Of a stretch of 64,000 nt of DNA, positions 1-64,000 are shown one piece after another (position 1 is the first letter of the stretch; every line of letters begins with the position of its first letter). Location: positions 62,001-126,000 of the forward strand of contig CAILLA010000057.1 in the NCBI GenBank assembly GCA_903834925.1. The letters are read 5' to 3'. The notes under the pieces were generated by a model. The model had not been told where the DNA came from. It ran no database searches and was given only the letters and a program-made list of their open reading frames with translations. This DNA is from an uncultured Schlesneria sp. GTDB lineage: Bacteria > Planctomycetota > Planctomycetia > Planctomycetales > Planctomycetaceae. The position numbers and the translations under genes are program-made.

Positions 1-954
1 ACCAAAGCAGGCGATGGGCTGAACCTTATTCAGGAAGATACTTGCCGCGTCGAGTTGATGGCTGCCGAGTTCGGCCATCAGTCCGCCACCCGTATTGTTA
101 TAAAGCCGCCAATTCACCAGGCGTTCCATGGAAGGGTACCCAAATTCGCTCGACAGGAACTGGTCGAGATTTTCGATCCCCTTCTCTTTCGCGAAGTCCT
201 TCAGGCCATCAATATCCTGTTTGAATTTCTTGCCGAAAGATTCGGCGGTGTAGCCACCTGGTCGCCAGCTATCGCTGCCGGGAAAGCTATTATTGCGATG
301 CCATTGGGCGCGAATGAACTTCAATTCACCCAGCATCCCATTCTGGATCAGGGCATTTGCATTGTCGTAAAGGACGTTGTAGTGCCGTTGATGTCCAACC
401 GCGAGCAGTTTGTTTTCCTTCTTGGCGACTCGAATCATCTCTTTACACTGCATGACCGTATGAGCCATTAACTTCTCGGTCAGGACGTGCTTTCCGGCCT
501 TGAGACAGTCGATCGCGACAGCCGCATGCTGGCAGAGCGGCACTGCGATGACGACCGCTTCAATCTCAGGATGAGACTTGAGCAGTTCTTTATGATCGCG
601 ATAGAGATTCACCTTTTGAGCTTTGGGGGCACCGAGCTTACGAATCAAGCCCCAGCGGATTTCATCGCCGTCACCCTGTAAGGCTCGAACACGATTTTTC
701 GCTCGCAAATCGGCAACGCCGACAATCTCCATATACTCAGGCGGATGCTGAGTCAGCAGGACCGAACCCTCGTCACCCGATCCAATGAAGCCAACCTTGA
801 TGGGGTCGCCCTTCAATGCTTCGTAACCGAAGTATGCGGCTCCCAACGTTGGTGCTGCAGCTGCTGCCCCGACGAGAAATCCGCGTCGCGTGAAAGCGAC
901 TGCTTCGTGAAAGTTGTCCTTGCCGAGCCGTTCTTGTTCTGGAGTCAATTGCAT
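1..954 (-). CDS. Gfo/Idh/MocA family oxidoreductase, Tat-exported (3' part beyond window)
   Basis: The visible 318 codons start at an ATG preceded by GAGGAG and lack the C-terminus, which lies beyond position 1. A twin-arginine signal ([14 protein letters not shown], about residues 22-35) is followed by a Rossmann start ([11 protein letters not shown]) and the family signature around [13 protein letters not shown] and [12 protein letters not shown]. Proteins of this family oxidise or reduce sugars or cyclitols with a tightly held NAD(P); the Tat signal places it in the periplasm, the usual pattern for planctomycete members. It is the last of three minus-strand genes after the DoxX-like and ApbE-like genes, 87 bp from its neighbour. 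The substrate cannot be told from sequence. The family call is firm. Confidence 0.9.
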
Positions 955-1041
955 ACTGGTCTGCTCCTCTTAAAAAGTATTCGATACTGGGTATTCGAAT
1001 TTTAGTTTCGTACGTGTGATTGTAACCGAAAATTTCTGGTC

Positions 1042-2280
1042 TCAGGATTTTTCGACGATTTTTCGGCGAAACAATAAGGCGGAAATCGCCGCGTCGATAC
1101 CAAACCATTTCCCCGTCGGCATGGTGGCCAACGCCAGCAGTGCGATCGCTTCGACGAGGACTTTGTTCACGATCAGATTGTGCTCGATACTGGGGATTTC
1201 CTGAACACCGGGCCAAGGTGGCATCGCCATGTAGAACAGCGTCAATAATGCTGCTCCACCCAAGGCAGACAAACGAGTAAACAGACCGATCATCAGCAAG
1301 AAACCGAAAATTGTCAGTCCCCACATTGTTCTTGCGTTGATTCGGCTGATTTCCGTTACGGCGGGGGGAACCGGCCCGGCAGCAAGTTGCTCCGTAGTTA
1401 ACAGCTTATTGGCGTCTTCAAAAAGGTCTTTTTCCAGGGCCTGAACCGGTCCAACCAGATTGCGTCTCGTCTTTTGCAGGTCGCTCCATTGTCGTTCGAG
1501 GTGGTCCCACTGAAACTTAGTTTTTGCCTTGGCGTAGTTCGCTTCGTAGCGGTCAATCAAGTCCTTGTAGTATTTGACTTCGCCCACGACAACAACCTGG
1601 TCTTCGTCCCCTTCTTTCTTTGCTTTTTGCACGATACCGACTCGTTCCGGGTCACCTTTCAACATCGCAGCCAGGCGTTCCCGGAACGACAGTTTCGACG
1701 ATTGTTTGGCAACGTCATTGATCGCTTTCATCAATGCCTTGAATTGCGCTTCCAGTTCCGTGGTTTTCAACTGATAGACAGCGTCCAGCAATTTGGCTTG
1801 TTCTGTTGGCAACAGGTGAAGTTTACCGTCAACGATCAGTTTCTTTGATTTACTGTCATATTTAATGGCGTCCTTCAGGACCCCTGCCCCTTTGGCGATT
1901 TCGTCAAAATCGATTCCCGAAGGAAGTTCTGCAAGAGGAACGCTGAATCCAGCGTCGGGGCCATCGAGCAAACGATCGAGTTGCTTTGCGTCGGCACCAT
2001 AGTGGGCGACAAAGCGATCGCGCCAGGCATCCCATTTTGCAGACATCGTGTCGAAGTCAAGCCATTTCAAGTCGTTCGGATCACCCGTCATTTCGCGAAA
2101 CATCATCCTCATTGGGCCGGTGGAATTCTTAAGGTAACCCTCGGATGTCCACGGGGCGGCAGTATTTCTTGTACCCAGCTTCCAAAGCCCCTCGTAAAAG
2201 AGATGCCAGCCAATGGAAATCCGCAGCACAACCAACAGGGCGACCGCGAGCCAGGAAATTCGACGCAAATCTGAAGGCAC
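1042..2280 (-). CDS. DoxX-like membrane protein with a large soluble insert
   Basis: 412 residues. One transmembrane helix sits near the N-terminus (about residues 8-28, ending in GWHLFYEGLWKL) and the rest of the DoxX-type membrane bundle is at the C-terminus (about 315-400, including GLFTRLSALGGAALLTLFY and the IEHNLIVNK segment). Between them lie about 280 hydrophilic residues rich in Lys and Glu with likely coiled coil; ordinary DoxX proteins are only about 130-180 residues. DoxX relatives are small quinone- or redox-linked membrane subunits, but the function of this planctomycete version is unknown. It lies between an ApbE-like gene (47 bp upstream) and an oxidoreductase gene, which fits an envelope redox unit. 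Confidence 0.75.
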   Translation of the reverse strand: MPSDLRRISWLAVALLVVLRISIGWHLFYEGLWKLGTRNTAAPWTSEGYLKNSTGPMRMMFREMTGDPNDLKWLDFDTMSAKWDAWRDRFVAHYGADAKQLDRLLDGPDAGFSVPLAELPSGIDFDEIAKGAGVLKDAIKYDSKSKKLIVDGKLHLLPTEQAKLLDAVYQLKTTELEAQFKALMKAINDVAKQSSKLSFRERLAAMLKGDPERVGIVQKAKKEGDEDQVVVVGEVKYYKDLIDRYEANYAKAKTKFQWDHLERQWSDLQKTRRNLVGPVQALEKDLFEDANKLLTTEQLAAGPVPPAVTEISRINARTMWGLTIFGFLLMIGLFTRLSALGGAALLTLFYMAMPPWPGVQEIPSIEHNLIVNKVLVEAIALLALATMPTGKWFGIDAAISALLFRRKIVEKS

Positions 2281-2327
2281 TCGGAATCTCTTTCACATGA
2301 ATGACAAAGATAAACAGAAAAACCTGT

Positions 2328-3401
2328 TCAACCAGGAAACCAAATTTCGGGAGCGACGTTGTGGAGAATCGGTTCCAGCGTCTGACCATGTTTCGGCAGA
2401 GGGAAAAAGATCGCCCCCACTGAATCGGGAAGATTATCACAACACTGAAGACTCTTTTCGACTCCCAACACAAAAAAAGCTGTCGAAAGCGCGTCAGCCA
2501 TCGCCGAATCAGGTGCGATTACGCTGACCGAAAGGAGTGTTTCGACCGGCCAACCGGTGCGAACATCGAGAATATGCCCATATCGCCGTCCCTGATATCG
2601 AAACCACTGGACTGCCGTTCCACTCGTCGCTAATGCCGCATTCTTGAGAAGAATCGTTGCGAACGGCTTGTCGGGAATTAACGGATTTTGCAGCCCCACA
2701 GGCCATCCGTCATGCCCTGCATGAGTCCCCGCCGCTCGAATGCTGCTTCTTCCGCCGTGGACCAGCCAGTTCTCAACCCCATGCGACAGCAACGATTCTC
2801 CTGCTCGCTCAACGGCGTATCCTTTTCCAATCGCACCAAGATTGAATTCGATTCCCGGCCGCCTGAACGAAATTTCGCAAGTTTCTTTGTCAAAATTCAC
2901 GTGTGAGACACCGCACATGGCAAGCGTCTGCTCAATTTCATTTGAGGTCGGAATTCGATCTTCACTTCGGCAACACTTCCAAAGTCCGATCAAGGCACCC
3001 GACGCCGGGTCAAATGCACCGCCAGTCAGTTCACTGAGTGTGCGTGCTCGTTCGAGTAAATCAAACAATCCGGCTTCGACAGTGACGGGTTCCTGGGACG
3101 CTCGCCGATTCAGTTGGCTCAGTTCGCTGTCGTCACGGTAAACGGAAAGTTGTTGTTCGAGTTCATGAACAAGCTCTAAAGCGTTCGACGCTACTTCCAA
3201 TTGTGTCTTTGGGCCATCGCCATTGACCATCACGTCAAAGTCGCATGCCATGGCTGTCGTACGGAGCATCAAAGTCGGTCCACGAGACGGACGATTGGCT
3301 CCAATAATCTCATCCGCTAATCGGCTGCCAGCGCGCTCAGTCTCCGTACGGACCGCGCGTCCGGTTAAAAAATCGCGACGGTTTGAGCCAGTATCTGACA
3401 T
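2328..3401 (-). CDS. apbE: ApbE-like FAD:protein FMN transferase
   Basis: The ATG at 3401 is chosen over one 15 bp upstream because AAAGGA lies seven bases before it and the protein then begins MSDTGSNRRDFLTG, a Tat-like start. ApbE signatures are clear: TGGAFDPASGALIGLW, NLGAIGKGYAVE, HILDVRTGWP and the Mg/FAD-binding segment DSAMADALSTAFFVLG. ApbE enzymes move FMN from FAD onto a Thr of exported flavoproteins. The usual GG-D/N motif reads HGGRSS, a small deviation. First gene of a minus-strand run with the DoxX-like and Gfo/Idh/MocA genes, suggesting an extracytoplasmic redox system, although no FMN-acceptor protein is visible in the window. Confidence 0.88.
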   Translation of the reverse strand: MSDTGSNRRDFLTGRAVRTETERAGSRLADEIIGANRPSRGPTLMLRTTAMACDFDVMVNGDGPKTQLEVASNALELVHELEQQLSVYRDDSELSQLNRRASQEPVTVEAGLFDLLERARTLSELTGGAFDPASGALIGLWKCCRSEDRIPTSNEIEQTLAMCGVSHVNFDKETCEISFRRPGIEFNLGAIGKGYAVERAGESLLSHGVENWLVHGGRSSIRAAGTHAGHDGWPVGLQNPLIPDKPFATILLKNAALATSGTAVQWFRYQGRRYGHILDVRTGWPVETLLSVSVIAPDSAMADALSTAFFVLGVEKSLQCCDNLPDSVGAIFFPLPKHGQTLEPILHNVAPEIWFPG

Positions 3402-3493
3402 AGAGAATCCTTTCAATCAACTGGATCATAGTCAATCAAGCGAATTTCGAAATGAGATGCGGATTCTTTATCAAACTTTGAAATCAGGATCTT

Positions 3494-3581
3494 GTGCCAT
3501 TGCTTCGGAGTCTTCGGAGAAGCAGTAGCTTCGTAATTCTCGAAGAGCACTGCTTTCCCGAAGACGGTCAAGCAGTGGCAC
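3494..3581. repeat. Bipartite palindromic element, CTGCTT stem type (copy 1)
   Basis: An 88 bp element opening GTGCCATTGCTTCGG and closing AGCAGTGGCAC. It consists of two hairpins in a row, separated by about 20 bp. It matches the three tandem copies at 46658-46987. It lies between the divergent ApbE-like and PhnP-like genes. No coding potential is seen in the rest of 3402-3690. Confidence 0.8.
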
Positions 3582-3690
3582 ATGAGATTTTTCGTCGCGA
3601 CAAACGATTCGCCGACACTTTCCGACTGCTTCAGGTCTGTTACACTCGTTACAAACCAAGCCTGCCAATCGCCCGCGAGATGATCAGCTC

Positions 3691-4479
3691 ATGCCTTTTC
3701 AGTCGGACCACGAATTGATTTTGATGGGGACCGGAACGAGTCATGGTGTTCCCGTGATCGGTTGCCATTGCGACGTATGCGAGTCGGACGATCCGAAAAA
3801 CAAGCGAACTCGAACGGGCGTTGCCGTGCGGACGAATCAGGGGACGTTTCTGATCGACACGTCACCTGAGATGCGTCTGCAATTGCTGCGAGAAAAAATC
3901 GACCTGGTTGAAGCGGTTATCTACACACACAGCCATGCGGACCATCTGTTCGGACTGGACGATCTACGATTGTTTGGTTACCGGCTTGAACGTGCGATCC
4001 CCTTGTACTGCGAAGAAAACGTCGAACAGCAGATTCGTGCCTCCTTTTCGTATGCCTTCAGTAACTCGCCCGCCGACTTGCACCATGGTGCCATTCCGCT
4101 GTTGGAATTTCATCGAATCGGACTTGATCCCTTTGAGGTTCTGGGAGAGAAAATCCAACCGATTCGTTTGATGCACGGTCGCTTGCCCGTTCTTGGATTC
4201 CGGATCGCTAACGTTGCGTTTTGTACGGACGTCAGTTTCATTCCCGATGAAAGCTGGCCATTGCTGGAGGGGTTAGACGTGCTGGTCATCGACGCTTTGC
4301 GCGACATGCCTCATGCGACACATTTCGGCATCCCTCAGGCACTGGAAGCGATCGAACGAGTTAAGCCGAAGCGGGCCTACCTGACACACGTTTCACATTA
4401 TCTCGACTACACATCGACGAACGCTCGTCTCCCTCAGGGAGTCGAACTGGCGTATGATTCACTGCGGATTCCTTATTGA
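3691..4479 (+). CDS. MBL-fold metal-dependent hydrolase, PhnP-like
   Basis: 262 residues of the metallo-beta-lactamase fold. The N-terminal GTGTSHGVPVIGCHCDVC matches the PhnP-type opening, in which Cys residues bind a structural zinc. The metal-site motif THSHADHLFGLDDLR is at about residues 78-92, with further ligands in LPVLGFRI..FCTDVS and the late THVSHYLD. Relatives include the phosphodiesterase PhnP (5-phosphoribosyl 1,2-cyclic phosphate) of phosphonate breakdown. No other phn genes are nearby, so the substrate is open. The start is the ATG giving MPFQSDHE; its ribosome-binding site is weak (GCGAG). Confidence 0.85.
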   Translation: MPFQSDHELILMGTGTSHGVPVIGCHCDVCESDDPKNKRTRTGVAVRTNQGTFLIDTSPEMRLQLLREKIDLVEAVIYTHSHADHLFGLDDLRLFGYRLERAIPLYCEENVEQQIRASFSYAFSNSPADLHHGAIPLLEFHRIGLDPFEVLGEKIQPIRLMHGRLPVLGFRIANVAFCTDVSFIPDESWPLLEGLDVLVIDALRDMPHATHFGIPQALEAIERVKPKRAYLTHVSHYLDYTSTNARLPQGVELAYDSLRIPY

Positions 4480-4524
4480 ATCGCAATACGAAACTTGCGG
4501 CGTCGATTCGAGGACAACGAAATC

Positions 4525-4911
4525 ATGCGAGACCACGAAACGGCGATGCAAATTTACGTTCAACTGGCAGTGATTTCAGACCACAAGCAACAACCGCAAG
4601 TTCGCGACCGTTTTCTTTTGCTTGCTGGTGTCGAAGCCTGCCGCGCCGGCTGGCCAGAGGTCGCCGCCTCGTGCCGCCAGCGTTTATTAGCGGCGAACCC
4701 ATCACACCAGGTGAAACGGCATCCCACGATGGCCGTTGCACTAAGGAATGAAGATTTCCAACAGTTGGTCGTACACTGGGAACGATACTGTCCTTTCGAA
4801 AAGGCAGAAGCTCTTCTTCGCCAACTGAACCTGCCTCCTGCTGAACCGACCGAAGATTCTGTTGGCGATCAAATGCTGAGGATGTTGGGTGCGCCGAATC
4901 CCGGCTCTTGA
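4525..4911 (+). CDS. Conserved hypothetical protein
   Basis: 128 residues from the ATG at 4525, which has GAGGACA about 10 bases upstream; a TTG at 4495 in the same frame would add ten residues. The protein looks helical and soluble, with no signal peptide: MRDHETAMQIYVQLAV, then RAGWPEVAASCRQRLLAANPS and ALRNEDFQQLVVHWER. The repeated amphipathic helices suggest a TPR-like scaffold, but no specific domain is recognised. It lies 45 bp after the PhnP-like gene on the same strand and may share its transcript. Confidence 0.7.
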   Translation: MRDHETAMQIYVQLAVISDHKQQPQVRDRFLLLAGVEACRAGWPEVAASCRQRLLAANPSHQVKRHPTMAVALRNEDFQQLVVHWERYCPFEKAEALLRQLNLPPAEPTEDSVGDQMLRMLGAPNPGS

Positions 4912-5096
4912 ACGTCTTGTTCGAAGATAAATAATCGTTTGTGAATGATCCGCAACGTTGAGCGCCACGTTGACGCTATCAAAGACGATGCGATAAGACT
5001 GCCGACGAGGAAATTCCTTCGGTTTGCTCATACGGAGCCTTTTTCACAGAGCCTGTTGTGTTTCAATACCCCTTGAGTCAACTTCTTCGGACGATA

Positions 5097-5756
5097 ATGA
5101 AGCCGGTCACACGGTTTTTTCTTGGCTTTATTGCCATTCCGATTTTCCGACTGTTAATGCGAAAGGTCGTTCGCAATAAAGAAATCGACGAAGAATTGGA
5201 AAAGGATCTCGAACAGTGGTTTCGAGGATCGCTTCTGCTGTTAGCCGCCACACGAAATATGGAGGAATATCTCTTCCCCGGCGTTAACGAATCCGCCAGA
5301 TTGAGTCTTTACTTTATGGCGGGGCGACTGCTTCTGGCGATTGGCGTGATCGAGGGGATGCCCGATCAGGCGCTATTCGCACTGATTCACCCAGGCCCCA
5401 AAAAGCCAGATATCGAGAAGGGCCACCTCGTTCGAAGTCTCGTCCAGTATTTTCCCAAGCTCATCAAAGGTTTGGTCTGCCAACATCTGAATCGAGCGTC
5501 GCCAGTGCTTGCAATCCTTTCCGTGTTACTTTCCGGAACGGAAGGCTGGGTCTGTTATGGAATCGCCATTGTGCAATATCTGTTTATTGGACTGGTGACC
5601 TCGAAAGACAAGGCCTTGGACGTCCTCAGCCAATTCGACGTCGCGGTCGCCATACAAAGACAAGAGATTGAGACGGAACTGCATCTTCGTGACGCCGCTA
5701 GGACCGCAGCAGAAGCCCACTTGGAAACCATGGACCCGAATGTCGAATCACTCTAG
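5097..5756 (+). CDS. Hypothetical membrane-associated protein
   Basis: 219 residues from the ATG at 5097; a GTG at 5058 would add 13. It opens with a hydrophobic segment (FFLGFIAIPIFRLLM), has an amphipathic middle (about 50-110), a further hydrophobic stretch (SPVLAILSVLLSG ... WVCYGIAIVQYLFIGLV, about 140-180) and a charged helical tail (IQRQEIETELHLRDAA). The hydrophobic blocks and codon use argue for a real gene. I do not recognise the family. It stands alone between the small hypothetical and a convergent repeat element. Confidence 0.65.
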   Translation: MKPVTRFFLGFIAIPIFRLLMRKVVRNKEIDEELEKDLEQWFRGSLLLLAATRNMEEYLFPGVNESARLSLYFMAGRLLLAIGVIEGMPDQALFALIHPGPKKPDIEKGHLVRSLVQYFPKLIKGLVCQHLNRASPVLAILSVLLSGTEGWVCYGIAIVQYLFIGLVTSKDKALDVLSQFDVAVAIQRQEIETELHLRDAARTAAEAHLETMDPNVESL

Positions 5757-5781
5757 TCCGCCGCCAAAGCTAAGAATATGG

Positions 5782-5876
5782 GTGCCACTGTCGGCGTCTT
5801 TGTGCCGCCAGTGTCTTGGAAACGGATTTCGAACGGCTAAAGAACGCGGGCGAGCGAAGACGCACGCCCGTGGCAC
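5782..5876. repeat. Bipartite palindromic element, divergent stem type
   Basis: Opens GTGCCACTGTCGGCG and closes ACGCCCGTGGCAC, so it shares the GTGCCAC / GTGGCAC ends of the other elements, with different inner stems (CACTGTCGGC / GCCGCCAGTG in the left half). It lies between two convergent genes, where it may act as a shared 3' structure. Confidence 0.6.
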
Positions 5877-5914
5877 ACAACCAATTATTCCATCGTTTTT
5901 GGACTACTAACCTT

Positions 5915-6883
5915 TTATCGATGAAACGCTTGTCGCAATCGCTCCAGGCTTTTCGGAACCGCAGTTTTCGCGTCTTCTTTTCCTTCGAATTCCAGTGACA
6001 CATATCCCTGGTAATTATGCTTTCGCAGAATCGCAGCGATGCGAGGATAATCCAGATCCAGCGTGTACCACGTACCGCCTCCATCATAGGTCTTGGCCTG
6101 CACGAGCACTGCACGAGGCGCAATCGCATCCATCTGCTCGTACATCTCTTCCAGGAAATTTCCCGTATCGAGCGTAATCTGCAACCAGGGCGACTTGATC
6201 GCATCGACGACTCGGTTGACACCTGCGGCAGTTCGTCCAAGTCCCCAATGATTTTCCAATCCGAGAACCACGCCGCACTCTTCTGCCTTCGGTAGACATT
6301 GATTCAAGCCATCAATCACCCACCCAAAACCGGTATCGTCGCTAACGCCCGGCAATCGTGGTTCAATCCCCTTGTTTGCCATCAGTTCGTCGAAATCCTT
6401 GGAAGTTCCCCAGCGGCCGGTATTAACTCGAATCGTGGGAATGCCAAGGCGATAAGCGAGTTCAATGCAATGAATTGTATGCTCGACGTTTTTCTGTCGC
6501 ACCTCTTTATCGGGCGAAACAAACGTTTGATGAGTCGAAAAGCCGCACAGATCGAGGCCACGTCGAAATGCGCGCTGTTTCAGTTTTTGAAGATAGCCGT
6601 TGGACTCGTCTTCCATCTGGCGATGGAGAATTTCGACGCCATCGAATCCCATGTCAGCGGCGAGATCGATGCAGTTTTCAATACTTCGCAGCGATTCATT
6701 CTTGAATTGCCAGAAGGAATACGTCGAGACCGCAATTCGATTTCCTTTCCAACTACCCGGCTTGCTGGCTAACGCCTTTGAAGTAGCATCACGAGGTTCG
6801 TCCGCGTTGGCGGCGGACAAACCGGCGAGACCAATGACTGCCGAAGCTGATCCGGAAAGAAACTGACGTCTGTTTTCAGGCAT
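5915..6883 (-). CDS. Sugar phosphate isomerase/epimerase-like TIM-barrel protein, Tat-exported
   Basis: The ATG at 6883 has AAGAGA upstream and gives MPENRRQFLSGSASAVIGLAG, a twin-arginine signal ending near AANA. The body is an AP-endonuclease-family-2 / xylose-isomerase-like barrel: GFDGVEILHRQM, GIPTIRVNTGRWG, GVVLGLENHWGLG (a metal-binding Glu and His are typical here), LDTGNF and QGYVSLEFEGKED. Such exported epimerase-like proteins are numerous in planctomycetes and are thought to act on sugars or cyclitols. The substrate is unknown. Single gene. Confidence 0.88.
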   Translation of the reverse strand: MPENRRQFLSGSASAVIGLAGLSAANADEPRDATSKALASKPGSWKGNRIAVSTYSFWQFKNESLRSIENCIDLAADMGFDGVEILHRQMEDESNGYLQKLKQRAFRRGLDLCGFSTHQTFVSPDKEVRQKNVEHTIHCIELAYRLGIPTIRVNTGRWGTSKDFDELMANKGIEPRLPGVSDDTGFGWVIDGLNQCLPKAEECGVVLGLENHWGLGRTAAGVNRVVDAIKSPWLQITLDTGNFLEEMYEQMDAIAPRAVLVQAKTYDGGGTWYTLDLDYPRIAAILRKHNYQGYVSLEFEGKEDAKTAVPKSLERLRQAFHR

Positions 6884-7057
6884 GCTTTTTCTCTTGAATT
6901 GGAACGGGGACCAGTTTGGCATTCTTGGCTATTGGAAACGGCCTCTTATTACATACTGCCAAATCCGACGTTTTTTTCCAAAGCATCCGATGAGATTTCG
7001 GAATAAGACTTCGGAGTCCCGCTACGCGAAAATCGCCTCAACGCCGAAACCCACAGT

Positions 7058-8590
7058 TTAGCGGGCAGAAACCTTTTCTTCCGTCTTGCGACAGTCTTCG
7101 GCGTATTGTTTGTCGAGGTCAGAGAAATCGACGCCGGTCAATTCTTCGAGGCTGTACGCTCGTTCGCGAGTCCGTTCGTCGCTGCTGTAGAGTTGTGAAA
7201 GATGCTTGACAAGTGCCTCACGATAGCGGCCCTTGTCGTAATGCATGAAGAATCGAGCCAATCCGGCTGCCTGAGTGTAGTTCTTGGCGAGTTCGGGCGA
7301 TCGTTGAAACTCGTTCATTCCATACCCTGAGAACTCGCGCAGGGGGACGTAATAATTCTTGTCTAAAAGGTTTTGTCTGGCACCAGCAAAACGGACGTAA
7401 TTCGCGTCTCCGAGTGAAAACGAGCCATTTCTGCGATGAAATGACTCCATGTAACAAGCAATTCCTTCAATGATCCAGAAATGGTTCTTTTCTCCGATTG
7501 CTCGATTTGCATGATGACTTTCAAAGAACAATTGGTGGGTCGCCTCATGAAACAGCGTCCCTCCCTGTTCGTTTGCGTTGTCATCGTAGAAGTGAGCAAC
7601 GCGGTCGTTGATCATATAAACACCGTTTGTCTGATCGATTGACGGAAAGACCCTTTTCAATCGATTTACATATTCTTCCCGCGTTCGATAGAAATGAACG
7701 ATATAAGGTTTCGCATCGGCACGTACCGATTTCCCAGTCCCGTCGAATAATTTTTTCAGTTGTTCAGGAGTGTTAAAGAATCCCGCGAATGTCTCTTGAA
7801 AGACGACATAGAAATCTTCCAGAGCTTTCCCCATTTCGACCCCTTTTTCAAGACTGACATTCGTCTTGATCAGGTAGTGGTCGGTACGAACTTCCCAGGC
7901 AGAATTGAAATCACGCCTTCGCTCCTTTTCTTTCTCTGCGGAAATCCAGCGCCCTTGGAAGTTTCGCTCACCACCGATGTATCTCTCGACATGCGATCTT
8001 GGGAGCCAGCCAAATTCTTCGTGCCAGACATTTCCCTTCAGCTTCATCTGCGAGAAAGCGAAAGGAGTCACCCATTCGTTTCCCATGCGGACGAACCCGA
8101 GAATTCGGCGAACTTGGGGGTGGTCAGAATCGTGAATCGCAGCTTCGCGAACAAGATTGTAGGCGTAGCTTGGGAAACCCTGATTCAATGCCTGGCGAGA
8201 CTGCATGTACAGATCTTTGGCGTATTCAGTCTCCAGATTGCGAAGCTGGGTTTGCCAATAGCGTTCGTCACCGGCCACACCTGGCAAAATCTCTTGGTGA
8301 AGTTCCGAAGGAAGTTTATCAACGCGTAGCGATTGTGGTTCGGGAAGAATGACGCGAGAACGAACCTTGGCCGTAGCATCCGTTAATGATTTTTCGTCGC
8401 AGAACTGGGCGAGTTTTTCGATTTGATTCGAAAATTCGCGGAATCGTTCTTTATGCCGTTCCTGCACGATTTGAAGAGAATTTCGACCTTTGGCCGATTG
8501 AGCGAGAAGTGGGACCTGACACACGGTGAACAATAAGGCCATTAGCCCAAACAATTTTGCCAATCGACCAATTTGTCGCACGAAAATCAT
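7058..8590 (-). CDS. DUF1570 protein with metallopeptidase-like HExxH motif
   Basis: 510 residues with an N-terminal signal segment (LFGLMALLFTVCQVPLLAQS). The N-terminal half is helical (QSRQALNQGFPSYAYNLVREA). The C-terminal half carries HEATHQLFFE at about residue 348, then a downstream Glu in WIIEGIACYMESF, the gluzincin-like arrangement of DUF1570 proteins, followed by LARFFMHYDKGRYREALVKHL. It is most likely an exported zinc peptidase or a degenerate relative; substrate unknown. Single gene. Confidence 0.85.
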   Translation of the reverse strand: MIFVRQIGRLAKLFGLMALLFTVCQVPLLAQSAKGRNSLQIVQERHKERFREFSNQIEKLAQFCDEKSLTDATAKVRSRVILPEPQSLRVDKLPSELHQEILPGVAGDERYWQTQLRNLETEYAKDLYMQSRQALNQGFPSYAYNLVREAAIHDSDHPQVRRILGFVRMGNEWVTPFAFSQMKLKGNVWHEEFGWLPRSHVERYIGGERNFQGRWISAEKEKERRRDFNSAWEVRTDHYLIKTNVSLEKGVEMGKALEDFYVVFQETFAGFFNTPEQLKKLFDGTGKSVRADAKPYIVHFYRTREEYVNRLKRVFPSIDQTNGVYMINDRVAHFYDDNANEQGGTLFHEATHQLFFESHHANRAIGEKNHFWIIEGIACYMESFHRRNGSFSLGDANYVRFAGARQNLLDKNYYVPLREFSGYGMNEFQRSPELAKNYTQAAGLARFFMHYDKGRYREALVKHLSQLYSSDERTRERAYSLEELTGVDFSDLDKQYAEDCRKTEEKVSAR

Positions 8591-8989
8591 CTTCGTCTCA
8601 TTTTCCGGCAGTCGCCCATCAACATCGGCGTTCTCGTCAGTGGAAGTCTATCATAAGAAACTATGGCAAATGTTGATAGACGAATTGACTGTATCGTGAG
8701 GGCAAGGCTGGCCTGATGAAACGACGAGAAGATGGGATGTTTGAGTTGTTGGGAACGACCTGTTTTTGGAACAGAAAGGGACGATGATCGGTGCCACTGG
8801 CGGCTGCTTCCAGCTGCCAGTGGCTTTTCTTTCGTTGCAGGAAAGCAGGAGAAATGTCGAGCGAATTCACACGCCAGTGGCACAGATCGCAGGGAGGACA
8901 TGTTGTCTCAATGAACGACTTCGACTAAAAGCCGATATTCGGGCTTATTCCCGAGGAACGAACCGAGCACACGGCGAAAGGACGCGCCG
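8591..8989. other. Intergenic region holding one palindromic element
   Basis: 399 bp between divergent genes. The only structure seen is the repeat at 8791-8883. Both promoters must lie here, but no clear -35/-10 pair could be assigned by eye. Short open frames here have no recognisable composition or ribosome-binding site. Confidence 0.6.
8791..8883. repeat. Bipartite palindromic element, CCACTGGC stem type
   Basis: Opens GTGCCACTGGCGGCTG and closes ACGCCAGTGGCAC. The left half folds on itself as CCACTGGC / GCCAGTGG with an inner GCTG / CAGC pair. The termini are those of the other elements, with another stem sequence. Confidence 0.65.
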
Positions 8990-10723
8990 ATGAAACACTG
9001 GTGGCTGTGGTTGGCTGGTGAACAGTCAACTATGACCGAATTGAAAAGCCAACACGCCTGCCTCTCAGGCAATGCTGGTGAAACGACGACGATTTCAATC
9101 CCCAATCAAGTAAGCCTGAATCGCATGCTCGGGCTATTTGTCCTGGTCGGGGTCCTGGCGCGAACGATCCGATACTACCTTTGTTTTCCCCTCTGGGACG
9201 ACGAAAGTTTTCTTTGCGTCAACTTGATCGATCGTAGTTTCACTCAGTTATTGCAACCGCTGGATTTCCATCAGGTCGCACCCGTCCTGTTTTTGTGGAT
9301 CGAGCGAGCGGCAGTCAAGATCTTTGGGTTTTCTGAATATTCGTTGCGTTTGATCCCGTTCATTTGTTCGATCATCAGTCTGTTCTTGTTTCGTCGAGTG
9401 GCCCAGAGACTTCTGTCGGGCCCAGCCCTGCTATTCGCCGTCGCCGTTTTTGCCGTCTCCTATCCTCAGATTCGGTATGCTGCCGAAGCAAAGCCGTATG
9501 GGACCGACATGTTTCTGTCCCTAGTCATGTTGTCGCTGGTTGTCGAATGGTATGAACGCCGTAATTCCCGATTTCTGTCTGGCTTGGCATTTCTAATGCC
9601 GTTTGCGCTCGGCGCATCGTATCCTGCTGTCTTCGCGGCCGGCGGTCTTAGCCTTGTTGTCGGATCAGTCCTATTGCAGAAAAAAGGGACTGCTGTTGAA
9701 TGGCAAGCGTGGATCGCCTGGAACGTGATGCTGGTCATAAGCTTCGTGGTCTGGTTCAGTCTCGTCGGTCGTGTCCAGAGCGGGGCCGAAGGCGAGTTCA
9801 TGGGTGAGTACTGGAAGCAAAACTTTCCTCCCGTTCGTCAGCCCTGGTTATTGCCGTATTGGCTATTAAAAACCCACGCCAGCGATTTTCTGGCGTATCC
9901 GCTTGGTGGTCCCAATTGGGCCAGCACGCTGACGCTATTCCTTTGTCTTGCCGGTTTGTGGCGACTTGTCGCTCAGAAACAATTCCTGTGGCTCGGATTC
10001 TTGTTTGGACCGGCCGGTCTGCATTTCCTGGCAGCTGCACTTCAGAAATATCCGTACGGAGGTCATGTCAAGTTTTCTCAGTATGTCGCTCCGATGATTT
10101 GCTGTCTGATCGCCGTGGGGATCGTGCAATTTCTCGATTGGCGGTCTCAGTACGGTTATTCGATGAGAAATAGTTTCGCATGGGCGTGTTCGATACTTTT
10201 CATCATTGGACTTGGAGGTGTCGCTCGCGATCTGATCAACCCCTATAAAACAAGGTCGGATGACCGTGCCCGAGCGTTTGCCAGATCTTTCTGGGTCGGA
10301 ACACATTTCGCCGAGGAAGTCGCATGCCTGAAGAGTGACTGGGGTCAGGACTTCATCCCTGAACAGCATCGGGAGTTGAGCTGGTCGGCTCACTTCCTTT
10401 GCAATCACGCGATTGAAGTCGGTCGGTCGCATCTTCGATCCGCAGACCTGAGCCGCGTTTCAGCGACTCGACCACTCAGATGCGTGCTGTATCGCGATGC
10501 CCGGTATGAACTGGATCAAGCGAAATTGGAATCCTGGCTACACCAAATGCAGCAACGGTATGAACTCGTCGCTCATGAAAGCATTCCATTTCCTCGGCTT
10601 GCCAAGGGGGATCGACGTCTCGTTACGATGGAATACATCGATTCGTATAAGTTCGTGCCACGAGACGGAGTAGCGAGCAATTTGCCTCCGATGGCCGACG
10701 GCCGCAAGACAACTTCGAGATAA
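8990..10723 (+). CDS. Membrane glycosyltransferase, GT39/ArnT-like
   Basis: 577 residues; AAGGA lies nine bases before the ATG. A short cytoplasmic leader is followed by about ten transmembrane helices. After the first helix comes CFPLWDDESFLCVN, with the acidic pair expected in the first periplasmic loop of dolichyl- or polyprenyl-phosphate-sugar-dependent transferases; DFHQVAPVLFLWIERAAV and AAEAKPYGTDMF also fit this fold. These enzymes move a sugar from a lipid-linked donor to a protein or envelope glycan. The gene ends 13 bp before asnB, so the two are probably co-transcribed. Confidence 0.85.
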   Translation: MKHWWLWLAGEQSTMTELKSQHACLSGNAGETTTISIPNQVSLNRMLGLFVLVGVLARTIRYYLCFPLWDDESFLCVNLIDRSFTQLLQPLDFHQVAPVLFLWIERAAVKIFGFSEYSLRLIPFICSIISLFLFRRVAQRLLSGPALLFAVAVFAVSYPQIRYAAEAKPYGTDMFLSLVMLSLVVEWYERRNSRFLSGLAFLMPFALGASYPAVFAAGGLSLVVGSVLLQKKGTAVEWQAWIAWNVMLVISFVVWFSLVGRVQSGAEGEFMGEYWKQNFPPVRQPWLLPYWLLKTHASDFLAYPLGGPNWASTLTLFLCLAGLWRLVAQKQFLWLGFLFGPAGLHFLAAALQKYPYGGHVKFSQYVAPMICCLIAVGIVQFLDWRSQYGYSMRNSFAWACSILFIIGLGGVARDLINPYKTRSDDRARAFARSFWVGTHFAEEVACLKSDWGQDFIPEQHRELSWSAHFLCNHAIEVGRSHLRSADLSRVSATRPLRCVLYRDARYELDQAKLESWLHQMQQRYELVAHESIPFPRLAKGDRRLVTMEYIDSYKFVPRDGVASNLPPMADGRKTTSR

Positions 10724-10736
10724 ACGGTGAGTTTCC

Positions 10737-12737
10737 ATGTGCGGCATCGCTGGCTACATCAGTCTGGATGACTCTCCGGTTGATCGAGAACCGATCGAAC
10801 GAATGGTAACCGCGCTGAAGCACCGCGGTCCGGACGCACAAACCGTCCATCTTGATGGGCAAGTCGGTTTGGGACATGCTCGCCTTTCGATCATCGATTT
10901 GGAAGGCGGACATCAACCGCTCTTTAACGAAGACCGCTCGATCGCAGTTGTTTGTAATGGCGAGATCTACAACTACCGAGAACTGACGGAAACACTTGTC
11001 CGCGATGGCCATCAGTTCCGTACCGGCAGCGATTGCGAAGTCCTGACCCACCTTTGGGAGGAATCGGGACCGCAGATGGTCGATCAGCTTCGAGGGATGT
11101 TCGCCTTCATTTTGTACGATCGACGGCAGGGGATTGTATTCGGGGGACGAGACCGCTTCGGGCAAAAGCCATTATTCTACCATGAAGGCACGAATCGAAT
11201 CGCGTTTGCGTCAGAGATTAAGGGCTTGCTTGTCCTGCCAGAGGTCTCACGAGAACTTGACCCACTGGGACTGGATCAATTCTTGTTTCACCAGTTTGTC
11301 CCTCAGCCGCGAACCCTATTTGCTGGCGTCAAAAAATTGGCTGCTGGCTGTTGTTTTGAGATCAAATTGTCTCCAGCGCGCGAGAACAATTCATTCGTCG
11401 AAACCCAGATCCCTTCCAGTAATGGCATCGTTCATAAAATTCATCCCAATGCGGGAACGGACCTGACGACTGAGAAATCTCATTCGAAGCCCGGTCGTGC
11501 GTCGTTTTTCATCCAGCGTTACTGGAGTCCAACATTCGCTCCTGACGTGACCATGTCCGATTCTGATCATCTGGCGCGAGTCGAAGACGGATTAATCAAC
11601 GCGGTCGAAAGCCACATGGTCGCCGATGTTCCCGTAGGCGTATTTCTGAGTGGCGGAATTGATTCGAGTCTGATCACGGCCCTCGCGGTCAAGTTCAACC
11701 CCGAGCCGCTACAGACCTTTTCGATTTCGTTTCCCGGCAGCGAACATGACGAAGCGCCGTTCGCGAGATCGGTGGCCGCTTCGCTTGGAACAAACCACCG
11801 CGAATTCCCGTTCGAACCGGGCGATATGCGAAAGGTCCTCACGTCAGCCGCAACGTTATTCGATCAACCACTCGCGGACATGGCTGTCCTTCCGCTGATG
11901 GCACTCAGTCGGGCGGCCGCTGAATATGTCAAAGTTGTACTGACTGGAGACGGTGGCGACGAATTGTTTGCCGGTTACCGTAAGTACAAACGAATGGTTG
12001 GCATCCCAGGCCGTTTTCAATGGCTGTCACAAATGAGTTCTCGTCTTTTTCCGATGCATCAGTTGGCAGCCTGCCGTCCTGACCCAATCGGTCTGCGAAA
12101 AATTCAGTCACGTCTGGCAATGGTCATTGCACCACAATGTCGCAGTGAATATCAGCGTCAAAGTTGGGAAGGCTGGGAGCGATTCTCTCTTTACCAGCCC
12201 GACTTCGCGCAGACGGTTATCAATCGCTTCGAATCAATTTCCTTTACCGGCGATCCCGCTGAACACAAGCTGTCGCCGCTGAATCAAGCGTTGAAACGGG
12301 ATCAAGGAACGGTCCTTGCTGATCGGCTTTTGTTAAAAGGTGACTATGCAACAATGGCTTATGGCTTGGAATCGCGTGCCCCATTGCTCGATCACCAACT
12401 CGCCGCAATTGCCGGTAAATTACCCCGCCACTTGAAAACCACCCCCAAAACGACAAAGGTCGCTCTTCGAGAAATTGCCAAACGGTATCTTCCCGATGAG
12501 ATTATCAATCGCCGCAAGAAGGGGTTTTCGATGCCAATCGATCGTTGGTTTCGGACCGACCTGAAAACCTGGGTTCGAAACTGTCTGCTCGACGATTCTG
12601 TTTCACTTCCCCGCTATTTTCAGCGACCCGCGATCGAAAGTCTGTTATCAGAACATGCGGCCGGCAAGAACCATTCGGTGAGGATTCACTCTCTGCTGAC
12701 GTTTGAACTCTGGTGCCGAGCTTACGCAACGCCATAA
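10737..12737 (+). CDS. asnB: Asparagine synthetase (glutamine-hydrolysing)
   Basis: 666 residues. N-terminal glutaminase domain with nucleophile Cys2 (MCGIAGYISL), ALKHRGPDAQ and NGEIYNYREL; C-terminal synthetase domain with the pyrophosphate loop FLSGGIDSSL and GDGGDELFAGY. It converts Asp, Gln and ATP to Asn, or amidates another carboxylate in specialised pathways. The linker between domains has an insert of about 45 residues (ARENNSFVETQ ... SKPGRASFF) not found in typical AsnB. It sits between a glycosyltransferase and a phosphopantetheinyl transferase gene, a setting more like envelope or secondary metabolism than basic Asn supply. Confidence 0.95.
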   Translation: MCGIAGYISLDDSPVDREPIERMVTALKHRGPDAQTVHLDGQVGLGHARLSIIDLEGGHQPLFNEDRSIAVVCNGEIYNYRELTETLVRDGHQFRTGSDCEVLTHLWEESGPQMVDQLRGMFAFILYDRRQGIVFGGRDRFGQKPLFYHEGTNRIAFASEIKGLLVLPEVSRELDPLGLDQFLFHQFVPQPRTLFAGVKKLAAGCCFEIKLSPARENNSFVETQIPSSNGIVHKIHPNAGTDLTTEKSHSKPGRASFFIQRYWSPTFAPDVTMSDSDHLARVEDGLINAVESHMVADVPVGVFLSGGIDSSLITALAVKFNPEPLQTFSISFPGSEHDEAPFARSVAASLGTNHREFPFEPGDMRKVLTSAATLFDQPLADMAVLPLMALSRAAAEYVKVVLTGDGGDELFAGYRKYKRMVGIPGRFQWLSQMSSRLFPMHQLAACRPDPIGLRKIQSRLAMVIAPQCRSEYQRQSWEGWERFSLYQPDFAQTVINRFESISFTGDPAEHKLSPLNQALKRDQGTVLADRLLLKGDYATMAYGLESRAPLLDHQLAAIAGKLPRHLKTTPKTTKVALREIAKRYLPDEIINRRKKGFSMPIDRWFRTDLKTWVRNCLLDDSVSLPRYFQRPAIESLLSEHAAGKNHSVRIHSLLTFELWCRAYATP

Positions 12738-12788
12738 TGTCGAAAACAACAATGGCCTCCGATAGATTTCGTCGATTGCGGTGGAAAA

Positions 12789-13562
12789 GTGATCATTTCA
12801 AATTGGCAACCGATTCGGGTTCCGCTCGAACTCTCGCCCGAGATTGCACACGTCGTTCGGGTGCGACTCGACCTTGCGCATGAACAATGGTTGCCGTTGA
12901 TAGAGCTGCTTAATGACGAAGAGCGAACCCGTGCCGCCCGATTTCGATTTGATGAACCACGACGTCAGTTCGTCATTTGCCGAGCTACGTTAAGACGGCT
13001 TCTAGGAACGATCTGTCATGTTGCTCCTCAAACCATCTCATTTCGAAATGGAAGTCACGGCAAACCAGAACTCTCATTTTACGAGATGAAATTGTCTGTA
13101 CCCCAAATTGAATTCAATGTTTCCCATTCGGGAACAATGGGACTCATCGCCATTGCCGTCGGCGCATCGATCGGAATTGATGTTGAAGAATATGATCCCT
13201 CCGTCAAATTCCTTCAGCTTGCCGAACGATTTTTCGCACCGATGGAAGCGACCGATCTTAAGGGTCTGCAACCCGAGAAGCAGTTGACAGGGTTCTATCG
13301 AGGCTGGACCTGTAAAGAAGCCTATATCAAAGCGAAAGGAAATGGGCTGTCACTCTCGCTGTCCAGTTTTCGAGTCATCATTGATCCAGACCGGCCCGCT
13401 TCACTTCGTCATATCGATGGACAACCCGATGAGCCATGCAATTGGACAACGGAATCATTAGAAGTCAGTAACCATCATGCGGCGGCGGTGATGATCCATA
13501 GACCAGAGTGCCGGATCGCACTCTGGGATTGGCCAGTCGACGGGTCCAATCCAGGAACCTAA
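12789..13562 (+). CDS. 4'-phosphopantetheinyl transferase, Sfp type
   Basis: About 257 residues from a GTG with GGTGG just upstream; this start is tentative. Family motifs are intact: FNVSHSG, GIDVEEYD (Mg ligands) and WTCKEAYIKAKG. The enzyme transfers the phosphopantetheine arm of CoA to a Ser of a carrier protein. It is 51 bp after asnB and probably the last gene of that transcript. No acyl- or peptidyl-carrier protein, polyketide synthase or peptide synthetase is in the window. Confidence 0.92.
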   Translation: MIISNWQPIRVPLELSPEIAHVVRVRLDLAHEQWLPLIELLNDEERTRAARFRFDEPRRQFVICRATLRRLLGTICHVAPQTISFRNGSHGKPELSFYEMKLSVPQIEFNVSHSGTMGLIAIAVGASIGIDVEEYDPSVKFLQLAERFFAPMEATDLKGLQPEKQLTGFYRGWTCKEAYIKAKGNGLSLSLSSFRVIIDPDRPASLRHIDGQPDEPCNWTTESLEVSNHHAAAVMIHRPECRIALWDWPVDGSNPGT

Positions 13563-13623
13563 CGAGGAACTTTTTCGAACTGCGCCGAATTGAAGCGTCA
13601 ATTCATCGGGCTTCGTCGAGTTT

Positions 13624-13650
13624 GAAACTTGACTCAATGCGTCAAGTTTC
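13624..13650. terminator. Hairpin between convergent genes
   Basis: GAAACTTGAC and GTCAAGTTTC form a perfect 10 bp stem around TCAATGC. A near copy is at 46061-46087. It lies 3' of the phosphopantetheinyl transferase gene and faces the convergent J-like gene, so it may end transcription, although no long T run follows. Confidence 0.5.
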
Positions 13651-13687
13651 AGCGGTCTTTATGACTTATGGACGTAACATTATCTGC

Positions 13688-13714
13688 ACTGCTTGACCGT
13701 CCTCGGCCAAGCAG
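13688..13714. repeat. Half copy of the palindromic element
   Basis: ACTGCTTGACCGTCCTCGG followed by CCAAGCAG matches one hairpin half of the elements at 46658-46987. The other half is missing. It lies just 3' of the J-like gene. Confidence 0.6.
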
Positions 13715-13722
13715 CGAATTCG

Positions 13723-14754
13723 TTATTTTTTGTCTTTGACATGCGTAGTGTAGAACATCAAAGCAAGCGGGATTCCAATCACGACTGAGGAAATATAGGG
13801 GAAATATTGCACGAAACGTGGCAGGAAGTTGCGATAAACCATATCCCATAAGACAAAGTTGTCCAGAAGCGCCGGGATCGCGAATGCCCAGCACATGAAG
13901 ATCATGCCCAGTTGTTTTCGCTGGGCCTTTTCACCTTCACTCAACTCTGCGACTGCCACCTTTGGTTCAGAAGCACTATTCTTCTTGCCTGCAACTTTGC
14001 CTGTCCCTTTTGCCGGGGCGGCAACTTCCTTCCGCATTCCTTCGGCATAATTCGTGGCAATCGCCTGATTAATCGATTTACCCGACGCAATCACCGGCCG
14101 AATCGGCTTATGGAACCTGAGTCGAACTTCGTCTTCAAGTTCCGAATCAGGCTCGTCGGCACAGGCAACAACGACGGCATTTTCTTCGATAAACAGTGGG
14201 AGACAATTGTGGCGACGCACGACGTTTTTCGGCAACAAGTCCATTGCGTCGTTTTCGGGAACGAGATCGGCAAGATCGACATACGATCGACCAAGTTCAT
14301 TGGCGTACGCTCGTGCGGCAACCTCATGGTCCACGTACTTGAGCTGCACAATCGCATCACGAATCGAAAGACCAGTTCGATCCGCGTGAGCTTTCGCCTC
14401 TTTCGCCTGGTCTGACGTGATCGCCTTCTCATCCTGAAGGTACGACGTCATGGGCCGACGACCCGATTCGTCCCGGTCGTCGATCACGCGACCGAGGCTT
14501 CGGTCGTAATCCTGCTTTAACTCTTCGTCCGTCAGACACAACATCGCTTTGGCAAGCTCGTTGAGCAGCGTCTGTGACTCGTTGGAATACGTACCTGACG
14601 CAAACTTGCGTACGTGCGTATTCAACTTTTTATAGTACTTCCGAATCTTATCGACATCGTCTTCGAACTGAACGAGACGAAGCAGTTGATAATGATTCGG
14701 CGGACGCTGATCTTCCGGGATACCCAGCCACTCTTTGTAAACGTCGATTGCCAC
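13723..14754 (-). CDS. J-like / GspE-N domain membrane protein (Hsp70 partner candidate)
   Basis: 343 residues in three parts. Residues about 18-88 look like a J domain (NHYQLLRLVQFEDDVDKI ... LTDEELKQDYDRSLG), but the HPD tripeptide that activates Hsp70 is absent (HVRKF stands there). Residues about 110-235 resemble the N-terminal domain of GspE/PilB ATPases (ITSDQAKEAKAHADRTGLSI, LPKNVVRRHNCLPLF), without any ATPase domain. After a Lys/Ala-rich linker come two transmembrane helices (FMCWAFAIPALLDNFVLW; ISSVVIGIPLALMFYTT). It lies 24 bp downstream of an Hsp70 gene, so the two are probably made together. Function unknown; an Hsp70 membrane adaptor is my inference. Confidence 0.75.
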   Translation of the reverse strand: MAIDVYKEWLGIPEDQRPPNHYQLLRLVQFEDDVDKIRKYYKKLNTHVRKFASGTYSNESQTLLNELAKAMLCLTDEELKQDYDRSLGRVIDDRDESGRRPMTSYLQDEKAITSDQAKEAKAHADRTGLSIRDAIVQLKYVDHEVAARAYANELGRSYVDLADLVPENDAMDLLPKNVVRRHNCLPLFIEENAVVVACADEPDSELEDEVRLRFHKPIRPVIASGKSINQAIATNYAEGMRKEVAAPAKGTGKVAGKKNSASEPKVAVAELSEGEKAQRKQLGMIFMCWAFAIPALLDNFVLWDMVYRNFLPRFVQYFPYISSVVIGIPLALMFYTTHVKDKK

Positions 14755-14778
14755 CGGGAAAACCTCCAGTTTTTGGTG

Positions 14779-16356
14779 CTACTCGACTTGATAGTCCTTG
14801 GCGAGCAACTCGAAGTTATTGACACCTTGATCAGACAATCCCGACGCACGAACGATTTCGGTCTCGGCGACTCGATTTCCCGTCAGTTCCTTCGCGACAG
14901 CACTGATACGTCCATTTGCGTCGTAACTGTAGGTAACTTCCACTGGAGAACCTGCAGGCAAGTTCGATGGCAACCCGACAATCTGGAAATCACCGATCTG
15001 TGTACACGCTTCTGGATCACTCGCATCCCCTTCGAGGATATAAACGTGAATCGTCTTCTGGTTCGCAGAATTCGTCACGAATTTCTGGCTGATGCTGTAA
15101 GGGATCGCCGAGTTTCTCGGGATCATGATGTGGTTAATCTTGCGAGTCCGATCCTCGGGGCTTGAAACCTTGACCCCCAGCGAATGCGAATTGACGTCGC
15201 TCGTCTGCACCGACCGCAATCGTGCAGTGACGAGTGCGCTTAGTCCTTCGATACCTCGGTTCTCGCGGGCTTCCAGAATGGCGGCGTGAATCGCAGCCCC
15301 TTGGGCCACCGCTTCTTCCGGACGAAGCTCACGAGACGGCTTTCGCTGACAGATTTCCGTCAGCATCAATTCCACTGCGGGCATGTAGGTCGATCCACCG
15401 ACCAGAACGACTTCATCGAGAACTCCAGGGTCGACGCCCGCCTGTTGAAGTACAAGCTCTGTCGTATCGCGCGTCCGTTGCAACAAGTCGGACGTCATTC
15501 GCTCGAAATCCTTTCGAGTGAATTGCAACGTCAACGTTTTTCCGTGGAAGTAGACTGAGAGAGGGACTTGAGTCTTGGTACTAAGGGCGCGTTTGGCGTC
15601 TTCACATTCCACCGTAAAGTTACGCATGGCTTCCGCGTCAGAGCGAGGGTCATCGCTAAATTTTCGGAAGAATTGTTCGGCCACGTGGTCTGTAATTCGC
15701 TTCGTCCAGTCGATCCCCCCCAGCATCACGTCACCGTCTGTCGCTAACACTTTGAACTGTGTTGGCGTGTATCGGACGACGGTCACGTCGAACGTTCCAC
15801 CCCCCAAGTCGTACACGAGGATGGTTTTTGATTCCTGCTTCAGGTCCGATCGGCCCAGTTCGCCCTTCATCCAGGCATAAGCTAAGGTTGCGGCGGTTGG
15901 CTCATTGATGATATCGACGACGTTCAGCCCGGCGATGCGACCTGCGTCCTGAGTTGCCTTACGACGGACGTCGTTGAAGTAATACGGAACCGTGATGACG
16001 GCGTTGGCGATCGGTCCAATCTGCTTTTCGGCATCCTGCTTCAGTTTTTTCAGAATCAGCGCCGAGAGAAACTCTGCGCTCAGTTTCTTGTTTTGGTAGA
16101 CAACGAAAAAGTCTTTGTTACCCATCTGTCGCTTGATCGCTTCCACGATGTGATCGGGCGATTCTTGCGAGATTCGTTCGAAGGTCGGCCCGACGACGAC
16201 TTGACCGTCTTCTCCCAACAGAACCACGGACGGAGTGATATTTCTTCCGTCGGCGTTCAACAGCGAAATCGGCTTGCCATCTTTCGTGAGCTGAGCAATC
16301 GCCGAGTATGTTGTTCCCAAATCGATACCGACCGTGTGGCCTGCAAGAAATTTCAT
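14779..16356 (-). CDS. Hsp70-family chaperone with truncated lid
   Basis: 525 residues. The nucleotide-binding domain is intact: GIDLGTTYSAIAQL, DLGGGTFDVTVV, INEPTAATLAYAW and VLVGGSTYMPAV. A beta-type substrate-binding domain follows (SHSLGVKVSS ... IPYSISQKFVT), but the helical lid of about 100 residues found in DnaK is lacking; the protein stops at LLAKDYQVE. This resembles specialised Hsp70s rather than housekeeping DnaK. No grpE or true dnaJ is adjacent; the partner candidate is the J-like gene 24 bp downstream. No CIRCE-type operator is seen in the 270 bp upstream. Confidence 0.93.
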   Translation of the reverse strand: MKFLAGHTVGIDLGTTYSAIAQLTKDGKPISLLNADGRNITPSVVLLGEDGQVVVGPTFERISQESPDHIVEAIKRQMGNKDFFVVYQNKKLSAEFLSALILKKLKQDAEKQIGPIANAVITVPYYFNDVRRKATQDAGRIAGLNVVDIINEPTAATLAYAWMKGELGRSDLKQESKTILVYDLGGGTFDVTVVRYTPTQFKVLATDGDVMLGGIDWTKRITDHVAEQFFRKFSDDPRSDAEAMRNFTVECEDAKRALSTKTQVPLSVYFHGKTLTLQFTRKDFERMTSDLLQRTRDTTELVLQQAGVDPGVLDEVVLVGGSTYMPAVELMLTEICQRKPSRELRPEEAVAQGAAIHAAILEARENRGIEGLSALVTARLRSVQTSDVNSHSLGVKVSSPEDRTRKINHIMIPRNSAIPYSISQKFVTNSANQKTIHVYILEGDASDPEACTQIGDFQIVGLPSNLPAGSPVEVTYSYDANGRISAVAKELTGNRVAETEIVRASGLSDQGVNNFELLAKDYQVE

Positions 16357-16626
16357 AACTCGTTGATTCCCTGAAATGAAAAGGCATTAGTGAACTGTCG
16401 ATCGACTACGGACGTGATGAGGTCGCGTTCGGCCGACCGACGACAGATACCGAGATCTTGTGCGGGCAGGCTATTCTTGTCGTACTGACAGACCGAAATC
16501 AAGCGATGGTCGCGCGTTTAAGCCGTTTCTTAACAAAGACAACGGCAATTTTGACGGACGTACGCTTTTTCGCAGGTGTCTTACTTGTTGGGACTTATGA
16601 GCCGAATGGGGTGTTTGCTGGATTTT

Positions 16627-17352
16627 TCAATACCCTGACGCAGTTGCTGCTGTTGGCGAGCTGATCGCAGGGAGATTGAGGCGACGGCGACATTCATCGA
16701 GCATGTCTTTTGTCCGGCTGGCACCACAACGGGTTACCCCTAGCTCTCGAACGGCCAAAAGACCGTCCAAGTCGCGGACTCCGCCGGCCGCTTTTACCTG
16801 AACATTTGGTGCCGAGTTCGCTCGCATCAGTTTCAGGTCGTCATGAGTCGCTCCACCCGATCCGTAGCCGGTTGAAGTCTTGACCCAGTCGGCATTGAGT
16901 TCCGAACAAATCTGACAAAGACGGATTTTGTGTTCGTCCCTCAAGTAGCAGTTTTCAAAAATCACTTTTACTTTCTGACCGGCGGCATGGGCCACATCAA
17001 TGACGGCTTTGATATCGGCACGGACGTAATCCCAGTTTCCGCTGAGGACCTGGCTGATATTGACAACCATGTCGAGTTCTTCACAGCCGTCGGCGATCGC
17101 CCGCTCGGCTTCCGCTCGTTTAATCGCGGTTGTGTGACCACCGTGAGGAAACCCAATCGTCGTGCTCGCCTTCACCGTACTGCCACGCAAGACTTCGGCA
17201 CATCGTTTGAGCGCATACGGAAGGATGCAGACGCTGGCCACGTCGTATGCCAAGGCCAGGCGGCAGCCCGTATCCAAGTCCGATTCGGTGAGCGTCGGAT
17301 TGAGCAGCGAATGATCGATCATCTTGGCCATGTCGGAATACGTGTAACTCAT
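16627..17352 (-). CDS. deoC: Deoxyribose-phosphate aldolase
   Basis: 241 residues, normal length for class I DeoC. All active-site segments are present: IDHSLLNPT, ELDMVVN (Asp), WVKTSTGYG (Schiff-base Lys) and VKAAGGVRD (second Lys). It splits 2-deoxyribose-5-phosphate into glyceraldehyde-3-phosphate and acetaldehyde in deoxynucleoside breakdown. No other deo genes are adjacent. The C-terminal tail (SSPTAATASGY) is low-complexity. Confidence 0.95.
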   Translation of the reverse strand: MSYTYSDMAKMIDHSLLNPTLTESDLDTGCRLALAYDVASVCILPYALKRCAEVLRGSTVKASTTIGFPHGGHTTAIKRAEAERAIADGCEELDMVVNISQVLSGNWDYVRADIKAVIDVAHAAGQKVKVIFENCYLRDEHKIRLCQICSELNADWVKTSTGYGSGGATHDDLKLMRANSAPNVQVKAAGGVRDLDGLLAVRELGVTRCGASRTKDMLDECRRRLNLPAISSPTAATASGY

Positions 17353-17484
17353 GATCTTGATCCTGACGTTAAGTAGTAGAAATGTGACGCAAGTTAGTTT
17401 TCATACGATAGTCGTTCATTGCGATTCCCGCACCTGACCGCGTGTCGGATTCGCCGACGGAAAAAAAACGGGTTCGACGCAAAA

Positions 17485-18273
17485 TTACTGTCTAATGTTC
17501 GAACGAACCATGACCATGTTCACGAAGTCTCGCAATGCTTTAAAATATTCCCGTTCGTTCCATTGCATGATGCTGTTGTGATCGCCGACGGGGAACCGAA
17601 CAATTGTTTTCTGCGGGCTGGCAGACCATTCGTAATTTCGCTCGGCGTGCGAAATATCGACAAGGTTATCGTGTTCGGCATGCAAAATGAGCAATGGATT
17701 CTGGTAGCTCGATAACTTTAGCCGGTGATTGAAAGCGCGTCTGGCTTCGGCGATCACGTCGTTTGCAGAGATGCTGGTTGACGAGAGATCTGCATACTTC
17801 AGAAATCGTTCACTCGGATCGGCGATTCCGCTTTCGAGAATCATACCCGCAATGGTGGGTTGTCGAGTTGCCAGTTCGATGGCATATAACGAACCGATCG
17901 ATCGACCAAAGGCGATGACTTTGTCTGGCACGATTCCCGCAGCAGATACCGCGGCCTCGCCGTCGCCGAGCATCGCAACCAATTTCGCCTTGCCGGTCGA
18001 GTCGCCGTATTGCCGGTATTCAACGAACAATGAATTCAGCCCCAGGGACGAAAGCTCGTTGGCCATCCACGGAACGTAATCCGCCACCGCTTCTCCGTTA
18101 CCATGAAAATGAACCAGCGTAAACCGGACCGGATCAATGATTCGCCGGTAACAGGCCAATTCGGCGCCATCAACTTTCACCATGAACGGGTCAGCAACAC
18201 ATCGCGATTGAGGAAACAAGTAACGACCACTGACGGCTTGATCATCGAGAATGCTCTGCTTCACATCGGCCAT
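17485..18273 (-). CDS. Alpha/beta hydrolase
   Basis: 262 residues. The fold is marked by FHGNGEAVADYVPW (oxyanion-hole region), the nucleophile elbow AFGRSIGSLYA, the acid region LILHAEHDNLVD and the catalytic His in FPVGDHNSI. No signal peptide is seen, so it is probably cytoplasmic. Relatives include the BEM46/ABHD17-type hydrolases. Substrate unknown. Single gene. Confidence 0.85.
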   Translation of the reverse strand: MADVKQSILDDQAVSGRYLFPQSRCVADPFMVKVDGAELACYRRIIDPVRFTLVHFHGNGEAVADYVPWMANELSSLGLNSLFVEYRQYGDSTGKAKLVAMLGDGEAAVSAAGIVPDKVIAFGRSIGSLYAIELATRQPTIAGMILESGIADPSERFLKYADLSSTSISANDVIAEARRAFNHRLKLSSYQNPLLILHAEHDNLVDISHAERNYEWSASPQKTIVRFPVGDHNSIMQWNEREYFKALRDFVNMVMVRSNIRQ

Positions 18274-18349
18274 TTTTCATTTCCTTTATTTTCGTATTGT
18301 TGAGACGTATCCGAGTATAAAGTTCGTCGTGACTGATTGGGGAGTCAGG

Positions 18350-18447
18350 GTGCCACGGTTTTGGAGTCTTCGACAAGGCCGTGTCCTCGTGGTTCGATAA
18401 CATATTCGAAGAGCACGGCCTTACCGAGGACGGTAAAACCGTGGCAC
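18350..18447. repeat. Bipartite palindromic element, ACGGTTTT stem type
   Basis: Opens GTGCCACGGTTTTGGAG and closes ACGGTAAAACCGTGGCAC. The framework is that of the 46658 copies, but the paired stem CTGCTTGAC / GTCAAGCAG is replaced by CGGTTTTAC / GTAAAACCG. It is the main structure in the 310 bp gap 18274-18583, with the hairpin at 18487. Confidence 0.75.
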
Positions 18448-18486
18448 TCATTGTCGGGTCTTTCGGCCCCAAACTACGTCGTCCCT

Positions 18487-18516
18487 TCGAAATCACGCTA
18501 GCGACCGTGATTTCGA
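18487..18516. promoter_or_regulatory. Perfect 11 bp inverted repeat upstream of DUF1501 gene
   Basis: TCGAAATCACG and CGTGATTTCGA flank an 8 base loop, 68 bp before the DUF1501 start. There is no T run, so an operator or an mRNA leader hairpin is as likely as a terminator. Confidence 0.4.
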
Positions 18517-18583
18517 GAAACTAGAATAAACGACTGCTGATATGTGTGATTGATGCGCGGCATAAGACGAAAGAATTCTCGCG

Positions 18584-20014
18584 ATGCTGACGATGCTTGG
18601 AAGTCCACGACGGTGTTGTGATGGGATCACTCGACGTGAATCATTGAAGGCGGGAGCTTTGTCCGCACTTGGCGGGTTCGGGTTGCCGCAGATGCTGGCG
18701 GCGGAACAGGCTGGTTCAGTCCACGGGGCCAAAGCAAAAAATGTCATTTTTGTGTTCCTGCTCGGTGGAGCGGCAACGCAAGACATGTATGACATGAAGC
18801 CGGAAGCTCCGCCGGAAGTTCGCGGTGAATTCAAATCGATCGCGACTTCGGTGCCCGGTATCGATGTCTGCGAACACTTGCCGCAGTTCGCCCAATGGGC
18901 ACACAAGTTTGCCTTTATCCGTTCCGTCAATCATAAAGCAGGTTGCCATAACTGCCTCCCCTGTTACACGGGTTACGACCTGACTCCGCCCGACCAGCAC
19001 CCACGAGATACCGATCCGCCCAGTATCGGCTCGGTCCTTCAATACATGAGCGATCCAAAAGTCGATTTGCCGCAGTATGTTTACATGCCAAACTGGCTGG
19101 GCTGGGGTCAGGCGTTTCGCCGCGCGGGTCCTTACGGAGGGTTTCTTGGCAAGCGTTATGACGCGCTGACGACCGAGTGTCAGCCGTATTACGACAAGGA
19201 TTCGTTCGCACCATCAGCGGGGAATCCCCAGATCGTTCGAGGTGCTCCGCTTTTGCCAAGCACTTCACTTCAAGACGGCATGACAGTCGATCGATTGAAT
19301 TCCCGGCGTTCTCTGCTTCAACAAATCGATGACGAACGACGGAAAGCCGAACTGTTGCTTCCGGTTTCGTCTTTTCAACGAAATCAGCAGCAGGCGTTCG
19401 ATATTCTGACGTCATCGAAAATGAGGCGTGCCTTTGATCTGTCCCTTGAAGACCCGAAGGTCGTTGAGCGATACGGTCAAACGCTGTTTGGCAATTCGAC
19501 ATTGATTGCTCGTAGGCTGATTGAAGCGGGAGTTCGATTCGTCAACGTGACATGGGATTTGTTCTGGGGACCGGTCAACGTCGATTACGACGCCTGGGAC
19601 ACTCATGTGCAGAATTTCAAAATTCTGAAGCAGAACAAGTTGCCTGGCTTCGACCAGACGATGTCAGCGTTAATGGGCGACCTGGAAACTCGCGGATTGC
19701 TGGATGAGACGTTAATCGTTGTCACCAGCGAGATGGGACGAACTCCACGCGTGAACGCAAACTCAGGTCGTGATCATTGGACCAACTGTTATGGTTCGCT
19801 ACTTGCCGGAGCGGGAATTAAAGGAGGGACCGTTTTCGGTTCATCCGATTCACAGGCGGCCTATGTGAAAGAGAAACCGGTCCGTCCCGCCGATCTGGTC
19901 GCAACGGTTTATCGCAGCCTGGGGATTGATCCGGAACTGCGCGTTCCTGACCACACGAATCGCCCCGTCGAGATTTCCCTGGGTGGTGTCCCGATTACTG
20001 AAGTCATGACGTGA
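18584..20014 (+). CDS. DUF1501 protein, Tat-exported
   Basis: 476 residues. A Tat signal (ITRRESLKAGALSALGGFG) is followed by the DUF1501 core: VIFVFLLGGAATQDMYDMKP, FAFIRSVNHKAGCHN, TSEMGRTPRVNANSGRDHW and AGAGIKGGTVFGSSD. DUF1501 proteins have an alkaline-phosphatase/sulfatase-like fold, are greatly expanded in planctomycetes, and have no settled reaction. It converges with a second DUF1501 gene, their stops being eight bases apart. Confidence 0.92.
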   Translation: MLTMLGSPRRCCDGITRRESLKAGALSALGGFGLPQMLAAEQAGSVHGAKAKNVIFVFLLGGAATQDMYDMKPEAPPEVRGEFKSIATSVPGIDVCEHLPQFAQWAHKFAFIRSVNHKAGCHNCLPCYTGYDLTPPDQHPRDTDPPSIGSVLQYMSDPKVDLPQYVYMPNWLGWGQAFRRAGPYGGFLGKRYDALTTECQPYYDKDSFAPSAGNPQIVRGAPLLPSTSLQDGMTVDRLNSRRSLLQQIDDERRKAELLLPVSSFQRNQQQAFDILTSSKMRRAFDLSLEDPKVVERYGQTLFGNSTLIARRLIEAGVRFVNVTWDLFWGPVNVDYDAWDTHVQNFKILKQNKLPGFDQTMSALMGDLETRGLLDETLIVVTSEMGRTPRVNANSGRDHWTNCYGSLLAGAGIKGGTVFGSSDSQAAYVKEKPVRPADLVATVYRSLGIDPELRVPDHTNRPVEISLGGVPITEVMT

Positions 20015-20022
20015 TTTTCTGA

Positions 20023-21489
20023 TCAAACGATGATCTCTCGAATGACACTTCCATGCACGTCGGTCAAGCGGCGTTGAATACCATTGTGGTAATACGTGAG
20101 TTGTTCATGATCCAGCCCTAGCAGATGGAGCGCGGTAGCATGCAGGTCGTATGAATAGGCTGGATTCTCACTCGCTTTAAAACCGAGTTCATCGCTCGTG
20201 CCGTAACTTGTGCCCCCCTTGATTCCGCCCCCGGCCATCCAGACTGTAAAGACACCGGGGTTGTGATCGCGTCCTTTTTGGGTTCCCTGCATAAACGGCT
20301 GACGCCCGAACTCGGACGTGCAGATCACTAGCGTCGAATCCAGCAGTCCCCGTTGCTTCAGGTCTGCTAACAAGGCACTGGCTCCCGTATCCAGCACCCG
20401 TCCCCAGTAACCGTGATCACGAACAATATCCTCGTGACTGTCCCAGTTGGGTCGAATCTTTTTTGCCGAAGTGTTTTCAGCGCCGCAGAAGATCTGCACA
20501 AATCGGACGCCTCGTTCAATCAACCTTCGAGCCAACAGGCATTGCCTACCAAACGAACCGACATCGGCGTCATCCAGTTCATATGGCCTTAAGGTCGCGG
20601 CACTTTCGCTGGTCAGATCAACCGCCTCAGGAGCACTCAATTGTAATCGAGCCGCCAGTTCATAGGCAGCGATCCGCGCTTCCAGCAGCGAATCATTTCG
20701 TTGTTGCGTATGAGCCGCATTCAACATCCTTAGAAAGTCGCGGCCATCACGTTCCGTATCCGGCGAGACCGCTTGATCGGCTGGCGGAAACAGATCGGCA
20801 ATCGGTGGTCGTTCATGAGAGGTTTCAATGACGGTTCCCTGGTGAACCGCCGGTAGAAACCCCGCGCCCCAATTGGCTGGTCCCCCTGGTGGAAGTCCGC
20901 GCGGATCAGGCAGCACGACGAACGCAGGCAGGTTCTCGCTTTCGCTCCCCAGGCCGTATGTCACCCAGGAACCCATGCTGGGAAATCCCGGTCGGATAAA
21001 TCCGCTGTTGGCCATGAACATCGCAGGTCCATGCAGCGCCGATTTACTTTGCATGGAATAGATAAAGGCCATGTCATCGACGTGATTTGCCAGTCTGGGA
21101 AACAGATCGCTGATCGATCGTCCGCAGACTCCGTGCTGTCGGAACGTCCAGAAGCTTTTCGCGTAGTTTCCACCAATCCCGGCGAACGTCTGCTTACCGA
21201 GTTCGGCGTCGAACGCCCGGCCATGCTGTCGTTCCAGTTCAGGTTTATTATCCCAGGTATCGACATGGCTCAGCCCGCCCGGACAAAAAATTTCAATGAC
21301 ACAATTGGCAGTTGCAGGAAACGGGGCAGGGCGGTTTGCGAGTGGATTGGAAGCCGTAATCCCATTTGCCGACAGCAACGAATCACGGTTCAACAATGCG
21401 GCCAGTGCGACGCCACCAAGACCTCCTCCCGTCTTCGAGAGGAAATCACGGCGCGTTTTCAGGATTAGGTGCTGGTATGTTCGTTCCAT
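20023..21489 (-). CDS. DUF1501 protein, Tat-exported (paired with DUF1553 gene)
   Basis: The start at 21489 (MERTYQHLILKTRRDFLSK) is preferred to one 27 bp upstream because GGAAGTGAG precedes it and it keeps the Tat motif. Core motifs: VIEIFCPGGLSHVDTWDNKP, FAFIYSMQSKSALHGPAMF-like segment, TSEFGRQPFMQGTQKGRDHN and AGGGIKGGTSYGTSD. It is the downstream partner of the DUF1549/DUF1553 gene, a standing pair in planctomycetes. Role unknown; polysaccharide or organophosphate-type breakdown is often guessed. Confidence 0.92.
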   Translation of the reverse strand: MERTYQHLILKTRRDFLSKTGGGLGGVALAALLNRDSLLSANGITASNPLANRPAPFPATANCVIEIFCPGGLSHVDTWDNKPELERQHGRAFDAELGKQTFAGIGGNYAKSFWTFRQHGVCGRSISDLFPRLANHVDDMAFIYSMQSKSALHGPAMFMANSGFIRPGFPSMGSWVTYGLGSESENLPAFVVLPDPRGLPPGGPANWGAGFLPAVHQGTVIETSHERPPIADLFPPADQAVSPDTERDGRDFLRMLNAAHTQQRNDSLLEARIAAYELAARLQLSAPEAVDLTSESAATLRPYELDDADVGSFGRQCLLARRLIERGVRFVQIFCGAENTSAKKIRPNWDSHEDIVRDHGYWGRVLDTGASALLADLKQRGLLDSTLVICTSEFGRQPFMQGTQKGRDHNPGVFTVWMAGGGIKGGTSYGTSDELGFKASENPAYSYDLHATALHLLGLDHEQLTYYHNGIQRRLTDVHGSVIREIIV

Positions 21490-21685
21490 GCTTCTCACTT
21501 CCGTTTTCTTCCACATTTAGACACAACGGTTGGACTACAAATGCCTTCCACCTGGCCGAGCCAGTGTGGAAAGCTTGTCATCCAACGCGTACGCATATCC
21601 CGGCGGTTTCCAAATCCGTCGCCCTCTGACACCTTGCATGGAATTCTTGATTTCACTTCAGATATCGAAAATGCGCAACTTCAAA

Positions 21686-21736
21686 ACACACAAGCGAGGG
21701 ACAGCAAGTCAAGATCCCTCACTTGTGCGTCGGGCT
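21686..21736. repeat. Palindromic repeat of the AGCCCGACGCGCAAG family, imperfect copy
   Basis: CACACAAGCGAGGGA and TCCCTCACTTGTGCG pair, followed by TCGGGCT. It is related to the perfect 21 bp inverted repeat at 50111-50167. It lies in the 270 bp between the DUF1553 and DUF1501 genes. Confidence 0.65.
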
Positions 21737-21759
21737 AGCGAACATATGGGCGAACAATC

Positions 21760-24474
21760 TCAGTCGACATAGACGAACTCATTGGTATTGAGCAACATCC
21801 GACAAAACTGCATCATTCCACGCACCTTGATCAATTGATTCGCCACAACCGCTTCGGGCGCAGTCGGGCTTCGACCGAACGCCAGCTGAAACGCTCGGTC
21901 GATTTGCGACGTGGAATCGTCTGGCGCATCCTTTTGAATGCGGTTTGCGAAATATCCACTTTGTTTCAACATGAAATCGTTATTGAGCAGCGTCAGTGAC
22001 TGAAGCGCAGTCGTCGTGACATTACGAGCGGGAACAAGATTGGCCGGACTGGGGCAGTCGAGTGTTGTCAGGAATTGATGCGTCGTCGTCCGTACGGCAA
22101 ATCGATAAATGCTTCGCCGCCATAAGTCGGGCGAGTCTGGCGTGACATATCTGTAAATCGGTGCGTATTCTTCCTGATATTCAAAGTCGCGATAACCGGG
22201 TCCAAACATTTGCCGATTCAATTGACCGCTGACGGTCAATACGGCATCCCGAACGGATTCGGCATCCAGACGACGTGGATTCATCCTCCATAACAGGCGA
22301 TTATTCGAATCGATACTTCGGCCCAGTTCGACGTTTGGGCTCAAATCGAGATTCGACTTTTGACGATACGCGGCACTCGTGCAGATCAATCGATGCAATG
22401 ACTTGAGTGACCAGCGTTCGGCAAGCAATTCATTTGCGAGCCAATCGAGCAATTCCGGATGCGAAGGGAGTCCGCCACCGAGACCAAAGTCGCTCGGCGT
22501 ATCGACCAGACCAACGCCAAAGTGGTAGTGCCACAGTCGATTCACAATCACTCGTCGCGTCAACGGGTTCTCGGGTGCGGTGACCCAATTCGCAAACGCA
22601 ATCCGCCGTTCTTTGTCAGTGCTTTCTGCCGAACCAAGTTCTGGTTTCAAACTGGAAACACATCCCAGAGCCGCTGGACTCACGATTTCGGCCGGCTGTT
22701 CGGGATCACCCCGTTCCAGAACTTTGATGATTGGAACCGTCGATTCGGTCAGGATTGAATAGACCTTGGAAGGGGCGGGAAAAGATGCCAATGCCTGCTC
22801 AACTTCTTTGACTCGGGTTTGCAGACGCACGATTTCTGCTTGATCCTCGTCAGATAAAGGAGATGGCTTTTCAGCGATCAGCCCTGGGTCTGCAAAGCAA
22901 ATCTGATCGTGGCCGATTCCGTTTCCCCCATCTGTTGCCATCAGAGTCAGGAATCTGGCGTCGGTCGGAATGGAAACGTCGATGGCGATTCCACCATCGT
23001 CTCGTCCAAGATTTTTGCGAGCCAGCTTTAATTGACCGTCGACATATACTGCAACGCTTGCCCCATCTTTGGGTGTCTGGCCAAAGTAACCCGCCGTCGC
23101 AGTTAGTCTTAATTCTGCGGGAATCCCTGCTTCGCGTAGCGCTGTCAAATCAAACGTGATCGCGACATTGGCATGCAGGGACAGCAGCGAATGGCCGTCG
23201 GAGTTGTAATCCACATCACCCAGTTTCGTCGAAAACTGTGAGTTCACCGGCCCATTGCGAATCGCATCCCAGACCTGCCCCGACGTTTTCGGGACGTCGC
23301 GGACTCGTAAGCCTGTTGAAGAGATTTGTGTCCCCTCTTCGCTGCCGTCCGGTATGACAACTCCGTCAACGAAACGAACGGATGATTTTGCGAACGAATT
23401 GGTTTTCGCCCCTTCCAGAAAACCTCGCTTTTGCGATTGCGGCCTTCCGGTAATCGGATCGATTCCCGCATCACGAGTTCCTGTCCCTCGTCCGTTCCCC
23501 CCACCAACGATATCGGCCAGATGAACGTAACGCCCTGAACGACGGGCCAGTTCATCGCGAACGTTTCGCAATTCTCCTTGCAATCGTTGTTTTCGATCGG
23601 AAAGTTCCCGAATTTCGGCTGCACTGACATCACGTTCACCCCGTTTGACGCCAGCGAAGACCGCCCACAGCGCGTAATATTCTTTTTGTGTAATCGGATC
23701 GAGTTTATGATCATGACAACGGGCACAATTGATTGTAACTCCACAGGCCGCCGTCATGACTTGAGTGACGATGTCGTCGAGATCATCGGCCCGAGCCGCT
23801 CGCTTTAGGACCTCGCTCTTCGTTTCCGCCTGTCCCACGAAATCCCATGGGCCGGCCGCCAGGAATCCCGTGGCAATCACGGCGTTGGGATCGTCGGGAC
23901 GCAGGGCATCTCCGGCGACCTGATCTCGCAGGAACTCGTCGTAAGGCTGATCGGCATTCAATGCTCGGATCACCCAGTCACGGTAGCGCCACGCATTATC
24001 CCGTCGCTGATCACGTTCGAATCCATGAGTGTCAGCATAATGTGCGATATCGAGCCAATGCCGAGCCCATCGCTCACCATAGTGGGGAGATTCCAGTAAC
24101 CGATCGACCAGGTTTTCGTAAGCCTTCGGATCGGTATCGTTTATAAAGGCTCCGACCTGCTCAGGCGAAGGAGGAAGTCCATATAAGTCGAATGTCAGTC
24201 GCCGGATCAACGTGCGGCGATCCGCTTCAGGCGACATCGTCAAGTTCGAAGCGGCCAACCGTTGCTCCAAAAACCTGTCGATCGGATTCCGGCCAGATTC
24301 GGCCCTGCCAAGCTTCCCTTGATTCGATGAAGTATGAATTGGCCGCCAAGCCCAATGTTCATCGGCCTTGGCGGCGCTAGGAGCGCTTTCAGCCGCACGT
24401 ACCACACCCGCAATCGCGATACTGCAGGCGAATGCGATACTTATCAGGCTGCGGTGACTGGCTACGCTTGTCAT
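21760..24474 (-). CDS. DUF1549/DUF1553 protein with cytochrome-like CxxCH motif
   Basis: 904 residues with a signal peptide (ISIAFACSIAIAGVVRAAE). DUF1549 is at the N-terminus (RRLTFDLYGLPPSPEQV, GERWARHWLDIAHYADT), a single CARCHDHK haem-type motif follows at about residue 250, then a region with a carbohydrate-binding-like beta domain (about 420-520), and DUF1553 at the C-terminus (NPLTRRVIVNRLWHYHFG, LSHPELLDWLA-like, NPRRLDAESVRDAVL, LLNDFM). The N-terminal PSCyt1 cytochrome domain of longer relatives is absent. Exported; reaction unknown. Upstream partner of the DUF1501 gene. Confidence 0.93.
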   Translation of the reverse strand: MTSVASHRSLISIAFACSIAIAGVVRAAESAPSAAKADEHWAWRPIHTSSNQGKLGRAESGRNPIDRFLEQRLAASNLTMSPEADRRTLIRRLTFDLYGLPPSPEQVGAFINDTDPKAYENLVDRLLESPHYGERWARHWLDIAHYADTHGFERDQRRDNAWRYRDWVIRALNADQPYDEFLRDQVAGDALRPDDPNAVIATGFLAAGPWDFVGQAETKSEVLKRAARADDLDDIVTQVMTAACGVTINCARCHDHKLDPITQKEYYALWAVFAGVKRGERDVSAAEIRELSDRKQRLQGELRNVRDELARRSGRYVHLADIVGGGNGRGTGTRDAGIDPITGRPQSQKRGFLEGAKTNSFAKSSVRFVDGVVIPDGSEEGTQISSTGLRVRDVPKTSGQVWDAIRNGPVNSQFSTKLGDVDYNSDGHSLLSLHANVAITFDLTALREAGIPAELRLTATAGYFGQTPKDGASVAVYVDGQLKLARKNLGRDDGGIAIDVSIPTDARFLTLMATDGGNGIGHDQICFADPGLIAEKPSPLSDEDQAEIVRLQTRVKEVEQALASFPAPSKVYSILTESTVPIIKVLERGDPEQPAEIVSPAALGCVSSLKPELGSAESTDKERRIAFANWVTAPENPLTRRVIVNRLWHYHFGVGLVDTPSDFGLGGGLPSHPELLDWLANELLAERWSLKSLHRLICTSAAYRQKSNLDLSPNVELGRSIDSNNRLLWRMNPRRLDAESVRDAVLTVSGQLNRQMFGPGYRDFEYQEEYAPIYRYVTPDSPDLWRRSIYRFAVRTTTHQFLTTLDCPSPANLVPARNVTTTALQSLTLLNNDFMLKQSGYFANRIQKDAPDDSTSQIDRAFQLAFGRSPTAPEAVVANQLIKVRGMMQFCRMLLNTNEFVYVD

Positions 24475-24513
24475 GTGCCGACGTGCCTACATATTCACTT
24501 TTAACAAATGCTT

Positions 24514-25737
24514 CTATTCTTCGGCATTTTCCTTTGACATCCGTTCGACCCACTGCATCAGCTGTTGGAACTGATACGCAAACGCAGGCTCTTCCGTTCC
24601 CATAGGGCTTTTGAAGAACGAGCCCAGGTGTGACATGACTCCGCTGGTCCCGCGACGGGCTTCGCGTTCTGTGAGACGAACCAGATCGATGACGAGTGGC
24701 GCTGCCAGTAATGAATCGCATCCCTGCCAGGTGAATTGCAGGACCATAGGCGTTCCGAGGAATCCTTGAAAATGAATGTGATCCCAGGCCGTCTTCCAGT
24801 CACCCATCGATTCGATGTACTCGATCGAGACCAGTGTTTGTGGTTTATAGCCAAGAATTTCCGTCAACAAGTGGTCTTTCGATTTGACCTTGTTGGCTTT
24901 ATTGGCCGGATCATCCAGGACTTTGCCGTCGAGATTTCCAAAAATGTTGTGACCAACCCAGCTCATCACTTTCAAATTTCGCGCGGCAAACATGGGTGCC
25001 AGCACGGCCTTCATGAGGGTCTCACCCGTTTTTCCGTCACGACCGACATGCAAAACTTGTTGTTTGTGTGCATATTCGTCGAGGCCCGGCAAATCCGAAC
25101 CGATTGACGGCGTGAAGTTCACAAAATGACTACCACTTTGCATGGCTGCGATGGCATAAAGCGTGCTGGCAGGGAGCGCAGAGTGACTTTTGCCCGTCAG
25201 TGATTTTTGAACTTCGGACCAATTCCACGAACGGACTTCGTCTGGCGGAGGTGGTTCGGTCGAAGAAACATTCACCACGATAACGCGGTCAAGTTTATTA
25301 CCTTCTTTAAACTCGGTAATGTCCTTTGCCAGGCGTGTGACCGCTTGAGATGCGGTTTCGTTCTTTGTTTTTAGCACCAATGGCCCGGCGAAGGATTCGA
25401 TCTTGGCTCCAACGTTGTAGAGCGTTCCAGGACGAATATTGCGATCAAACTTGGCGAGTTGCGTTGCGATTCCCGCGAGAGTTTTTTCATTGAAAACGTG
25501 CGACTTTTCAATCAATACTTGCGCTTCGGCCGAGTAGGTCGTTTCGCGAATTTCGTGACCGCCGATCACGATCTCGTCCCATTGAATCAGATCGAGCGAT
25601 GCAAATGGAGGAAGTGCCGTGACCAGACCGGTCGTGTCTGATAGTCCTTTGCGGAGTGCTGCCACGCCGACCACTACGGTTGTCGCCACACCACCCCAGG
25701 CTCCGACTAACCAGACGCCAACTTTCCGTTTCGCCAT
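24514..25737 (-). CDS. ino1: Inositol-3-phosphate synthase
   Basis: 407 residues. NAD-binding start VGVWLVGAWGGVATTVVVG; family segments VNVSSTEPPP, PSIGSDLPGLDEYA, GRDGKTGETLMKAVLAPMF and SWVGHNIFGNLDG. It converts glucose-6-phosphate to 1D-myo-inositol-3-phosphate, the first step to inositol lipids and solutes. It is 39 bp upstream of the DUF1553 gene on the same strand and could drive it. No inositol monophosphatase gene is nearby. Confidence 0.92.
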   Translation of the reverse strand: MAKRKVGVWLVGAWGGVATTVVVGVAALRKGLSDTTGLVTALPPFASLDLIQWDEIVIGGHEIRETTYSAEAQVLIEKSHVFNEKTLAGIATQLAKFDRNIRPGTLYNVGAKIESFAGPLVLKTKNETASQAVTRLAKDITEFKEGNKLDRVIVVNVSSTEPPPPDEVRSWNWSEVQKSLTGKSHSALPASTLYAIAAMQSGSHFVNFTPSIGSDLPGLDEYAHKQQVLHVGRDGKTGETLMKAVLAPMFAARNLKVMSWVGHNIFGNLDGKVLDDPANKANKVKSKDHLLTEILGYKPQTLVSIEYIESMGDWKTAWDHIHFQGFLGTPMVLQFTWQGCDSLLAAPLVIDLVRLTEREARRGTSGVMSHLGSFFKSPMGTEEPAFAYQFQQLMQWVERMSKENAEE

Positions 25738-26002
25738 GCCTCACGCCTTCCTATGATCCGATCGCCCTGTTGTATTAAATGTCAGCCACGCAAGTTTTGA
25801 TCGGTCACTCTAACAGAGGGATTCAAACACCGCGAGGCTGTTTTCGGTCAATGTTTGAACAAGTTTTTCTGCTCGACTGGACGTCGTTTGGACACACATT
25901 TCAATCGGCATTTGGTTTTTCAGTGAAATCGGTAGAATGTGTCACGTCGCCGCCAAGAGGATGATTGGCAAGATCCATCCATGTCAAAGAAGAGACGGAA
26001 CG

Positions 26003-26899
26003 ATGAATCGCACTGCCTTTGAAGAAAAAAGCCGCTCTAGCATCCGATCAAGAGGAATCTCGATCGGAATTTTGATCGTGTTGACGTTGATGGCCGGTTG
26101 GGTTGTCGAAACAACAGCCGGAGCGCAAGAGCCATTGCCGATCGACGACTCGCCCTCGCCTGCGAAGGCCGGATGGAGCAAGGACGCGGCCTGGTCAAAG
26201 GAAGGAAAAATCCCGAGTGAGCCCTACGAGGTCTGGGAGGCACTCGGTCCGTTTCGATATCCGCTGGCCTTTACCTCGATCATCGTCGTTTGGTTTACCA
26301 TCGAGCGTCTGGTGGTGCTGCGCCGAGGTAGGGTCATTCCAGGCCACTTTGTGAAGCGTTTTTTCGAACATATGCAAGCGGGTAACCTTGACCCGAAGAT
26401 GGCGATTAAATTGTGTGAAGACAATGGCAGTCCGATCGCGTTGGTTTTGGCAAACGGTGTCCGTAAATGGGGTAAGAGCAGCGTTGAAGTGGAACAAGCC
26501 ATTATCGACGGAGGGGAGCGGCAGGTCAGTCAACTTCGCAAACACATTCGAGTTCTGAACGGTGCCGCTACGGTAGCTCCGTTGCTCGGTTTGCTTGGAA
26601 CGGTCGTGGGAATGATTGATTCGTTTAATCGTATTTCACAAAAGGCGGCGATGGGAAAATCCGAGGCATTGGCGAGTGGTATCGGACTATCGCTGCTTAC
26701 GACAGCAGCTGGACTGGGGATCGCAATTCCCGCTCTGGTCATGTATATGTACTTCACCGGTCGCGTCGATTCACTCGTGATCGAGATGGATACGATTGCT
26801 CAAGATCTTGTCGATAAAATCTCGGCGGAAGGACTTGCCGAACAAGCTCGGGCCGCCAAGTTGTCAGCCGCAAAGCCAGAATCTCGCCGAGCTGTTTGA
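26003..26899 (+). CDS. MotA/TolQ/ExbB proton channel family protein
   Basis: 298 residues from an ATG with GACGGAACG before it. An N-terminal hydrophobic segment (ISIGILIVLTLMAGWVVETTAGA) looks like a signal or anchor, then a Pro-rich periplasmic piece, one transmembrane helix (LAFTSIIVVWFTIERLVVL), a cytoplasmic domain and the paired channel helices (VAPLLGLLGTVVGMIDSF; LASGIGLSLLTTAAGLGIAIPAL). Such proteins use the proton gradient to power transport or motility with an ExbD/TolR or MotB partner. No such partner is adjacent. Confidence 0.9.
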   Translation: MNRTAFEEKSRSSIRSRGISIGILIVLTLMAGWVVETTAGAQEPLPIDDSPSPAKAGWSKDAAWSKEGKIPSEPYEVWEALGPFRYPLAFTSIIVVWFTIERLVVLRRGRVIPGHFVKRFFEHMQAGNLDPKMAIKLCEDNGSPIALVLANGVRKWGKSSVEVEQAIIDGGERQVSQLRKHIRVLNGAATVAPLLGLLGTVVGMIDSFNRISQKAAMGKSEALASGIGLSLLTTAAGLGIAIPALVMYMYFTGRVDSLVIEMDTIAQDLVDKISAEGLAEQARAAKLSAAKPESRRAV

Positions 26900-27157
26900 C
26901 GCAACGTGGCCGACGCTGCTAGCGTCGTAGCCCACAACTCTGCGAAGCCGGAATCTGTCAAGCTGTTTAACCGCGCCTCGCAGAGAAGCGAGAGCAGAGC
27001 GGCGAAATCGCCGTCAACCGAGGCGTCATTTCTCGTTGAGGCGTTGCGAAAAAACAGGGCTGGGGCAACTTTCGAAGAGATCGCGGAACGCTGATCCCCC
27101 TGCGCCGCTGGCTGCGGGTTAAACTAAAAAATTGCCGACTTTCATTTGCGTGATCGT

Positions 27158-27721
27158 TTACGAGTAGAACCGCGCGATCATCATCACGATCAGGATTGCA
27201 ACCCAGACAATTCCAAGGGCATGCCAGAACCAGGCGCAAATTGTGACGCCCCAGTAGTATTCGTGATCATACCGATCGGAAAACGCCTGTACTGTAATGT
27301 AACTTAGAAACAAAAGGGCGACCGTAAAGTGCATTGCGTGCAAGACCGTAATCACGGCAACGAATCCTGCTGCATCTGTCGATGCATCGTCGATCGAATG
27401 ACGACGGATGAGGCTCGTCAAAGCATAGGTCTGAACCGCGACGAAAAGTGTTCCTGAAGCCAGTGCCAAAACAAGCCATCGTCTAAACGGGTACTGCCTC
27501 TCGCGCCGAACCGATTCGATTGCGCGAAACAGACATTCGCTCCCGATAAACAGCAGCCAGGTACTAATACTGAATGCGGGAGAAAATCGGTTTGAGGGTC
27601 CGGTCGCTACTGGGGGGAACAACTGCAGCAAGGCCAGCGCGAGACCGACGGCAACAACGAGCAAAACGATAGACAGCAGGAAGAATCGAACGGCATAACG
27701 ACTTCGGGGTTCAGGAACCAC
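27158..27721 (-). CDS. Haem-copper oxidase subunit III-like protein
   Basis: 187 residues with five transmembrane helices. Subunit III signatures: FSISTWLLFIGSECLF, VLHAMHFTVALLFLSY and YWGVTICAWFWHALGIVWVAI, the last being the classic C-terminal helix. The five-helix form is common in bacterial oxidases and in the NorE proteins. Subunits I and II are not nearby, so either they are elsewhere or this is a stand-alone member. Confidence 0.85.
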   Translation of the reverse strand: MVPEPRSRYAVRFFLLSIVLLVVAVGLALALLQLFPPVATGPSNRFSPAFSISTWLLFIGSECLFRAIESVRRERQYPFRRWLVLALASGTLFVAVQTYALTSLIRRHSIDDASTDAAGFVAVITVLHAMHFTVALLFLSYITVQAFSDRYDHEYYWGVTICAWFWHALGIVWVAILIVMMIARFYS

Positions 27722-27834
27722 TTTCGATCCCTTCTGCGAAACAACACGGTCACTCAGTTTGGCCGCTCAATACAGGGTCATGGCTGGCAGGATCCGTCTA
27801 AATCGACAAAGACTCACCTGAGAATTATTGTCGA

Positions 27835-28500
27835 TTAAATCAATTCGACCAGTAATTGTTGAGCGGCAGGATGACCAAGAGTGACCTGCCGACCGTCGAC
27901 TTCGGCCGTCACGATCCCGGCAGTGGGGCTGTTGTAAACGACCTGACACTCCTTGTGCAGTGAAATCCCTGATTCTCGCAAAAAACGAAGAAAATCTCCT
28001 TCTTGATCGGTCACCCTGACAATTCGAATTCTGGTACCTGAACCGACCGTCGACAGGGGAATGGCTCGCTCGGGATTGCCTCGCATCGCTCCGTCGGCAG
28101 ACGGAATGGGGTCGCCATGCGGATCGACAACTGGCCGACCGAGAAACTCATCCATTCGATCGACGAGATTGTCACTGACCGCATGTTCCATATTTTCGGC
28201 TTCCTCGTGGACCTGATCCCAGTCGAGATTCAACGTCTTCACGAGAAATAATTCGATCAACCGATGGCGGCGAAGCATTCTCAAAGCAACTTCCCGACCC
28301 GTTTCCGTCAGTCGAACCCCTTCATACGGCTTGTAATCCGCATGTCCTGTTTCCGACAATGTCTTCAACATCGAGGTGACCGTACCTGGGGCAACCGACA
28401 TCGCGGTGGCCAATTGTCCGGTCGTGATCCAGTCGGAGCCCGTTTTCAGGCCCATCAGGAATGTTGTTTTCAGGTAATTTTCCACCGTCAGGGTTGTCAT
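27835..28500 (-). CDS. Metal-dependent transcriptional regulator, DtxR/MntR family
   Basis: 221 residues. Winged helix at the N-terminus (TVENYLKTTFLM, TGQLATAMSVAPGTVTSMLKTL), a metal-binding dimerisation region (RRHRLIELFLVKTLNLDWDQVHEEAENMEHAVSD, with the usual His and Glu ligands) and a C-terminal SH3-like FeoA-type domain from about residue 145. It represses metal-uptake genes when Mn or Fe is bound. No metal transporter gene is adjacent, so its targets are elsewhere. Confidence 0.92.
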   Translation of the reverse strand: MTTLTVENYLKTTFLMGLKTGSDWITTGQLATAMSVAPGTVTSMLKTLSETGHADYKPYEGVRLTETGREVALRMLRRHRLIELFLVKTLNLDWDQVHEEAENMEHAVSDNLVDRMDEFLGRPVVDPHGDPIPSADGAMRGNPERAIPLSTVGSGTRIRIVRVTDQEGDFLRFLRESGISLHKECQVVYNSPTAGIVTAEVDGRQVTLGHPAAQQLLVELI

Positions 28501-28782
28501 GAAGTTCGTCTCGACGGGTAATAACGGAATTTTGCGTGTTTTAGTCTCGGATAATTGCAGACATTTTTAAAGTGGTAGGCCAAATGAAGTGGAAAGCCTT
28601 GCGAGTTGAGCTGCGAACACTTACACTTCTTGGTCCCGTTCGGAACGAGGCGTTTTGGGGTTCAGGCGAGAAGTCTGCTCCACGGGGAAAATGCCACGAA
28701 CCGGTTTTACATCGTCGAAAAAATAGACCGTCAGTGCTCAGGCAAGCATCGGGCGGTCAGCACTTTGCAGGGTAGTTGGATC

Positions 28783-29073
28783 ATGAAAGAGGGCATTCAT
28801 CCCGAGTATCGAGACGTCGTGTTTCAGGATACATCTACGGGAATTCAGTTCGTGATTGGCTCGACGATCAAGACGCCAAAGACGGTCGAGTACGAAGGTC
28901 GTACGCTGCCGATGGTGACCGTCGACATCAGCTCGGCGTCGCATCCGTTTTTCACCGGCAAGCAGAAGTTTATCGATGCGGCTGGTCGAGTCGAGAAATT
29001 CCAGCGTAAATACAACTGGGGCAAGAAGGACGAAGCGGCTGCCGCTGCTCCAGAGGCAACCCCAAAGGGTTAG
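28783..29073 (+). CDS. rpmE: Ribosomal protein bL31, type B
   Basis: 96 residues starting [20 protein letters not shown]. It lacks the zinc-binding Cys pairs of type A L31 and has the type B pattern ([27 protein letters not shown]). The Ala-rich tail is common. The ATG at 28783 is fixed by homology. The leader is long: 282 bp separate it from the divergent DtxR-type gene. It is followed by a strong terminator, then prfA and prmC. Confidence 0.95.
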
Positions 29074-29094
29074 TTTCGTTCGTGAATGTATCGT

Positions 29095-29145
29095 GCGAAG
29101 CGAGTCTCATGCGTGATGGACGTATGGGCTCGCTTCGACTGTTTT
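29095..29145 (+). terminator. Rho-independent terminator after rpmE
   Basis: GCGAAGCGAG pairs with CTCGCTTCG; the loop adds an inner CATGCGT / ACGTATG stem, then CTGTTTTCG. It lies 22 bp after the rpmE stop. Confidence 0.75.
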
Positions 29146-29284
29146 CGTTCGGTCCAGCAGCCTTAAAAGACATTCGGACGGGCAACTTGCCCTAAAAATG
29201 TATCTCGGAGCCAGAACTGGCTCGTTGGATTCAGTCCTCGTTTTTTGAAGTTTGCCAAGCAAGATCGGCACGTCATTCAATCGC

Positions 29285-30370
29285 ATGGCTACCATGTTTC
29301 CTACGCTTCAAACTAAGTTGGTTCGGTTCGACGAACTCGAACGCCAACTCCAAGACCCAGAAGTTCTCGCTGATACAGCGAAGATGTTAAGCTGCCAGCG
29401 CGAGCATGGTGGCCTGGCCAAGATCGCGCGTACGATTCGCGAGTTCAATCAGCTGGAAACAGACATCACCTCTGTGCGCGAAATGATCGAGTCTGCAGAC
29501 GATGCTGAGACTCGCGAATACGCCCAGGCGGAACTCACCGATCTTCAGGCCAGGTACGACACCATTCGTGTCGAACTGGAAGACATGGTGACCGCCGGAG
29601 ATTCACTCACCCGCGGAAGCCTGATTATGGAAATTCGGGCCGGAACCGGTGGTGACGAAGCTTCATTATTTGCCCGCGACTTATTCGACATGTATACGAA
29701 ATTTGTCGAAAAACGGGGTTGGAAATTTGAAGTTCTGGAACTTTCAGCCAATGAACTGGGCGGCATGAAGGAAGTTGTCCTGTCAATTACCGGAGAAGCC
29801 GCGTTTCATCAATTGCAGTTCGAAAGTGGTGGACATCGGGTTCAACGCGTTCCTGAAACGGAAACTCAAGGGCGGGTTCATACCAGTGCTGCAACGGTGG
29901 CCGTCATGGCAGAAGCGACGGATATCGACGTCGAAATTCGCGATGAAGACCTGCAAATTGACACGATGCGAGCCGGTGGTCCTGGCGGTCAAAAGGTTAA
30001 CAAGACCGAATCCGCTGTCCGAATCACTCACGTACCTTCGGGGATTGTCGTGCGGATTCAGGACGAAAAGAGCCAGCACAAAAATAAAGCAAAGGCGATG
30101 CGAGTGCTGCGGAGCCGCTTAATGGAACATCGGCAAGCGACACTCGATAAAGAACGTTCCGATCAGCGTCGAACGCTGATCGGGTCCGGCGATCGCAGCG
30201 AGCGAATTCGCACATATAATTTCCCGCAAAATCGTTTGACAGATCACCGAATCAACCTGACACTTCATAAACTTGACCAGATCATTCAAGGTGATATGGA
30301 CGAGGTCGTTGGCGCGCTCGTCCAGTTCGACCGGGAAGAGCGGCTTCGGGGTGGTAACGCACTGGCCTGA
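29285..30370 (+). CDS. prfA: Peptide chain release factor 1
   Basis: 361 residues starting [12 protein letters not shown]. The stop-codon-reading segment is [19 protein letters not shown] (PxT motif), and the catalytic [14 protein letters not shown] has GGQ at about 234, where PrmC methylates the Gln. It frees the peptide at UAA and UAG. It is followed by prmC, its modifying enzyme. Confidence 0.97.
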
Positions 30371-30383
30371 GAAACTTGTAGTT

Positions 30384-30437
30384 GTAGGGTGGAACAAGCA
30401 GTAGGGTAGAACAAGTCTTCGAAGTCCCACCAAACCC
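30384..30437. repeat. TAGGGTGG...CAAGTCTTCGAAGTCCCACC repeat
   Basis: Related in reverse orientation to the two direct copies at 40286-40378. It fills the gap between prfA and prmC. Confidence 0.6.
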
Positions 30438-30530
30438 AACCGCATAAAATAACCTGCAAACGTGAAATATCAGGGCGACTCAATTGTCATTATTCTGCCC
30501 AACGGGATTAGCTCAAATTGGATTCAATCT

Positions 30531-31430
30531 GTGACCGAGCAACCAACCACGCCGCAGTCTACAGCTGACGAGCCTTGGACGGTTCGTCGTGTACTGGAAT
30601 GGACGACAGGTCATCTGAAGAAACACGGCAGTGACACGCCACGCCTTGATGCCGAGATCTTGCTCGCTCATGCACGAGGTTGTCAGCGAATCCAGCTTTA
30701 TACACAGTTTGACGAACCGCTGAACGATTCGGTGCGTGGAATCATGCGCGAGTTGGTCCAACGACGGACGAAAGCCGAACCCGTCGCTTACCTCGTTGGA
30801 GTCCGCGAATTCTTCAGCCTTGGATTTCGCGTGACGCGAGATGTCTTGATCCCGCGACCAGACACCGAGACGCTGGTCATGGAGGTGCTTGACGGCGTCA
30901 AAGGGATCTCCGCTCCGAAGGTGCTCGACCTGTGTACCGGATCAGGGTGCGTTGCAATTGCCGTCGCGAAAAATGCGAAAAGCGCGCACATTACGGCGAC
31001 AGACATCAGCGCGGCCGCAATCGAAATCGCTCGCGAGAATGTCGCTCGTCATAACGTCGCCAGCCAGGTTGATATCATCGAATCTGACCTGTACGCCGGA
31101 ATTACGCCGGGGATGAAGTATGACGTGATCGCCAGCAACCCACCCTACATCCCCTCGGCCGAGATTGATCAGCTTGACGCCGAGGTGGCACGCCATGAAC
31201 CTCGTCTCGCCCTAGATGGAGGAGCGGACGGATTGACGATTCTGAAGCGAATCATTGACGCGGCACCCGCATTCGCCGCATCAAACGCGTTGTTGCTGCT
31301 TGAATTCACTCCTGAGCAAGCCGATGTGCTCAATGCAATCGTTTCAAATCATGGTGGTTACGACGAAATCGTGATTCGCAAAGACCTCGCCCACCGTCCG
31401 CGAGTTCTGAAAGCTCGGTTTCGGGGTTAA
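30531..31430 (+). CDS. prmC: Release factor glutamine methyltransferase
   Basis: About 300 residues. N-terminal helical domain (WTVRRVLEWTTGHLKKHG, PRLDAEILLAHA) and a SAM-dependent methyltransferase domain with VLDLCTGSGCVAIAVA and the substrate Gln pocket SNPPYIPS. It methylates the GGQ glutamine of release factors. The GTG at 30531 puts the start at the normal family position; a GTG at 30462 would add 23 atypical residues, so the start is uncertain. Confidence 0.93.
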   Translation: MTEQPTTPQSTADEPWTVRRVLEWTTGHLKKHGSDTPRLDAEILLAHARGCQRIQLYTQFDEPLNDSVRGIMRELVQRRTKAEPVAYLVGVREFFSLGFRVTRDVLIPRPDTETLVMEVLDGVKGISAPKVLDLCTGSGCVAIAVAKNAKSAHITATDISAAAIEIARENVARHNVASQVDIIESDLYAGITPGMKYDVIASNPPYIPSAEIDQLDAEVARHEPRLALDGGADGLTILKRIIDAAPAFAASNALLLLEFTPEQADVLNAIVSNHGGYDEIVIRKDLAHRPRVLKARFRG

Positions 31431-31460
31431 ACAAACTGCCTGATGGATGTGAGTTTTTCG

Positions 31461-31482
31461 TAGTGTGGGCTTCAGCCCGCAC
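31461..31482. repeat. GTGGGCTTCAGCCCGCAC hairpin repeat (copy 1)
   Basis: Short palindrome. Further copies: 32623-32643, 45925-45946, 45960-45981 and 50309-50331. Confidence 0.7.
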
Positions 31483-31935
31483 AGGACTTTTTGGCACACA
31501 AGCGAAAGCCTTACCATTACCCGCGTTGTGGCTTCGCCAAGGCGAACCGGGAAGCGTAAGCTCTCGGACTCTTCGCTCTCTTCAGTTCTGCTGTAATTCC
31601 ACCCCCCCAACAAAATTTGGTGTCAAAGTTCGCGCGACTTCACCAGAGTTCGATCAAGTTTTCCTTTCTCTTTTTCGTGCTTTCGTGAACAGCTTTCATC
31701 TTGAATTCGCAAAACGCGAAATCACCAGAAGGATTACGAAAATACGAAAGAATGAAAGCACGAAAAATCTCTCAAAAAAATGTTGGTCAAGTTGGCCAAG
31801 TTCCGTTTTTTCAGGTGTTTTTTCAGGTTTGAAGTTGGCCAACTTTACCCGTTCTTGCGTTGTCTTCGAGAGGGCGAGGTGCCACCCGAGCCGTCTAGTG
31901 ATCTCCGTACGTTAAATCGAATTCGATTCAGGATT

Positions 31936-32033
31936 TTTAACCACGGATAAAACGGATCGGCACTGATAAATTCCGAAGACGATGATAGATTTCCTGTCGT
32001 CTTATCCGTGCCCATCAGGCTATCCTTGGTTAA
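31936..32033. repeat. Inverted TTAACCACGGATAA repeat unit
   Basis: Opens TTAACCACGGATAA and closes ATCCTTGGTTAA, with an inner CTTATCCGTG. A related unit is at 39840-39926 and a half copy near 40238. Confidence 0.6.
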
Positions 32034-32622
32034 ACTCTCTTTAGCAAATTCTTGAAGCCCGCGACCGATCGGCCAGATTGGCAAACATCTCCAAAAAACT
32101 TTAGGCAATATTGGGATTGTTTAGGCAACATTGGTGATCAACAGGCCTCTTTTGATATTTCCATCGTGGGAAAGTTTGGGAAACTCTGATCGCCAACATT
32201 TGCAAATACGGAAGGGAAACGATGAAATACAAAGACGTTTGAACATAAGTTAACGAATGATTTCGTAATGAAGTAGACTTCCTGGGTTCTTCATTCAATT
32301 CCAGAGACATCTTGTTCGATGTGAGTCTCTTAACGTCCTTTCTTCTGTAAGAATAACAACTAAACGACAACAAAATACAAACGATAATATCTGGTGTAAA
32401 TGCAATTGTTTGCGTTTTTTCTTAACGTTTGGAACATGCTCACGAAGCATGGAATTTCCTTTCGTTCGTGCAGTGGGTCCTGAACCACGATTGGCAGACC
32501 GGCACCTGAAGTTTCTTTTTTATTTGGAGCGAATTTGGAAACCAGACGGCACGACGCGCCACCAAGTGTCGGCTTGCGGACCTTTTCGCCTCGTTCGCTC
32601 AGAAGGGAACTCGGTCCGGTTA

Positions 32623-32643
32623 CACGGGCTGAAGCCCATGCTA
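32623..32643. repeat. GTGGGCTTCAGCCCGCAC hairpin repeat (copy 2, inverted)
   Basis: ACACGGGCTGAAGCCCATG, the reverse complement of copy 1 with two changes. It touches the 3' end of the FGE-domain pseudogene fragment. Confidence 0.65.
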
Positions 32644-33144
32644 CGAAGGCGTTATCCGCATACACCGATACGGCATCGCCGGTTCCTGTTCTGCGGGCGT
32701 TCCCTCCGCGTCCTCGTCGGGTGACGCACCTTCAGGCAAAAAACTCACGGCCAGACGGCAACCGTGGGTGCTGATTCGGGACCACGGGGGGGCGTTGTTG
32801 CTATATGACGAACGAGAATGCATTGCGTCGTCTCCAAAACTGCCGCCACGGTCTGTGCGGTATTTTTTCCAATTCGTACCAGCATCTCGTGGTACGTTGA
32901 TCTCGTCACGATTGTGGCTGCCATCTGTAGGTTCATGCACCCACTCAAAAAGATTGGCATGCATGTCAAACAATCCACGTACGCTCGGACGTAGTTCTCG
33001 CGGAGGATGAACTATGACACTTTCACTACTCCCCATGTACCAGCCAAATCTCACTAGAAGGCCGACGTCGCTTCCAGAGCTGAAAACCGTTCGCGTTCCC
33101 GAGCGACAGGCCGCTTCCCACTCGGCTTCCATCGGTAGGCAAAA
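32641..33144 (-). pseudogene. Pseudogene fragment: C-terminal half of formylglycine-generating-enzyme (SUMF1-like) domain
   Basis: It reads MEAEWEAACRSGTRT, FDMHANLFEWVHEP, TDRGGSFGDDAMHSRSSYSN and HGCRLAVSFLPEG, the second half of an FGE-sulfatase domain (usual motifs LPTEAEWE, GNVWEW, RGGSW). It is one base out of frame with the fragment upstream, which ends in the first half of the same domain. The break is at a run of five C on the plus strand (33145-33149); with four, the frame reads QGFCLPMEAEWE without a gap. Confidence 0.8.
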
Positions 33145-34546
33145 CCCCCTGACGCCCCAACTCCAACGGCCAATTGAGTGGAAACTTGTCCGGAAGACGA
33201 TTTGGATCGCGCGGGTATTGTTCCTCGTCGAGCGTTTCCGTATCCGCGTACGGCTGATCCGATTCCGCCAGGCGCCGCTGCTGAGTCAACCAACGACAAA
33301 AAGTGACCGAGTCGTACCAGTCTGCATCGCCTCCGGCATCGGTAGGCTTCGCATCGCGATGATCCATGGATTTCACATGCTGCGGTGAGAACGTAATCGG
33401 TTCCTTAAATGTGATCTCGCGATCCAGCAGGGCGAATGATTGCGTTAGTGTCACCGATTTCTGCACCTCAGTCTTTTCCCTGCTCGGTTCGTCAGCGAAC
33501 GAGCCGATCTTGAAATCACCTTTCGGGAAGACAATGAACGTGAAGTAGAAGGTCTTCTGTGGCGACGGCACCGGCTCAGGTTCTTCCGGTGGCTTCGGCG
33601 GAACTGTCGGCGTCACTTTGATCGCCAACGTGAACCATTCGCGGTCTTTCGTATACGGCACCTCAATTTCATCGACCTTCCGCGCTCGATCGATCTGTCC
33701 CCATTGACACAGCAGCCAGCCCGCCGCGCCGTGGACGCCTGAGCTCGGGTAGTCGAGATACCAATCTTCCAGTTGCGTTAGCAGTTCACCGCGCTGCGAT
33801 TCGGGGATCTCTTGAAGCTTATACTCTCCCAACGCTAATAGCAGCGCATAATGGGCGTGGCGTCGGTAACGATTCTGCAAGTCGTCGCTGACCAGTTCCA
33901 GCAAGTCCAACAGCGCCGCTACGCCGATGCCGCGCCCGCGACAGCGGAAAATGAACTGCGTCAGTGCTTCGGGGTCATCGGTCATGGCCTTGGGGTCGTC
34001 GGCCATATCGAATACAGAGAGGGCTTTCTCACGCTCCCCCAATCGCAGCAACGTCACTGCCGCGTTGGCTCGGATCTGACCAAAACCGATGCGCTCAACT
34101 GTCCCGAGTTCCGCTGGTGGCAGCGTTTTGGCGATCTGACTGAGATCATCGATCGTCTTAGCAGCACGAGTGGCCTCAACGATCGGGTACAGCACGGCAA
34201 ACTGTTCTGAGTTGGCTACCGTCAATAATTGAGTTAACGTCGGGATGTTGTTGAAGGCGTAATCAGCAAACGCGTTCGCAGCACCCAGCCGTTGAGCGTC
34301 GGTACTCGTTCGATCACTGAAGATCGGCTTGATCTCATCTAGCAGTCGTCGGCTAATCGGCCGAAAATAGTCGCGCAACAGCGGTTGAAACTCAGGATTA
34401 GCCGAGACCAGTTGCCGGGCCACGAACGGCAGATCCTTAATAGACCACGATGCGCCATCAGAAGCAGGAACGTAATCCGCCAGTGCCGCCGCTGCATGGA
34501 AACGGCGATCGGGTTGTGCGCTCTCGTCCTGCAGGATGGCCCACAA
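33145..34546 (-). pseudogene. Pseudogene fragment: helical-repeat region plus N-terminal half of FGE domain
   Basis: About 465 codons. The first 270 are helical, HEAT- or TPR-like (RFHAAAALADYVPAS, RLGAANAFADYAFNN, YALLLALGEYKLQEIPES). A Pro-rich linker (VPPKPPEEPEPVPSPQ) leads to FPKGDFKIGSFADEPSREK, ITFSPQHVKS and DWYDSVTFCRWLTQQRR, the start of an FGE domain. It runs in frame with the next fragment upstream but is separated from it by a TAA at 34568-34570. After 33145 the frame shifts and is soon nonsense. Confidence 0.8.
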
Positions 34547-34567
34547 CCCCGGTGTGAGGTAAAAATT

Positions 34568-34855
34568 TTAACGCTTTAATAGCTGGCGAATCGGGCCGAT
34601 GTAGGCAACTCTTGGGGTGCGCAGCAGTTTTTCCAGCAAGGGCTTGACCAGCGTCTTGTCGCGCCCCACCATCGCGAGCATGGCGTGAAGATGCTCCCGT
34701 TTTTTGTCGGCGGTCTCGGCTTCCGACGAGAGATGCGACGAGAGATGCCTCGCGGCCAATTCGGGGGTTTTACCAAGTTCATTGACAATTTTCGGTATGC
34801 GGGCTGGCTCGGCACTCATTAGACTCCGCACCAGACCGTTTACGCGAGTTTCCTC
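34568..34855 (-). pseudogene. Pseudogene fragment between two in-frame stops
   Basis: It reads RSLMSAEPARIPKIVNEL, LAARHLSSHLSSEAETADK and PLLEKLLRTPRVAYIGP and is bounded by TAA at both ends, the upstream one following NEKAKE. Its content joins the membrane-helix fragment to the helical-repeat fragment of the same former gene. Confidence 0.75.
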
Positions 34856-34875
34856 TTATTCTTTGGCTTTTTCGT

Positions 34876-35172
34876 TCAGCATCGCAAGGCGATCCTGACC
34901 CACTCGATGCCAAGCCCATAAACAGCGACCGTGATCAACGCGACAATCATCGCCCCTCTGAACAGCCTCGAAAGATGAAACCGAGCGGCCCGTTGCATCA
35001 TCTTTTGTTGCGGTAAAGTCCATTTCTTCTTCTCGGTCAAAACGCGGATGTTGAAATGTTCCCACCACGATGGCAGAAAGCAGTTTTCCGGCTTCGAATT
35101 CCAGGTGGCGGAAATGTCCGACAACCTCAATTCGATACGTCCCTGAAGCGTTTCCTTCTGCTTACGAGTCAA
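34876..35172 (-). pseudogene. Pseudogene fragment: linker and transmembrane segment
   Basis: It reads TRKQKETLQGRIELRLSD, PENCFLPSWWEHFNIR, KKWTLPQQKMMQRAARFH and a membrane helix GAMIVALITVAVYGLGIEW. In planctomycete multidomain proteins of this type I recall this block after the ATPase region and before the repeats. It is out of frame on both sides, and a block seems deleted at its junction with the ATPase fragment (FSAVNG then LTRKQKE). Confidence 0.7.
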
Positions 35173-36216
35173 CCATTCACGGCACTGAATGTCTCTTCTA
35201 GAAATGTGACACCGACCCCTTCAGTCCCGCCGACCTGCTTCAGCGTTGCTGGAGTCCAGTCTTTGTCTTTCATCATTTCTGCAAATAACGCCAGACGCAC
35301 GCAGATGACTTTGTCGTCCTGGGAAATGCCCGACACTACTTGTGTCAGAAACTTCTGTTGTTCGTCGTTGACCGCGACTGGACCATCGGGGAATGCTTCA
35401 AATGCCCGGCCAAATGCCGCAAGCACTTTCTCGGCGTGACGGATCGAGAAGAGATCGACCACAGCATAGTCTTGCGATTCCTTGATGGGGATTTCCAAAG
35501 CGTCCATAAAGCGGTATGCGGCCATCCAGAAGTCATCTCGCACCATCACAATGCATTGAACATGTTGGCCATCACAATGCCGCAGCGCCCTTACCAGATC
35601 GGTCTTTTCGATATCTTTTGCTCCGTGCAGCCATTGTTCGAACTGGTCGAGCACGATCAGAACTTTTTTTCCGGCGGGATGTCCGTACCCGCGACGCAGC
35701 ATCGAAAGCGTTTTCTGTAGTCCCAGTTTTTCGGGCAATGACGGACAACGTTTGCCCAGGCCGGTCAGCAATCGATTTTCCGTTTCCGTCGGCGTCGCTT
35801 CGAGATAAACGGAAATGACATTTCCATTCAGTCGCGGTAACAACCCCGCTTTCATCAGCGAGGATTTCCCACAGCCAGACGGACCACAGATCAGACCCAC
35901 CGTAAACGTGGTGTCGGGATCGGTTTCTTCGATCCTTGTCTTCCAGAGTCGAATGCTGTCAGGCAGTCCGTACCGATCGCGAGGTCCCGGCAACAATTCC
36001 AGAAAAAAGTCGGCGTCGCGGGCATCAAATGAACGTAAGCCTTTCGGCACCACCTTAGTCACCGCACCGCTCGAACCTGCCCCCGCAGACGAATGCGTTT
36101 CGTTCATGGACGGTTGCGGCAGCAATCCCGGTGTCGTTTCAGCAGGTTCGCCCACCGCATCGGTCGAAATCGCATCGAGTTTCTTTCCGGAGACGCAGCT
36201 TTTTAGTCTCAGGTCA
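35169..36216 (-). pseudogene. Pseudogene fragment: nSTAND-type P-loop ATPase domain
   Basis: The conserved part runs from KGLRSFDARDADFFLELL through Walker A (ICGPSGCGKSSLMKAG) and Walker B (KKVLIVLDQFEQWL) to the sensor region (QCIVMVRDDFWMA) and ends GVGVTFLEETFSAVNG. An ATG at 36107 could start a short product. In relatives an N-terminal protein kinase domain precedes this block; here the frame runs upstream into the neighbouring oxidoreductase gene, so the kinase part is gone. The domain may still be expressed, but downstream lesions show that the full gene is dead. Confidence 0.8.
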
Positions 36217-37203
36217 CTATCGTGTTTCGAGCAGAGATGCTGCCAGCGCGTGACCACTGAGAAAAGCCCCCTCAATTTTTGGTCCGCCGCACCAGTCACT
36301 GGCGCAGCCGATCTGCAATTGGTCGTCAAACAAGTATCTTGATGGGAGCGCTTCGCGAGGCCTCGAGTAACGCCAACGATGAGTGGTCACGCTGGAGGGA
36401 TGCAAGAGTTCCCCGCCGAAGAGGTTCCAAAACTCATCAATGAGCGTTTTTCCTGCTTCTTCAGGATCACGTTCCACATGTGCCGCTGACCATTCCGCCG
36501 AGCCGTGAAGCAACCAGCACTCTGATGGTCCCCGTCCGGGCTTACTGTTATTACGAGCGATCCAACTCAGGGGCGAACCGTTGACGAAGGCGCCGTCCAA
36601 ATCGATTGGCAATCGAGTGCTAAAGCTCAAAATCACTGACCAGCAAGGGAGCATCTCGACGGAAGCAAGTTGGTCGTCGAATTGAGGCGACCATTCCGTG
36701 AAAAGTTGGCGCGTTTGAATGGAAGGGGCTGTTGAAATCAGAACATCGAACGGACCGTATGTCTGACCCGCGTCATCGAAAACCTGCCATTTTTTGTTTG
36801 ACCGTTCAATGCGTTTGATCTGAGTGTTGTTTCTCACGTCTAGATTCTGAGCCAGGTGTTTTCCAATACTGTTCATACCCGGTGTGCCCACCAGACGCTC
36901 TTTTGTCTCATTCAGATCACGAATCACGCCGGAATCGATCGCAACAATGCGTCCCTGCCAGGTATCGACGACACCTTTGTCCTTCCATTGGGCAACCCGT
37001 TCGGCAAACAGAGGGTCGCTGACAGTAAAGTACTGGGCACCATGATCACAGCTTGTTTCATCCAGATGTCGGGTTGCGGAACGTCCACCAACGCCATGCG
37101 ATTTCTCCAGGATCGTGACAGAAACTCCTTCGCGACGAAGTCGATCGGCACAGACGAGTCCCGCGATGCCTGCGCCAATGATTCCTGCATTTTCGTATTT
37201 CAT
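36217..37203 (-). CDS. Renalase-like NAD(P)/FAD-dependent oxidoreductase
   Basis: 328 residues. FAD-binding start AGIIGAGIAGLVCADRL with ILEKSHGVGGRSATR, the renalase-type DHGAQYFTVSDPLF, and the C-terminal FAD contact GGPKIEGAFLSGHALA. Such enzymes oxidise small amines or dihydro-nicotinamide isomers; the substrate here is unknown. It is divergent from an SDR gene with 168 bp between starts, and its end is contiguous with the ATPase pseudogene. Confidence 0.87.
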   Translation of the reverse strand: MKYENAGIIGAGIAGLVCADRLRREGVSVTILEKSHGVGGRSATRHLDETSCDHGAQYFTVSDPLFAERVAQWKDKGVVDTWQGRIVAIDSGVIRDLNETKERLVGTPGMNSIGKHLAQNLDVRNNTQIKRIERSNKKWQVFDDAGQTYGPFDVLISTAPSIQTRQLFTEWSPQFDDQLASVEMLPCWSVILSFSTRLPIDLDGAFVNGSPLSWIARNNSKPGRGPSECWLLHGSAEWSAAHVERDPEEAGKTLIDEFWNLFGGELLHPSSVTTHRWRYSRPREALPSRYLFDDQLQIGCASDWCGGPKIEGAFLSGHALAASLLETR

Positions 37204-37371
37204 CAGTTCATCACCGGATCTTGAGATCAGAAAAATTACGGAAGCAATCAGAAATCATACAAAAGGTCGGTGAAATACAGAATTCGCTGAAAGCAGAGTT
37301 AAGTCGTCAAACGAGTTGCGGTTGCATTTGGTGGTTTTGCCGGATCTCTGGATTTAAAGAAAGTCAGCTCG

Positions 37372-38103
37372 ATGAGGATGATCGCGATACTTGGTTCGAC
37401 AGGGACGATCGGTAGCGTTCTGGCACGGCGATTGGTTCGCAGTGGCCATCAGCTACTCCTCGTCGGCCGTGATGAAGAGAAACTGCGTGCGCTGTCTGAA
37501 GAACTCGATCAACCATCCGTGACAGTGGATTTCACGAATTCTCAGTCGCTTGAAGAAGCATTGAGAAAGGCTGCGGAGGCGGCAGGCGGAATCAACGGAC
37601 TTGTGAATTGTGTCGGCTCTCTATTGTTAAAATCCGCGCACACAACCACCGACGAAGAATTCCGCACAGTTGTCGAGACCAACCTGTTTACCGCTTTTTC
37701 GACCGTTCGAGCCGGTGCAAAACTGTTACGGGAACAAGGTGGTTCCATCGTCCTGTTCGCCTCGGCCGCCGCCGAAATTGGAATTGCGAATCATGAAGCA
37801 ATTGCAGCGGCAAAGGCGGGCGTCATTGGATTGGCTCGCTCGGCAGCGGCCAGCTACGCATCAAAAAACATTCGCGTCAATGTTGTCAGCCCAGGCTTAA
37901 TTCGCACAGAAATGACACGTCGGATCTGGGAGAATTCAGCGAGCGAAACAGCGTCGGCACAAATGCACGCACTGGGACGCCTCGGCGAACCAGAACAAGC
38001 GGCTTCCCTTGTCGAATGGCTGCTCAATCCTGAAAACGACTGGATCACAGGCCAAGTGATCGGAGTGGACGGTGGTCTGGGACACGTTTTGTCCCGTAAG
38101 TAG
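37372..38103 (+). CDS. SDR-family protein lacking the catalytic Tyr
   Basis: 243 residues with the NAD(P) motif LGSTGTIGSVLARRL, DFTNSQS, NCVGS and SPGLIRTEM. The segment that should read YxxxK reads IAAAK (in NHEAIAAAKAGVIGL): the Lys is kept and Tyr is Ile. The Ser site (FASAAAE) is present. It may be a non-catalytic or altered SDR. Either of two ATGs, six bases apart, may be the start. Divergent partner of the renalase-like gene. Confidence 0.88.
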   Translation: MRMIAILGSTGTIGSVLARRLVRSGHQLLLVGRDEEKLRALSEELDQPSVTVDFTNSQSLEEALRKAAEAAGGINGLVNCVGSLLLKSAHTTTDEEFRTVVETNLFTAFSTVRAGAKLLREQGGSIVLFASAAAEIGIANHEAIAAAKAGVIGLARSAAASYASKNIRVNVVSPGLIRTEMTRRIWENSASETASAQMHALGRLGEPEQAASLVEWLLNPENDWITGQVIGVDGGLGHVLSRK

Positions 38104-38209
38104 ATGTTCCACAACGCGATGTACCGGTCCAAGGCGCGGGAACGCCCTGTCATTGCAAACAGATTTCGCGACGAACAGAATTGGCGGTGTTGCCAATATC
38201 ATGCGTGAA

Positions 38210-38740
38210 TCAACCATGAACAAATTCGTTTACGAAATTGATCAAAGCGGAGCTCGGTTGAAAATCCATTTCAATCGATGAATCACTGTGTATCCCGTTT
38301 CTGGTTTTAATTTCTAAGATGGCTGCGTTCAATTTCTCTGGTAGCTCGGCTTCGGAATCTGCGACATGTAACAAGGGGAGCTTTCGAAACTCGCGGACAG
38401 TCGCCAGTTGGTGTTCATTTCGCTGTTCACCCAGTGCAGCGCGTTTTGGCATGACAACGAGCGGCTTTTTGAACTCAACCGCCGTGATAATTGTCCCCAT
38501 GCCGGCATGCGCTACGATGATTTCGGCTTGTTCGAACATTTGCCGATAATCGCAAGGGGGCAAAAATCTGACATAAGGGCAGTTTTTAGGAAGAAATCTT
38601 CCGTGACCGATTTGCGCAACGATCTCTTTCTGGCTGTCTGGAGGACTCGCCAGAATCCACTCGTCAAATGCTCGAACGAGCCGATCAAATGGATCGGCGT
38701 TGCCAACGGTGAGAAAAACACGTGTAGCGCATTTTAACAC
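38210..38740 (-). CDS. Glycosyltransferase family 28 C-terminal domain protein (PssE/Alg13-like)
   Basis: 176 residues from a GTG. VFLTVGNADPFDRLVRAFDEW, the central FLPPCDYRQMFEQAEIIVAHAGMGTIITAV (donor-binding site) and KPLVVMPKRAALGEQRNEHQ match the catalytic half of split UDP-sugar transferases such as PssE or Alg13. These normally need a membrane partner (PssD/Alg14), and none is near. Position beside a repeat desert makes it a possible relic, but the frame is intact. Confidence 0.8.
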   Translation of the reverse strand: MLKCATRVFLTVGNADPFDRLVRAFDEWILASPPDSQKEIVAQIGHGRFLPKNCPYVRFLPPCDYRQMFEQAEIIVAHAGMGTIITAVEFKKPLVVMPKRAALGEQRNEHQLATVREFRKLPLLHVADSEAELPEKLNAAILEIKTRNGIHSDSSIEMDFQPSSALINFVNEFVHG

Positions 38741-40371
38741 TTTATTGATACCATCAGGATTCGCGTCTTCATCAAGGCCCGACGTCTTCCGTTACAGAGC
38801 ATTTCACGAACCAATTACGATCAAAAAAAGTTGCATGACAAATTGATGAAATTGGTAATCCAAACGCTGAGATCAATTTCAAATTGGCTCAATATCGCCC
38901 AATTTCGAAGGGCTTTGCGACCCTCCTGGCCGCTGGAAACAAAAAGTTTTTTCATTGCGAAAAAACTTTGTTTTCATTGCATCCAGGGACACGGCTTTTC
39001 CTCCGCAAACCTGAAACGCTGGACGCAAGAGGCACCTCTCGTCTCCTGCCACGAAGACTTTCGGTTCTCGAAGAACTGCGTTCTAACGCGATTTCGATGC
39101 AAAGGAGCTGATTCTGAATTAGTCGGGATTCAAGACTGCAGAATTTCACTGGTAACGAAGGCAACAAAGAAGTGGCAGGGAAATGCACTCCGTTCCTGAC
39201 CATTGTTCAAATAATAATAAAGTACTATCTGTTGTATATTGACACAATAAGATGTACGTCATAAATACTTGTCGTGCTGGTGAGGTGTGCGATTTGCGAT
39301 TTTGGTGTGTGTCAAAAAGCCATGGATTCACTTCAACTGTACCTTTGTGGAAGCGGAACTCGGCGCCAAAGTGGCAAAAGTCGTGAGTGGAAAAATGAGC
39401 CGAATCTTGGTCTGGTCTACTTTCCTCTTTCTACAAACCACTTTCTGAGCCGTTTCGGCTCCGTGATGTGCTGCGGCATTTTGATCTTTGACAACTCGGA
39501 AACAAATTGAATACGGACCCGCCGACGGGGTAGAGCGTCGTTTTGGGGAAGAAAGATCGGGGAATCAATTGCGATTCCTGTCATGGTCTGCATTCGACTT
39601 ACTTCAGGCCGACTCTTTAGCCGCCTCGACGCCCCCCGTCGTCCGGTTTGAGGCGGCGGGTTGGTCCGTGTGGGGTCGTTGTTTGCCCGTAGAGCGGTGT
39701 CGAGGCTTCGGGTTTTGAGGTTTTCAGAATGTTTGACTTTTCGCAATTTTTTACTGATCCTCGAAGTCTTAACGCCGTGTTGCGATAGTGTGATATTTAT
39801 GCTGCCACGACGAAGGCGCTCAACGAAAACCAGAAGATTTTAACCACAGATGACACCGATGAACACGGATTTAATAAGAAGAGAATATCGGGCTGTTTTT
39901 TGCCATTATCCGTGGCTGTCCGTAGTACTCACCAACAGAATTTGCACAAGAAGCGAGGATTCCGACTCCAGAAAAACTTAACGCTAATCAGTCTCTTAAG
40001 TTATGTCCTGAAGAATTTGGAAAAATGCAGCAGAGTTTTGACCACGAATCTGACGAATCCCACGAATAATAGTCAGCAGAAATTTAGAAAATTTTGAATT
40101 TTCTGATTAGCGCAGATTAGTGCTGATTCGGTTTCCATTCTTTCTTTTCTTCGTTTTCGGGTCACTGCAAACCGTTTAACCCGTCCGTTAGTGTGCCTGC
40201 TTCGGCTTCCTTTTGGGTTGCGGGAAAAGCCGGCGCCGTGCTATCCGTGGTTAAAAACTCTTCAGTTTTCCAGCCGTTGTGTTGGTTTTGGTGGGACTTC
40301 GCGGACTCGTCGCCACCCTACTTGATTCGGACGTGACAGATTTGGTTGGACTTCGAAGACTTGTCGCCACC
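38741..40371. other. Gene desert of decayed repeats
   Basis: 1.6 kb without a convincing gene. It holds an ACCACAGATGACACCGATG unit (39840-39926), AT-rich stretches with GAAATTTAGAAAATTTTGAAT (about 40080-40100), a half unit ATCCGTGGTTAAAAAC near 40245 and the TTGGTGGGACTTCG direct repeats at 40286-40378. No motif is recognised in any frame of more than 80 codons. Confidence 0.6.
39840..39926. repeat. Inverted TTAACCACAGATGACACC repeat unit
   Basis: Opens TTAACCACAGATGACACCG and carries CCATTATCCGTGGCTGTCCG at the far end. Related to 31936-32033. Confidence 0.55.
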
Positions 40372-40378
40372 CTACTTG
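40286..40378. repeat. Two direct copies of a 39 bp repeat
   Basis: Copies at 40286-40324 and 40340-40378 (54 bp period), each TTTGGTxGGACTTCG ... TCGCCACCCTACTTG. The second copy supplies the TAG stop of the SpoVR gene. A reverse-orientation relative is at 30384-30437. Confidence 0.75.
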
Positions 40379-41895
40379 TTTTTGACGAGATGATTCGTGC
40401 CGTCGAACGAGATCACGGAGGGCTTGTCGTCGATCACTGATTCTAGGTGGACCGGCCGCGCCCAAAGCTTGTGCAGATTTCGTAATGTATCCTGGGCGTA
40501 GTCTTGTTTCAGTTCGACACCCTGGAACCGGTGCTGCAGGTACAGTTCGCCTCGGTTACGGTGGTTCGCGTCGACGACGTAGATGAATGGTCGACTGTGA
40601 TTTGTCAGACTGTTCAACAGCTGGATTTTGACTTCCTGGAATTGCCGCGACGCGATTTCATAATTCTCACTGCTGTCGTTAAACGCGAATGAGAACATCT
40701 TGTGCTTCTTGCAGAATTCCGGAGTCAGGAATGTGTCAATGAACGTGATATCATTGTGAATCCGCCGGACTTCGAAGATTTTTTTGCGGCCCAAGCCGAG
40801 TTGCTTGTCCCATCTTTGCTTCTCTTCCCAATTGTCGCAATTTTCGTATTCAGCACCGAACTGGCCGCGATTCCAGCGTTCTTCAATGTCACGGTAGAGC
40901 TCGATTCCGATTTTGTACGGGTTGATTCGTTGAGGACTCATCGCCACCGTACCACTATGGTGGTCGGCATAGTCGATCACTTCGGCATCCGTCAGGCCGT
41001 GTTTTGTCATTAAGGTTGTGTGCCAGTAGCTGGCCCAGCCCTCGTTCATGATCTTCGTCTGGCCCTGGGGCGCGAAGTAGTAGGCCTCGTCGCGGATAAT
41101 GGCGAGAATGTCGTGCTGCCAGTCCCTTAAAGGGGCGTGTTCCAGCAAGAATAAGAGAACGTCTCGCTGCGGTTCGTTGGGGAACGAACGTTTTTTCTCG
41201 CGGTCTTCTTCCTGCTGATGTTTTTCGCGAGCCGCTTTTTCCAGGACTTCAGGAGGATTGATGAACGAATCCATGTAGCCCTTTGATGGCAACCGTCCCG
41301 ACTGCATGTATTCAAAATCATCTTCGCGAAGTAATGCCGCATGAGGAAGCGGCGAGACATCTGGAGCCCGCTTGATGTGCATTGAGTGCATATCGATCAA
41401 GTCTTCCAGCGAGAGGCAGGCGTCGATGAATTCTTCGACTTTCTCAAAACCATAGCGGTCGATGTATTGGCTGACGCGAGTGGAGTGATTGGCCATCTGG
41501 TCCAGCATCTTGCGATTCGTCTGGCCGAACCATGCATTATTCTTGAAGAAATCACAGTGTCCGTAGACGTGGGCGATCACCAGTTTCTGATCGACCATCT
41601 CATTTGTGTTGAGCAGGTACGCATAACACGGGTCGTTATTGATGACCATTTCGTAGATACGTTGCAGACCATACATATGAGTCTTAAGCAGTTGGTCGTA
41701 TTCGGCCCCGAAACGCCAGTGAGGATAGCGCACGGGAAAACCGCCGTACGCTGCGAACATGCACAATTCTTCGAGGTCCAGCACCTCGAAAATCGTTTCG
41801 AAGAAATCGAGACCATAACTTTTCGCGAGCGCTTCCATCTGAAGCTGAATGTCGCGAAGTTGAGGCGGCAGTGTTCTGGCGGTTGAAATGGCCAT
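40372..41895 (-). CDS. SpoVR family protein
   Basis: 507 residues. The ATG at 41895 has GGGAAG just upstream. Family segments: [56 protein letters not shown]-like, [15 protein letters not shown] (HExxH-like environment) and [20 protein letters not shown]. SpoVR proteins usually sit with the kinase PrkA/YeaG and with YeaH; both are missing here. The biochemical role is unknown. The stop codon lies in a dispersed repeat. Confidence 0.95.
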
Positions 41896-42250
41896 GGGCT
41901 TCCCTGCAACAAATGACACATGATCATCAAATTGTAAGTCGATGCGTTCTCAAACCAAATTCCGTTTCCCGAACATGTGGTGGTTCAATTGGTTTCTTTG
42001 ACGTCGAAAATACGTCTTCACCGTTCAATTCATCAGTGGGGGGGCAACTCACATCTTTCCAATCTAACAAGCAATTGGGTTTCTGCCGAGCCAAATCGTT
42101 GGGTCGACACCTGGTTCGGCACATTGATTCCGCTCCTGTTCCCGACAAGCTATACTCCGCTTGACTGAAGGATCAGCCGATTGCGAGATATTTTGCGGTC
42201 GAGAAAGCTCGACTGAGTGACAAAAAGAACTTTTGACTTTGGTGTACGAA
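41896..42250. other. Intergenic region, nothing recognised
   Basis: 355 bp between the divergent SpoVR and response-regulator genes. No repeat family, RNA structure or gene is seen. Both promoters should lie here. Confidence 0.5.
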
Positions 42251-42712
42251 ATGACGGCGACGTCGAAAATCTTGATTGCCGACGACAATCTTCAGAACTG
42301 CGAATTGCTTGATGCATACCTCGCGGATGAAGACTACGAAATTGCAATGGCTCATGACGGGCGAGAGACATTGAAAAAGGTTCTGGAATTCCATCCAGAC
42401 CTGATTCTGCTCGATATCATGATGCCCAAGCTGAGCGGATATGAAGTTTGTAAACAGTTGCGTGCCGACGCATCGACTCGCGACATCCCTGTTCTGATGG
42501 TGACCGCCCTCGCCGAGATGGGGGATATTGAACGGGCCGTGCAGGCGGGAGCAGACGATTTCCTGACAAAACCAGTGAACCGGCTGGAACTGACAACCCG
42601 AGTCAAGTCGTTGCTCCGGGTTCGGCATTTGACCAGTCAACGCGACCGCCTGTTGGCCTATCTTCAAGAAGTTGACGCGGCTGCCGTGAAAACTTTGGGC
42701 CTAAAGCCTTAG
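42251..42712 (+). CDS. Stand-alone response regulator (receiver domain)
   Basis: 153 residues: a single receiver domain with acidic pair (LIADDN), phospho-acceptor Asp in LILLDIMMPKLSG, Thr in LMVTALAEM and Lys in FLTKPVNRLE, then a C-terminal helix (LLAYLQEVDAAAV). There is no output domain, so it acts by protein contact. No histidine kinase is adjacent. A TTG 18 bp upstream is an alternative start. Confidence 0.92.
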   Translation: MTATSKILIADDNLQNCELLDAYLADEDYEIAMAHDGRETLKKVLEFHPDLILLDIMMPKLSGYEVCKQLRADASTRDIPVLMVTALAEMGDIERAVQAGADDFLTKPVNRLELTTRVKSLLRVRHLTSQRDRLLAYLQEVDAAAVKTLGLKP

Positions 42713-42906
42713 TCAGTATCTGGTTAGATTCGTTGCTGTCGCGGCGACGAGTCCGCATTTTCGAGTTTTCTTGATTTCGTTATGATCGCTTTCACTTCGA
42801 GAAGATTTTCCAGGGGTGGATGCATCATCGCCATTGCGGAAGTGTCTTTGAAATTGGAGACTTCCTTACAACATTCTCGCTTTCCAGCCGATTTCTAGAA
42901 GACCGC

Positions 42907-44748
42907 ATGAGCAAACCCAATTCGACCGTCGTTGCCGGTTCCAAATCAAACGCGCCGACACCGGCCAAGCCACCAGGCCCGCACCAGGATGCGAGCAGGG
43001 AAACGCTGGAATCGATCGCTTTCGCATTCGTGCTCGCACTGCTGTTTCGAACATTCGTGGCGGAAGCGTTTGTGATTCCGACCGGCTCAATGGCACCGAC
43101 TTTATTTGGTCGAAACAAAGACATCATCTGTGAAGAATGTCACCAGCACTACGAAGTAGGCGCAAGTGACGAACTGGACGACGAGGGGTATCTTGTCCGT
43201 CGAATTGAAGAATCAATTTGCCCTAACTGCCGTCATCCAAACAATATCCGCGATCTGCCGGTCTTTAAGGGCGATCGAATTCTTGTCAACAAGTTTCCCT
43301 ACCAGATTGGCAATCCCGAGCGTTGGGATGTGATTGTTTTCCGCTATCCGGAAGACATGCAAAAGAATTACATCAAACGGCTGGTCGGGCTTCCCGGTGA
43401 GACGATTCACATCGCGCGAGGTGACGTTTACGCCCGTCAAGGAAATCAGGGCGCATTCGAAATCTTGCGAAAACAGAATCCAGACAAGCAGAAAGTACTG
43501 CAATTGTTGGTCTACGATGACCGAAATCCGCCGGTCGACTTACTGGCCAAAGGGTGGCCGGAACGATGGAGTCCGATGTCGCGCACAGACGCCCCATACG
43601 CGATTGACGGATGGGGGGATGACGAACAGAGCTGGCGCCACGATGCGAAAACCCGAAGTTTTTCGATTGATTCAACAACGGAAACCAAATGGATTCGGTA
43701 TCAGCACATCATCCCTTCCGCCGTTGAATGGAGCGAGGTCGCTGACCAGAACGATCCGTTAAAGAAGCCACGGCCTCAGTTAATTACCGATTTCTGCGGA
43801 TACAACACCTACACCGGTGGCCGCAGCTTTAATATCGATGACGACCGCTTCTGGGTGGGCGATCTGACCTTAAACTGTACGGTCGAGATCAATTCGGTGA
43901 GCGATGCACAGTCGGAGCTGATTTTTGAGTTGACCGAGGGTGTTCGTCGATACGCTTGCCATATCAACGTTACATCAGGTGAGGCAACACTCTTTCACAA
44001 CGATGAATTGTCAGCAAATTCCGGCTCGGTCAACATCGAGATGGCGAAAGCACCAACCCCTGTTCGTGGCCCCGGTACCTATACATTCGCCTTTGCCAAT
44101 GTTGATGATCGACTTTGCCTTTGGGTCAACAGTACCTGGATGAATAGCGGATTGGTTCCGTTTGGATCAAAGGCCGAGTTCGCTGCACCTGACAACCGCA
44201 GCCCGCAAGAATCGGATCTCATCCCCGCCGGGGTTGCTGTGCGTGGCCTTGCTGCTCGCGTATCAAATCTTGTCCTGCAACGTGACATTTACTACCGTTC
44301 AGAACGTGTCCCCAATGACGCTGGCGACTTTACTTCGCACGAACAGGAGCTTTCAGATTCGGTTCGGATTCGTGAGAGTCTTACCGATCCCGACGAATAT
44401 GGCCGACTTTATCTGGACAAGCACAATGAAGTGACGTTCGGGACACTCGGACCTGACGAGTTTTTTGTGATGGGAGATAACAGTCCACGAAGTCAGGACA
44501 GCCGACTTTGGCCGAACGGCAGACGGCATGCCGTGAACCGCCACGCGGTACCGCGACAGGCATTATTGGGAAAAGCCTTTTTCATTTATTGGCCGCATGG
44601 TGTACCATTCCTCAATGGCGGAAAAGGATATCCTGTGATCAATCACTCGCCTTACCGAAACCAACGCGGAGAGGCCGTAGTCGATACTTACCCGGATTAT
44701 GCAGCTCCGTTTTATCCGCAGTGGTGGCGATGGAAACGGATTCGTTAA
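42907..44748 (+). CDS. lepB: Signal peptidase I with zinc-ribbon and large inserts
   Basis: 613 residues, about twice the E. coli length. One membrane helix (IAFAFVLALLFRTFVAEAF) leads to catalytic Ser61 in FVIPTGSMAPTL; catalytic Lys157 is in NYIKRLVGLPGE; the GDNSPRSQDSR box is near residue 520. Between Ser and Lys lies a zinc-ribbon-like insert (CEEC at 75-78, CPNC at 105-108). Between about 175 and 500 is an insert of over 300 residues with a beta-rich, lectin-like part (GDLTLNCTVEINSVSDAQSE). It cuts signal peptides from exported proteins. lptB follows 42 bp downstream. Confidence 0.93.
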   Translation: MSKPNSTVVAGSKSNAPTPAKPPGPHQDASRETLESIAFAFVLALLFRTFVAEAFVIPTGSMAPTLFGRNKDIICEECHQHYEVGASDELDDEGYLVRRIEESICPNCRHPNNIRDLPVFKGDRILVNKFPYQIGNPERWDVIVFRYPEDMQKNYIKRLVGLPGETIHIARGDVYARQGNQGAFEILRKQNPDKQKVLQLLVYDDRNPPVDLLAKGWPERWSPMSRTDAPYAIDGWGDDEQSWRHDAKTRSFSIDSTTETKWIRYQHIIPSAVEWSEVADQNDPLKKPRPQLITDFCGYNTYTGGRSFNIDDDRFWVGDLTLNCTVEINSVSDAQSELIFELTEGVRRYACHINVTSGEATLFHNDELSANSGSVNIEMAKAPTPVRGPGTYTFAFANVDDRLCLWVNSTWMNSGLVPFGSKAEFAAPDNRSPQESDLIPAGVAVRGLAARVSNLVLQRDIYYRSERVPNDAGDFTSHEQELSDSVRIRESLTDPDEYGRLYLDKHNEVTFGTLGPDEFFVMGDNSPRSQDSRLWPNGRRHAVNRHAVPRQALLGKAFFIYWPHGVPFLNGGKGYPVINHSPYRNQRGEAVVDTYPDYAAPFYPQWWRWKRIR

Positions 44749-44790
44749 TATCTAAGACACTAAGACAGAAGACGTCATGGAGGACGAATC

Positions 44791-45603
44791 ATGTCATTGT
44801 TGCAGTGCATTAAGCTTGTAAAACAATTTCCCGGCAAGCGGGCCGTGGACGGTGTTTCGTTTCACGTTGATCCAGGCGAGGTCGTTGGCTTGCTCGGCCC
44901 AAACGGAGCCGGCAAGTCGACCAGCTTCAGTATGGCTGTCGGACTGGTGACACCGACCGAAGGTCGAGTGATCTTCAACGGAATCGATGTCACTCGCTGG
45001 CCCCTGTATAAGCGGGCTCAACATGGAATGGGTTATCTGCCGCAAAACGACAGCGTCTTTAAAAAACTGTCGGGTGAACAGAATCTCTATTCCGTCCTTG
45101 AATTCCAGCCACTGTCGTATCGTGACCGGATGGCTCGTGCGGATGAACTATTGAGTATGTTCGGTCTGTCGCAAAAGCGGAAACAATTGGCTGGGACACT
45201 TTCTGGAGGGGAACGGCGACGGCTGGAAATCGCCCGTTGCCTGGCCAGTCGGCCCAAGCTGATCCTGCTCGACGAACCGTTCACGGGGATCGACCCGGTC
45301 ACCATTCACAGCATTCAAGACATCATCGCAGATTTGAGGCAAAGCGGAATTTCGATCCTGTTGACCGACCATCGCGAACGTGAAACGCTGACCATCACCG
45401 ATCGGAGCTACATCGTTTTTTCGGGCCGGATCCTGGTTAGCGGCGACGCCGCGACGGTACTTGGTGACGAAAATGCTAAGAAATTCTACTTCGGTAAACG
45501 CTTCGATGCCAGCTCGATCATCGAGAGTAAAGGGGCGTTTCAAAGTCAGATGGATGCAGCAGCTGCGGCTGCTTCTGCCGCAGCGACGAACAAGGCAGCT
45601 TGA
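44791..45603 (+). CDS. lptB: LPS export ABC transporter ATPase
   Basis: 270 residues. Walker A GLLGPNGAGKST, signature LSGGERRRLEIARCL, Walker B LILLDEPFTGIDP and switch His in LLTDHRERETL, the last two as in LptB. A GGAGG lies before the ATG. An Ala-rich tail (about 20 residues) is added. LptB powers LptFG, which lifts lipopolysaccharide from the inner membrane; lptF/G are not in the window. It probably shares a transcript with lepB. Confidence 0.93.
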   Translation: MSLLQCIKLVKQFPGKRAVDGVSFHVDPGEVVGLLGPNGAGKSTSFSMAVGLVTPTEGRVIFNGIDVTRWPLYKRAQHGMGYLPQNDSVFKKLSGEQNLYSVLEFQPLSYRDRMARADELLSMFGLSQKRKQLAGTLSGGERRRLEIARCLASRPKLILLDEPFTGIDPVTIHSIQDIIADLRQSGISILLTDHRERETLTITDRSYIVFSGRILVSGDAATVLGDENAKKFYFGKRFDASSIIESKGAFQSQMDAAAAAASAAATNKAA

Positions 45604-45687
45604 GCGTCGCCTGAGGGAACGACGTGCTGACGGCCGATTGTGTTGCAGGGGATGATAGACTTTAGGATCAAATAGCTGTGACGATGG

Positions 45688-45774
45688 GTGCCACGGTTTT
45701 ACCGTCCTCGGTAAAGCCGTGCTTTTCGGACACGTTATAGGACCATGAGGACACGGCCTTGTCGAAGACTCCAA
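45688..45774. repeat. Palindromic element, ACGGTTTT stem type, interrupted at its right end
   Basis: Reverse-orientation relative of 18350-18447: GTGCCACGGTTTTACCG to GTCGAAGACTCCAA. The expected end AAAACCGTGGCAC is missing here and reappears as CCAAGACCGTGGCAC at 46101-46115. See the finding on 45770-46115. Confidence 0.75.
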
Positions 45775-45806
45775 TGAGGCTTTGCCTCAGACCAAAGTAG
45801 CCCGCT

Positions 45807-45910
45807 CGCTCCGCGAGAGGATAGCCGAATTGAAGCAAACCTCGACTGGCACTTGAAAGCTCTGATGAATCGCTCGGTTCATGGCAATTCGGCTTACTTC
45901 TCGCGGAGCG
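45807..45910. repeat. 26 bp imperfect inverted repeat
   Basis: CGCTCCGCGAGAGG..AGCCGAATTG (45807-45832) against its complement at 45885-45910, 23 of 26 bases pairing, 52 bp loop. Part of the 542 bp non-coding gap 45604-46145, which is made almost wholly of repeats. Confidence 0.75.
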
Positions 45911-45924
45911 TTTGTCAGTTTTTG

Positions 45925-45981
45925 TAGTGTGGGCTTTAGCCCGCACAAGACGTTGTGAAGCACGGGCTGAAGCCCATGCTA
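45925..45981. repeat. GTGGGCTTTAGCCCGCAC hairpin repeats, two head-to-head copies
   Basis: One copy at 45925-45946 and one inverted at 45960-45981 (GCACGGGCTGAAGCCCATGC). Same family as 31461-31482. Confidence 0.7.
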
Positions 45982-46060
45982 CGGGTTGTGGCTCACCATT
46001 TTTTTTTACTTTCAAAAACTGACAACCTCGGAACGAGAGGGCTCCTTTTGCGGAAATCCT

Positions 46061-46087
46061 GAAGCTTGATTCATTGAGTCAAGTTTC
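46061..46087. terminator. Hairpin 3' of GAF gene
   Basis: GAAGCTTGATTCATTG then AGTCAAGTTTC, a near copy of 13624-13650, 59 bp past the GAF gene stop. Weak as a terminator since no T run follows. Confidence 0.35.
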
Positions 46088-46145
46088 GGACCGAAGAAGT
46101 CCAAGACCGTGGCACCCGGTGTTTCGACCACAAGGGAAATCTCAT

Positions 46146-46631
46146 TTACTGATCCGCCGAGCCAAGTTGATCGGCCAGGCCGATCAACGTTTGCCAAAGG
46201 GAATCCCCTTCTTCAACGAATGCAGACGTGGAAACGGCCAACACGCCGATGATCTGTTTCGTTCCCTTCTGGTGAATCGGGACCGCCAGTGATGTGTTGG
46301 CTTCAAACTTTGCGATCCATGTGGCCGACCCATCAAGCCCCGATTCTTGCGGGTCGCGTCGACCGATTGCAGGCTTGGCTGTCACTGCCGCTTTCACGAT
46401 TCCCAGACCGATTTGATCAAGGGGGACGCGACGAGTCGCTGTCTGAAATCCAGAACTCACTTCCAACGGCATATCGCTCGCCCAACCGAACCCGATTAGG
46501 ACGAGATGATCCTTTTCCAGACGCCATAACCCTGATGCCCGCGACGCTGTTTCAATCACGAGTTTCGCAAGTCGTTCATCAATGGAATCGTTGGCCAGCC
46601 ACGCTGAACGGAATTCGTCTTTTAACGCCAT
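46146..46631 (-). CDS. GAF-domain protein
   Basis: 161 residues. The ATG at 46631 follows GGAGTTTG. RLAKLVIETASRASGLWRLE, IGLGIVKAAVTAKPAIG and ANTSLAVPIHQKGTKQIIGVLAVS form a GAF fold, a small-molecule or redox sensor domain, here without any output domain. The ligand is unknown. The leader is made of three 120 bp tandem repeats. Confidence 0.8.
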   Translation of the reverse strand: MALKDEFRSAWLANDSIDERLAKLVIETASRASGLWRLEKDHLVLIGFGWASDMPLEVSSGFQTATRRVPLDQIGLGIVKAAVTAKPAIGRRDPQESGLDGSATWIAKFEANTSLAVPIHQKGTKQIIGVLAVSTSAFVEEGDSLWQTLIGLADQLGSADQ

Positions 46632-46633
46632 GT

Positions 46634-46990
46634 CAAACTCCAACTTAAGGTTTCCGAGTGCCACTGCTTCGGAGTCCTCGGAGAAGCAGTGTCTTCTTCT
46701 GCTGGCCAAAGAGCACTGCTTGACTGAAGACGGTCAAGCAGTGGCACACTCTTCAAACTCCAACTTAAGGTTTCGGAGTGCCACTGCTTCGGAGTCGTCG
46801 GAGAAGCAATGTCTTCTTCTGCTGGCCAAAGAGCACTGCTTGACTGAAGACGGTCAAGCAGTGGCACACTCTTCAAACTCCAACTTAAGGTTTCGGAGTG
46901 CCACTGCTTCGGAGTCCTCGGAGAAGCAGTGTCTTCTTCTGCCGACCAAAGAGCACTGCTTGACCGAAGACGGTCAAGCAGTGGCACATT
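46634..46990. repeat. Three tandem 120 bp units, each with a palindromic element
   Basis: Units start at 46634, 46754 and 46874 with CAAACTCCAACTTAAGGTTT and are nearly identical. Each contains one bipartite element (46658-46747, 46778-46867, 46898-46987). Left hairpin CACTGCTTC / GAAGCAGTG, right hairpin CACTGCTTGAC / GTCAAGCAGTG. The first 17 bases of each unit, on the minus strand, carry the GGAG ribosome-binding site of the GAF gene, so that leader has been triplicated. Confidence 0.9.
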
Positions 46991-47052
46991 ATTTCGATGA
47001 TCGAAAACATTCGAGCGATGAAAGCCTTCGATTGTTTCATGTTCACATCGTT

Positions 47053-48597
47053 TCATTGAAAGAGATGACCTGGCATGGGTCTGAGTTCCCTGATCACAGG
47101 CCGGAAATCGATGTGGGCCAGTATCTGAGTTTCGACATCGATTCCGGGTGCTACTTCGATCAGTTCGATTCCCTCGGCGACCAGGCGAAAGACTGCACGC
47201 TCCGTTACAAAAAGAACATCATGGTGCCGATCACGAGCGATCTTTCCGCTGAACGAAACTTGTTCCACTTCGTTAACGAATTTCCGATTCGTCCCTTCGC
47301 GAATGATCCGCAGGCACCCATTTTCCACGGCAATTTCCAAACCTCCGGAAGTCAGCGTCCCACAGAACACCAGCCGTTTTGCACTTTGAGAAATATTAAT
47401 GAAGCCCCCGACTCCGGCGAGGCGCGAACCGAAACGAGAAACGTTCACATTGCCTCGCCGATCGATTTGAGCCGCCCCGAGAGCTGCGAAGTCTAACCCG
47501 CCGCCGTCATAAAAATCGAACTGGGCAGGCTGGTCGACGATTGCTTGTGGATGAACGGCGGCACCGAAACTGAGTCCTCCTGCGGGCATTCCGCCGATCG
47601 GGCCGCTTTCAACGGTTAATGTGATTCGATCCAGTATCCCGCGTTCGGCCGCGATTCGAGCGATCCCCTCGGGCATTCCGATCCCCAGGTTTGCAATCGC
47701 ACCAGGATGCAGTTCGTCGCAGGCTCGTGCAGCAATGATTCGGCGTTCATCGGGGGGGGGGTTTGAGAGCGACGCAAAAAATTGTGCGGCCGCATCAGGC
47801 GATGCTGATTGAAAGTATGTGTCGTTCAACGGTTCGGCGAACGTCTGTGGATGATTGCTCAAGTCCGAAACAACAACTCGATCGACCAGAATGCCAGGGA
47901 CACGAACCTGAACCGGCGAGAGCGGAAATTCGATTAACTGCTTGACTTGCGCCAGCATAATCCCGCCAGAATTTCGAACGGCTTGAGCGATCTGAAGGAC
48001 GTCACCAATGACCGCTTCTTCTTCCATCGACAGATTGCCATAGGGGTCTGCCGATGTCGCACGAATCAGTCCCACGTTTATGGGGAAGGATTTGTAAAAC
48101 AGCCAGTCACGACCAGAGAGCGTAATTCGTTCGACAAGTGGTTCGGTCGTCTTCGAGTTCAAGCGTCCGCCGCCAAACACAGGGTCAACGAACGTTCCTA
48201 ACCCGACGTGCGTGATGCAGCCGGGACGGCCAGCGGCAATGTCACGGTATAGCTGGCAGATAACACCCTGAGGGAAATTATAGGCTTCGATTTGATTGGA
48301 AATCGCCAGTTGGCCGATTCGGGGAACCAATCCCCAATGGCCACCGATGACTCTTCGCACGAGACCTGTGTGACCGAGGTGGTTGAGACCACGAGATTGA
48401 CCATCACCCTGACCGGCTCCATAAACCAGAGTCAATCCGGTCGGGTTGCCGCTTGTTAAAAACCGACGCTCCAAGGCGGCTGTCAGAGCTTCCGGGTGTG
48501 CCGCGCCGATGAATCCACCACAGGCCATTGTGGCCCCATCGGGAATCTGGGCGACGGCTTCGTCGGCGGAACACAAAAGGCTGTCAATCCGGCTCAT
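47053..48597 (-). CDS. Acyl-CoA:carboxylate CoA-transferase, family I
   Basis: 514 residues from the ATG at 48597, which overlaps the stop of the SDR gene (TAATG) and has GGAG upstream. Both alpha- and beta-type halves are fused: [17 protein letters not shown] at the start and the catalytic EXGXXG motif ESGPIG (in [15 protein letters not shown]) in the second half. It moves CoA between acyl-CoA and acids such as acetate, propionate or acetoacetate. The coupled SDR suggests a 3-hydroxy/3-oxoacyl pathway. Confidence 0.93.
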
Positions 48598-49349
48598 TAA
48601 CTCCACCAGCCCCCGTTTACGTGGATGGTCTGACCTGTCACATAGCTGGCCAGGTTGCTACACAAGAATAGAATCACATTGGCAATTTCGTGAGGTTCAC
48701 CGAATCGCCGCAAGGGAATGTTTATGAGCATTTGCTGGCGGACATCTTCAGGAATTGTTTGCCCCATTTCCGTTAACACGACCCCCGGCGCAACCGCATT
48801 GACGGTAATATTTCGTGGGGCCAGTTCCTTACTCAAAACCTTGGTTAACGCGATGACTCCCGCTTTTGCTGACGAGTAATTCGCCTGACCGTAGAATCCT
48901 ACGACCCCGGAAATCGAGGCCATGCTGACAATCCGACCACCGGCAGTCAGTCGTGATTGAGCGGCTTTGCAAACGTTGTAGACCCCCGTCAGATTGGTGT
49001 CGATCACATCCGACCATTCATCATCGGTCATTTTCTTGACAGATCGATCGCGAATAATCGCCGCATTGTTAATGACGACATCCAGACGCCCAAAACGCTG
49101 AATGATACTATCCAGCATCAGTTCCAACTCGGCTCGATCGCGAACATCCGCGGGCATGGCAATCGCGCGATCACCAAGCGCCGTTGCGGCAGATTTCGCC
49201 AGGTTTTGATTGATCCCCTCATTGTCCTCAAAATAGTTCAGAACGACTGTCGCGCCCGCTGCATGTAACGCAGTTGCGGTTGCCAGACCCAGTCCTCGGC
49301 CGGCACCGGTCACTACGGCCACTTTGCCGGATAAATCGATGAAATTCAT
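48597..49349 (-). CDS. SDR oxidoreductase, FabG-like (3-oxoacyl reductase)
   Basis: 250 residues with [22 protein letters not shown], catalytic Ser (SMASISG) and YSSAKAG, then [12 protein letters not shown] and the C-terminal [11 protein letters not shown]. It reduces 3-oxoacyl groups with NADPH in fatty acid or hydroxyalkanoate metabolism. Translation is coupled to the CoA-transferase by a TAATG overlap. Confidence 0.93.
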
Positions 49350-49391
49350 AACGCTTTCCCTCGCGAGTCGGAGGAGTTTGAAAAGAGGTTA

Positions 49392-49426
49392 ATAAAACAA
49401 CCTCGGCCACAAATTGCGACCGAGGT
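49392..49426 (-). terminator. Rho-independent terminator after cysC
   Basis: On the minus strand ACCTCGGTC pairs with GGCCGAGGT around GCAATTTGT, then TGTTTTATT. It is 31 bp past the cysC stop and before the SDR start. Confidence 0.75.
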
Positions 49427-49456
49427 CTCTGTCCAGGCAATTACGGCTCACAGCAA

Positions 49457-50068
49457 TCAGGCCGTAATGATGCCGTGTTTTTCGAGATACGCAATCACTT
49501 CGTCAGCCAATTGATCAATATTCTTGTTGTCGGAATCGAGAACCAGTTCCGGGTTGATTGGAGCCTCATAGGGATCAGAGATCCCGGTGAAATTCTTGAT
49601 TTCGCCAGCGCGAGCCTTCTTATAGAGACCCTTTGGGTCTCGCTTTTCACACGTTTCAAGCGACGCATTCACAAAGACTTCGACGAATTCGCCCGCTGGA
49701 ATGATTTCTCGCACTTTGTCACGGTCACTCCGATACGGCGAAACAAAGGCCGTCAATGTAATGCAGCCAGCGGAGGCAAAGAGTTTCCCGACTTCGCCAA
49801 TCCGGCGAATGTTTTCAGTTCGATCTTCTGCCGAGAATGTCAGGTTCTTATTGAGACCCAGACGAATGTTGTCGCCGTCTAGGACAAACGTATGCTTACC
49901 GCGTTGATGGAGTTTGAAGTCGACAGCGTTCGCGATTGTGCTTTTCCCACAACCTGAAAGGCCGGTAAACCACACGACCGCCCCTTTGTGGCCATTCAAG
50001 TTCCAACGGTCTTCCTTTGACACTGCGTGCGTGTGCCAGGTGACGTTGGTGGCCTTCTGCTCGGTCAT
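49457..50068 (-). CDS. cysC: Adenylyl-sulfate kinase
   Basis: 203 residues. P-loop FTGLSGCGKSTIANAV, DGDNIRLGLNKNLTFS, and CITLTAFVSPYRSDRD; late FTGISDPYEAPINPE binds APS. It phosphorylates APS to PAPS for sulfate assimilation or sulfation of carbohydrates. No cysDN is adjacent. A TTG nine bases upstream is an alternative start. Planctomycetes carry many sulfatases, so a role in making sulfated polymers is possible but not shown. Confidence 0.95.
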   Translation of the reverse strand: MTEQKATNVTWHTHAVSKEDRWNLNGHKGAVVWFTGLSGCGKSTIANAVDFKLHQRGKHTFVLDGDNIRLGLNKNLTFSAEDRTENIRRIGEVGKLFASAGCITLTAFVSPYRSDRDKVREIIPAGEFVEVFVNASLETCEKRDPKGLYKKARAGEIKNFTGISDPYEAPINPELVLDSDNKNIDQLADEVIAYLEKHGIITA

Positions 50069-50110
50069 GGACAGCAACCTTGAATATTCGCTTAACCCGG
50101 ATGATGCGTT

Positions 50111-50167
50111 AGCCCGACGCGCAAGCGAGGGTCTTCATTGTGTTCACCCTCGCTTGCGCGTCGGGCT
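50111..50167. repeat. Perfect 21 bp inverted repeat, AGCCCGACGCGCAAG family
   Basis: AGCCCGACGCGCAAGCGAGG(G) at 50111-50131 and its exact complement at 50147-50167 with a 15 base loop. Relative at 21686-21736. It lies upstream of cysC. Confidence 0.85.
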
Positions 50168-50308
50168 ATCGATACTTCGTGTACGATCACGATTGGCAAA
50201 GTGTAGGGATCGAAGGAAACTGTTGGAAGCTTCGACTGTTCTCACAATAAAAGTGCGAATGCTGTCGGTTTTGTTGAGTCGGATTTCCCCTGCTCAAGGT
50301 TTCGTGCC

Positions 50309-50331
50309 GCACGGGCTGAAAGCCCATGCTA
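50309..50331. repeat. GTGGGCTTCAGCCCGCAC hairpin repeat (copy 5, inverted)
   Basis: GCACGGGCTGAAAGCCCATG, with one extra A against the other copies. It is just 3' of the DapA-type gene. Confidence 0.65.
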
Positions 50332-50341
50332 CACGGCCTCG

Positions 50342-51364
50342 TTATTCGGTGAGTGCGTTCACGGCGGGAATGAAATCGATCGCGATCGAGGACAGAACCT
50401 CACTCACCTTCGACCGGTCTTGTTCCGTGACTGCACTAAACGGCGGTGCGAGTTGGTCGGAACAGACCCCTGTGACTGCAAGAGCGGACTTCAGTCCCCG
50501 CAGGTAACCGGATGGCCCGTCCCCCAGAACATTATACAACCGACCGAGACGGACAACATCCGCTTGTAATCGATCCATTGCAGCCTGATCGCGACGCTCT
50601 GCCGCGTGAAAAAGGTTCACGAAAAGCTGTGGATATAGATTGGCACCCCCGTTGACTCCACCGTCGCCACCCATGATGACGGATTCGGCGGTCAAGTGTT
50701 CGGGACCGATCAGGAATGTCCAGTCAGGTCGAACCTGGCGCAGTTCAAGTAGCTTTCGGTAAGCGTCAATGTCACCGGAACTGTCTTTTAGGCCACAAAT
50801 GTTTTTGTGCGTTGTCAGGCGTTCTACGGTTTCAAACGACAGCGAGAGTTTCACACACGACGGCATGTTGTAGACGAACAGTGGCAATGGCGACTGTTCA
50901 GCGATCCGGAAAAGGAAATTGCCAACTTCAATCTGCCCGACCGAGAAGTAGTAAGGTGGTGCTGCAACGACGGCTCGTGCGCCGACTCCCTGGGCGAATC
51001 GCGACAATTCCAACGCTTCTTCGATCGACGTGTCAGTGACGCCGACCAGCACCGGAATTCGACCAGCGACCAACTCACAAGTTCGTTCGACCAACTCGTA
51101 TCGCAATCGATAGGAAAGACTGGGGCCTTCGCCGGTCGTCCCCAGTACGAACAGTCCGGCCACACCCGCTTCAATTTGGTTCGAGATCAGTCGTTCCAAA
51201 CCGGGATGATCCAGCCCATCCTGGCCTTTTAGGGGCGTCACCATAGGCGGGACGATCCCTCGAATTCGTGGCAGAACTGTTGATGGCGATTGAGATGGCA
51301 ACACAGAAGAAGACTCCAATGACCTGTATCGAAAATGGGGATCAGATCCAAGTTTATCGACCAT
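50342..51364 (-). CDS. Dihydrodipicolinate synthase/N-acetylneuraminate lyase family protein
   Basis: 340 residues, with an N-terminal extension of about 35 before GIVPPMVTPL. LGTTGEGPSLS, PLFVYNMPSCV (catalytic Tyr) and GLKDSSGD (Schiff-base Lys) mark the class I aldolase family. The substrate may be a sugar acid, sialic acid or dihydrodipicolinate. It is the second gene of an operon, starting about 9 bp after a sodium:solute symporter gene, which suggests breakdown of the imported solute. Confidence 0.9.
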   Translation of the reverse strand: MVDKLGSDPHFRYRSLESSSVLPSQSPSTVLPRIRGIVPPMVTPLKGQDGLDHPGLERLISNQIEAGVAGLFVLGTTGEGPSLSYRLRYELVERTCELVAGRIPVLVGVTDTSIEEALELSRFAQGVGARAVVAAPPYYFSVGQIEVGNFLFRIAEQSPLPLFVYNMPSCVKLSLSFETVERLTTHKNICGLKDSSGDIDAYRKLLELRQVRPDWTFLIGPEHLTAESVIMGGDGGVNGGANLYPQLFVNLFHAAERRDQAAMDRLQADVVRLGRLYNVLGDGPSGYLRGLKSALAVTGVCSDQLAPPFSAVTEQDRSKVSEVLSSIAIDFIPAVNALTE

Positions 51365-51373
51365 CAATCAAAA

Positions 51374-52909
51374 TCACGTTGCCAATTCCTGAATTCCGGA
51401 GATTTCTTGCTCGTCTGCCTGCCGGTCTTCGCGAATTTGCCGTTTTGCAAACCGACTGACAACAAGTCCAACCAGCAAAATCGTCAACGTTCCTACCACG
51501 ATGATCATGTTGTCGTGAAATGGACTGACCAGCCACATTGCGTGGTTCGCAGCAAAAAAGTCTTTATAGAGTGGTGAAAGTGTCATCCAGGCAATCACCG
51601 TTACACCGGCAGCAACACCGATGGCGGCATGTTTCGACGTGGCGCGGCGAGAGAGCAACCCCAGCAGAAACAATCCCAGCATTCCGCCGCTGAAGATTCC
51701 GGCGAGCTTCCACCAGACATCAAGGGCGGACTTCACTTGAATCATGGCCAGAGCCGCAAAAATACTGAGTGCCCCCATTACGAATGTCGACAAGTGGAGA
51801 ACCAGCATGGATTCTCTCTCGCTGGCAGCAGGTCGAAAATAACGGCGATGGATATCGCAAAGATACAGCGTCGCACAACAGTTCAGATTGGAATCCATGG
51901 CGGCGGAAAAAATCGCAGCCAGGACAAGCCCCATCAGACCCGGTGGTAATTCTGTTCCGATGAAATAGGGGAACACTGCGTCTGGTTTAATTCCTTCTGG
52001 CAACACACCGGGACGTTGTCCGTACAACACGAATAACGCAGTTCCCATAAAAAAGAACGCGGCGCTCAACGGGATGAAGCACAGACCTCCCATCCAGACA
52101 CTGCGTCCTGCGTCCCCGTCTGACTTCGCGGTTGCGTAACGCTGGATGTACCCTTGATCGATACCAAAGTTCTGCAAATGTGTGACCATCCCGTACATCA
52201 ACACGACCCAGAAGGTTGATTCCGAGATGCTGCTTCCGAAATCACCGAGGCTGAATTTGTGATTCTGGACAGCCACTCGGATCAATTCCGGCGTACCACC
52301 GTCGATTTCCATCACGACCGAGATCAGGCAGATCACCACACCGGCGACCAGAACAGCCGACTGAACAACACCTGTCCAGATTACTCCTTCTGTTCCGCCA
52401 AAAAGTGGATAAATTGTGATGGCAATGCCACTGATCACGATGATCGTGGTGACATCCAATCCAACAAGGGGTGCCAGTGCGAGAGCCAGCAAATAAAGAA
52501 TTGTCCCCAACCTTGCGAGTTGGGTCAGCAGAAAGCAAACGACGCCATAAGTTCTAGCCCAGGGTCCGAATCGTTCTTCAAAGTGCTCGTAGGCAGAGAC
52601 TTGCCCGGAGCGGCGGTAAAACGGGACAAAATACTTGACAGAAATCCAGGCAGCCAAAGGCATCGAAAGGGCCAGGACGAAAGCGTTCCAGTTGTGCTGG
52701 TAGGCTTTGCCGGGATTCGCGATGAAGCTGATGCTGCTGATATAAGACCCAAAAATGGATAACCCGATAGCCCAGCCGGGGATCGATCTGCCTGCGGACA
52801 TGAATTGTTCAGCGGAACTGGCTCGTCGAGCGAACCAGCAACCGAAACCAACAACGCCGATCAGGTAAACAGTCAGCACGGCGAGGTCGAGCGAACGATC
52901 GGGAGGCAT
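51374..52909 (-). CDS. Sodium:solute symporter (SSS family)
   Basis: 511 residues, about 13 membrane helices. LAVLTVYLIGVVGFGCWFARR, FSIFGSYISSISFIANPGKAY-type sodium-site segment, YEHFEERFGPWAR and LVLAAIFSAAMDSNLNC are typical of the SSS family, including sialic acid and sugar carriers. The ATG at 52909 gives MPPDRSLDL; a GTG 18 bp upstream is also open. First gene of an operon with the DapA-type lyase. Confidence 0.92.
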   Translation of the reverse strand: MPPDRSLDLAVLTVYLIGVVGFGCWFARRASSAEQFMSAGRSIPGWAIGLSIFGSYISSISFIANPGKAYQHNWNAFVLALSMPLAAWISVKYFVPFYRRSGQVSAYEHFEERFGPWARTYGVVCFLLTQLARLGTILYLLALALAPLVGLDVTTIIVISGIAITIYPLFGGTEGVIWTGVVQSAVLVAGVVICLISVVMEIDGGTPELIRVAVQNHKFSLGDFGSSISESTFWVVLMYGMVTHLQNFGIDQGYIQRYATAKSDGDAGRSVWMGGLCFIPLSAAFFFMGTALFVLYGQRPGVLPEGIKPDAVFPYFIGTELPPGLMGLVLAAIFSAAMDSNLNCCATLYLCDIHRRYFRPAASERESMLVLHLSTFVMGALSIFAALAMIQVKSALDVWWKLAGIFSGGMLGLFLLGLLSRRATSKHAAIGVAAGVTVIAWMTLSPLYKDFFAANHAMWLVSPFHDNMIIVVGTLTILLVGLVVSRFAKRQIREDRQADEQEISGIQELAT

Positions 52910-53315
52910 GATTGGTCCAGTGATCACAGAAACGTAAGGGTAAATTTGGGAAGAATCGGCACAATCGGGCTGTTCGACTCTTGGTGCATGCTATACTCAG
53001 CAATCACTTTCAGAAAACTCAGCCACCGATTTCAAAAAAAGGTATGGTTGAATACTTTTGGTAAAATCAGCGCTTGCAAGCGCTTGGTCCGCCTGCGTAA
53101 TCTTTTTGGACATTGTCAAACAAACTTGCGCCATGGTGCCAAAGTGGGGACAGCGCAGATATTGCAATAGCGAAAATCGGGTCAACGTACCCGTGAAAAG
53201 TATAGTTTTTTGACCAGAGGATCGGTCGCCGCGTCAGTTGAGAAGCATGCTCATCGTCGCGGTCAATTGTTTTGGTAAACCTTCCGCAAAGCTCGGTGAA
53301 AAAAAGGCAGCTCCC
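52910..53315. promoter_or_regulatory. Divergent regulatory region with a 16 bp palindrome
   Basis: 406 bp between the symporter and the giant surface protein. AGCGCTTGCAAGCGCT (53069-53084) is a perfect palindrome of operator size, resembling LacI-type sites. A weaker CGGGT / ACCCG repeat is at 53178-53193. No gene is seen here. Confidence 0.45.
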
Positions 53316-56300
53316 ATGGTTCTACGTTCTTGGTTGGCATCGGTTTTTGGGCGTTTGAAGGTTTCAACGATTCGCGCACGGAATCGCAAACGGAGAACCG
53401 TTCTGTCGCCAGCACCAAGCATGGTGGAAATGCTCGAACACCGACGAATGCTCTCCAATTTGGTTGTGACGACAGCCGGAACAATTACGATCAACGAAAA
53501 TTCTCAAGTCTATCCCTATCCAAGCTTTAATAGCTTCGCGGCAGGTGACGCAATCCCGAATTCACACGTCGCAGTGTTTGACCCCAATACCGGCACTCCA
53601 CCTCCAGTGTATACGACTGGGAACACTGTTATCACGAACGGTAACATCAACAACGCGTTCACGATCACGAATGGCGACAGCCTGATCGTCAATAACCCTT
53701 GGGCCCTTGATGCCAGTGTGACGCCAAGCTTCACGCTGACGTTTACGTCGACGGATTCAGCGGGAAATACTGGTACGGCTACCCTGACGATCAACTTGAG
53801 ATCGCTACATAACCGACCGGTTGTACCACAGTTTCCATATCAAAGCGTTGGCAACGCACCTGGGGGCTTCGGAAGCATTGGTGCCGACGGACAGATCATC
53901 CAAGGGGGTGATGACAACGTCAGTTCGCCAGCGAATTATCCTGCAGGCCCATTGGCCACAACATTCCAATCCCAGGGGGCAAACGTACTTCACGTTGCCG
54001 AAAACAGTCCTTCTGGGACGATCGTTGGCGTGGTGAACGCTTTCAACCCCGACGACGCGGCTTCGACATCGCTACTAACCTATGCCTTCGTAGGGACGGT
54101 GCCAGGCTTCAATGCCAATCAACCGGCGTTTTCGATTGACCCCTTCACAGGGACCGTACGCGTCATTGATCCCACGTTCCTGGACTTTGAAGCACGCGCA
54201 AATGGGTCCGGCGTGAGTAATCTGGGAATGGGTGGTCTGACCGTTAACGGTGCCGCGCCGTATCAAGACGACATGCTTTACTTTCAAGTTCGTGTGACAG
54301 ACCCCAGTGGTTTCACGTCCGCAACAACGATCCCCAGCTCGCTGAACGTGCCGAACGCAGGCAAAGTAAGTGACACTTACGTCTTCGTTCGACTGCTTGA
54401 CGTTGGCGAAACTCTGCCAAGCCTTACGAAAGCCACGACTAACTTAAGTGTTCCCGAAACCGCGCTAAATACCACAAGTGTCGGTTTCTTCGACATGATT
54501 AACGGGACGCCTGATTTCGGTTACCCCGGCTACCCGGCACCTGGAAATATTCGCGTAGCGAGCGCCGGTTTTAATGCTCTTGAACCACAACAGCGGATGA
54601 GCTTCTTCATCGTCGGCGGAAATAATCCCGTACCCGGAAGCGGCAACGTCAACGGCCCGTTTGCGATCAATCCGGATACCGGTGAAGTGACGATCGCGAC
54701 GACGAATGCTTTGAGTTACTCGCAAGTCACTTCATACAACTTGCAGATTAAGATCGTCACAAACAATCCTGACGCGGATAACCTTGGTTTTACCCAGAAC
54801 GTTGCACCGTTGTCAGAAATCGCAACGCTGCACATTGACGTGCTTCCAAGGGCATTGCCGATTACCGTCGCTCCATCGTTCACATACTCCATTCCGGAAG
54901 CTTCGCTGAATGGTACATTTGTCGGTCCAGTCGTTGCGACAGATCCAGATACGCTGGCTCCGAATGGACTTGGCGTCATCTCGTACAGCATCCTCAGCGG
55001 CAATTCGATCTTTATCAATGGCACGAATTACAATGGGATTTTTGCAATTGATAGTAAAGGGAATGTCTCGGTCAAGAATGTGACGGGACTCTCCAATGTT
55101 GCAGTACTCAGCTATTTGCAACAGAATTCGTTTACGCTCAGCGTGCTTGTCACGAACACCGTCGCGACCAAGTTAGGCACATTTACGACGACCGCGAATA
55201 CCGTTGTGAATATCAATCTTACCAAGGTTGATTCGACACCACCGGTCATGACACCCGGCAGTGCAACAATTCCGGAACATTCCCCCCAAGGGGCGGTAGT
55301 TGGACAGGTGGTTGCCCAAGCAGGCCAATCGGACTTCAATATCGCGAATTACTCAATTGTCAGCGGCAATACAAACGGTGCGTTCGCAATTAACGCATTG
55401 ACCGGTCAACTCACCGTAAATAATTCCGCCGCATTGGGTTATTACTTCGTACCGAATCACCAATTTGTACTAACAGTGAAGGCAATCGATAACGGCACCC
55501 CGAATGCGTTGTCGGCCACAAGTACCTTCACAATCACGCTGACGCAAGTGAATCAACCGTTGGTGATGTTAGACCAGTCCTTCACGGTAAGCGAAGCGAC
55601 TCCAACGGGACCTGTTGTTGGTACGACCAATGGAACGATCGTCGGTCAGATCAAGATCACTGACCCTGATACGGTGACCGGGATTCCAAACATCCAGTCG
55701 ATTGTCATCGCCGGCGGAAATACAGGGGGCGCGTTCACGGTCAACCTGCAGGGGCAGATTGTTGTTGTGAACCCGGCAGCGGTTGTGTGGGACGTTAATT
55801 CATCCTTCTCGCTCGTCGTCACCGTTACCGAAGCGGGGATCCCAGCATTCGCGACGACTGCGACCATGACGGTTTCCGTCATTCAACAGCGTGAAGCCCC
55901 CATCGTCGCGACTCAAACCTTCAACGTGGCGCAGCATAGCCTTGCAGGAACAATGGTCGGGACTGTAAATGCCAGTGACCGTGACAATTTCTCGGTACCG
56001 CTTTCGTATGCAATCACGGGTGGTAATTCACTTGGTGCGTTTGCGATTGACTCTGTCACAGGCATTATCACTGTGACCGATCCACATCTGGTCGACTTTA
56101 ACACGAATTCTCTGTTCAATCTGACGATTACTGTCACCGATGCAGGTAGTCCGGCTTACTCAACCTCCGTCTCGGATACTGTCTACTTGCTTCAGGGTCA
56201 AGCTCCCGCGTTGCCCCAGAACGTGTCAGCGACAATCCCGGAACACAGTCCTAACTTAACACCAGTTACTTCGATTAACGCTATTCCAAACAGTGGAACT

Positions 56301-59300
56301 GCTCCTTACACGTATTCCATCATCGGTGGTAATACCAACAACGCGTTTGCGATTGACCCTAACAGCGGCAACATCACCGTCAACAACAGTGCAGCTCTTG
56401 GATTCCTGAAAAACCCAGTGTTCGGGCTCAGGGTACTGGCTGTTGATAGCGAATCACCTTCGCTTGGTGATACTGCAACCGTCACGATTAATTTGAGCTT
56501 TGTTGACGCGGCACCCGCGCTGATTAACCTGGAATCGACGCCGGTGACTTACGTCGAAGACATCAACTCTTATGCCGTAGTCCCCGTGACATCGTCCGTC
56601 GTGGCAATTTCGCCGGAATTGGATAATGCGTCATCGGCGACTGTTCAGATTACTGGCAACTATCAGCAGGGTGAAGATCAACTGATCTACCCGGCACAAA
56701 TTGGGAGCATCACCAGTTTCTGGGACTCAACATCTGGCACTTTGACGCTGTCAGGCAACGATACGTTTACGAATTACCGTTACGCATTGCAGTCGATCCA
56801 ATACCAGGATCTGTCCCACAATCCGAGCGCGGCTATTCGAACACTCTCCTTCCAGATTACTGACTTCAATAATCTGAGCAATGCAGGGAATCTTTCGAGC
56901 ACTGTCGTAACACGCCAGATCGATGTGATCCCGGTGAATAATCCACCGGTGCTGACATCGGTGATTTTCACAACCCCCTACACCGAGGGGCAAGGCGCGG
57001 TTGCGATTAACCCGGCAATCACGGTCAACGATGTCGATAACACGAGTCTGTTGAACGCCACAGTAACGATCACCAATTACGTCCCTGCGGAAGACGTACT
57101 TGGATTCACGAACGACGGCGCAACAATGGGCGACATCAGTATTGTTGGCAACGCAAATGGAGTTTTGAGTTTGACTTCGCCATCGGGGATGGCAACGTTG
57201 GCACAATGGCAGGCGGCACTTGAAGCGGTGACCTACACCAACACCAGCGGAAACCTCAACCCGATCAACCCCACGATAACGTTTACCGTCGATGATGGCC
57301 AATCGATCAATAACATCAGCAATACGCTGTCGACAACGGTCATTATTGGGGCTGTCTTCCCACCAGTCCTGTCTGGTGGAAGTACGCTGGCTTACACGGA
57401 AGAAGATCCTGCCACTGCGATTAACCCGTCGATTACGGTTTCGTCTGCAAGCAGCTCGACTCTCGCTTCAGCGACGATCACGCTGACAACTTACTTCGCC
57501 AATCAGGATGTTCTTGGTTTCGTTAACAATCCCGTCACGATGGGAAACATCGCCATTCAGTCCAATTTCGGTGGCGTATTGACACTTATCTCGGCAGGCG
57601 CAACCGCGACCGTCGCTCAGTGGCAATCGGCTCTACGTGCGGTGACCTACTCCAATGCGAATTGGGTACTTGGTACACCGCTCACGAAAACCGTGTCGTT
57701 CCAGGTCAATGATGGGGCGAACGTCAATCCAACCAGCAATGTGATCCAGAGCACGATCAACATTACAACGGTTAATGATTCGCCTGTTCTCTCGAATATC
57801 GAATCCACACCTGTCGGTTTTGTCCAGAACACGACGGTTAAGGTGACTTCGACGCTCAAGACATCCGATATTGACAGTGCTAATCTGACCGGAGCTGTCG
57901 TTCAGATCACCGGAAACTACAAATCCGGTCAGGATTTGCTGCAATTCACCAATACGGCGAATATCAAGGGGACGTTCAATCCCGCCAATGGTACGCTGAC
58001 TCTGGTCGGTACAGATACACTTCCAAACTATCAAGCTGCGTTGCGTTCAATTTCCTATACCACCGGTAATAATCCTGGTCCTCTGGCACGTACCGTCACC
58101 TTCACGGTGACCGACGATGGCGGTCTGAACAGCAATTCTGTTAGCCGCGCTATTAACGTAACAACTATCGATGCTCCACCGGTCTTATCAGGGATTGAAT
58201 CCAACACGCTGCAATATATTCAGGACGGTCCACCGAATTATTCGGTCAACAACACCACGCCGATTTCCTTGACGGTTAACGCATCAGATGTTGACAGTCC
58301 AAATCTGACGAGTGCGACGATTCAAATCACTGGGAATTACACGCAATTCCAGGATTTCCTCGTCTTCAATAACACATCCAAGATCAAGGGATCGTGGGAC
58401 GGAAATTCCGGAACGTTGACTCTGAACGGGACGGATACGCTGGCCAATTACACTGCGGCCCTCCAAGCGGTCTCGTATTTCAATCTTCACGACAATCCAA
58501 GCTTGTTGACACGAACTGTCACTTATACCGTTGTTGACGATGGTTTCTTGAGTAGTAACTCGGTCAGCCGAAAAATCAACGTGATTCACGTCAATAAGCC
58601 GTCTCAATTGACGGCCGTTGATACCACGCCTCTGAGTTATACCGAGAACACATCACCGGCAATCGTCGCTCCGAATATTCTCGTTACGGACCCGGACAGC
58701 GATTTCCTGACGGGTGCAACAGTTCAAGTAACTGGGAACTACAATACCGCTCAGAGCATTGATACATTGGCCTTCAAGAACACTGCCAAGATAACCGGCA
58801 GTTGGAACGCATCGACTGGAATATTGACGCTGTCAGGGACAGACTCTGTCAGCAATTACCGAACTGCGTTGCGGTCGATCACGTTCGCCAATATTCAGGA
58901 TGGTACAACAGCTCCACCGCGAACGATCAGCTTCACCGTAACGGATGACGGTGGATTGAGCAGTAACACTGTCACGCGGAGTGTCAACATTACCACCGTC
59001 ATTACCCCTCCGGTTCTTTCCGGAATTGAGACGACGCCGCTTGTCTATCAACTGACGAATGTTTCGGCACCACCGGCACCGGTGACGGCATCGATCGCAA
59101 TCACGGATTACGAAACACAGATTTTGAGCTATACATCGATCAAAATCACTGGTAGCTATGTTCCAGGTGAGGACCAGCTGGTCATTGATTCTTCAGCAAT
59201 CGGTACGTTGACTCCGGCCTGGTATGCGAGTACCGGTGAATTGGTATTGTCCGGACTGGCTCCGATCAGCACCTACTTGAAGGCATTGGACGGGGTTGTC

Positions 59301-60227
59301 TATCTGAACCACCCGGTCGCTCCAGCATCGCCGACATTGACTCCTCGTACCATCAGCTTCCAGGTCAACGATAGCAACCTGTTGCCGAGCAATATCGTTA
59401 CCAGGAACGTGGTGTTTTCGACAACAATTGTGCCACCGACCGTGTCGATTAATGCATCCGGCCCGCTGAATTACCAAGAGCAAGCCGCTGCTGCCGCGAT
59501 TGCCCCAGCATTGACCGTTGCCGATTCCAACGGCCCAAATCTGATCAAGGCTACGGTCGCATTGACTGCTGGTTATGTTCAAGGTCAGGATAGCTTGGTC
59601 TTTGCAAATACCGGTAACATTCAGGGTAGTTGGAACCCTGTCACAGGGGTACTGACGCTGAGCGGATCGGATACAATTGCGAATTACCAGGCCGCACTAC
59701 GATCGGTCGCGTTCTATGATCTAAGCAACAGCCCGATCGGCAGTACGAAGACAGTGAGTTTCAGCTTTAGTGATGGTGTGAGCACAAGTAACGTTGCAAC
59801 CCAACAGATCAACGTTCAGGGAATTAACGTTCCACCGGTGATCGCAACAAACAGCACAGGGCCGGTGAATTACTCCCAAGCCAAGGGGCCCGTTGCCATC
59901 GTGCCTGCGTTTACGGTTGTCGATCCAGAAAGCAATACTCTGTCAAAAGCGTTCATTCAAATCGTGCCTGGTAACTATCAACAGGGCTTCGATTTATTGA
60001 CGTTTGCCAATACCAGCACGATTACAGGAAATTTTGACTCGACGAAGGGGATTTTGACGCTCACGGGGGTCGACTCGGTCTCGAACTACCGAGCTGCGAT
60101 TCGAACAATAACGTACGCGTACCTTAATGGAACGCCGACCCCATCGACGAAAGCGATTACTTTATCGGTTCTGGATGGCATCGGTACGAGTAACACAGTG
60201 ACGCAAAGCATTTCGGTCGCACCATAA
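53316..60227 (+). CDS. Giant secreted or surface protein: LEPR-XLL-like start, cadherin-like repeats, nine C-terminal repeats
   Basis: 2303 residues from the ATG at 53316, which has AAAAGG eight bases upstream; an ATG at 53247 would add 23. A basic leader (RARNRKRRTVLSP) and VEMLEHRRMLS (37-47) match the LEPR-XLL sorting motif of planctomycete giant proteins. Residues about 170-1060 hold about seven cadherin-like repeats (IPEHSPQGAVVGQ, AFAINALTGQLTV, YSIVSGN). Residues 1066-2303 hold nine repeats of about 135 residues, each with ITGNY, GTLTLSGTDT, NYxAALRSI, SFTVTDDGG. Thr/Asn/Ser-rich. No C-terminal anchor is seen. Probably adhesion or cell-surface structure. Confidence 0.88.
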   Translation: MVLRSWLASVFGRLKVSTIRARNRKRRTVLSPAPSMVEMLEHRRMLSNLVVTTAGTITINENSQVYPYPSFNSFAAGDAIPNSHVAVFDPNTGTPPPVYTTGNTVITNGNINNAFTITNGDSLIVNNPWALDASVTPSFTLTFTSTDSAGNTGTATLTINLRSLHNRPVVPQFPYQSVGNAPGGFGSIGADGQIIQGGDDNVSSPANYPAGPLATTFQSQGANVLHVAENSPSGTIVGVVNAFNPDDAASTSLLTYAFVGTVPGFNANQPAFSIDPFTGTVRVIDPTFLDFEARANGSGVSNLGMGGLTVNGAAPYQDDMLYFQVRVTDPSGFTSATTIPSSLNVPNAGKVSDTYVFVRLLDVGETLPSLTKATTNLSVPETALNTTSVGFFDMINGTPDFGYPGYPAPGNIRVASAGFNALEPQQRMSFFIVGGNNPVPGSGNVNGPFAINPDTGEVTIATTNALSYSQVTSYNLQIKIVTNNPDADNLGFTQNVAPLSEIATLHIDVLPRALPITVAPSFTYSIPEASLNGTFVGPVVATDPDTLAPNGLGVISYSILSGNSIFINGTNYNGIFAIDSKGNVSVKNVTGLSNVAVLSYLQQNSFTLSVLVTNTVATKLGTFTTTANTVVNINLTKVDSTPPVMTPGSATIPEHSPQGAVVGQVVAQAGQSDFNIANYSIVSGNTNGAFAINALTGQLTVNNSAALGYYFVPNHQFVLTVKAIDNGTPNALSATSTFTITLTQVNQPLVMLDQSFTVSEATPTGPVVGTTNGTIVGQIKITDPDTVTGIPNIQSIVIAGGNTGGAFTVNLQGQIVVVNPAAVVWDVNSSFSLVVTVTEAGIPAFATTATMTVSVIQQREAPIVATQTFNVAQHSLAGTMVGTVNASDRDNFSVPLSYAITGGNSLGAFAIDSVTGIITVTDPHLVDFNTNSLFNLTITVTDAGSPAYSTSVSDTVYLLQGQAPALPQNVSATIPEHSPNLTPVTSINAIPNSGTAPYTYSIIGGNTNNAFAIDPNSGNITVNNSAALGFLKNPVFGLRVLAVDSESPSLGDTATVTINLSFVDAAPALINLESTPVTYVEDINSYAVVPVTSSVVAISPELDNASSATVQITGNYQQGEDQLIYPAQIGSITSFWDSTSGTLTLSGNDTFTNYRYALQSIQYQDLSHNPSAAIRTLSFQITDFNNLSNAGNLSSTVVTRQIDVIPVNNPPVLTSVIFTTPYTEGQGAVAINPAITVNDVDNTSLLNATVTITNYVPAEDVLGFTNDGATMGDISIVGNANGVLSLTSPSGMATLAQWQAALEAVTYTNTSGNLNPINPTITFTVDDGQSINNISNTLSTTVIIGAVFPPVLSGGSTLAYTEEDPATAINPSITVSSASSSTLASATITLTTYFANQDVLGFVNNPVTMGNIAIQSNFGGVLTLISAGATATVAQWQSALRAVTYSNANWVLGTPLTKTVSFQVNDGANVNPTSNVIQSTINITTVNDSPVLSNIESTPVGFVQNTTVKVTSTLKTSDIDSANLTGAVVQITGNYKSGQDLLQFTNTANIKGTFNPANGTLTLVGTDTLPNYQAALRSISYTTGNNPGPLARTVTFTVTDDGGLNSNSVSRAINVTTIDAPPVLSGIESNTLQYIQDGPPNYSVNNTTPISLTVNASDVDSPNLTSATIQITGNYTQFQDFLVFNNTSKIKGSWDGNSGTLTLNGTDTLANYTAALQAVSYFNLHDNPSLLTRTVTYTVVDDGFLSSNSVSRKINVIHVNKPSQLTAVDTTPLSYTENTSPAIVAPNILVTDPDSDFLTGATVQVTGNYNTAQSIDTLAFKNTAKITGSWNASTGILTLSGTDSVSNYRTALRSITFANIQDGTTAPPRTISFTVTDDGGLSSNTVTRSVNITTVITPPVLSGIETTPLVYQLTNVSAPPAPVTASIAITDYETQILSYTSIKITGSYVPGEDQLVIDSSAIGTLTPAWYASTGELVLSGLAPISTYLKALDGVVYLNHPVAPASPTLTPRTISFQVNDSNLLPSNIVTRNVVFSTTIVPPTVSINASGPLNYQEQAAAAAIAPALTVADSNGPNLIKATVALTAGYVQGQDSLVFANTGNIQGSWNPVTGVLTLSGSDTIANYQAALRSVAFYDLSNSPIGSTKTVSFSFSDGVSTSNVATQQINVQGINVPPVIATNSTGPVNYSQAKGPVAIVPAFTVVDPESNTLSKAFIQIVPGNYQQGFDLLTFANTSTITGNFDSTKGILTLTGVDSVSNYRAAIRTITYAYLNGTPTPSTKAITLSVLDGIGTSNTVTQSISVAP

Positions 60228-60272
60228 CCGAAGTGTCTTGGTTAAGCCGAACTGAATGATTCGCAAGGATCT

Positions 60273-60300
60273 CGTGAGCAATCTGCAAAGATTGCTCACG
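60273..60300 (+). terminator. Perfect 12 bp hairpin after the giant gene
   Basis: CGTGAGCAATCT and AGATTGCTCACG with a GCAA tetraloop, 45 bp past the stop. No T run; probably an mRNA 3' structure. Confidence 0.55.
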
Positions 60301-60319
60301 ACGGTCGTGCAAAAAATGA

Positions 60320-60354
60320 CGTCGGGCAGCTATTCAAAGCCGCCCGACGTTTTC
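60320..60354. terminator. Rho-independent terminator between convergent genes
   Basis: CGTCGGGCAGC / GCCGCCCGACG stem followed by TTTTC, preceded by AAAAAATGA, so it can serve both the giant gene and the convergent FHA gene. Confidence 0.75.
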
Positions 60355-60395
60355 AGTTTCTTTGGGACTAACTCTGCGATGTGATTTATTCGGCG

Positions 60396-60845
60396 TTACT
60401 CGTCTTCTTCCAGAAATCGGACATCGCTGTCACTGGTTCGCATCGGTTCTAATGGATACGGTGCGAAATTTTCTTCGAGTTCCCTTTGCGGTAATTCAAT
60501 TTCCTCGGTGTAGGCGTTTTCGACATTGGACTCGTGATCCTCGACATCAGGTTCACCTGGTCCCATTTCGACTCGAAATTTTTCACCGGCAAACGCCAAT
60601 TCATCACCAGGAAGCAGTGCTCCGCGAACCACGCGTTGGCCGTTGACTTTTGTTCCGTTGGTGCTGCCAAGATCACGAATAAAAAGCAATCCATCGGTAC
60701 GAACGATGATACAATGCATTTTCGAAACGCTGGTTGTTTCGAGGCAGATATCACACAAATCGTCCTGGCGACCAACAAGCGTCACGTCACGCGTGATTTG
60801 GATAGGGCGTCCACCACCTTTAATCGGAACAAGATGCGCTCGCAT
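60396..60845 (-). CDS. FHA-domain protein
   Basis: 149 residues. FHA core: VTLVGRQDDLCDI (Gly-Arg), TTSVSKMHC (Ser and His) and DLGSTNGTKVNGQRV (Asn-Gly). It binds phosphothreonine peptides. The tail (EDHESNVENAYTEEIEL) is acidic. No kinase is adjacent. It converges with the giant gene and shares the 60320 terminator. Confidence 0.9.
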   Translation of the reverse strand: MRAHLVPIKGGGRPIQITRDVTLVGRQDDLCDICLETTSVSKMHCIIVRTDGLLFIRDLGSTNGTKVNGQRVVRGALLPGDELAFAGEKFRVEMGPGEPDVEDHESNVENAYTEEIELPQRELEENFAPYPLEPMRTSDSDVRFLEEDE

Positions 60846-61006
60846 TGGTCACCGTTTTCATTCAGTCGGACGAAGACACACCTTTGACACGAGGGGCCTC
60901 CCTGCGTTGCGACTTTAACCAAGGGGATAACGGACAAATCGAGCGACGCACAATTCATGTCTTTGGAAAATGCTCCCAATTGATTGTCTCGAATGAGAAA
61001 CCAGAG

Positions 61007-61378
61007 TCAAGAGCGTTCTTTTTCAAGTTGAACAACAAATCGACTGGCAAGCTTTTCCTTATGGAAGCGTTCGCCTCGAGCGTCGTACAAGTATAAAAGA
61101 TTATGCTCCGACGCCCAGACAGCTCCGAGACGCACACTTCTGGGGCCGCGCAGGAGGAATTGCAGCCCACAAAGGGCACCCAATCTGGTGAGCGGAGTGA
61201 TTTCCAGTTCAAACTGATCCGCGACCAGATTCTCGTGCCGACAAAGACTCTCATGGACGTAGCGACGTAGCGAGTCCAATCCCTGGACGTCAGCCTTGGC
61301 TTCGATCATCAGCCTTGCCTCTTTGATCTCGTTGAGTCTCGAAAGTTGATTGCTTTGGCAGGGTGCTTTCATCGACAC
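61007..61378 (-). CDS. Conserved hypothetical protein
   Basis: Up to 123 residues; an ATG six bases in is an alternative start. ADVQGLDSLRRYVHESLCRHENL, LTRLGALCGLQFLLRGPRSVRLGAVW and LYDARGERFHKEKL look like a compact alpha/beta protein. I think it belongs to a planctomycete-conserved family, but I cannot name it. No signal peptide. Same strand as the FHA gene, 161 bp away. Confidence 0.65.
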   Translation of the reverse strand: MSMKAPCQSNQLSRLNEIKEARLMIEAKADVQGLDSLRRYVHESLCRHENLVADQFELEITPLTRLGALCGLQFLLRGPRSVRLGAVWASEHNLLYLYDARGERFHKEKLASRFVVQLEKERS

Positions 61379-61559
61379 TCAAGACGACAACCTTTTCCGC
61401 ACGTATGTCCGCCGTTCCAATTGGTAAGAACCGCATAAACGTTAAGGTTTACCAACGATCTCGTCGCTGAAACACCTCCCATGTCCGATCATTGGGAACA
61501 ATCGAAAACGAACCACAACAACCCTTTTCGTTGCTCGTGCTGGTTCGTAGCATAGAGCA

Positions 61560-62336
61560 ATGATTGCAGAATTCTCCTTGTTGTTGACGTTCGGAATGAG
61601 CCTGATGTGGTGCCTGATTCCTCGCGCTCAGGTAACAGCTGGGTTTTTTCGGATTCAAATGCTGATCGCTATGGGACTTACGGTTCTAGCGATATTGACG
61701 ATGGGGCAACTTTCGAGTCCTTCCGGCGAGCGTCTGACAGGCCAAATGTTATTCTTTGCCCGAGTCGCTGCAGGGATTGGGGTTGCGTTTGGCTATGTTG
61801 GTTCAATTGCCTGGATGCTGGATCGACGCAGGCTCGGGACGATCGCAATGGTCGGCATTTTCGCTGCAACACTCACAAGCTTGATTTGTTCACGAGGTGG
61901 TTTGGCTTGGCTGACTTCCCCTGGTGGCGCTTTTCATTTTCTGTCTAACATGACAACAGCGAGTGTTCTAGGGGGTGCCGTTACCGGCATGCTGCTTGGG
62001 CACTGGTATCTGACTGCACCAACGATGTCGATCGAACCCTTAAAGACGCTCTGCTGGTACTTTACCCTGGCAATTGTGCTTCGCTTGGTCGTTTCTGCAA
62101 TTGGTGCGATGATCGCCGGACATAACCTTCACGGTGGGGTTCAATGGACGTGGTTTGCCCTCCGCTGGCTGGCCGGCATTCTTGGCCCAATGGTCGTTTC
62201 AATCATGGCAATACGTATCCTCAAGTATCGTAATACACAGGCAGCGACCGGCGTCTTATTTGCGGGTGTGATCCTGAGTTTTATCGGTGAGATGTCCGCG
62301 TCTCTTCTTTCCGCCGAACTTCGAGTTCCCCTTTAA
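61560..62336 (+). CDS. Hypothetical multi-pass membrane protein
   Basis: 258 residues with about seven or eight transmembrane helices (FSLLLTFGMSLMWCLI, AMGLTVLAILTMG, VAAGIGVAFGYVGSIAWML, ASVLGGAVTGMLLGHWYL). LLGHWYLTAPTMSIEPL in the middle resembles segments of respiratory membrane subunits, but the family is not recognised. It is followed after 11 bp by a zinc-ribbon membrane gene, so they form an operon. Confidence 0.75.
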   Translation: MIAEFSLLLTFGMSLMWCLIPRAQVTAGFFRIQMLIAMGLTVLAILTMGQLSSPSGERLTGQMLFFARVAAGIGVAFGYVGSIAWMLDRRRLGTIAMVGIFAATLTSLICSRGGLAWLTSPGGAFHFLSNMTTASVLGGAVTGMLLGHWYLTAPTMSIEPLKTLCWYFTLAIVLRLVVSAIGAMIAGHNLHGGVQWTWFALRWLAGILGPMVVSIMAIRILKYRNTQAATGVLFAGVILSFIGEMSASLLSAELRVPL

Positions 62337-62347
62337 TCGAGTTTTCG

Positions 62348-62818
62348 ATGTTGATTTCATTCGATTGTCCCAAATGTCTGAAAATGACACGCGGGGAAGA
62401 CGCCAGCCAGGTTGTTCATTGCAAAAGTTGTGGTTGGACGCGTCAGACGACGTCAAATTCGGCAAAAGATGAATCGCTATGCAGCTGTCTCGTCTGCGGT
62501 TGTAATGATCTATGGCGTCAAAAGGACTTTGACCAGCGGTTAGGAGTCTTGATTGTTGGTATTGGGATTCTCCTCAGTACCGTAGCGGTCGCCTATATGA
62601 TGCCTGGCGTCGCCATGATAATTTTGATGGTTTTCGGTATGGCCGATTGGGTTCTTTATGGAATTCTGCCGGACAGGCTGGTTTGTTACCGCTGCCATGC
62701 CCAATACCGCAAGGTACCAAACCTCGAAAAAACAGGGGTTTTCGATTTGGAAGTGAACGAGAGATATCGGCAGGAAGCAATCAGGCTAAAGCAGAAAGAA
62801 ACCTCCAGTCCCTCGTGA
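62348..62818 (+). CDS. Membrane protein with two zinc-ribbon pairs
   Basis: 156 residues. CPKC and CKSC near the N-terminus (about 7-28), CLVCGC next (about 47-52), two transmembrane helices (VLIVGIGILLSTVAVAYM, IILMVFGMADWVLYGIL), then CYRCHAQY. The Cys pairs should bind zinc. Function unknown. Weak ribosome-binding site; probably coupled to the gene upstream. Confidence 0.75.
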   Translation: MLISFDCPKCLKMTRGEDASQVVHCKSCGWTRQTTSNSAKDESLCSCLVCGCNDLWRQKDFDQRLGVLIVGIGILLSTVAVAYMMPGVAMIILMVFGMADWVLYGILPDRLVCYRCHAQYRKVPNLEKTGVFDLEVNERYRQEAIRLKQKETSSPS

Positions 62819-62926
62819 TCGCTCTACGTAGTTTATCGTTTGTGGTACTATAGGTAACGGTTTGGTCCTTTCGCTGCCGGATGTCGGCATGAGAGTTCCC
62901 GTTGTAGTGTCTGGCAGGATGACAGA

Positions 62927-63913
62927 ATGAACGAATCGCTCACTGACGACAGAGTTTGGATTGGGTTCGACCTTGGTGGAACCAAGATGAACGCCATTCT
63001 TTTCGACAGCGAGTTCGGGGTGCTCGGACGACGACGAAAGAAGAGTCGAGGTTCGGAAGGTGTCGAGGCGGGAATCGAACGGATCGTTGCCGGAATCGCA
63101 AAATTGCTGGAAGAATCGTCCACTTCCAAAGACATGCTGGGTGGAATTGGGATCGGCTGCCCTGGTCCTCTCGACCTTGAAGAGGGAATTATCCTTGAGG
63201 CACCAAATCTCGGCTGGAAAAACGTTCCACTGAAGAAATCGCTGGAAAAAGAATTTGGATGTCCGGTATTTGTGTGTAACGACGTTGATTCCGGACTTTA
63301 TGGTGAGTACCGATTCGGTGCCGCTGTGGGAGCCAGCACGGCACTTGGTATTTTTCCCGGCACAGGGATTGGCGGTGCCATGGTGTATGATGGTCAGATC
63401 TTTCGCGGGAAAACGGGAAGTTGCCTGGAAATCGGCCACGTTCCCGTCATGCCTGATGGCCCCTTCTGCGGTTGTGGTCGACGGGGATGCCTTGAAACTG
63501 TAGCCAGTCGATTAGCAATGTCTGCCGAAATCGCAAAAGCGGCCTATCGCGGACAAGCCCCCTATATCCTGCGGGTCGCAGGTACGGACCTTGCCAATAT
63601 CCGAAGTGGAACAATCAAGGAAGCGATCGACGCGGGGGATAAAATCGTCGAAGAAATCCTGCGTGATGGCGCTCGGCAACTGGGAACGGTGCTTGCCGGT
63701 GCTGTAAATATGCTGGCCCCAGACGTGATCATTCTGGGAGGCGGTTTAGTTGAAGCGTTGCCAAGACTCTTTCTAGAAGAAGTCGGAAAAGCGGTCGCGG
63801 CTCGGATCATGCCCTCATATCTCAGAACGTATGAGTTGAAAGTCGCTAAATTAGGGGATGACGCGGGTGCCATGGGGGCAGCCGCATGGGCCAGACATCG
63901 CGTCGAAGATTAG
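62927..63913 (+). CDS. ROK-family sugar kinase (glucokinase-like)
   Basis: 328 residues. ATP phosphate motif GFDLGGTKMNAIL, GIGCPGPLD, catalytic Asp in VCNDVDSGLYGEY, GTGIGGAMVYDG, and the ROK zinc motif CGCGRRGCLETVAS with EIGHVP before it. These enzymes phosphorylate glucose or N-acetyl sugars. It is a single gene, so the substrate is inferred only from family. Confidence 0.93.
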   Translation: MNESLTDDRVWIGFDLGGTKMNAILFDSEFGVLGRRRKKSRGSEGVEAGIERIVAGIAKLLEESSTSKDMLGGIGIGCPGPLDLEEGIILEAPNLGWKNVPLKKSLEKEFGCPVFVCNDVDSGLYGEYRFGAAVGASTALGIFPGTGIGGAMVYDGQIFRGKTGSCLEIGHVPVMPDGPFCGCGRRGCLETVASRLAMSAEIAKAAYRGQAPYILRVAGTDLANIRSGTIKEAIDAGDKIVEEILRDGARQLGTVLAGAVNMLAPDVIILGGGLVEALPRLFLEEVGKAVAARIMPSYLRTYELKVAKLGDDAGAMGAAAWARHRVED

Positions 63914-63923
63914 TACTTCCGAT

Positions 63924-64000
63924 TCACGAGCCAAGCTCTCGTTTTAAGCGTTCCAATTCTGCGTCAACCTCGTGGTCCGCATGTTTCGGGATTGCTGGTG
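63924..64000 (-). CDS. C-terminus of a minus-strand gene, perhaps PspA/IM30-like (partial)
   Basis: The last 25 codons read PAIPKHADHEVDAELERLKR then ELGS and a TGA stop. The ending ELERLKRELG resembles the C-terminus of PspA/IM30 coiled-coil proteins, but too little is visible to be sure. The rest lies beyond the window. Confidence 0.4.
   Translation of the reverse strand, partial: PAIPKHADHEVDAELERLKRELGS

Follow-up and report, generated by a model that had tools for sequence, protein, structure and literature searches.

Does an Hsp70 that ends without a helical lid work together with the protein encoded directly behind it, in which a J-like domain lacking His-Pro-Asp (HPD) is joined to a secretion-type domain and two membrane helices, and if so, by what contact? 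The question is raised by two minus-strand genes in the window, the 64,000-nucleotide stretch of DNA analyzed here, for which uncultured Schlesneria are the nearest named relatives (87% identity). A first-pass annotation, made from the sequence, had described two open reading frames 24 bp apart, and both were found, with the Hsp70 gene upstream (Table 1). At the pair, a search for the CIRCE heat-shock element found none, and a promoter scan gave nothing above chance. The inverted repeat beyond the pair is a possible terminator, with a scan score not above chance. Consecutive plus-strand genes of the window (8990-13562) encode a membrane glycosyltransferase-like, an asparagine-synthase-type, and an Sfp-type phosphopantetheinyl transferase protein and possibly form a small biosynthetic unit.

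Table 1. Positions of features in the window, and of GrpE genes at two other planctomycete loci
Feature	Position	Strand	Remark
Lidless Hsp70 gene, 525 aa	14779..16356	-	Pfam HSP70 E=1.4e-115; AF2 model compared with DnaK
Nucleotide-binding domain, residues 1-364	15265..16356	-	Checked ATP-site positions all conserved
Asp148, at the DnaK Arg167 position	15913..15915	-	HPD-aspartate receptor position
His357, at the DnaK Gln378 position	15286..15288	-	Second HPD-aspartate receptor position
Lengthened interdomain linker, residues 365-392	15181..15264	-	Extra predicted helix 374-381
Substrate-binding beta-sandwich, residues 393-508	14833..15180	-	
One C-terminal helix, then the conserved YxVE terminus, residues 509-525	14782..14832	-	Rest of lid missing
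Shine-Dalgarno-like GGAGG of J-like gene	14763..14767	-	Inside the 24-bp gap; 8 nt before GTG
J-like/MshEN-fold/two-helix membrane protein gene, 343 aa	13723..14754	-	GTG start
HPD-less J-like domain, model residues 1-90	14482..14751	-	J-domain chains Z 8-10
Arg-Lys-Phe at the His-Pro-Asp site	14602..14610	-	Arg invariant, 45/45
MshEN/PilB-N fold, model residues 96-241	14029..14466	-	c-di-GMP motif residues lost
First predicted membrane helix, model residues 272-309	13825..13938	-	
Second predicted membrane helix, model residues 320-338	13738..13794	-	
Inverted repeat, 12-bp stem	13622..13652	.	Between the end of the pair and a convergent phosphopantetheinyl transferase gene
GrpE genes beside lidless Hsp70s	L122 7536-8120; L126 4102-4701		PF01025 7e-17 and 2e-10

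The upstream protein belongs to the Hsp70 superfamily, in that it combines an actin-like ATPase domain with its catalytic residues and a beta-sandwich peptide-binding domain, and it is matched by the Pfam HSP70 profile. In its AF2 model (pLDDT 91.3, pTM 0.89), residues 6-525 superpose on DnaK 2-527 with a Z score of 51.5. The ATP-site residues D8, T11, K70, E171, D194, and T199 (DnaK numbering) are all kept, as are the peptide-pocket residues F426 and I438, the latter as valine. The model has one helix only (509-521) after the beta-sandwich, with 17 residues beyond DnaK position 508 compared with 130 in DnaK itself. The predicted structure, which stops after the first lid helix, confirms the earlier proposal that the helical lid (SBD-alpha) is absent. 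Truncation or frameshift as the source of the loss was ruled out because orthologues share the same C-terminus, YxVE/D followed by a stop.

The downstream protein was also modeled with AF2 (pLDDT 89.2). Residues 16-90 form a J fold with the helix II-III hairpin (Z 10.2 against 6rzy), which compares with the DnaJ J-domain bound to DnaK (5nro_B) at Z 8.7 and an rmsd of 1.7 over 62 residues; the Pfam DnaJ profile scores 13.6 bits, under its cut-off of 27.8. HPD is kept in none of 45 orthologues (0/45), which carry R-K-F/Y instead. The part first likened to GspE-N is the full two-lobed MshEN/PilB N-terminal fold, more than the small N1 domain (Pfam MshEN E=2.4e-17; 5htl Z 16.1; a further match Z 15.2). 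An ATPase domain of the GspE/PilB type is absent, the protein ending after the MshEN domain and two helices. The initial description had anticipated this order of parts, from a J-like domain without HPD to a GspE/PilB-N-like domain without an ATPase and two membrane helices, and the models agree with it, both folds being present. In comparison with the c-di-GMP double motif RLGxx..LxxxLxxQ (PMC5013675), the Arg, Gly, and Gln positions are replaced in nearly all 45 orthologues, Arg1, Arg30, Gly32, and Gln24 being kept in 0/45, and the NCBIfam c-di-GMP_motif profile scores 12.7 bits against a cut-off of 38. On these motif residues, c-di-GMP sensing by the MshEN domain was ruled out. With the MshEN domain, the protein has borrowed from secretion ATPases a module that binds proteins or nucleotides.

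Co-occurrence of the two genes, a check that the first-pass annotation had proposed, was surveyed in Planctomycetota, the phylum to which the surveys of the pair, the Hsp70 lineage, and the J-like domain were confined, and the neighborhood is conserved in relatives. In a first draw of 294 genomes from the phylum, all 17 members of the window's own family carry both genes, which are adjacent in 16. Among 397 genomes of the class, both genes occur in 132, in about 100 of them side by side, and members of eight or more families keep the arrangement; 128 and 96 of these, respectively, come from listed coordinates, with G167, G371, G407, and G601 added by direct reading, and the counts are not independent, since most of the genomes are from one family. 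Wherever pairs were read, the Hsp70 gene comes first. About 30 genomes from several genera keep both genes even though they are separated or on different contigs.

Across families, the pair has no recurrent neighbors besides each other, and no genes of type T2SS or T4P recur near it. This bears on the suggestion that the pair acts on secretion or pilus parts, in which case the MshEN domain would dock on an inner-membrane platform (GspL-, PilM-, or PilC-like) as a client-delivery adaptor and the Hsp70 would assemble or disassemble the machine. The clarity of the MshEN/PilB-N fold favors such an adaptor, as does the docking of the MshEN-type domain of GspE/PilB on partners, according to PDB titles (GspE-GspL, PilB-PilZ). 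However, many unrelated proteins carry a fused MshEN-type domain (PMC5013675), other J-like partners of the lidless Hsp70s bear other modules, such as FGE-sulfatase or a coiled coil, and the expected neighbors are missing. A secretion or pilus operon was set aside for that last reason. What possible role there is in secretion or piliation is suggested by the fold; with its c-di-GMP site lost and no such neighbors, this part of the first-pass annotation found no backing, and we regard the adaptor as improbable.

The pair is not inseparable. Two genera keep the J-MshEN protein where only R167-type Hsp70s, DnaK- or HscC-like, were found (G334, G447, G571, G325, and G641), and their J-like loop has diverged (loci L092, L093, L094, L089, and L091). 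This persistence without a detectable lidless Hsp70, together with the unlinking of the pair in some genera, is what speaks for simple co-expression, for example in a shared envelope or budding function, of two proteins that are not an Hsp70 and its cochaperone. A J fold that recurs beside Hsp70 throughout the phylum with differing C-terminal modules is hard to explain without direct contact, and co-expression alone seems very unlikely. A small conserved protein of ~105 aa is encoded near J-MshEN in outgroup families (L078, L081, L087, L089, and L091, and also L093).

To which Hsp70 group does the window protein belong? In a maximum likelihood tree from an alignment of 60 Hsp70s, it falls in a lineage outside DnaK, HscA, and HscC (SH-aLRT/UFBoot 100/100). 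Orthology to HscC was ruled out by this tree and because the genome has an HscC-like system besides. Lineage members usually stop 16-18 residues past DnaK position 508, and some have gained unrelated C-terminal tails. They keep the ATP-site residues and, mostly, the peptide pocket; like HscC, they lack both the GrpE signature loop and the D211 loop and have a lengthened loop L1,2. At two loci in deep planctomycete lineages, GrpE genes lie directly upstream of lidless Hsp70s, with the GrpE signature loop absent (Table 1). Two unusual proteins were also seen: a D167-group Hsp70 of 742 aa that carries a non-lid tail of 220 residues and has no J-like gene in its vicinity (L115 7393-9621), and an 840-aa fusion of an N-terminal stretch bearing a kinase-like glycine loop to a lidless Hsp70 (L047 8387-10909), followed 3 bp later by a gene for a 1081-aa J-like protein and then by a second lidless Hsp70.

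At nine of 20 distant loci encoding lidless Hsp70s, a neighboring gene encodes a J-like domain, and further linked pairs were found in G037, G000 (contig C237), G583, G494, and G340. The modules of these partners vary, among them a coiled coil with C-terminal membrane helices, FGE-sulfatase, and large unknown domains, and most of the partners have at least one membrane helix. Some genomes encode about ten J-like-domain proteins, mostly unlinked to Hsp70. At locus L124 (2842-5016 and 1-940), J-like domains flank a lidless Hsp70 gene on either side, one fused to FGE-sulfatase (SUMF1-like) and the other, truncated where the contig stops, similar in appearance. A different arrangement is seen at L113 (G000:C173:40000-56000, 7910-12232), where three consecutive genes encode a 581-aa HscC-like Hsp70 that retains R167/Q378, an unknown protein of 322 aa, and a KPE J protein.

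In E. coli, the HPD aspartate touches R167 and Q378 of DnaK, and the histidine touches the linker backbone at L391 (PMC8215388). Both arginine and glutamine are kept in DnaK, HscA, HscC, and the HscC-like Hsp70 of the window's genome, and the linker of DnaK, HscA, and HscC is of the VLLLD/VILTD type. The lidless lineage has D/S/G/A at position 167 and H/Y/W/F at 378, except for an early branch (G013) with K and Q, and the VLLLD linker is replaced; in the window protein it reads VQTSDVNSHS compared with VLLLDVTPLS in DnaK. On the other side, the "His" position of the J-like domain is R/K in 9/9 systems with D167 and Q in 8/8 systems with S/G167. The corresponding motif is HPD in DnaJ and HscB, HPE in DjlB/DjlC, and KPE in the HscC-like system of the same genome. 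At the level of residues, this is a reciprocal change on the two sides of what would be one contact. The D167 clade has support of 98.7/100 in the 60-sequence tree, and the correlation between residue 167 and the J loop maps to one split of that tree, and therefore does not represent many independent events. The acidic patch that steers J domains on DnaK (E206, D211, E217, and D477) is lost or basic in the lidless Hsp70s, and helix II of the J-like domain stays basic; the canonical DnaK-DnaJ pose may therefore not be kept. The earlier account of the pair stood, but it had missed both the loss of the HPD-receptor residues from the Hsp70 and the phylum-wide lineage with its HPD-less J neighbors.

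An HPD-less J-like protein might instead bind without activating, as a Pam16-like brake, regulator, or scaffold, with activation left to another, HPD-type J protein. Apart from HPE, known replacements of HPD as a rule do away with ATPase stimulation, and Pam16, which has DKE, is an inhibitor-type pseudo-J associated with the membrane (PMC13254874); the genome also has candidates for an HPD-type DnaJ, five other loci scoring above the DnaJ cut-off. Yet R167, Q378, and the VLLLD linker, which an HPD-type J protein needs, are the very features lost from this Hsp70, no HPD-type J gene is linked to it, whereas a KPE-type J protein is encoded near the genome's HscC-like Hsp70. We therefore consider a brake unlikely.

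The explanation that we prefer, with a probability of roughly 0.6, is that the two proteins form a dedicated Hsp70 chaperone pair, located at the cytoplasmic membrane, with rebuilt docking and the MshEN domain as docking module. The C-terminal helical hairpin would anchor the J-like protein, leaving the J-like and MshEN domains in the cytosol. The J-like domain would recruit the lidless Hsp70 and stimulate its ATPase through a lineage-specific contact, with Arg/Lys of the J loop opposite Asp at 167 in place of the contact of HPD with Arg167, Gln378, and the linker. The MshEN domain, as a protein-docking module and not a c-di-GMP sensor, may pick the client or site. Peptide binding and release by an Hsp70 without a lid would be fast, and the protein could serve as a holdase or remodeling factor for membrane-bound clients and not as a trapping foldase.

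Counted in favor of such a pair are the co-occurrence and frequent adjacency of the genes in the class, retention of both genes where they are separated, the separate lineage, the lost receptor residues and the matched residues at 167 and in the J loop, the J-like neighbors at distant loci, mostly with membrane helices, the diverged J-like loop in the two genera with only R167-type Hsp70s, and the precedent of HscC-DjlC. Counted against it are the lost acidic patch, a correlation derived from one split, the inactivity of HPD replacements elsewhere (PMC13254874), and the J-MshEN proteins without a detectable lidless Hsp70. The modeled folds and the conserved adjacency support the initial view of a previously undescribed, membrane-tethered chaperone pair, and no description of a planctomycete lidless Hsp70 or a J/MshEN fusion was found in the open-access literature.

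HscC with tail-anchored DjlC is the tested precedent for a membrane-directed accessory Hsp70 in E. coli (PMC8215388). The likeness of HscC-DjlC/DjlB to the pair is one of architecture alone, the families being others by tree and motif: an accessory Hsp70 with a short C-terminus, deleted GrpE signature and D211 loop and an L1,2 insertion, encoded close to a tail-anchored J-type partner. HscC differs in that it retains R167 and Q378, its linker is hydrophobic, its C-terminal region spans 81 residues, and it lies on another branch of the tree; DjlB/DjlC carry HPE, not RKF, and no MshEN domain. By analogy, the pair is best read as following the logic of HscC-DjlC, but with what would be an HPD-independent docking interface. 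With DnaK-DnaJ it shares the nucleotide-binding domain and beta-sandwich fold, the ATP-site residues, and the J fold, whereas the lid, the GrpE signature, the HPD-receptor residues, and HPD are gone. Pam16/Tim16 and other type IV (HPD-less) J proteins similarly have a J fold with replaced HPD and are membrane-associated near an Hsp70, but Pam16 partners HPD-bearing Pam18 and a normal mitochondrial Hsp70, whereas here the Hsp70 has changed too (PMC13254874). The MshEN c-di-GMP receptors MshE, PilB, PilF, and NfrB have the same two-lobed fold, but in the J-like protein their conserved c-di-GMP residues and any ATPase or glycosyltransferase domain are missing (PMC5013675).

Three types of prokaryotic Hsp70 have been described so far (PMC8215388), to which the lineage adds one that works without a lid. 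A wider reading, tentative and held at slightly less than even odds, is that a fourth lineage of Hsp70s arose in Planctomycetota. J-type domains independent of HPD would drive its ATPase cycle, the two sides of the contact would have been rebuilt jointly, and the lineage would be used in membrane-tethered systems whose client modules can be exchanged (MshEN, FGE-sulfatase, coiled coil, and others). Hsp70s are regarded as having an invariant trigger in HPD, and a recent review describes the motifs that replace it in type IV J proteins as "enigmatic" (PMC13254874). An HPD-less J domain with its own Hsp70, itself without the HPD receptor, would allow a direct test of whether an Hsp70 can be driven by a J domain through a different contact.

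Follow-up and report, generated by a model that had tools for sequence, protein, structure and literature searches.

The bipartite palindromes in the analysed stretch of DNA (64,000 nucleotides, hereafter the window) are very probably non-autonomous, REPIN-like mobile repeats of a Schlesneria-type planctomycete, served by a RAYT gene located on another contig (C171) of the same genome. Evidence came from the layout of the elements, the covariation of their stems, a GTGC foot, the position of the RAYT gene between REPINs, the paralogue-specific stems of related RAYTs and the presence of three copies at a focal site that holds one copy in relatives.

REPIN-Like Elements in the Window

A covariance model (R1) was built on an alignment (A1) of 62 elements, 52 from the present genome (G000; three from the window) and ten from relatives. 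These rows were picked from 77 reference elements, the 15 omitted being array neighbours, orthologues of the focal copies and elements with indels in the arms. R1 recovered eight full elements and one half copy at the nine places listed in an earlier note on this DNA, all of which are thus real, and gave no further match in the 64-kb window up to E = 1. The elements at 3494, 18350 and 46898 are rows of A1 and match by construction. The features of the window were as follows:

46658..46747, minus strand (A to B): REPIN copy 1 of the tandem triplet; R1 90.7 bits, E 3.5e-24
46778..46867, minus strand: REPIN copy 2 of the tandem triplet; R1 86.1 bits
46898..46987, minus strand: REPIN copy 3 of the tandem triplet; R1 97.1 bits; row of A1
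46954..46987, minus strand: REP A of copy 3; GTGC foot (46984–46987) and hairpin with loop GTCTTC
46898..46931, plus strand: REP B of copy 3; GTGC foot (46898–46901) and hairpin
46748..46777, no strand: 30-nt segment separating copies 1 and 2; similar to the right outer arm that type I elements have elsewhere
46868..46897, no strand: 30-nt segment separating copies 2 and 3; like 46748..46777 (type I right-outer-arm-like)
18350..18447, minus strand: REPIN of the CGGTTTT subfamily; R1 90.2 bits; row of A1
3494..3581, minus strand: CTGCTT-subfamily REPIN with a mutation at one outer end (GTGCCAT); R1 76.5 bits; row of A1
45688..45788, plus strand: REPIN of the CGGTTTT subfamily with decayed B end, within a larger mosaic repeat; R1 65.7 bits
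5782..5876, minus strand: diverged REPIN with other stems; R1 47.9 bits, E 8.6e-12
8791..8883, plus strand: weak REPIN with a poor second hairpin; R1 29 bits, E 2.5e-6
13687..13716, plus strand: half copy, a REP A hairpin without GTGC foot; R1 19.8 bits (26.3 bits on the minus strand over 13687–13741)

The weakest full copy was that at 8791, followed by that at 5782. The copies at 46658, 46778 and 46898, which form a 120-nt tandem triplet, were 95–98% alike. GTGCCAC...GTGGCAC ends and two consecutive hairpins were previously ascribed to all full copies, which calls for small corrections: the element at 3494 starts with GTGCCAT, that at 45688 is without the GTGGCAC end, and the second hairpin of that at 8791 is poor.

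Other repeats were also seen in the window. Positions 45632–46115, which include the REPIN at 45688, form a mosaic intergenic repeat, pieces of which match many places in three relatives (G001, G002 and G005). Related palindromes occur at 31455–31510, 45919–45974 and 50269–50320. GTAG stands before the first two (GTAGTGTGGGCTTCAGCCCGCAC and a near copy), which resemble a second REP family, of the canonical type. At 50107–50171, a nearly perfect palindrome of 26 nt has a loop of 13 nt.

Anatomy, Foot and Folding

The elements have a REPIN-like layout, in which two palindromes of approximately 34 nt each (REP A and REP B) face each other around a spacer, with a total length of 90–101 nt. Each REP comprises the GTGC foot and, after it, a palindrome of approximately 30 nt. 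REP A consists, in this order, of GTGC, a stem such as CACTGCTTGACC, the loop GTCTTC and the partner strand. The upper stem of REP B differs from that of REP A, and nearly all full reference elements combine one A with one B facing it. In 1,130,488 bases of the present genome, a hairpin started at 131 of 270 GTGCCAC sites versus 2 of 112 for the reversed word, used as control, which places the palindrome directly downstream of the tetranucleotide, as in canonical REPs. The same bases contained 50 facing pairs at 90–101 nt and two at 38 nt, with none elsewhere from 20 to 200 nt; two inverted REPs at a fixed short distance are characteristic of REPINs.

When hairpin bodies were located without use of the foot, in the window and 57 loci of the present genome, GTGC preceded 112 of 121 bodies and GTGG preceded three. 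The GTGC foot was found at 59 of 64 A bodies and, for three B types, at 20 of 20, 25 of 27 and 8 of 10 bodies. For the base beyond the foot, the share of the commonest base was 0.41 in A and 0.55 in one B type, and fell only to 0.81 and 0.90 in the other two B types. With this foot, the elements depart from the GT(A/G)G tetranucleotide by which REPs have been defined (PMC3686654).

As single-stranded DNA, the whole element at 46898–46987 folds, as expected of a REPIN, at −28.5 kcal/mol (z −5.96). Its predicted minimum fold is one long hairpin in which A is paired with B, the two separate hairpins being an alternative only. Pairing varied over the 62 rows of A1: one B type has its upper stem paired, whereas another does not (pairs 82–93 to 84–91 unpaired in 34 to 40 of 62). 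Pair 11–28 was unpaired in 21 of 62, largely through an A.C mismatch that recurs across several subfamilies and is also present in the two REPs next to the RAYT gene of the present genome, where it occupies stem pair 7.

Copy Number and Distribution

Sixty elements were collected in the 1,130,488 bases, which scales to approximately 480 in 9.02 Mb, an estimate from stretches partly chosen on contigs with known matches. A short pattern occurred 858 times in the present genome versus 79 times for its reversal. R1 matches numbered at least 150 in each of G000, G001, G002 and G005 and ranged from 0 to 131 across the remaining 11 genomes of the genus; 14 of these 15 genomes had a match. Across a family-wide sample, R1 matches were found in 14 of 81 genomes and 11 of 58 genera. 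The strongest carrier outside the genus was G095 (47 of 51 scored), whose elements are mostly B-like on both sides. A plasmid search was without match.

The earlier description of the elements as intergenic throughout was roughly right: 49 of 53 elements of the present genome lay outside predicted genes and four within, on a crude gene call, and one of these four reflects a probable start-codon error at 46658. High copy number and extragenic location, both typical of REPs, were thus found together.

Several contigs of the present assembly, for example C176, C178, C179, C275 and C293, have these elements at an end, and longer arrays may thus be hidden by breaks in the assembly. A 37.9-kb contig filed as viral (L217, IMG/VR) contains two elements (3325–3411 and 10026–10114); host DNA, a prophage and a misfiled contig are all possible.

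A RAYT Gene Located Between REPINs

The earlier note had likened the elements to REP/BIME elements, which are moved by RAYT transposases, and had seen no such gene in the window. Both points stood: the window is without a RAYT gene, one flanked by these REPINs was found elsewhere in the genome, on C171, and relatives likewise have RAYT genes beside full-length copies. Since the foot is GTGC, the elements are, however, not canonical REPs.

Of the ten matches from a Pfam Y1 search of the present genome, none could be linked convincingly to the elements. The G015 genome, a single contig from another genus of the family, has a RAYT-type gene flanked by two inverted A-type GTGC palindromes (span 817 bp), and the CTCTTC found at these palindromes also follows REP A in the present genome. 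The homologue of the G015 protein in the present genome is an open reading frame at C171:4216–4743 (49% identity, E 5.9e-42). It contains the HUH (EHVH) and Y1 motifs of RAYTs, with WQ and YIHQNP, passes the NCBIfam model for REP-associated tyrosine transposases (NF047646, REP_Tyr_transpos; 90.7 bits, cut-off 80) and matches TnpA-REP of PDB entry 4er8 (E 2.6e-7). Its score against Pfam PF01797 was 18.8 bits, below the cut-off of 23, which explains why the Pfam search missed it; a Y1 Pfam search alone can thus miss the RAYT of a REP-rich genome.

REPINs were present on both sides of the C171 gene (1146–1244 and 2116–2213 of locus L301), each followed by a further REP A, so that the gene stands between inverted REPs of the same type, as in RAYT/REPtron loci. 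The homologue in G001 has two REPINs before it and three after. The C171 gene was the only close RAYT match in the present assembly; it lies next to one subfamily, and the other subfamilies are without a RAYT of their own. No close RAYT was found in G002 and G005 (best E 1.0e-9 and 3.7e-12, respectively), yet both belong to the genomes with at least 150 R1 matches.

Association of Palindromes With RAYT Homologues

Fifteen RAYT homologues were compared with other Y1 loci: 14 from the genus, plus L266; the set excluded two short fragments (L323 and L325) as well as weaker matches. A GTGC palindrome was present within 400 bp of 10 of the 15 homologues, versus 5 of 82 other Y1 loci (Fisher p 5e-7), and on both sides of 8 of the 15, versus none of the 82 (Fisher p 4e-8), p values that are only a guide because genes of one genus are related. 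The other five homologues had no GTGC palindrome within 400 bp. L266 was found via its palindromes, which favours the association, and had been moved from the control to the RAYT set; without it, the counts were 9 of 14 and 7 of 14. The control omitted loci whose length did not fit their coordinates. IS200-like Y1 genes with a YIxxQExHH motif, considered as a candidate transposase, were dropped on the counts for the non-RAYT Y1 loci.

Two RAYT-like Y1 genes of the present genome, L041 (G000:C257) and L042 (G000:C262), were also rejected; they lie between inverted repeats, such as ACAAGAAAAGGGGACAGGTCC, that are unrelated. These genes resemble the TIRtrons/TIRYT genes described in PMC3733652, and such TIRtron-type inverted repeats (AAAAGGGGACAGGTCC-like) have no relation to the REPIN elements. 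One intergenic gap before an IS200-like gene (L128, L129 and L130) contained a full element in G001, a rearranged palindrome with a double foot in G002 and an unrelated palindrome in G005. One stem of the G002 palindrome showed a matched C-G to G-C change relative to G001.

Stems differed between RAYT paralogues. Beside the RAYT genes of the present genome and G001 the stem is CTGCATGACC; those of other paralogues are CGGTTTTGG (G013:C783), CTGCTTCGG (G013:C924), CTGGTTGGCC (G012:C28), CTGGCGAGG (G010:C15), CTGCTTCTCG (G006:C128) and CTGCTGGACC (G015). Four sister RAYTs carry GTGG palindromes instead of GTGC, and in a small, midpoint-rooted RAYT tree one group had a support of 87/95.

The exact B REP beside the RAYT of the present genome occurred in 78 copies in that genome, 23 in G001, 11 in G005 and two in G002, and in none of the other 11 genomes. 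Together with the presence of a close RAYT in G000 and G001, these numbers fit, without proving, amplification where the RAYT is present, with relics or other enzymes elsewhere; only four genomes carry this exact REP. The REP beside the G013:C783 RAYT has the same sequence as the most frequent B REP of the CGGTTTT subfamily of the present genome (six copies in 1.07 Mb), which suggests that this subfamily may have lost its enzyme there. A genome-wide comparison of stems in 400 kb yielded 0, 2, 4 and 2 hairpins in G006, G010, G011 and G012, respectively. As these are too few, the matching of stems rests on the RAYT-side palindromes and on the exact copies in G000 and G001.

Covariation of Stems

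The earlier proposal that stems change in sequence while pairing is kept was borne out statistically on A1, also inside subfamilies. Paired cells amounted to 86.2%, versus a shuffle mean of 76.8; 15 of 25 pairs were changed on both sides somewhere (8.7 in shuffles), and 105 cells were changed on both sides (27.6 in shuffles). The covariation score was 0.214, compared with 0.068 in shuffled alignments and at most 0.065 in slid-partner controls. A weaker measure, the number of further pair types, was 30 versus 26.3 and was reached by 28 of 500 shuffles. Much of this signal lies between subfamilies, where one change is common to many copies; as many double changes are common to whole subfamilies, they count few events. 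Inside the five subfamilies with at least four members (51 of 62 rows), 17 double changes were paired and four unpaired, while one-sided changes comprised 15 G-U pairs and 45 breaks, next to 1065 unchanged cells.

Matched stem change is expected of REPs and fits the known co-diversification of RAYTs and REPs. RAYTs have been described as flanked by inverted REPs whose palindromes are kept via complementary changes, with similar RAYT and REP trees (PMC2817692), and REPINs as units whose spacers undergo compensatory change (PMC3116915).

Another possible source of double changes, without selection, is template switching or quasipalindrome correction at DNA hairpins, in which one arm is rewritten from the other, so that pairing is kept without selection or matching to a transposase. 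Template switching has been reported to create and maintain hairpins (PMC8794818). In line with it, 9 of the 17 paired double changes inside subfamilies were without a G-U intermediate, five of the nine being C-G to G-C, and B hairpins vary in a block of three bases (TCC or GGA) through which the inner stem pairs. However, the persistence of the 45 one-sided breaks indicates that correction would be far from complete, and neither the different stems at different RAYT paralogues nor the shared A.C mismatch at stem pair 7 beside the RAYT of the present genome is explained by this process. As the account of kept pairing, template switching is a tentative possibility; it is the best rival for the origin of the double changes and can act together with mobilisation by a RAYT.

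History and Surroundings of the Focal Site

The tandem triplet lies between a CoA-transferase gene (47053–48606, minus strand) and a gene with a sub-threshold GAF match that starts near 46634 (minus strand). Over much of this region, identity to relatives is approximately 82%. At the orthologous site, G001, G002 and G005 each contain one element versus three in the present genome. The length of the TTC run in the spacer differs among the focal-site copies of these four genomes. Since the three relatives have a single copy, the 120-nt triplet would most simply have arisen through local expansion, in tandem, of a single old copy. A second site has an element in G001 that is absent from G002, G005 and the present genome; the additional DNA there exceeds the element in length, clean junctions were not seen, and the difference may also reflect loss.

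Occupation of the focal site in four species would also be expected of RNA elements, such as terminators, mRNA stabilisers or riboregulators, kept for a host function. The same applies to the enrichment between convergent genes, as 22 of the 49 intergenic elements were in convergent gaps, which make up 22% of intergenic bases, versus 21 in tandem gaps (53%) and six in divergent gaps (25%). Such a function is nevertheless improbable as an explanation of these elements, which are without an Rfam match, vary within the genus from hundreds of copies to none, occur in both orientations and flank a transposase gene with their palindromes.

Outer arms of three kinds are conserved beyond the REPIN and track the core subfamily, and the 30-nt stretches at the focal site resemble one of these kinds. 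The shared arms suggest that the mobile unit may be larger than the REPIN. This tracking would also suit MITEs of a DDE transposase, with the outer arms (e.g., TAGTGCGTTGTCAA) as terminal repeats and the REPIN core as passenger. That origin is very unlikely, as none of 79 elements had an exact target duplication of 4–9 nt, arms recombine between types (L055_7106) and REPs flank RAYT genes. Moreover, pairing of the outer arms was only slightly above controls (8.8 versus 7.2, p 0.007), and the arms were rejected as the main structure. Exact 3-nt repeats at element ends were in excess (6 of 79 versus 1.4 expected). Simple drift from one ancestral sequence, with which the near-identity of stems within a subfamily would agree, is excluded for practical purposes by the number of cells changed on both sides (105 versus 27.6) and by the pairing kept in 17 of 21 double changes inside subfamilies.

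Proposed Mobilisation and Comparison With Known Systems

We infer that the REPINs are moved by the C171 RAYT, an HUH/Y1 transposase of the single-strand-acting kind located between copies of the same REPINs. By analogy with IS200/IS605 and TnpA-REP, this enzyme would recognise the folded single strand by its foot, stem and irregularity and would cut and join beside it, so that REPINs would spread without target duplications. RAYT paralogues in the genus carry different stems; the stem sequence would drift along with its transposase, with pairing kept, and the enzymes would be what drives the stem differences.

The elements share many features with gammaproteobacterial REPIN/RAYT (TnpA-REP) systems, for example those described for Pseudomonas fluorescens SBW25, Stenotrophomonas and E. 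coli (PMC3116915, PMC2817692, PMC3686654). In both, palindromes with a 5' tetranucleotide face each other, the pairing spacer is variable, copy number is high in intergenic DNA and clusters occur; a RAYT between copies, pairing-preserving stem changes and RAYT-REP co-evolution are further common features. In contrast to the gammaproteobacterial systems, the foot is GTGC rather than GT(A/G)G, outer arms are conserved and, in the present genome, two different REPs (A and B) are joined, for which the closest counterpart is the Y-Z pairs of E. coli.

As described for E. coli BIME-2 and its REPtron (yafM), two REP types form inverted pairs, BIMEs lie on both sides of the RAYT and a stem irregularity is conserved (PMC2817692, PMC8266576); there, however, a GTAG foot is combined with an AA-GC bulge, whereas here a GTGC foot is combined with a single A.C mismatch. 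Complementary stem changes among subfamilies, dimers and clusters repeated with flanking DNA are also reported for the GTAG- and CGTC-tagged REP superfamilies, and several GTAG REP families for the planctomycete R. baltica (PMC3733652). The GTGC tag is not among these superfamilies, and the main text of that paper does not contain GTGC as a word. Y1 proteins have been reported to fall into sub-classes (PMC6006769).

Significance of the GTGC Foot

What is new here is a GTGC foot in place of the REP-defining GT(A/G)G, with four sister RAYTs on GTGG palindromes. Neither this foot nor these elements in Schlesneria were found in the open-licence literature, supplements aside, and five papers checked for the word GTGC lacked it. 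The chances appear evenly balanced that, within this planctomycete family, the guide foot of one RAYT family has been switched at its fourth position between GTGG and GTGC, while the paralogues of that RAYT family keep private stems, some with a fixed mismatch. In the TnpA-REP studied in PMC8266576, the GTAG foot and the bulge are reported to have a role, the foot helps to choose the cut site, and the fourth foot position is among those tied to the choice of cleavage site. If the switch is real, the pairing rule published there would predict that a GTGC foot shifts cleavage from CT or CC to GC or GA; a cut at GC or GA is thus a predicted extension of that rule.

REP recognition is so far understood from a small number of gammaproteobacterial GTAG systems. 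If the proposed switch is correct, the genus would represent a natural series of matched sets of foot, stem and transposase. A planctomycete set with another foot, several paralogues and matched stems could help to show which foot and stem bases are read by each enzyme, and whether the cut site is set by the foot as a guide.
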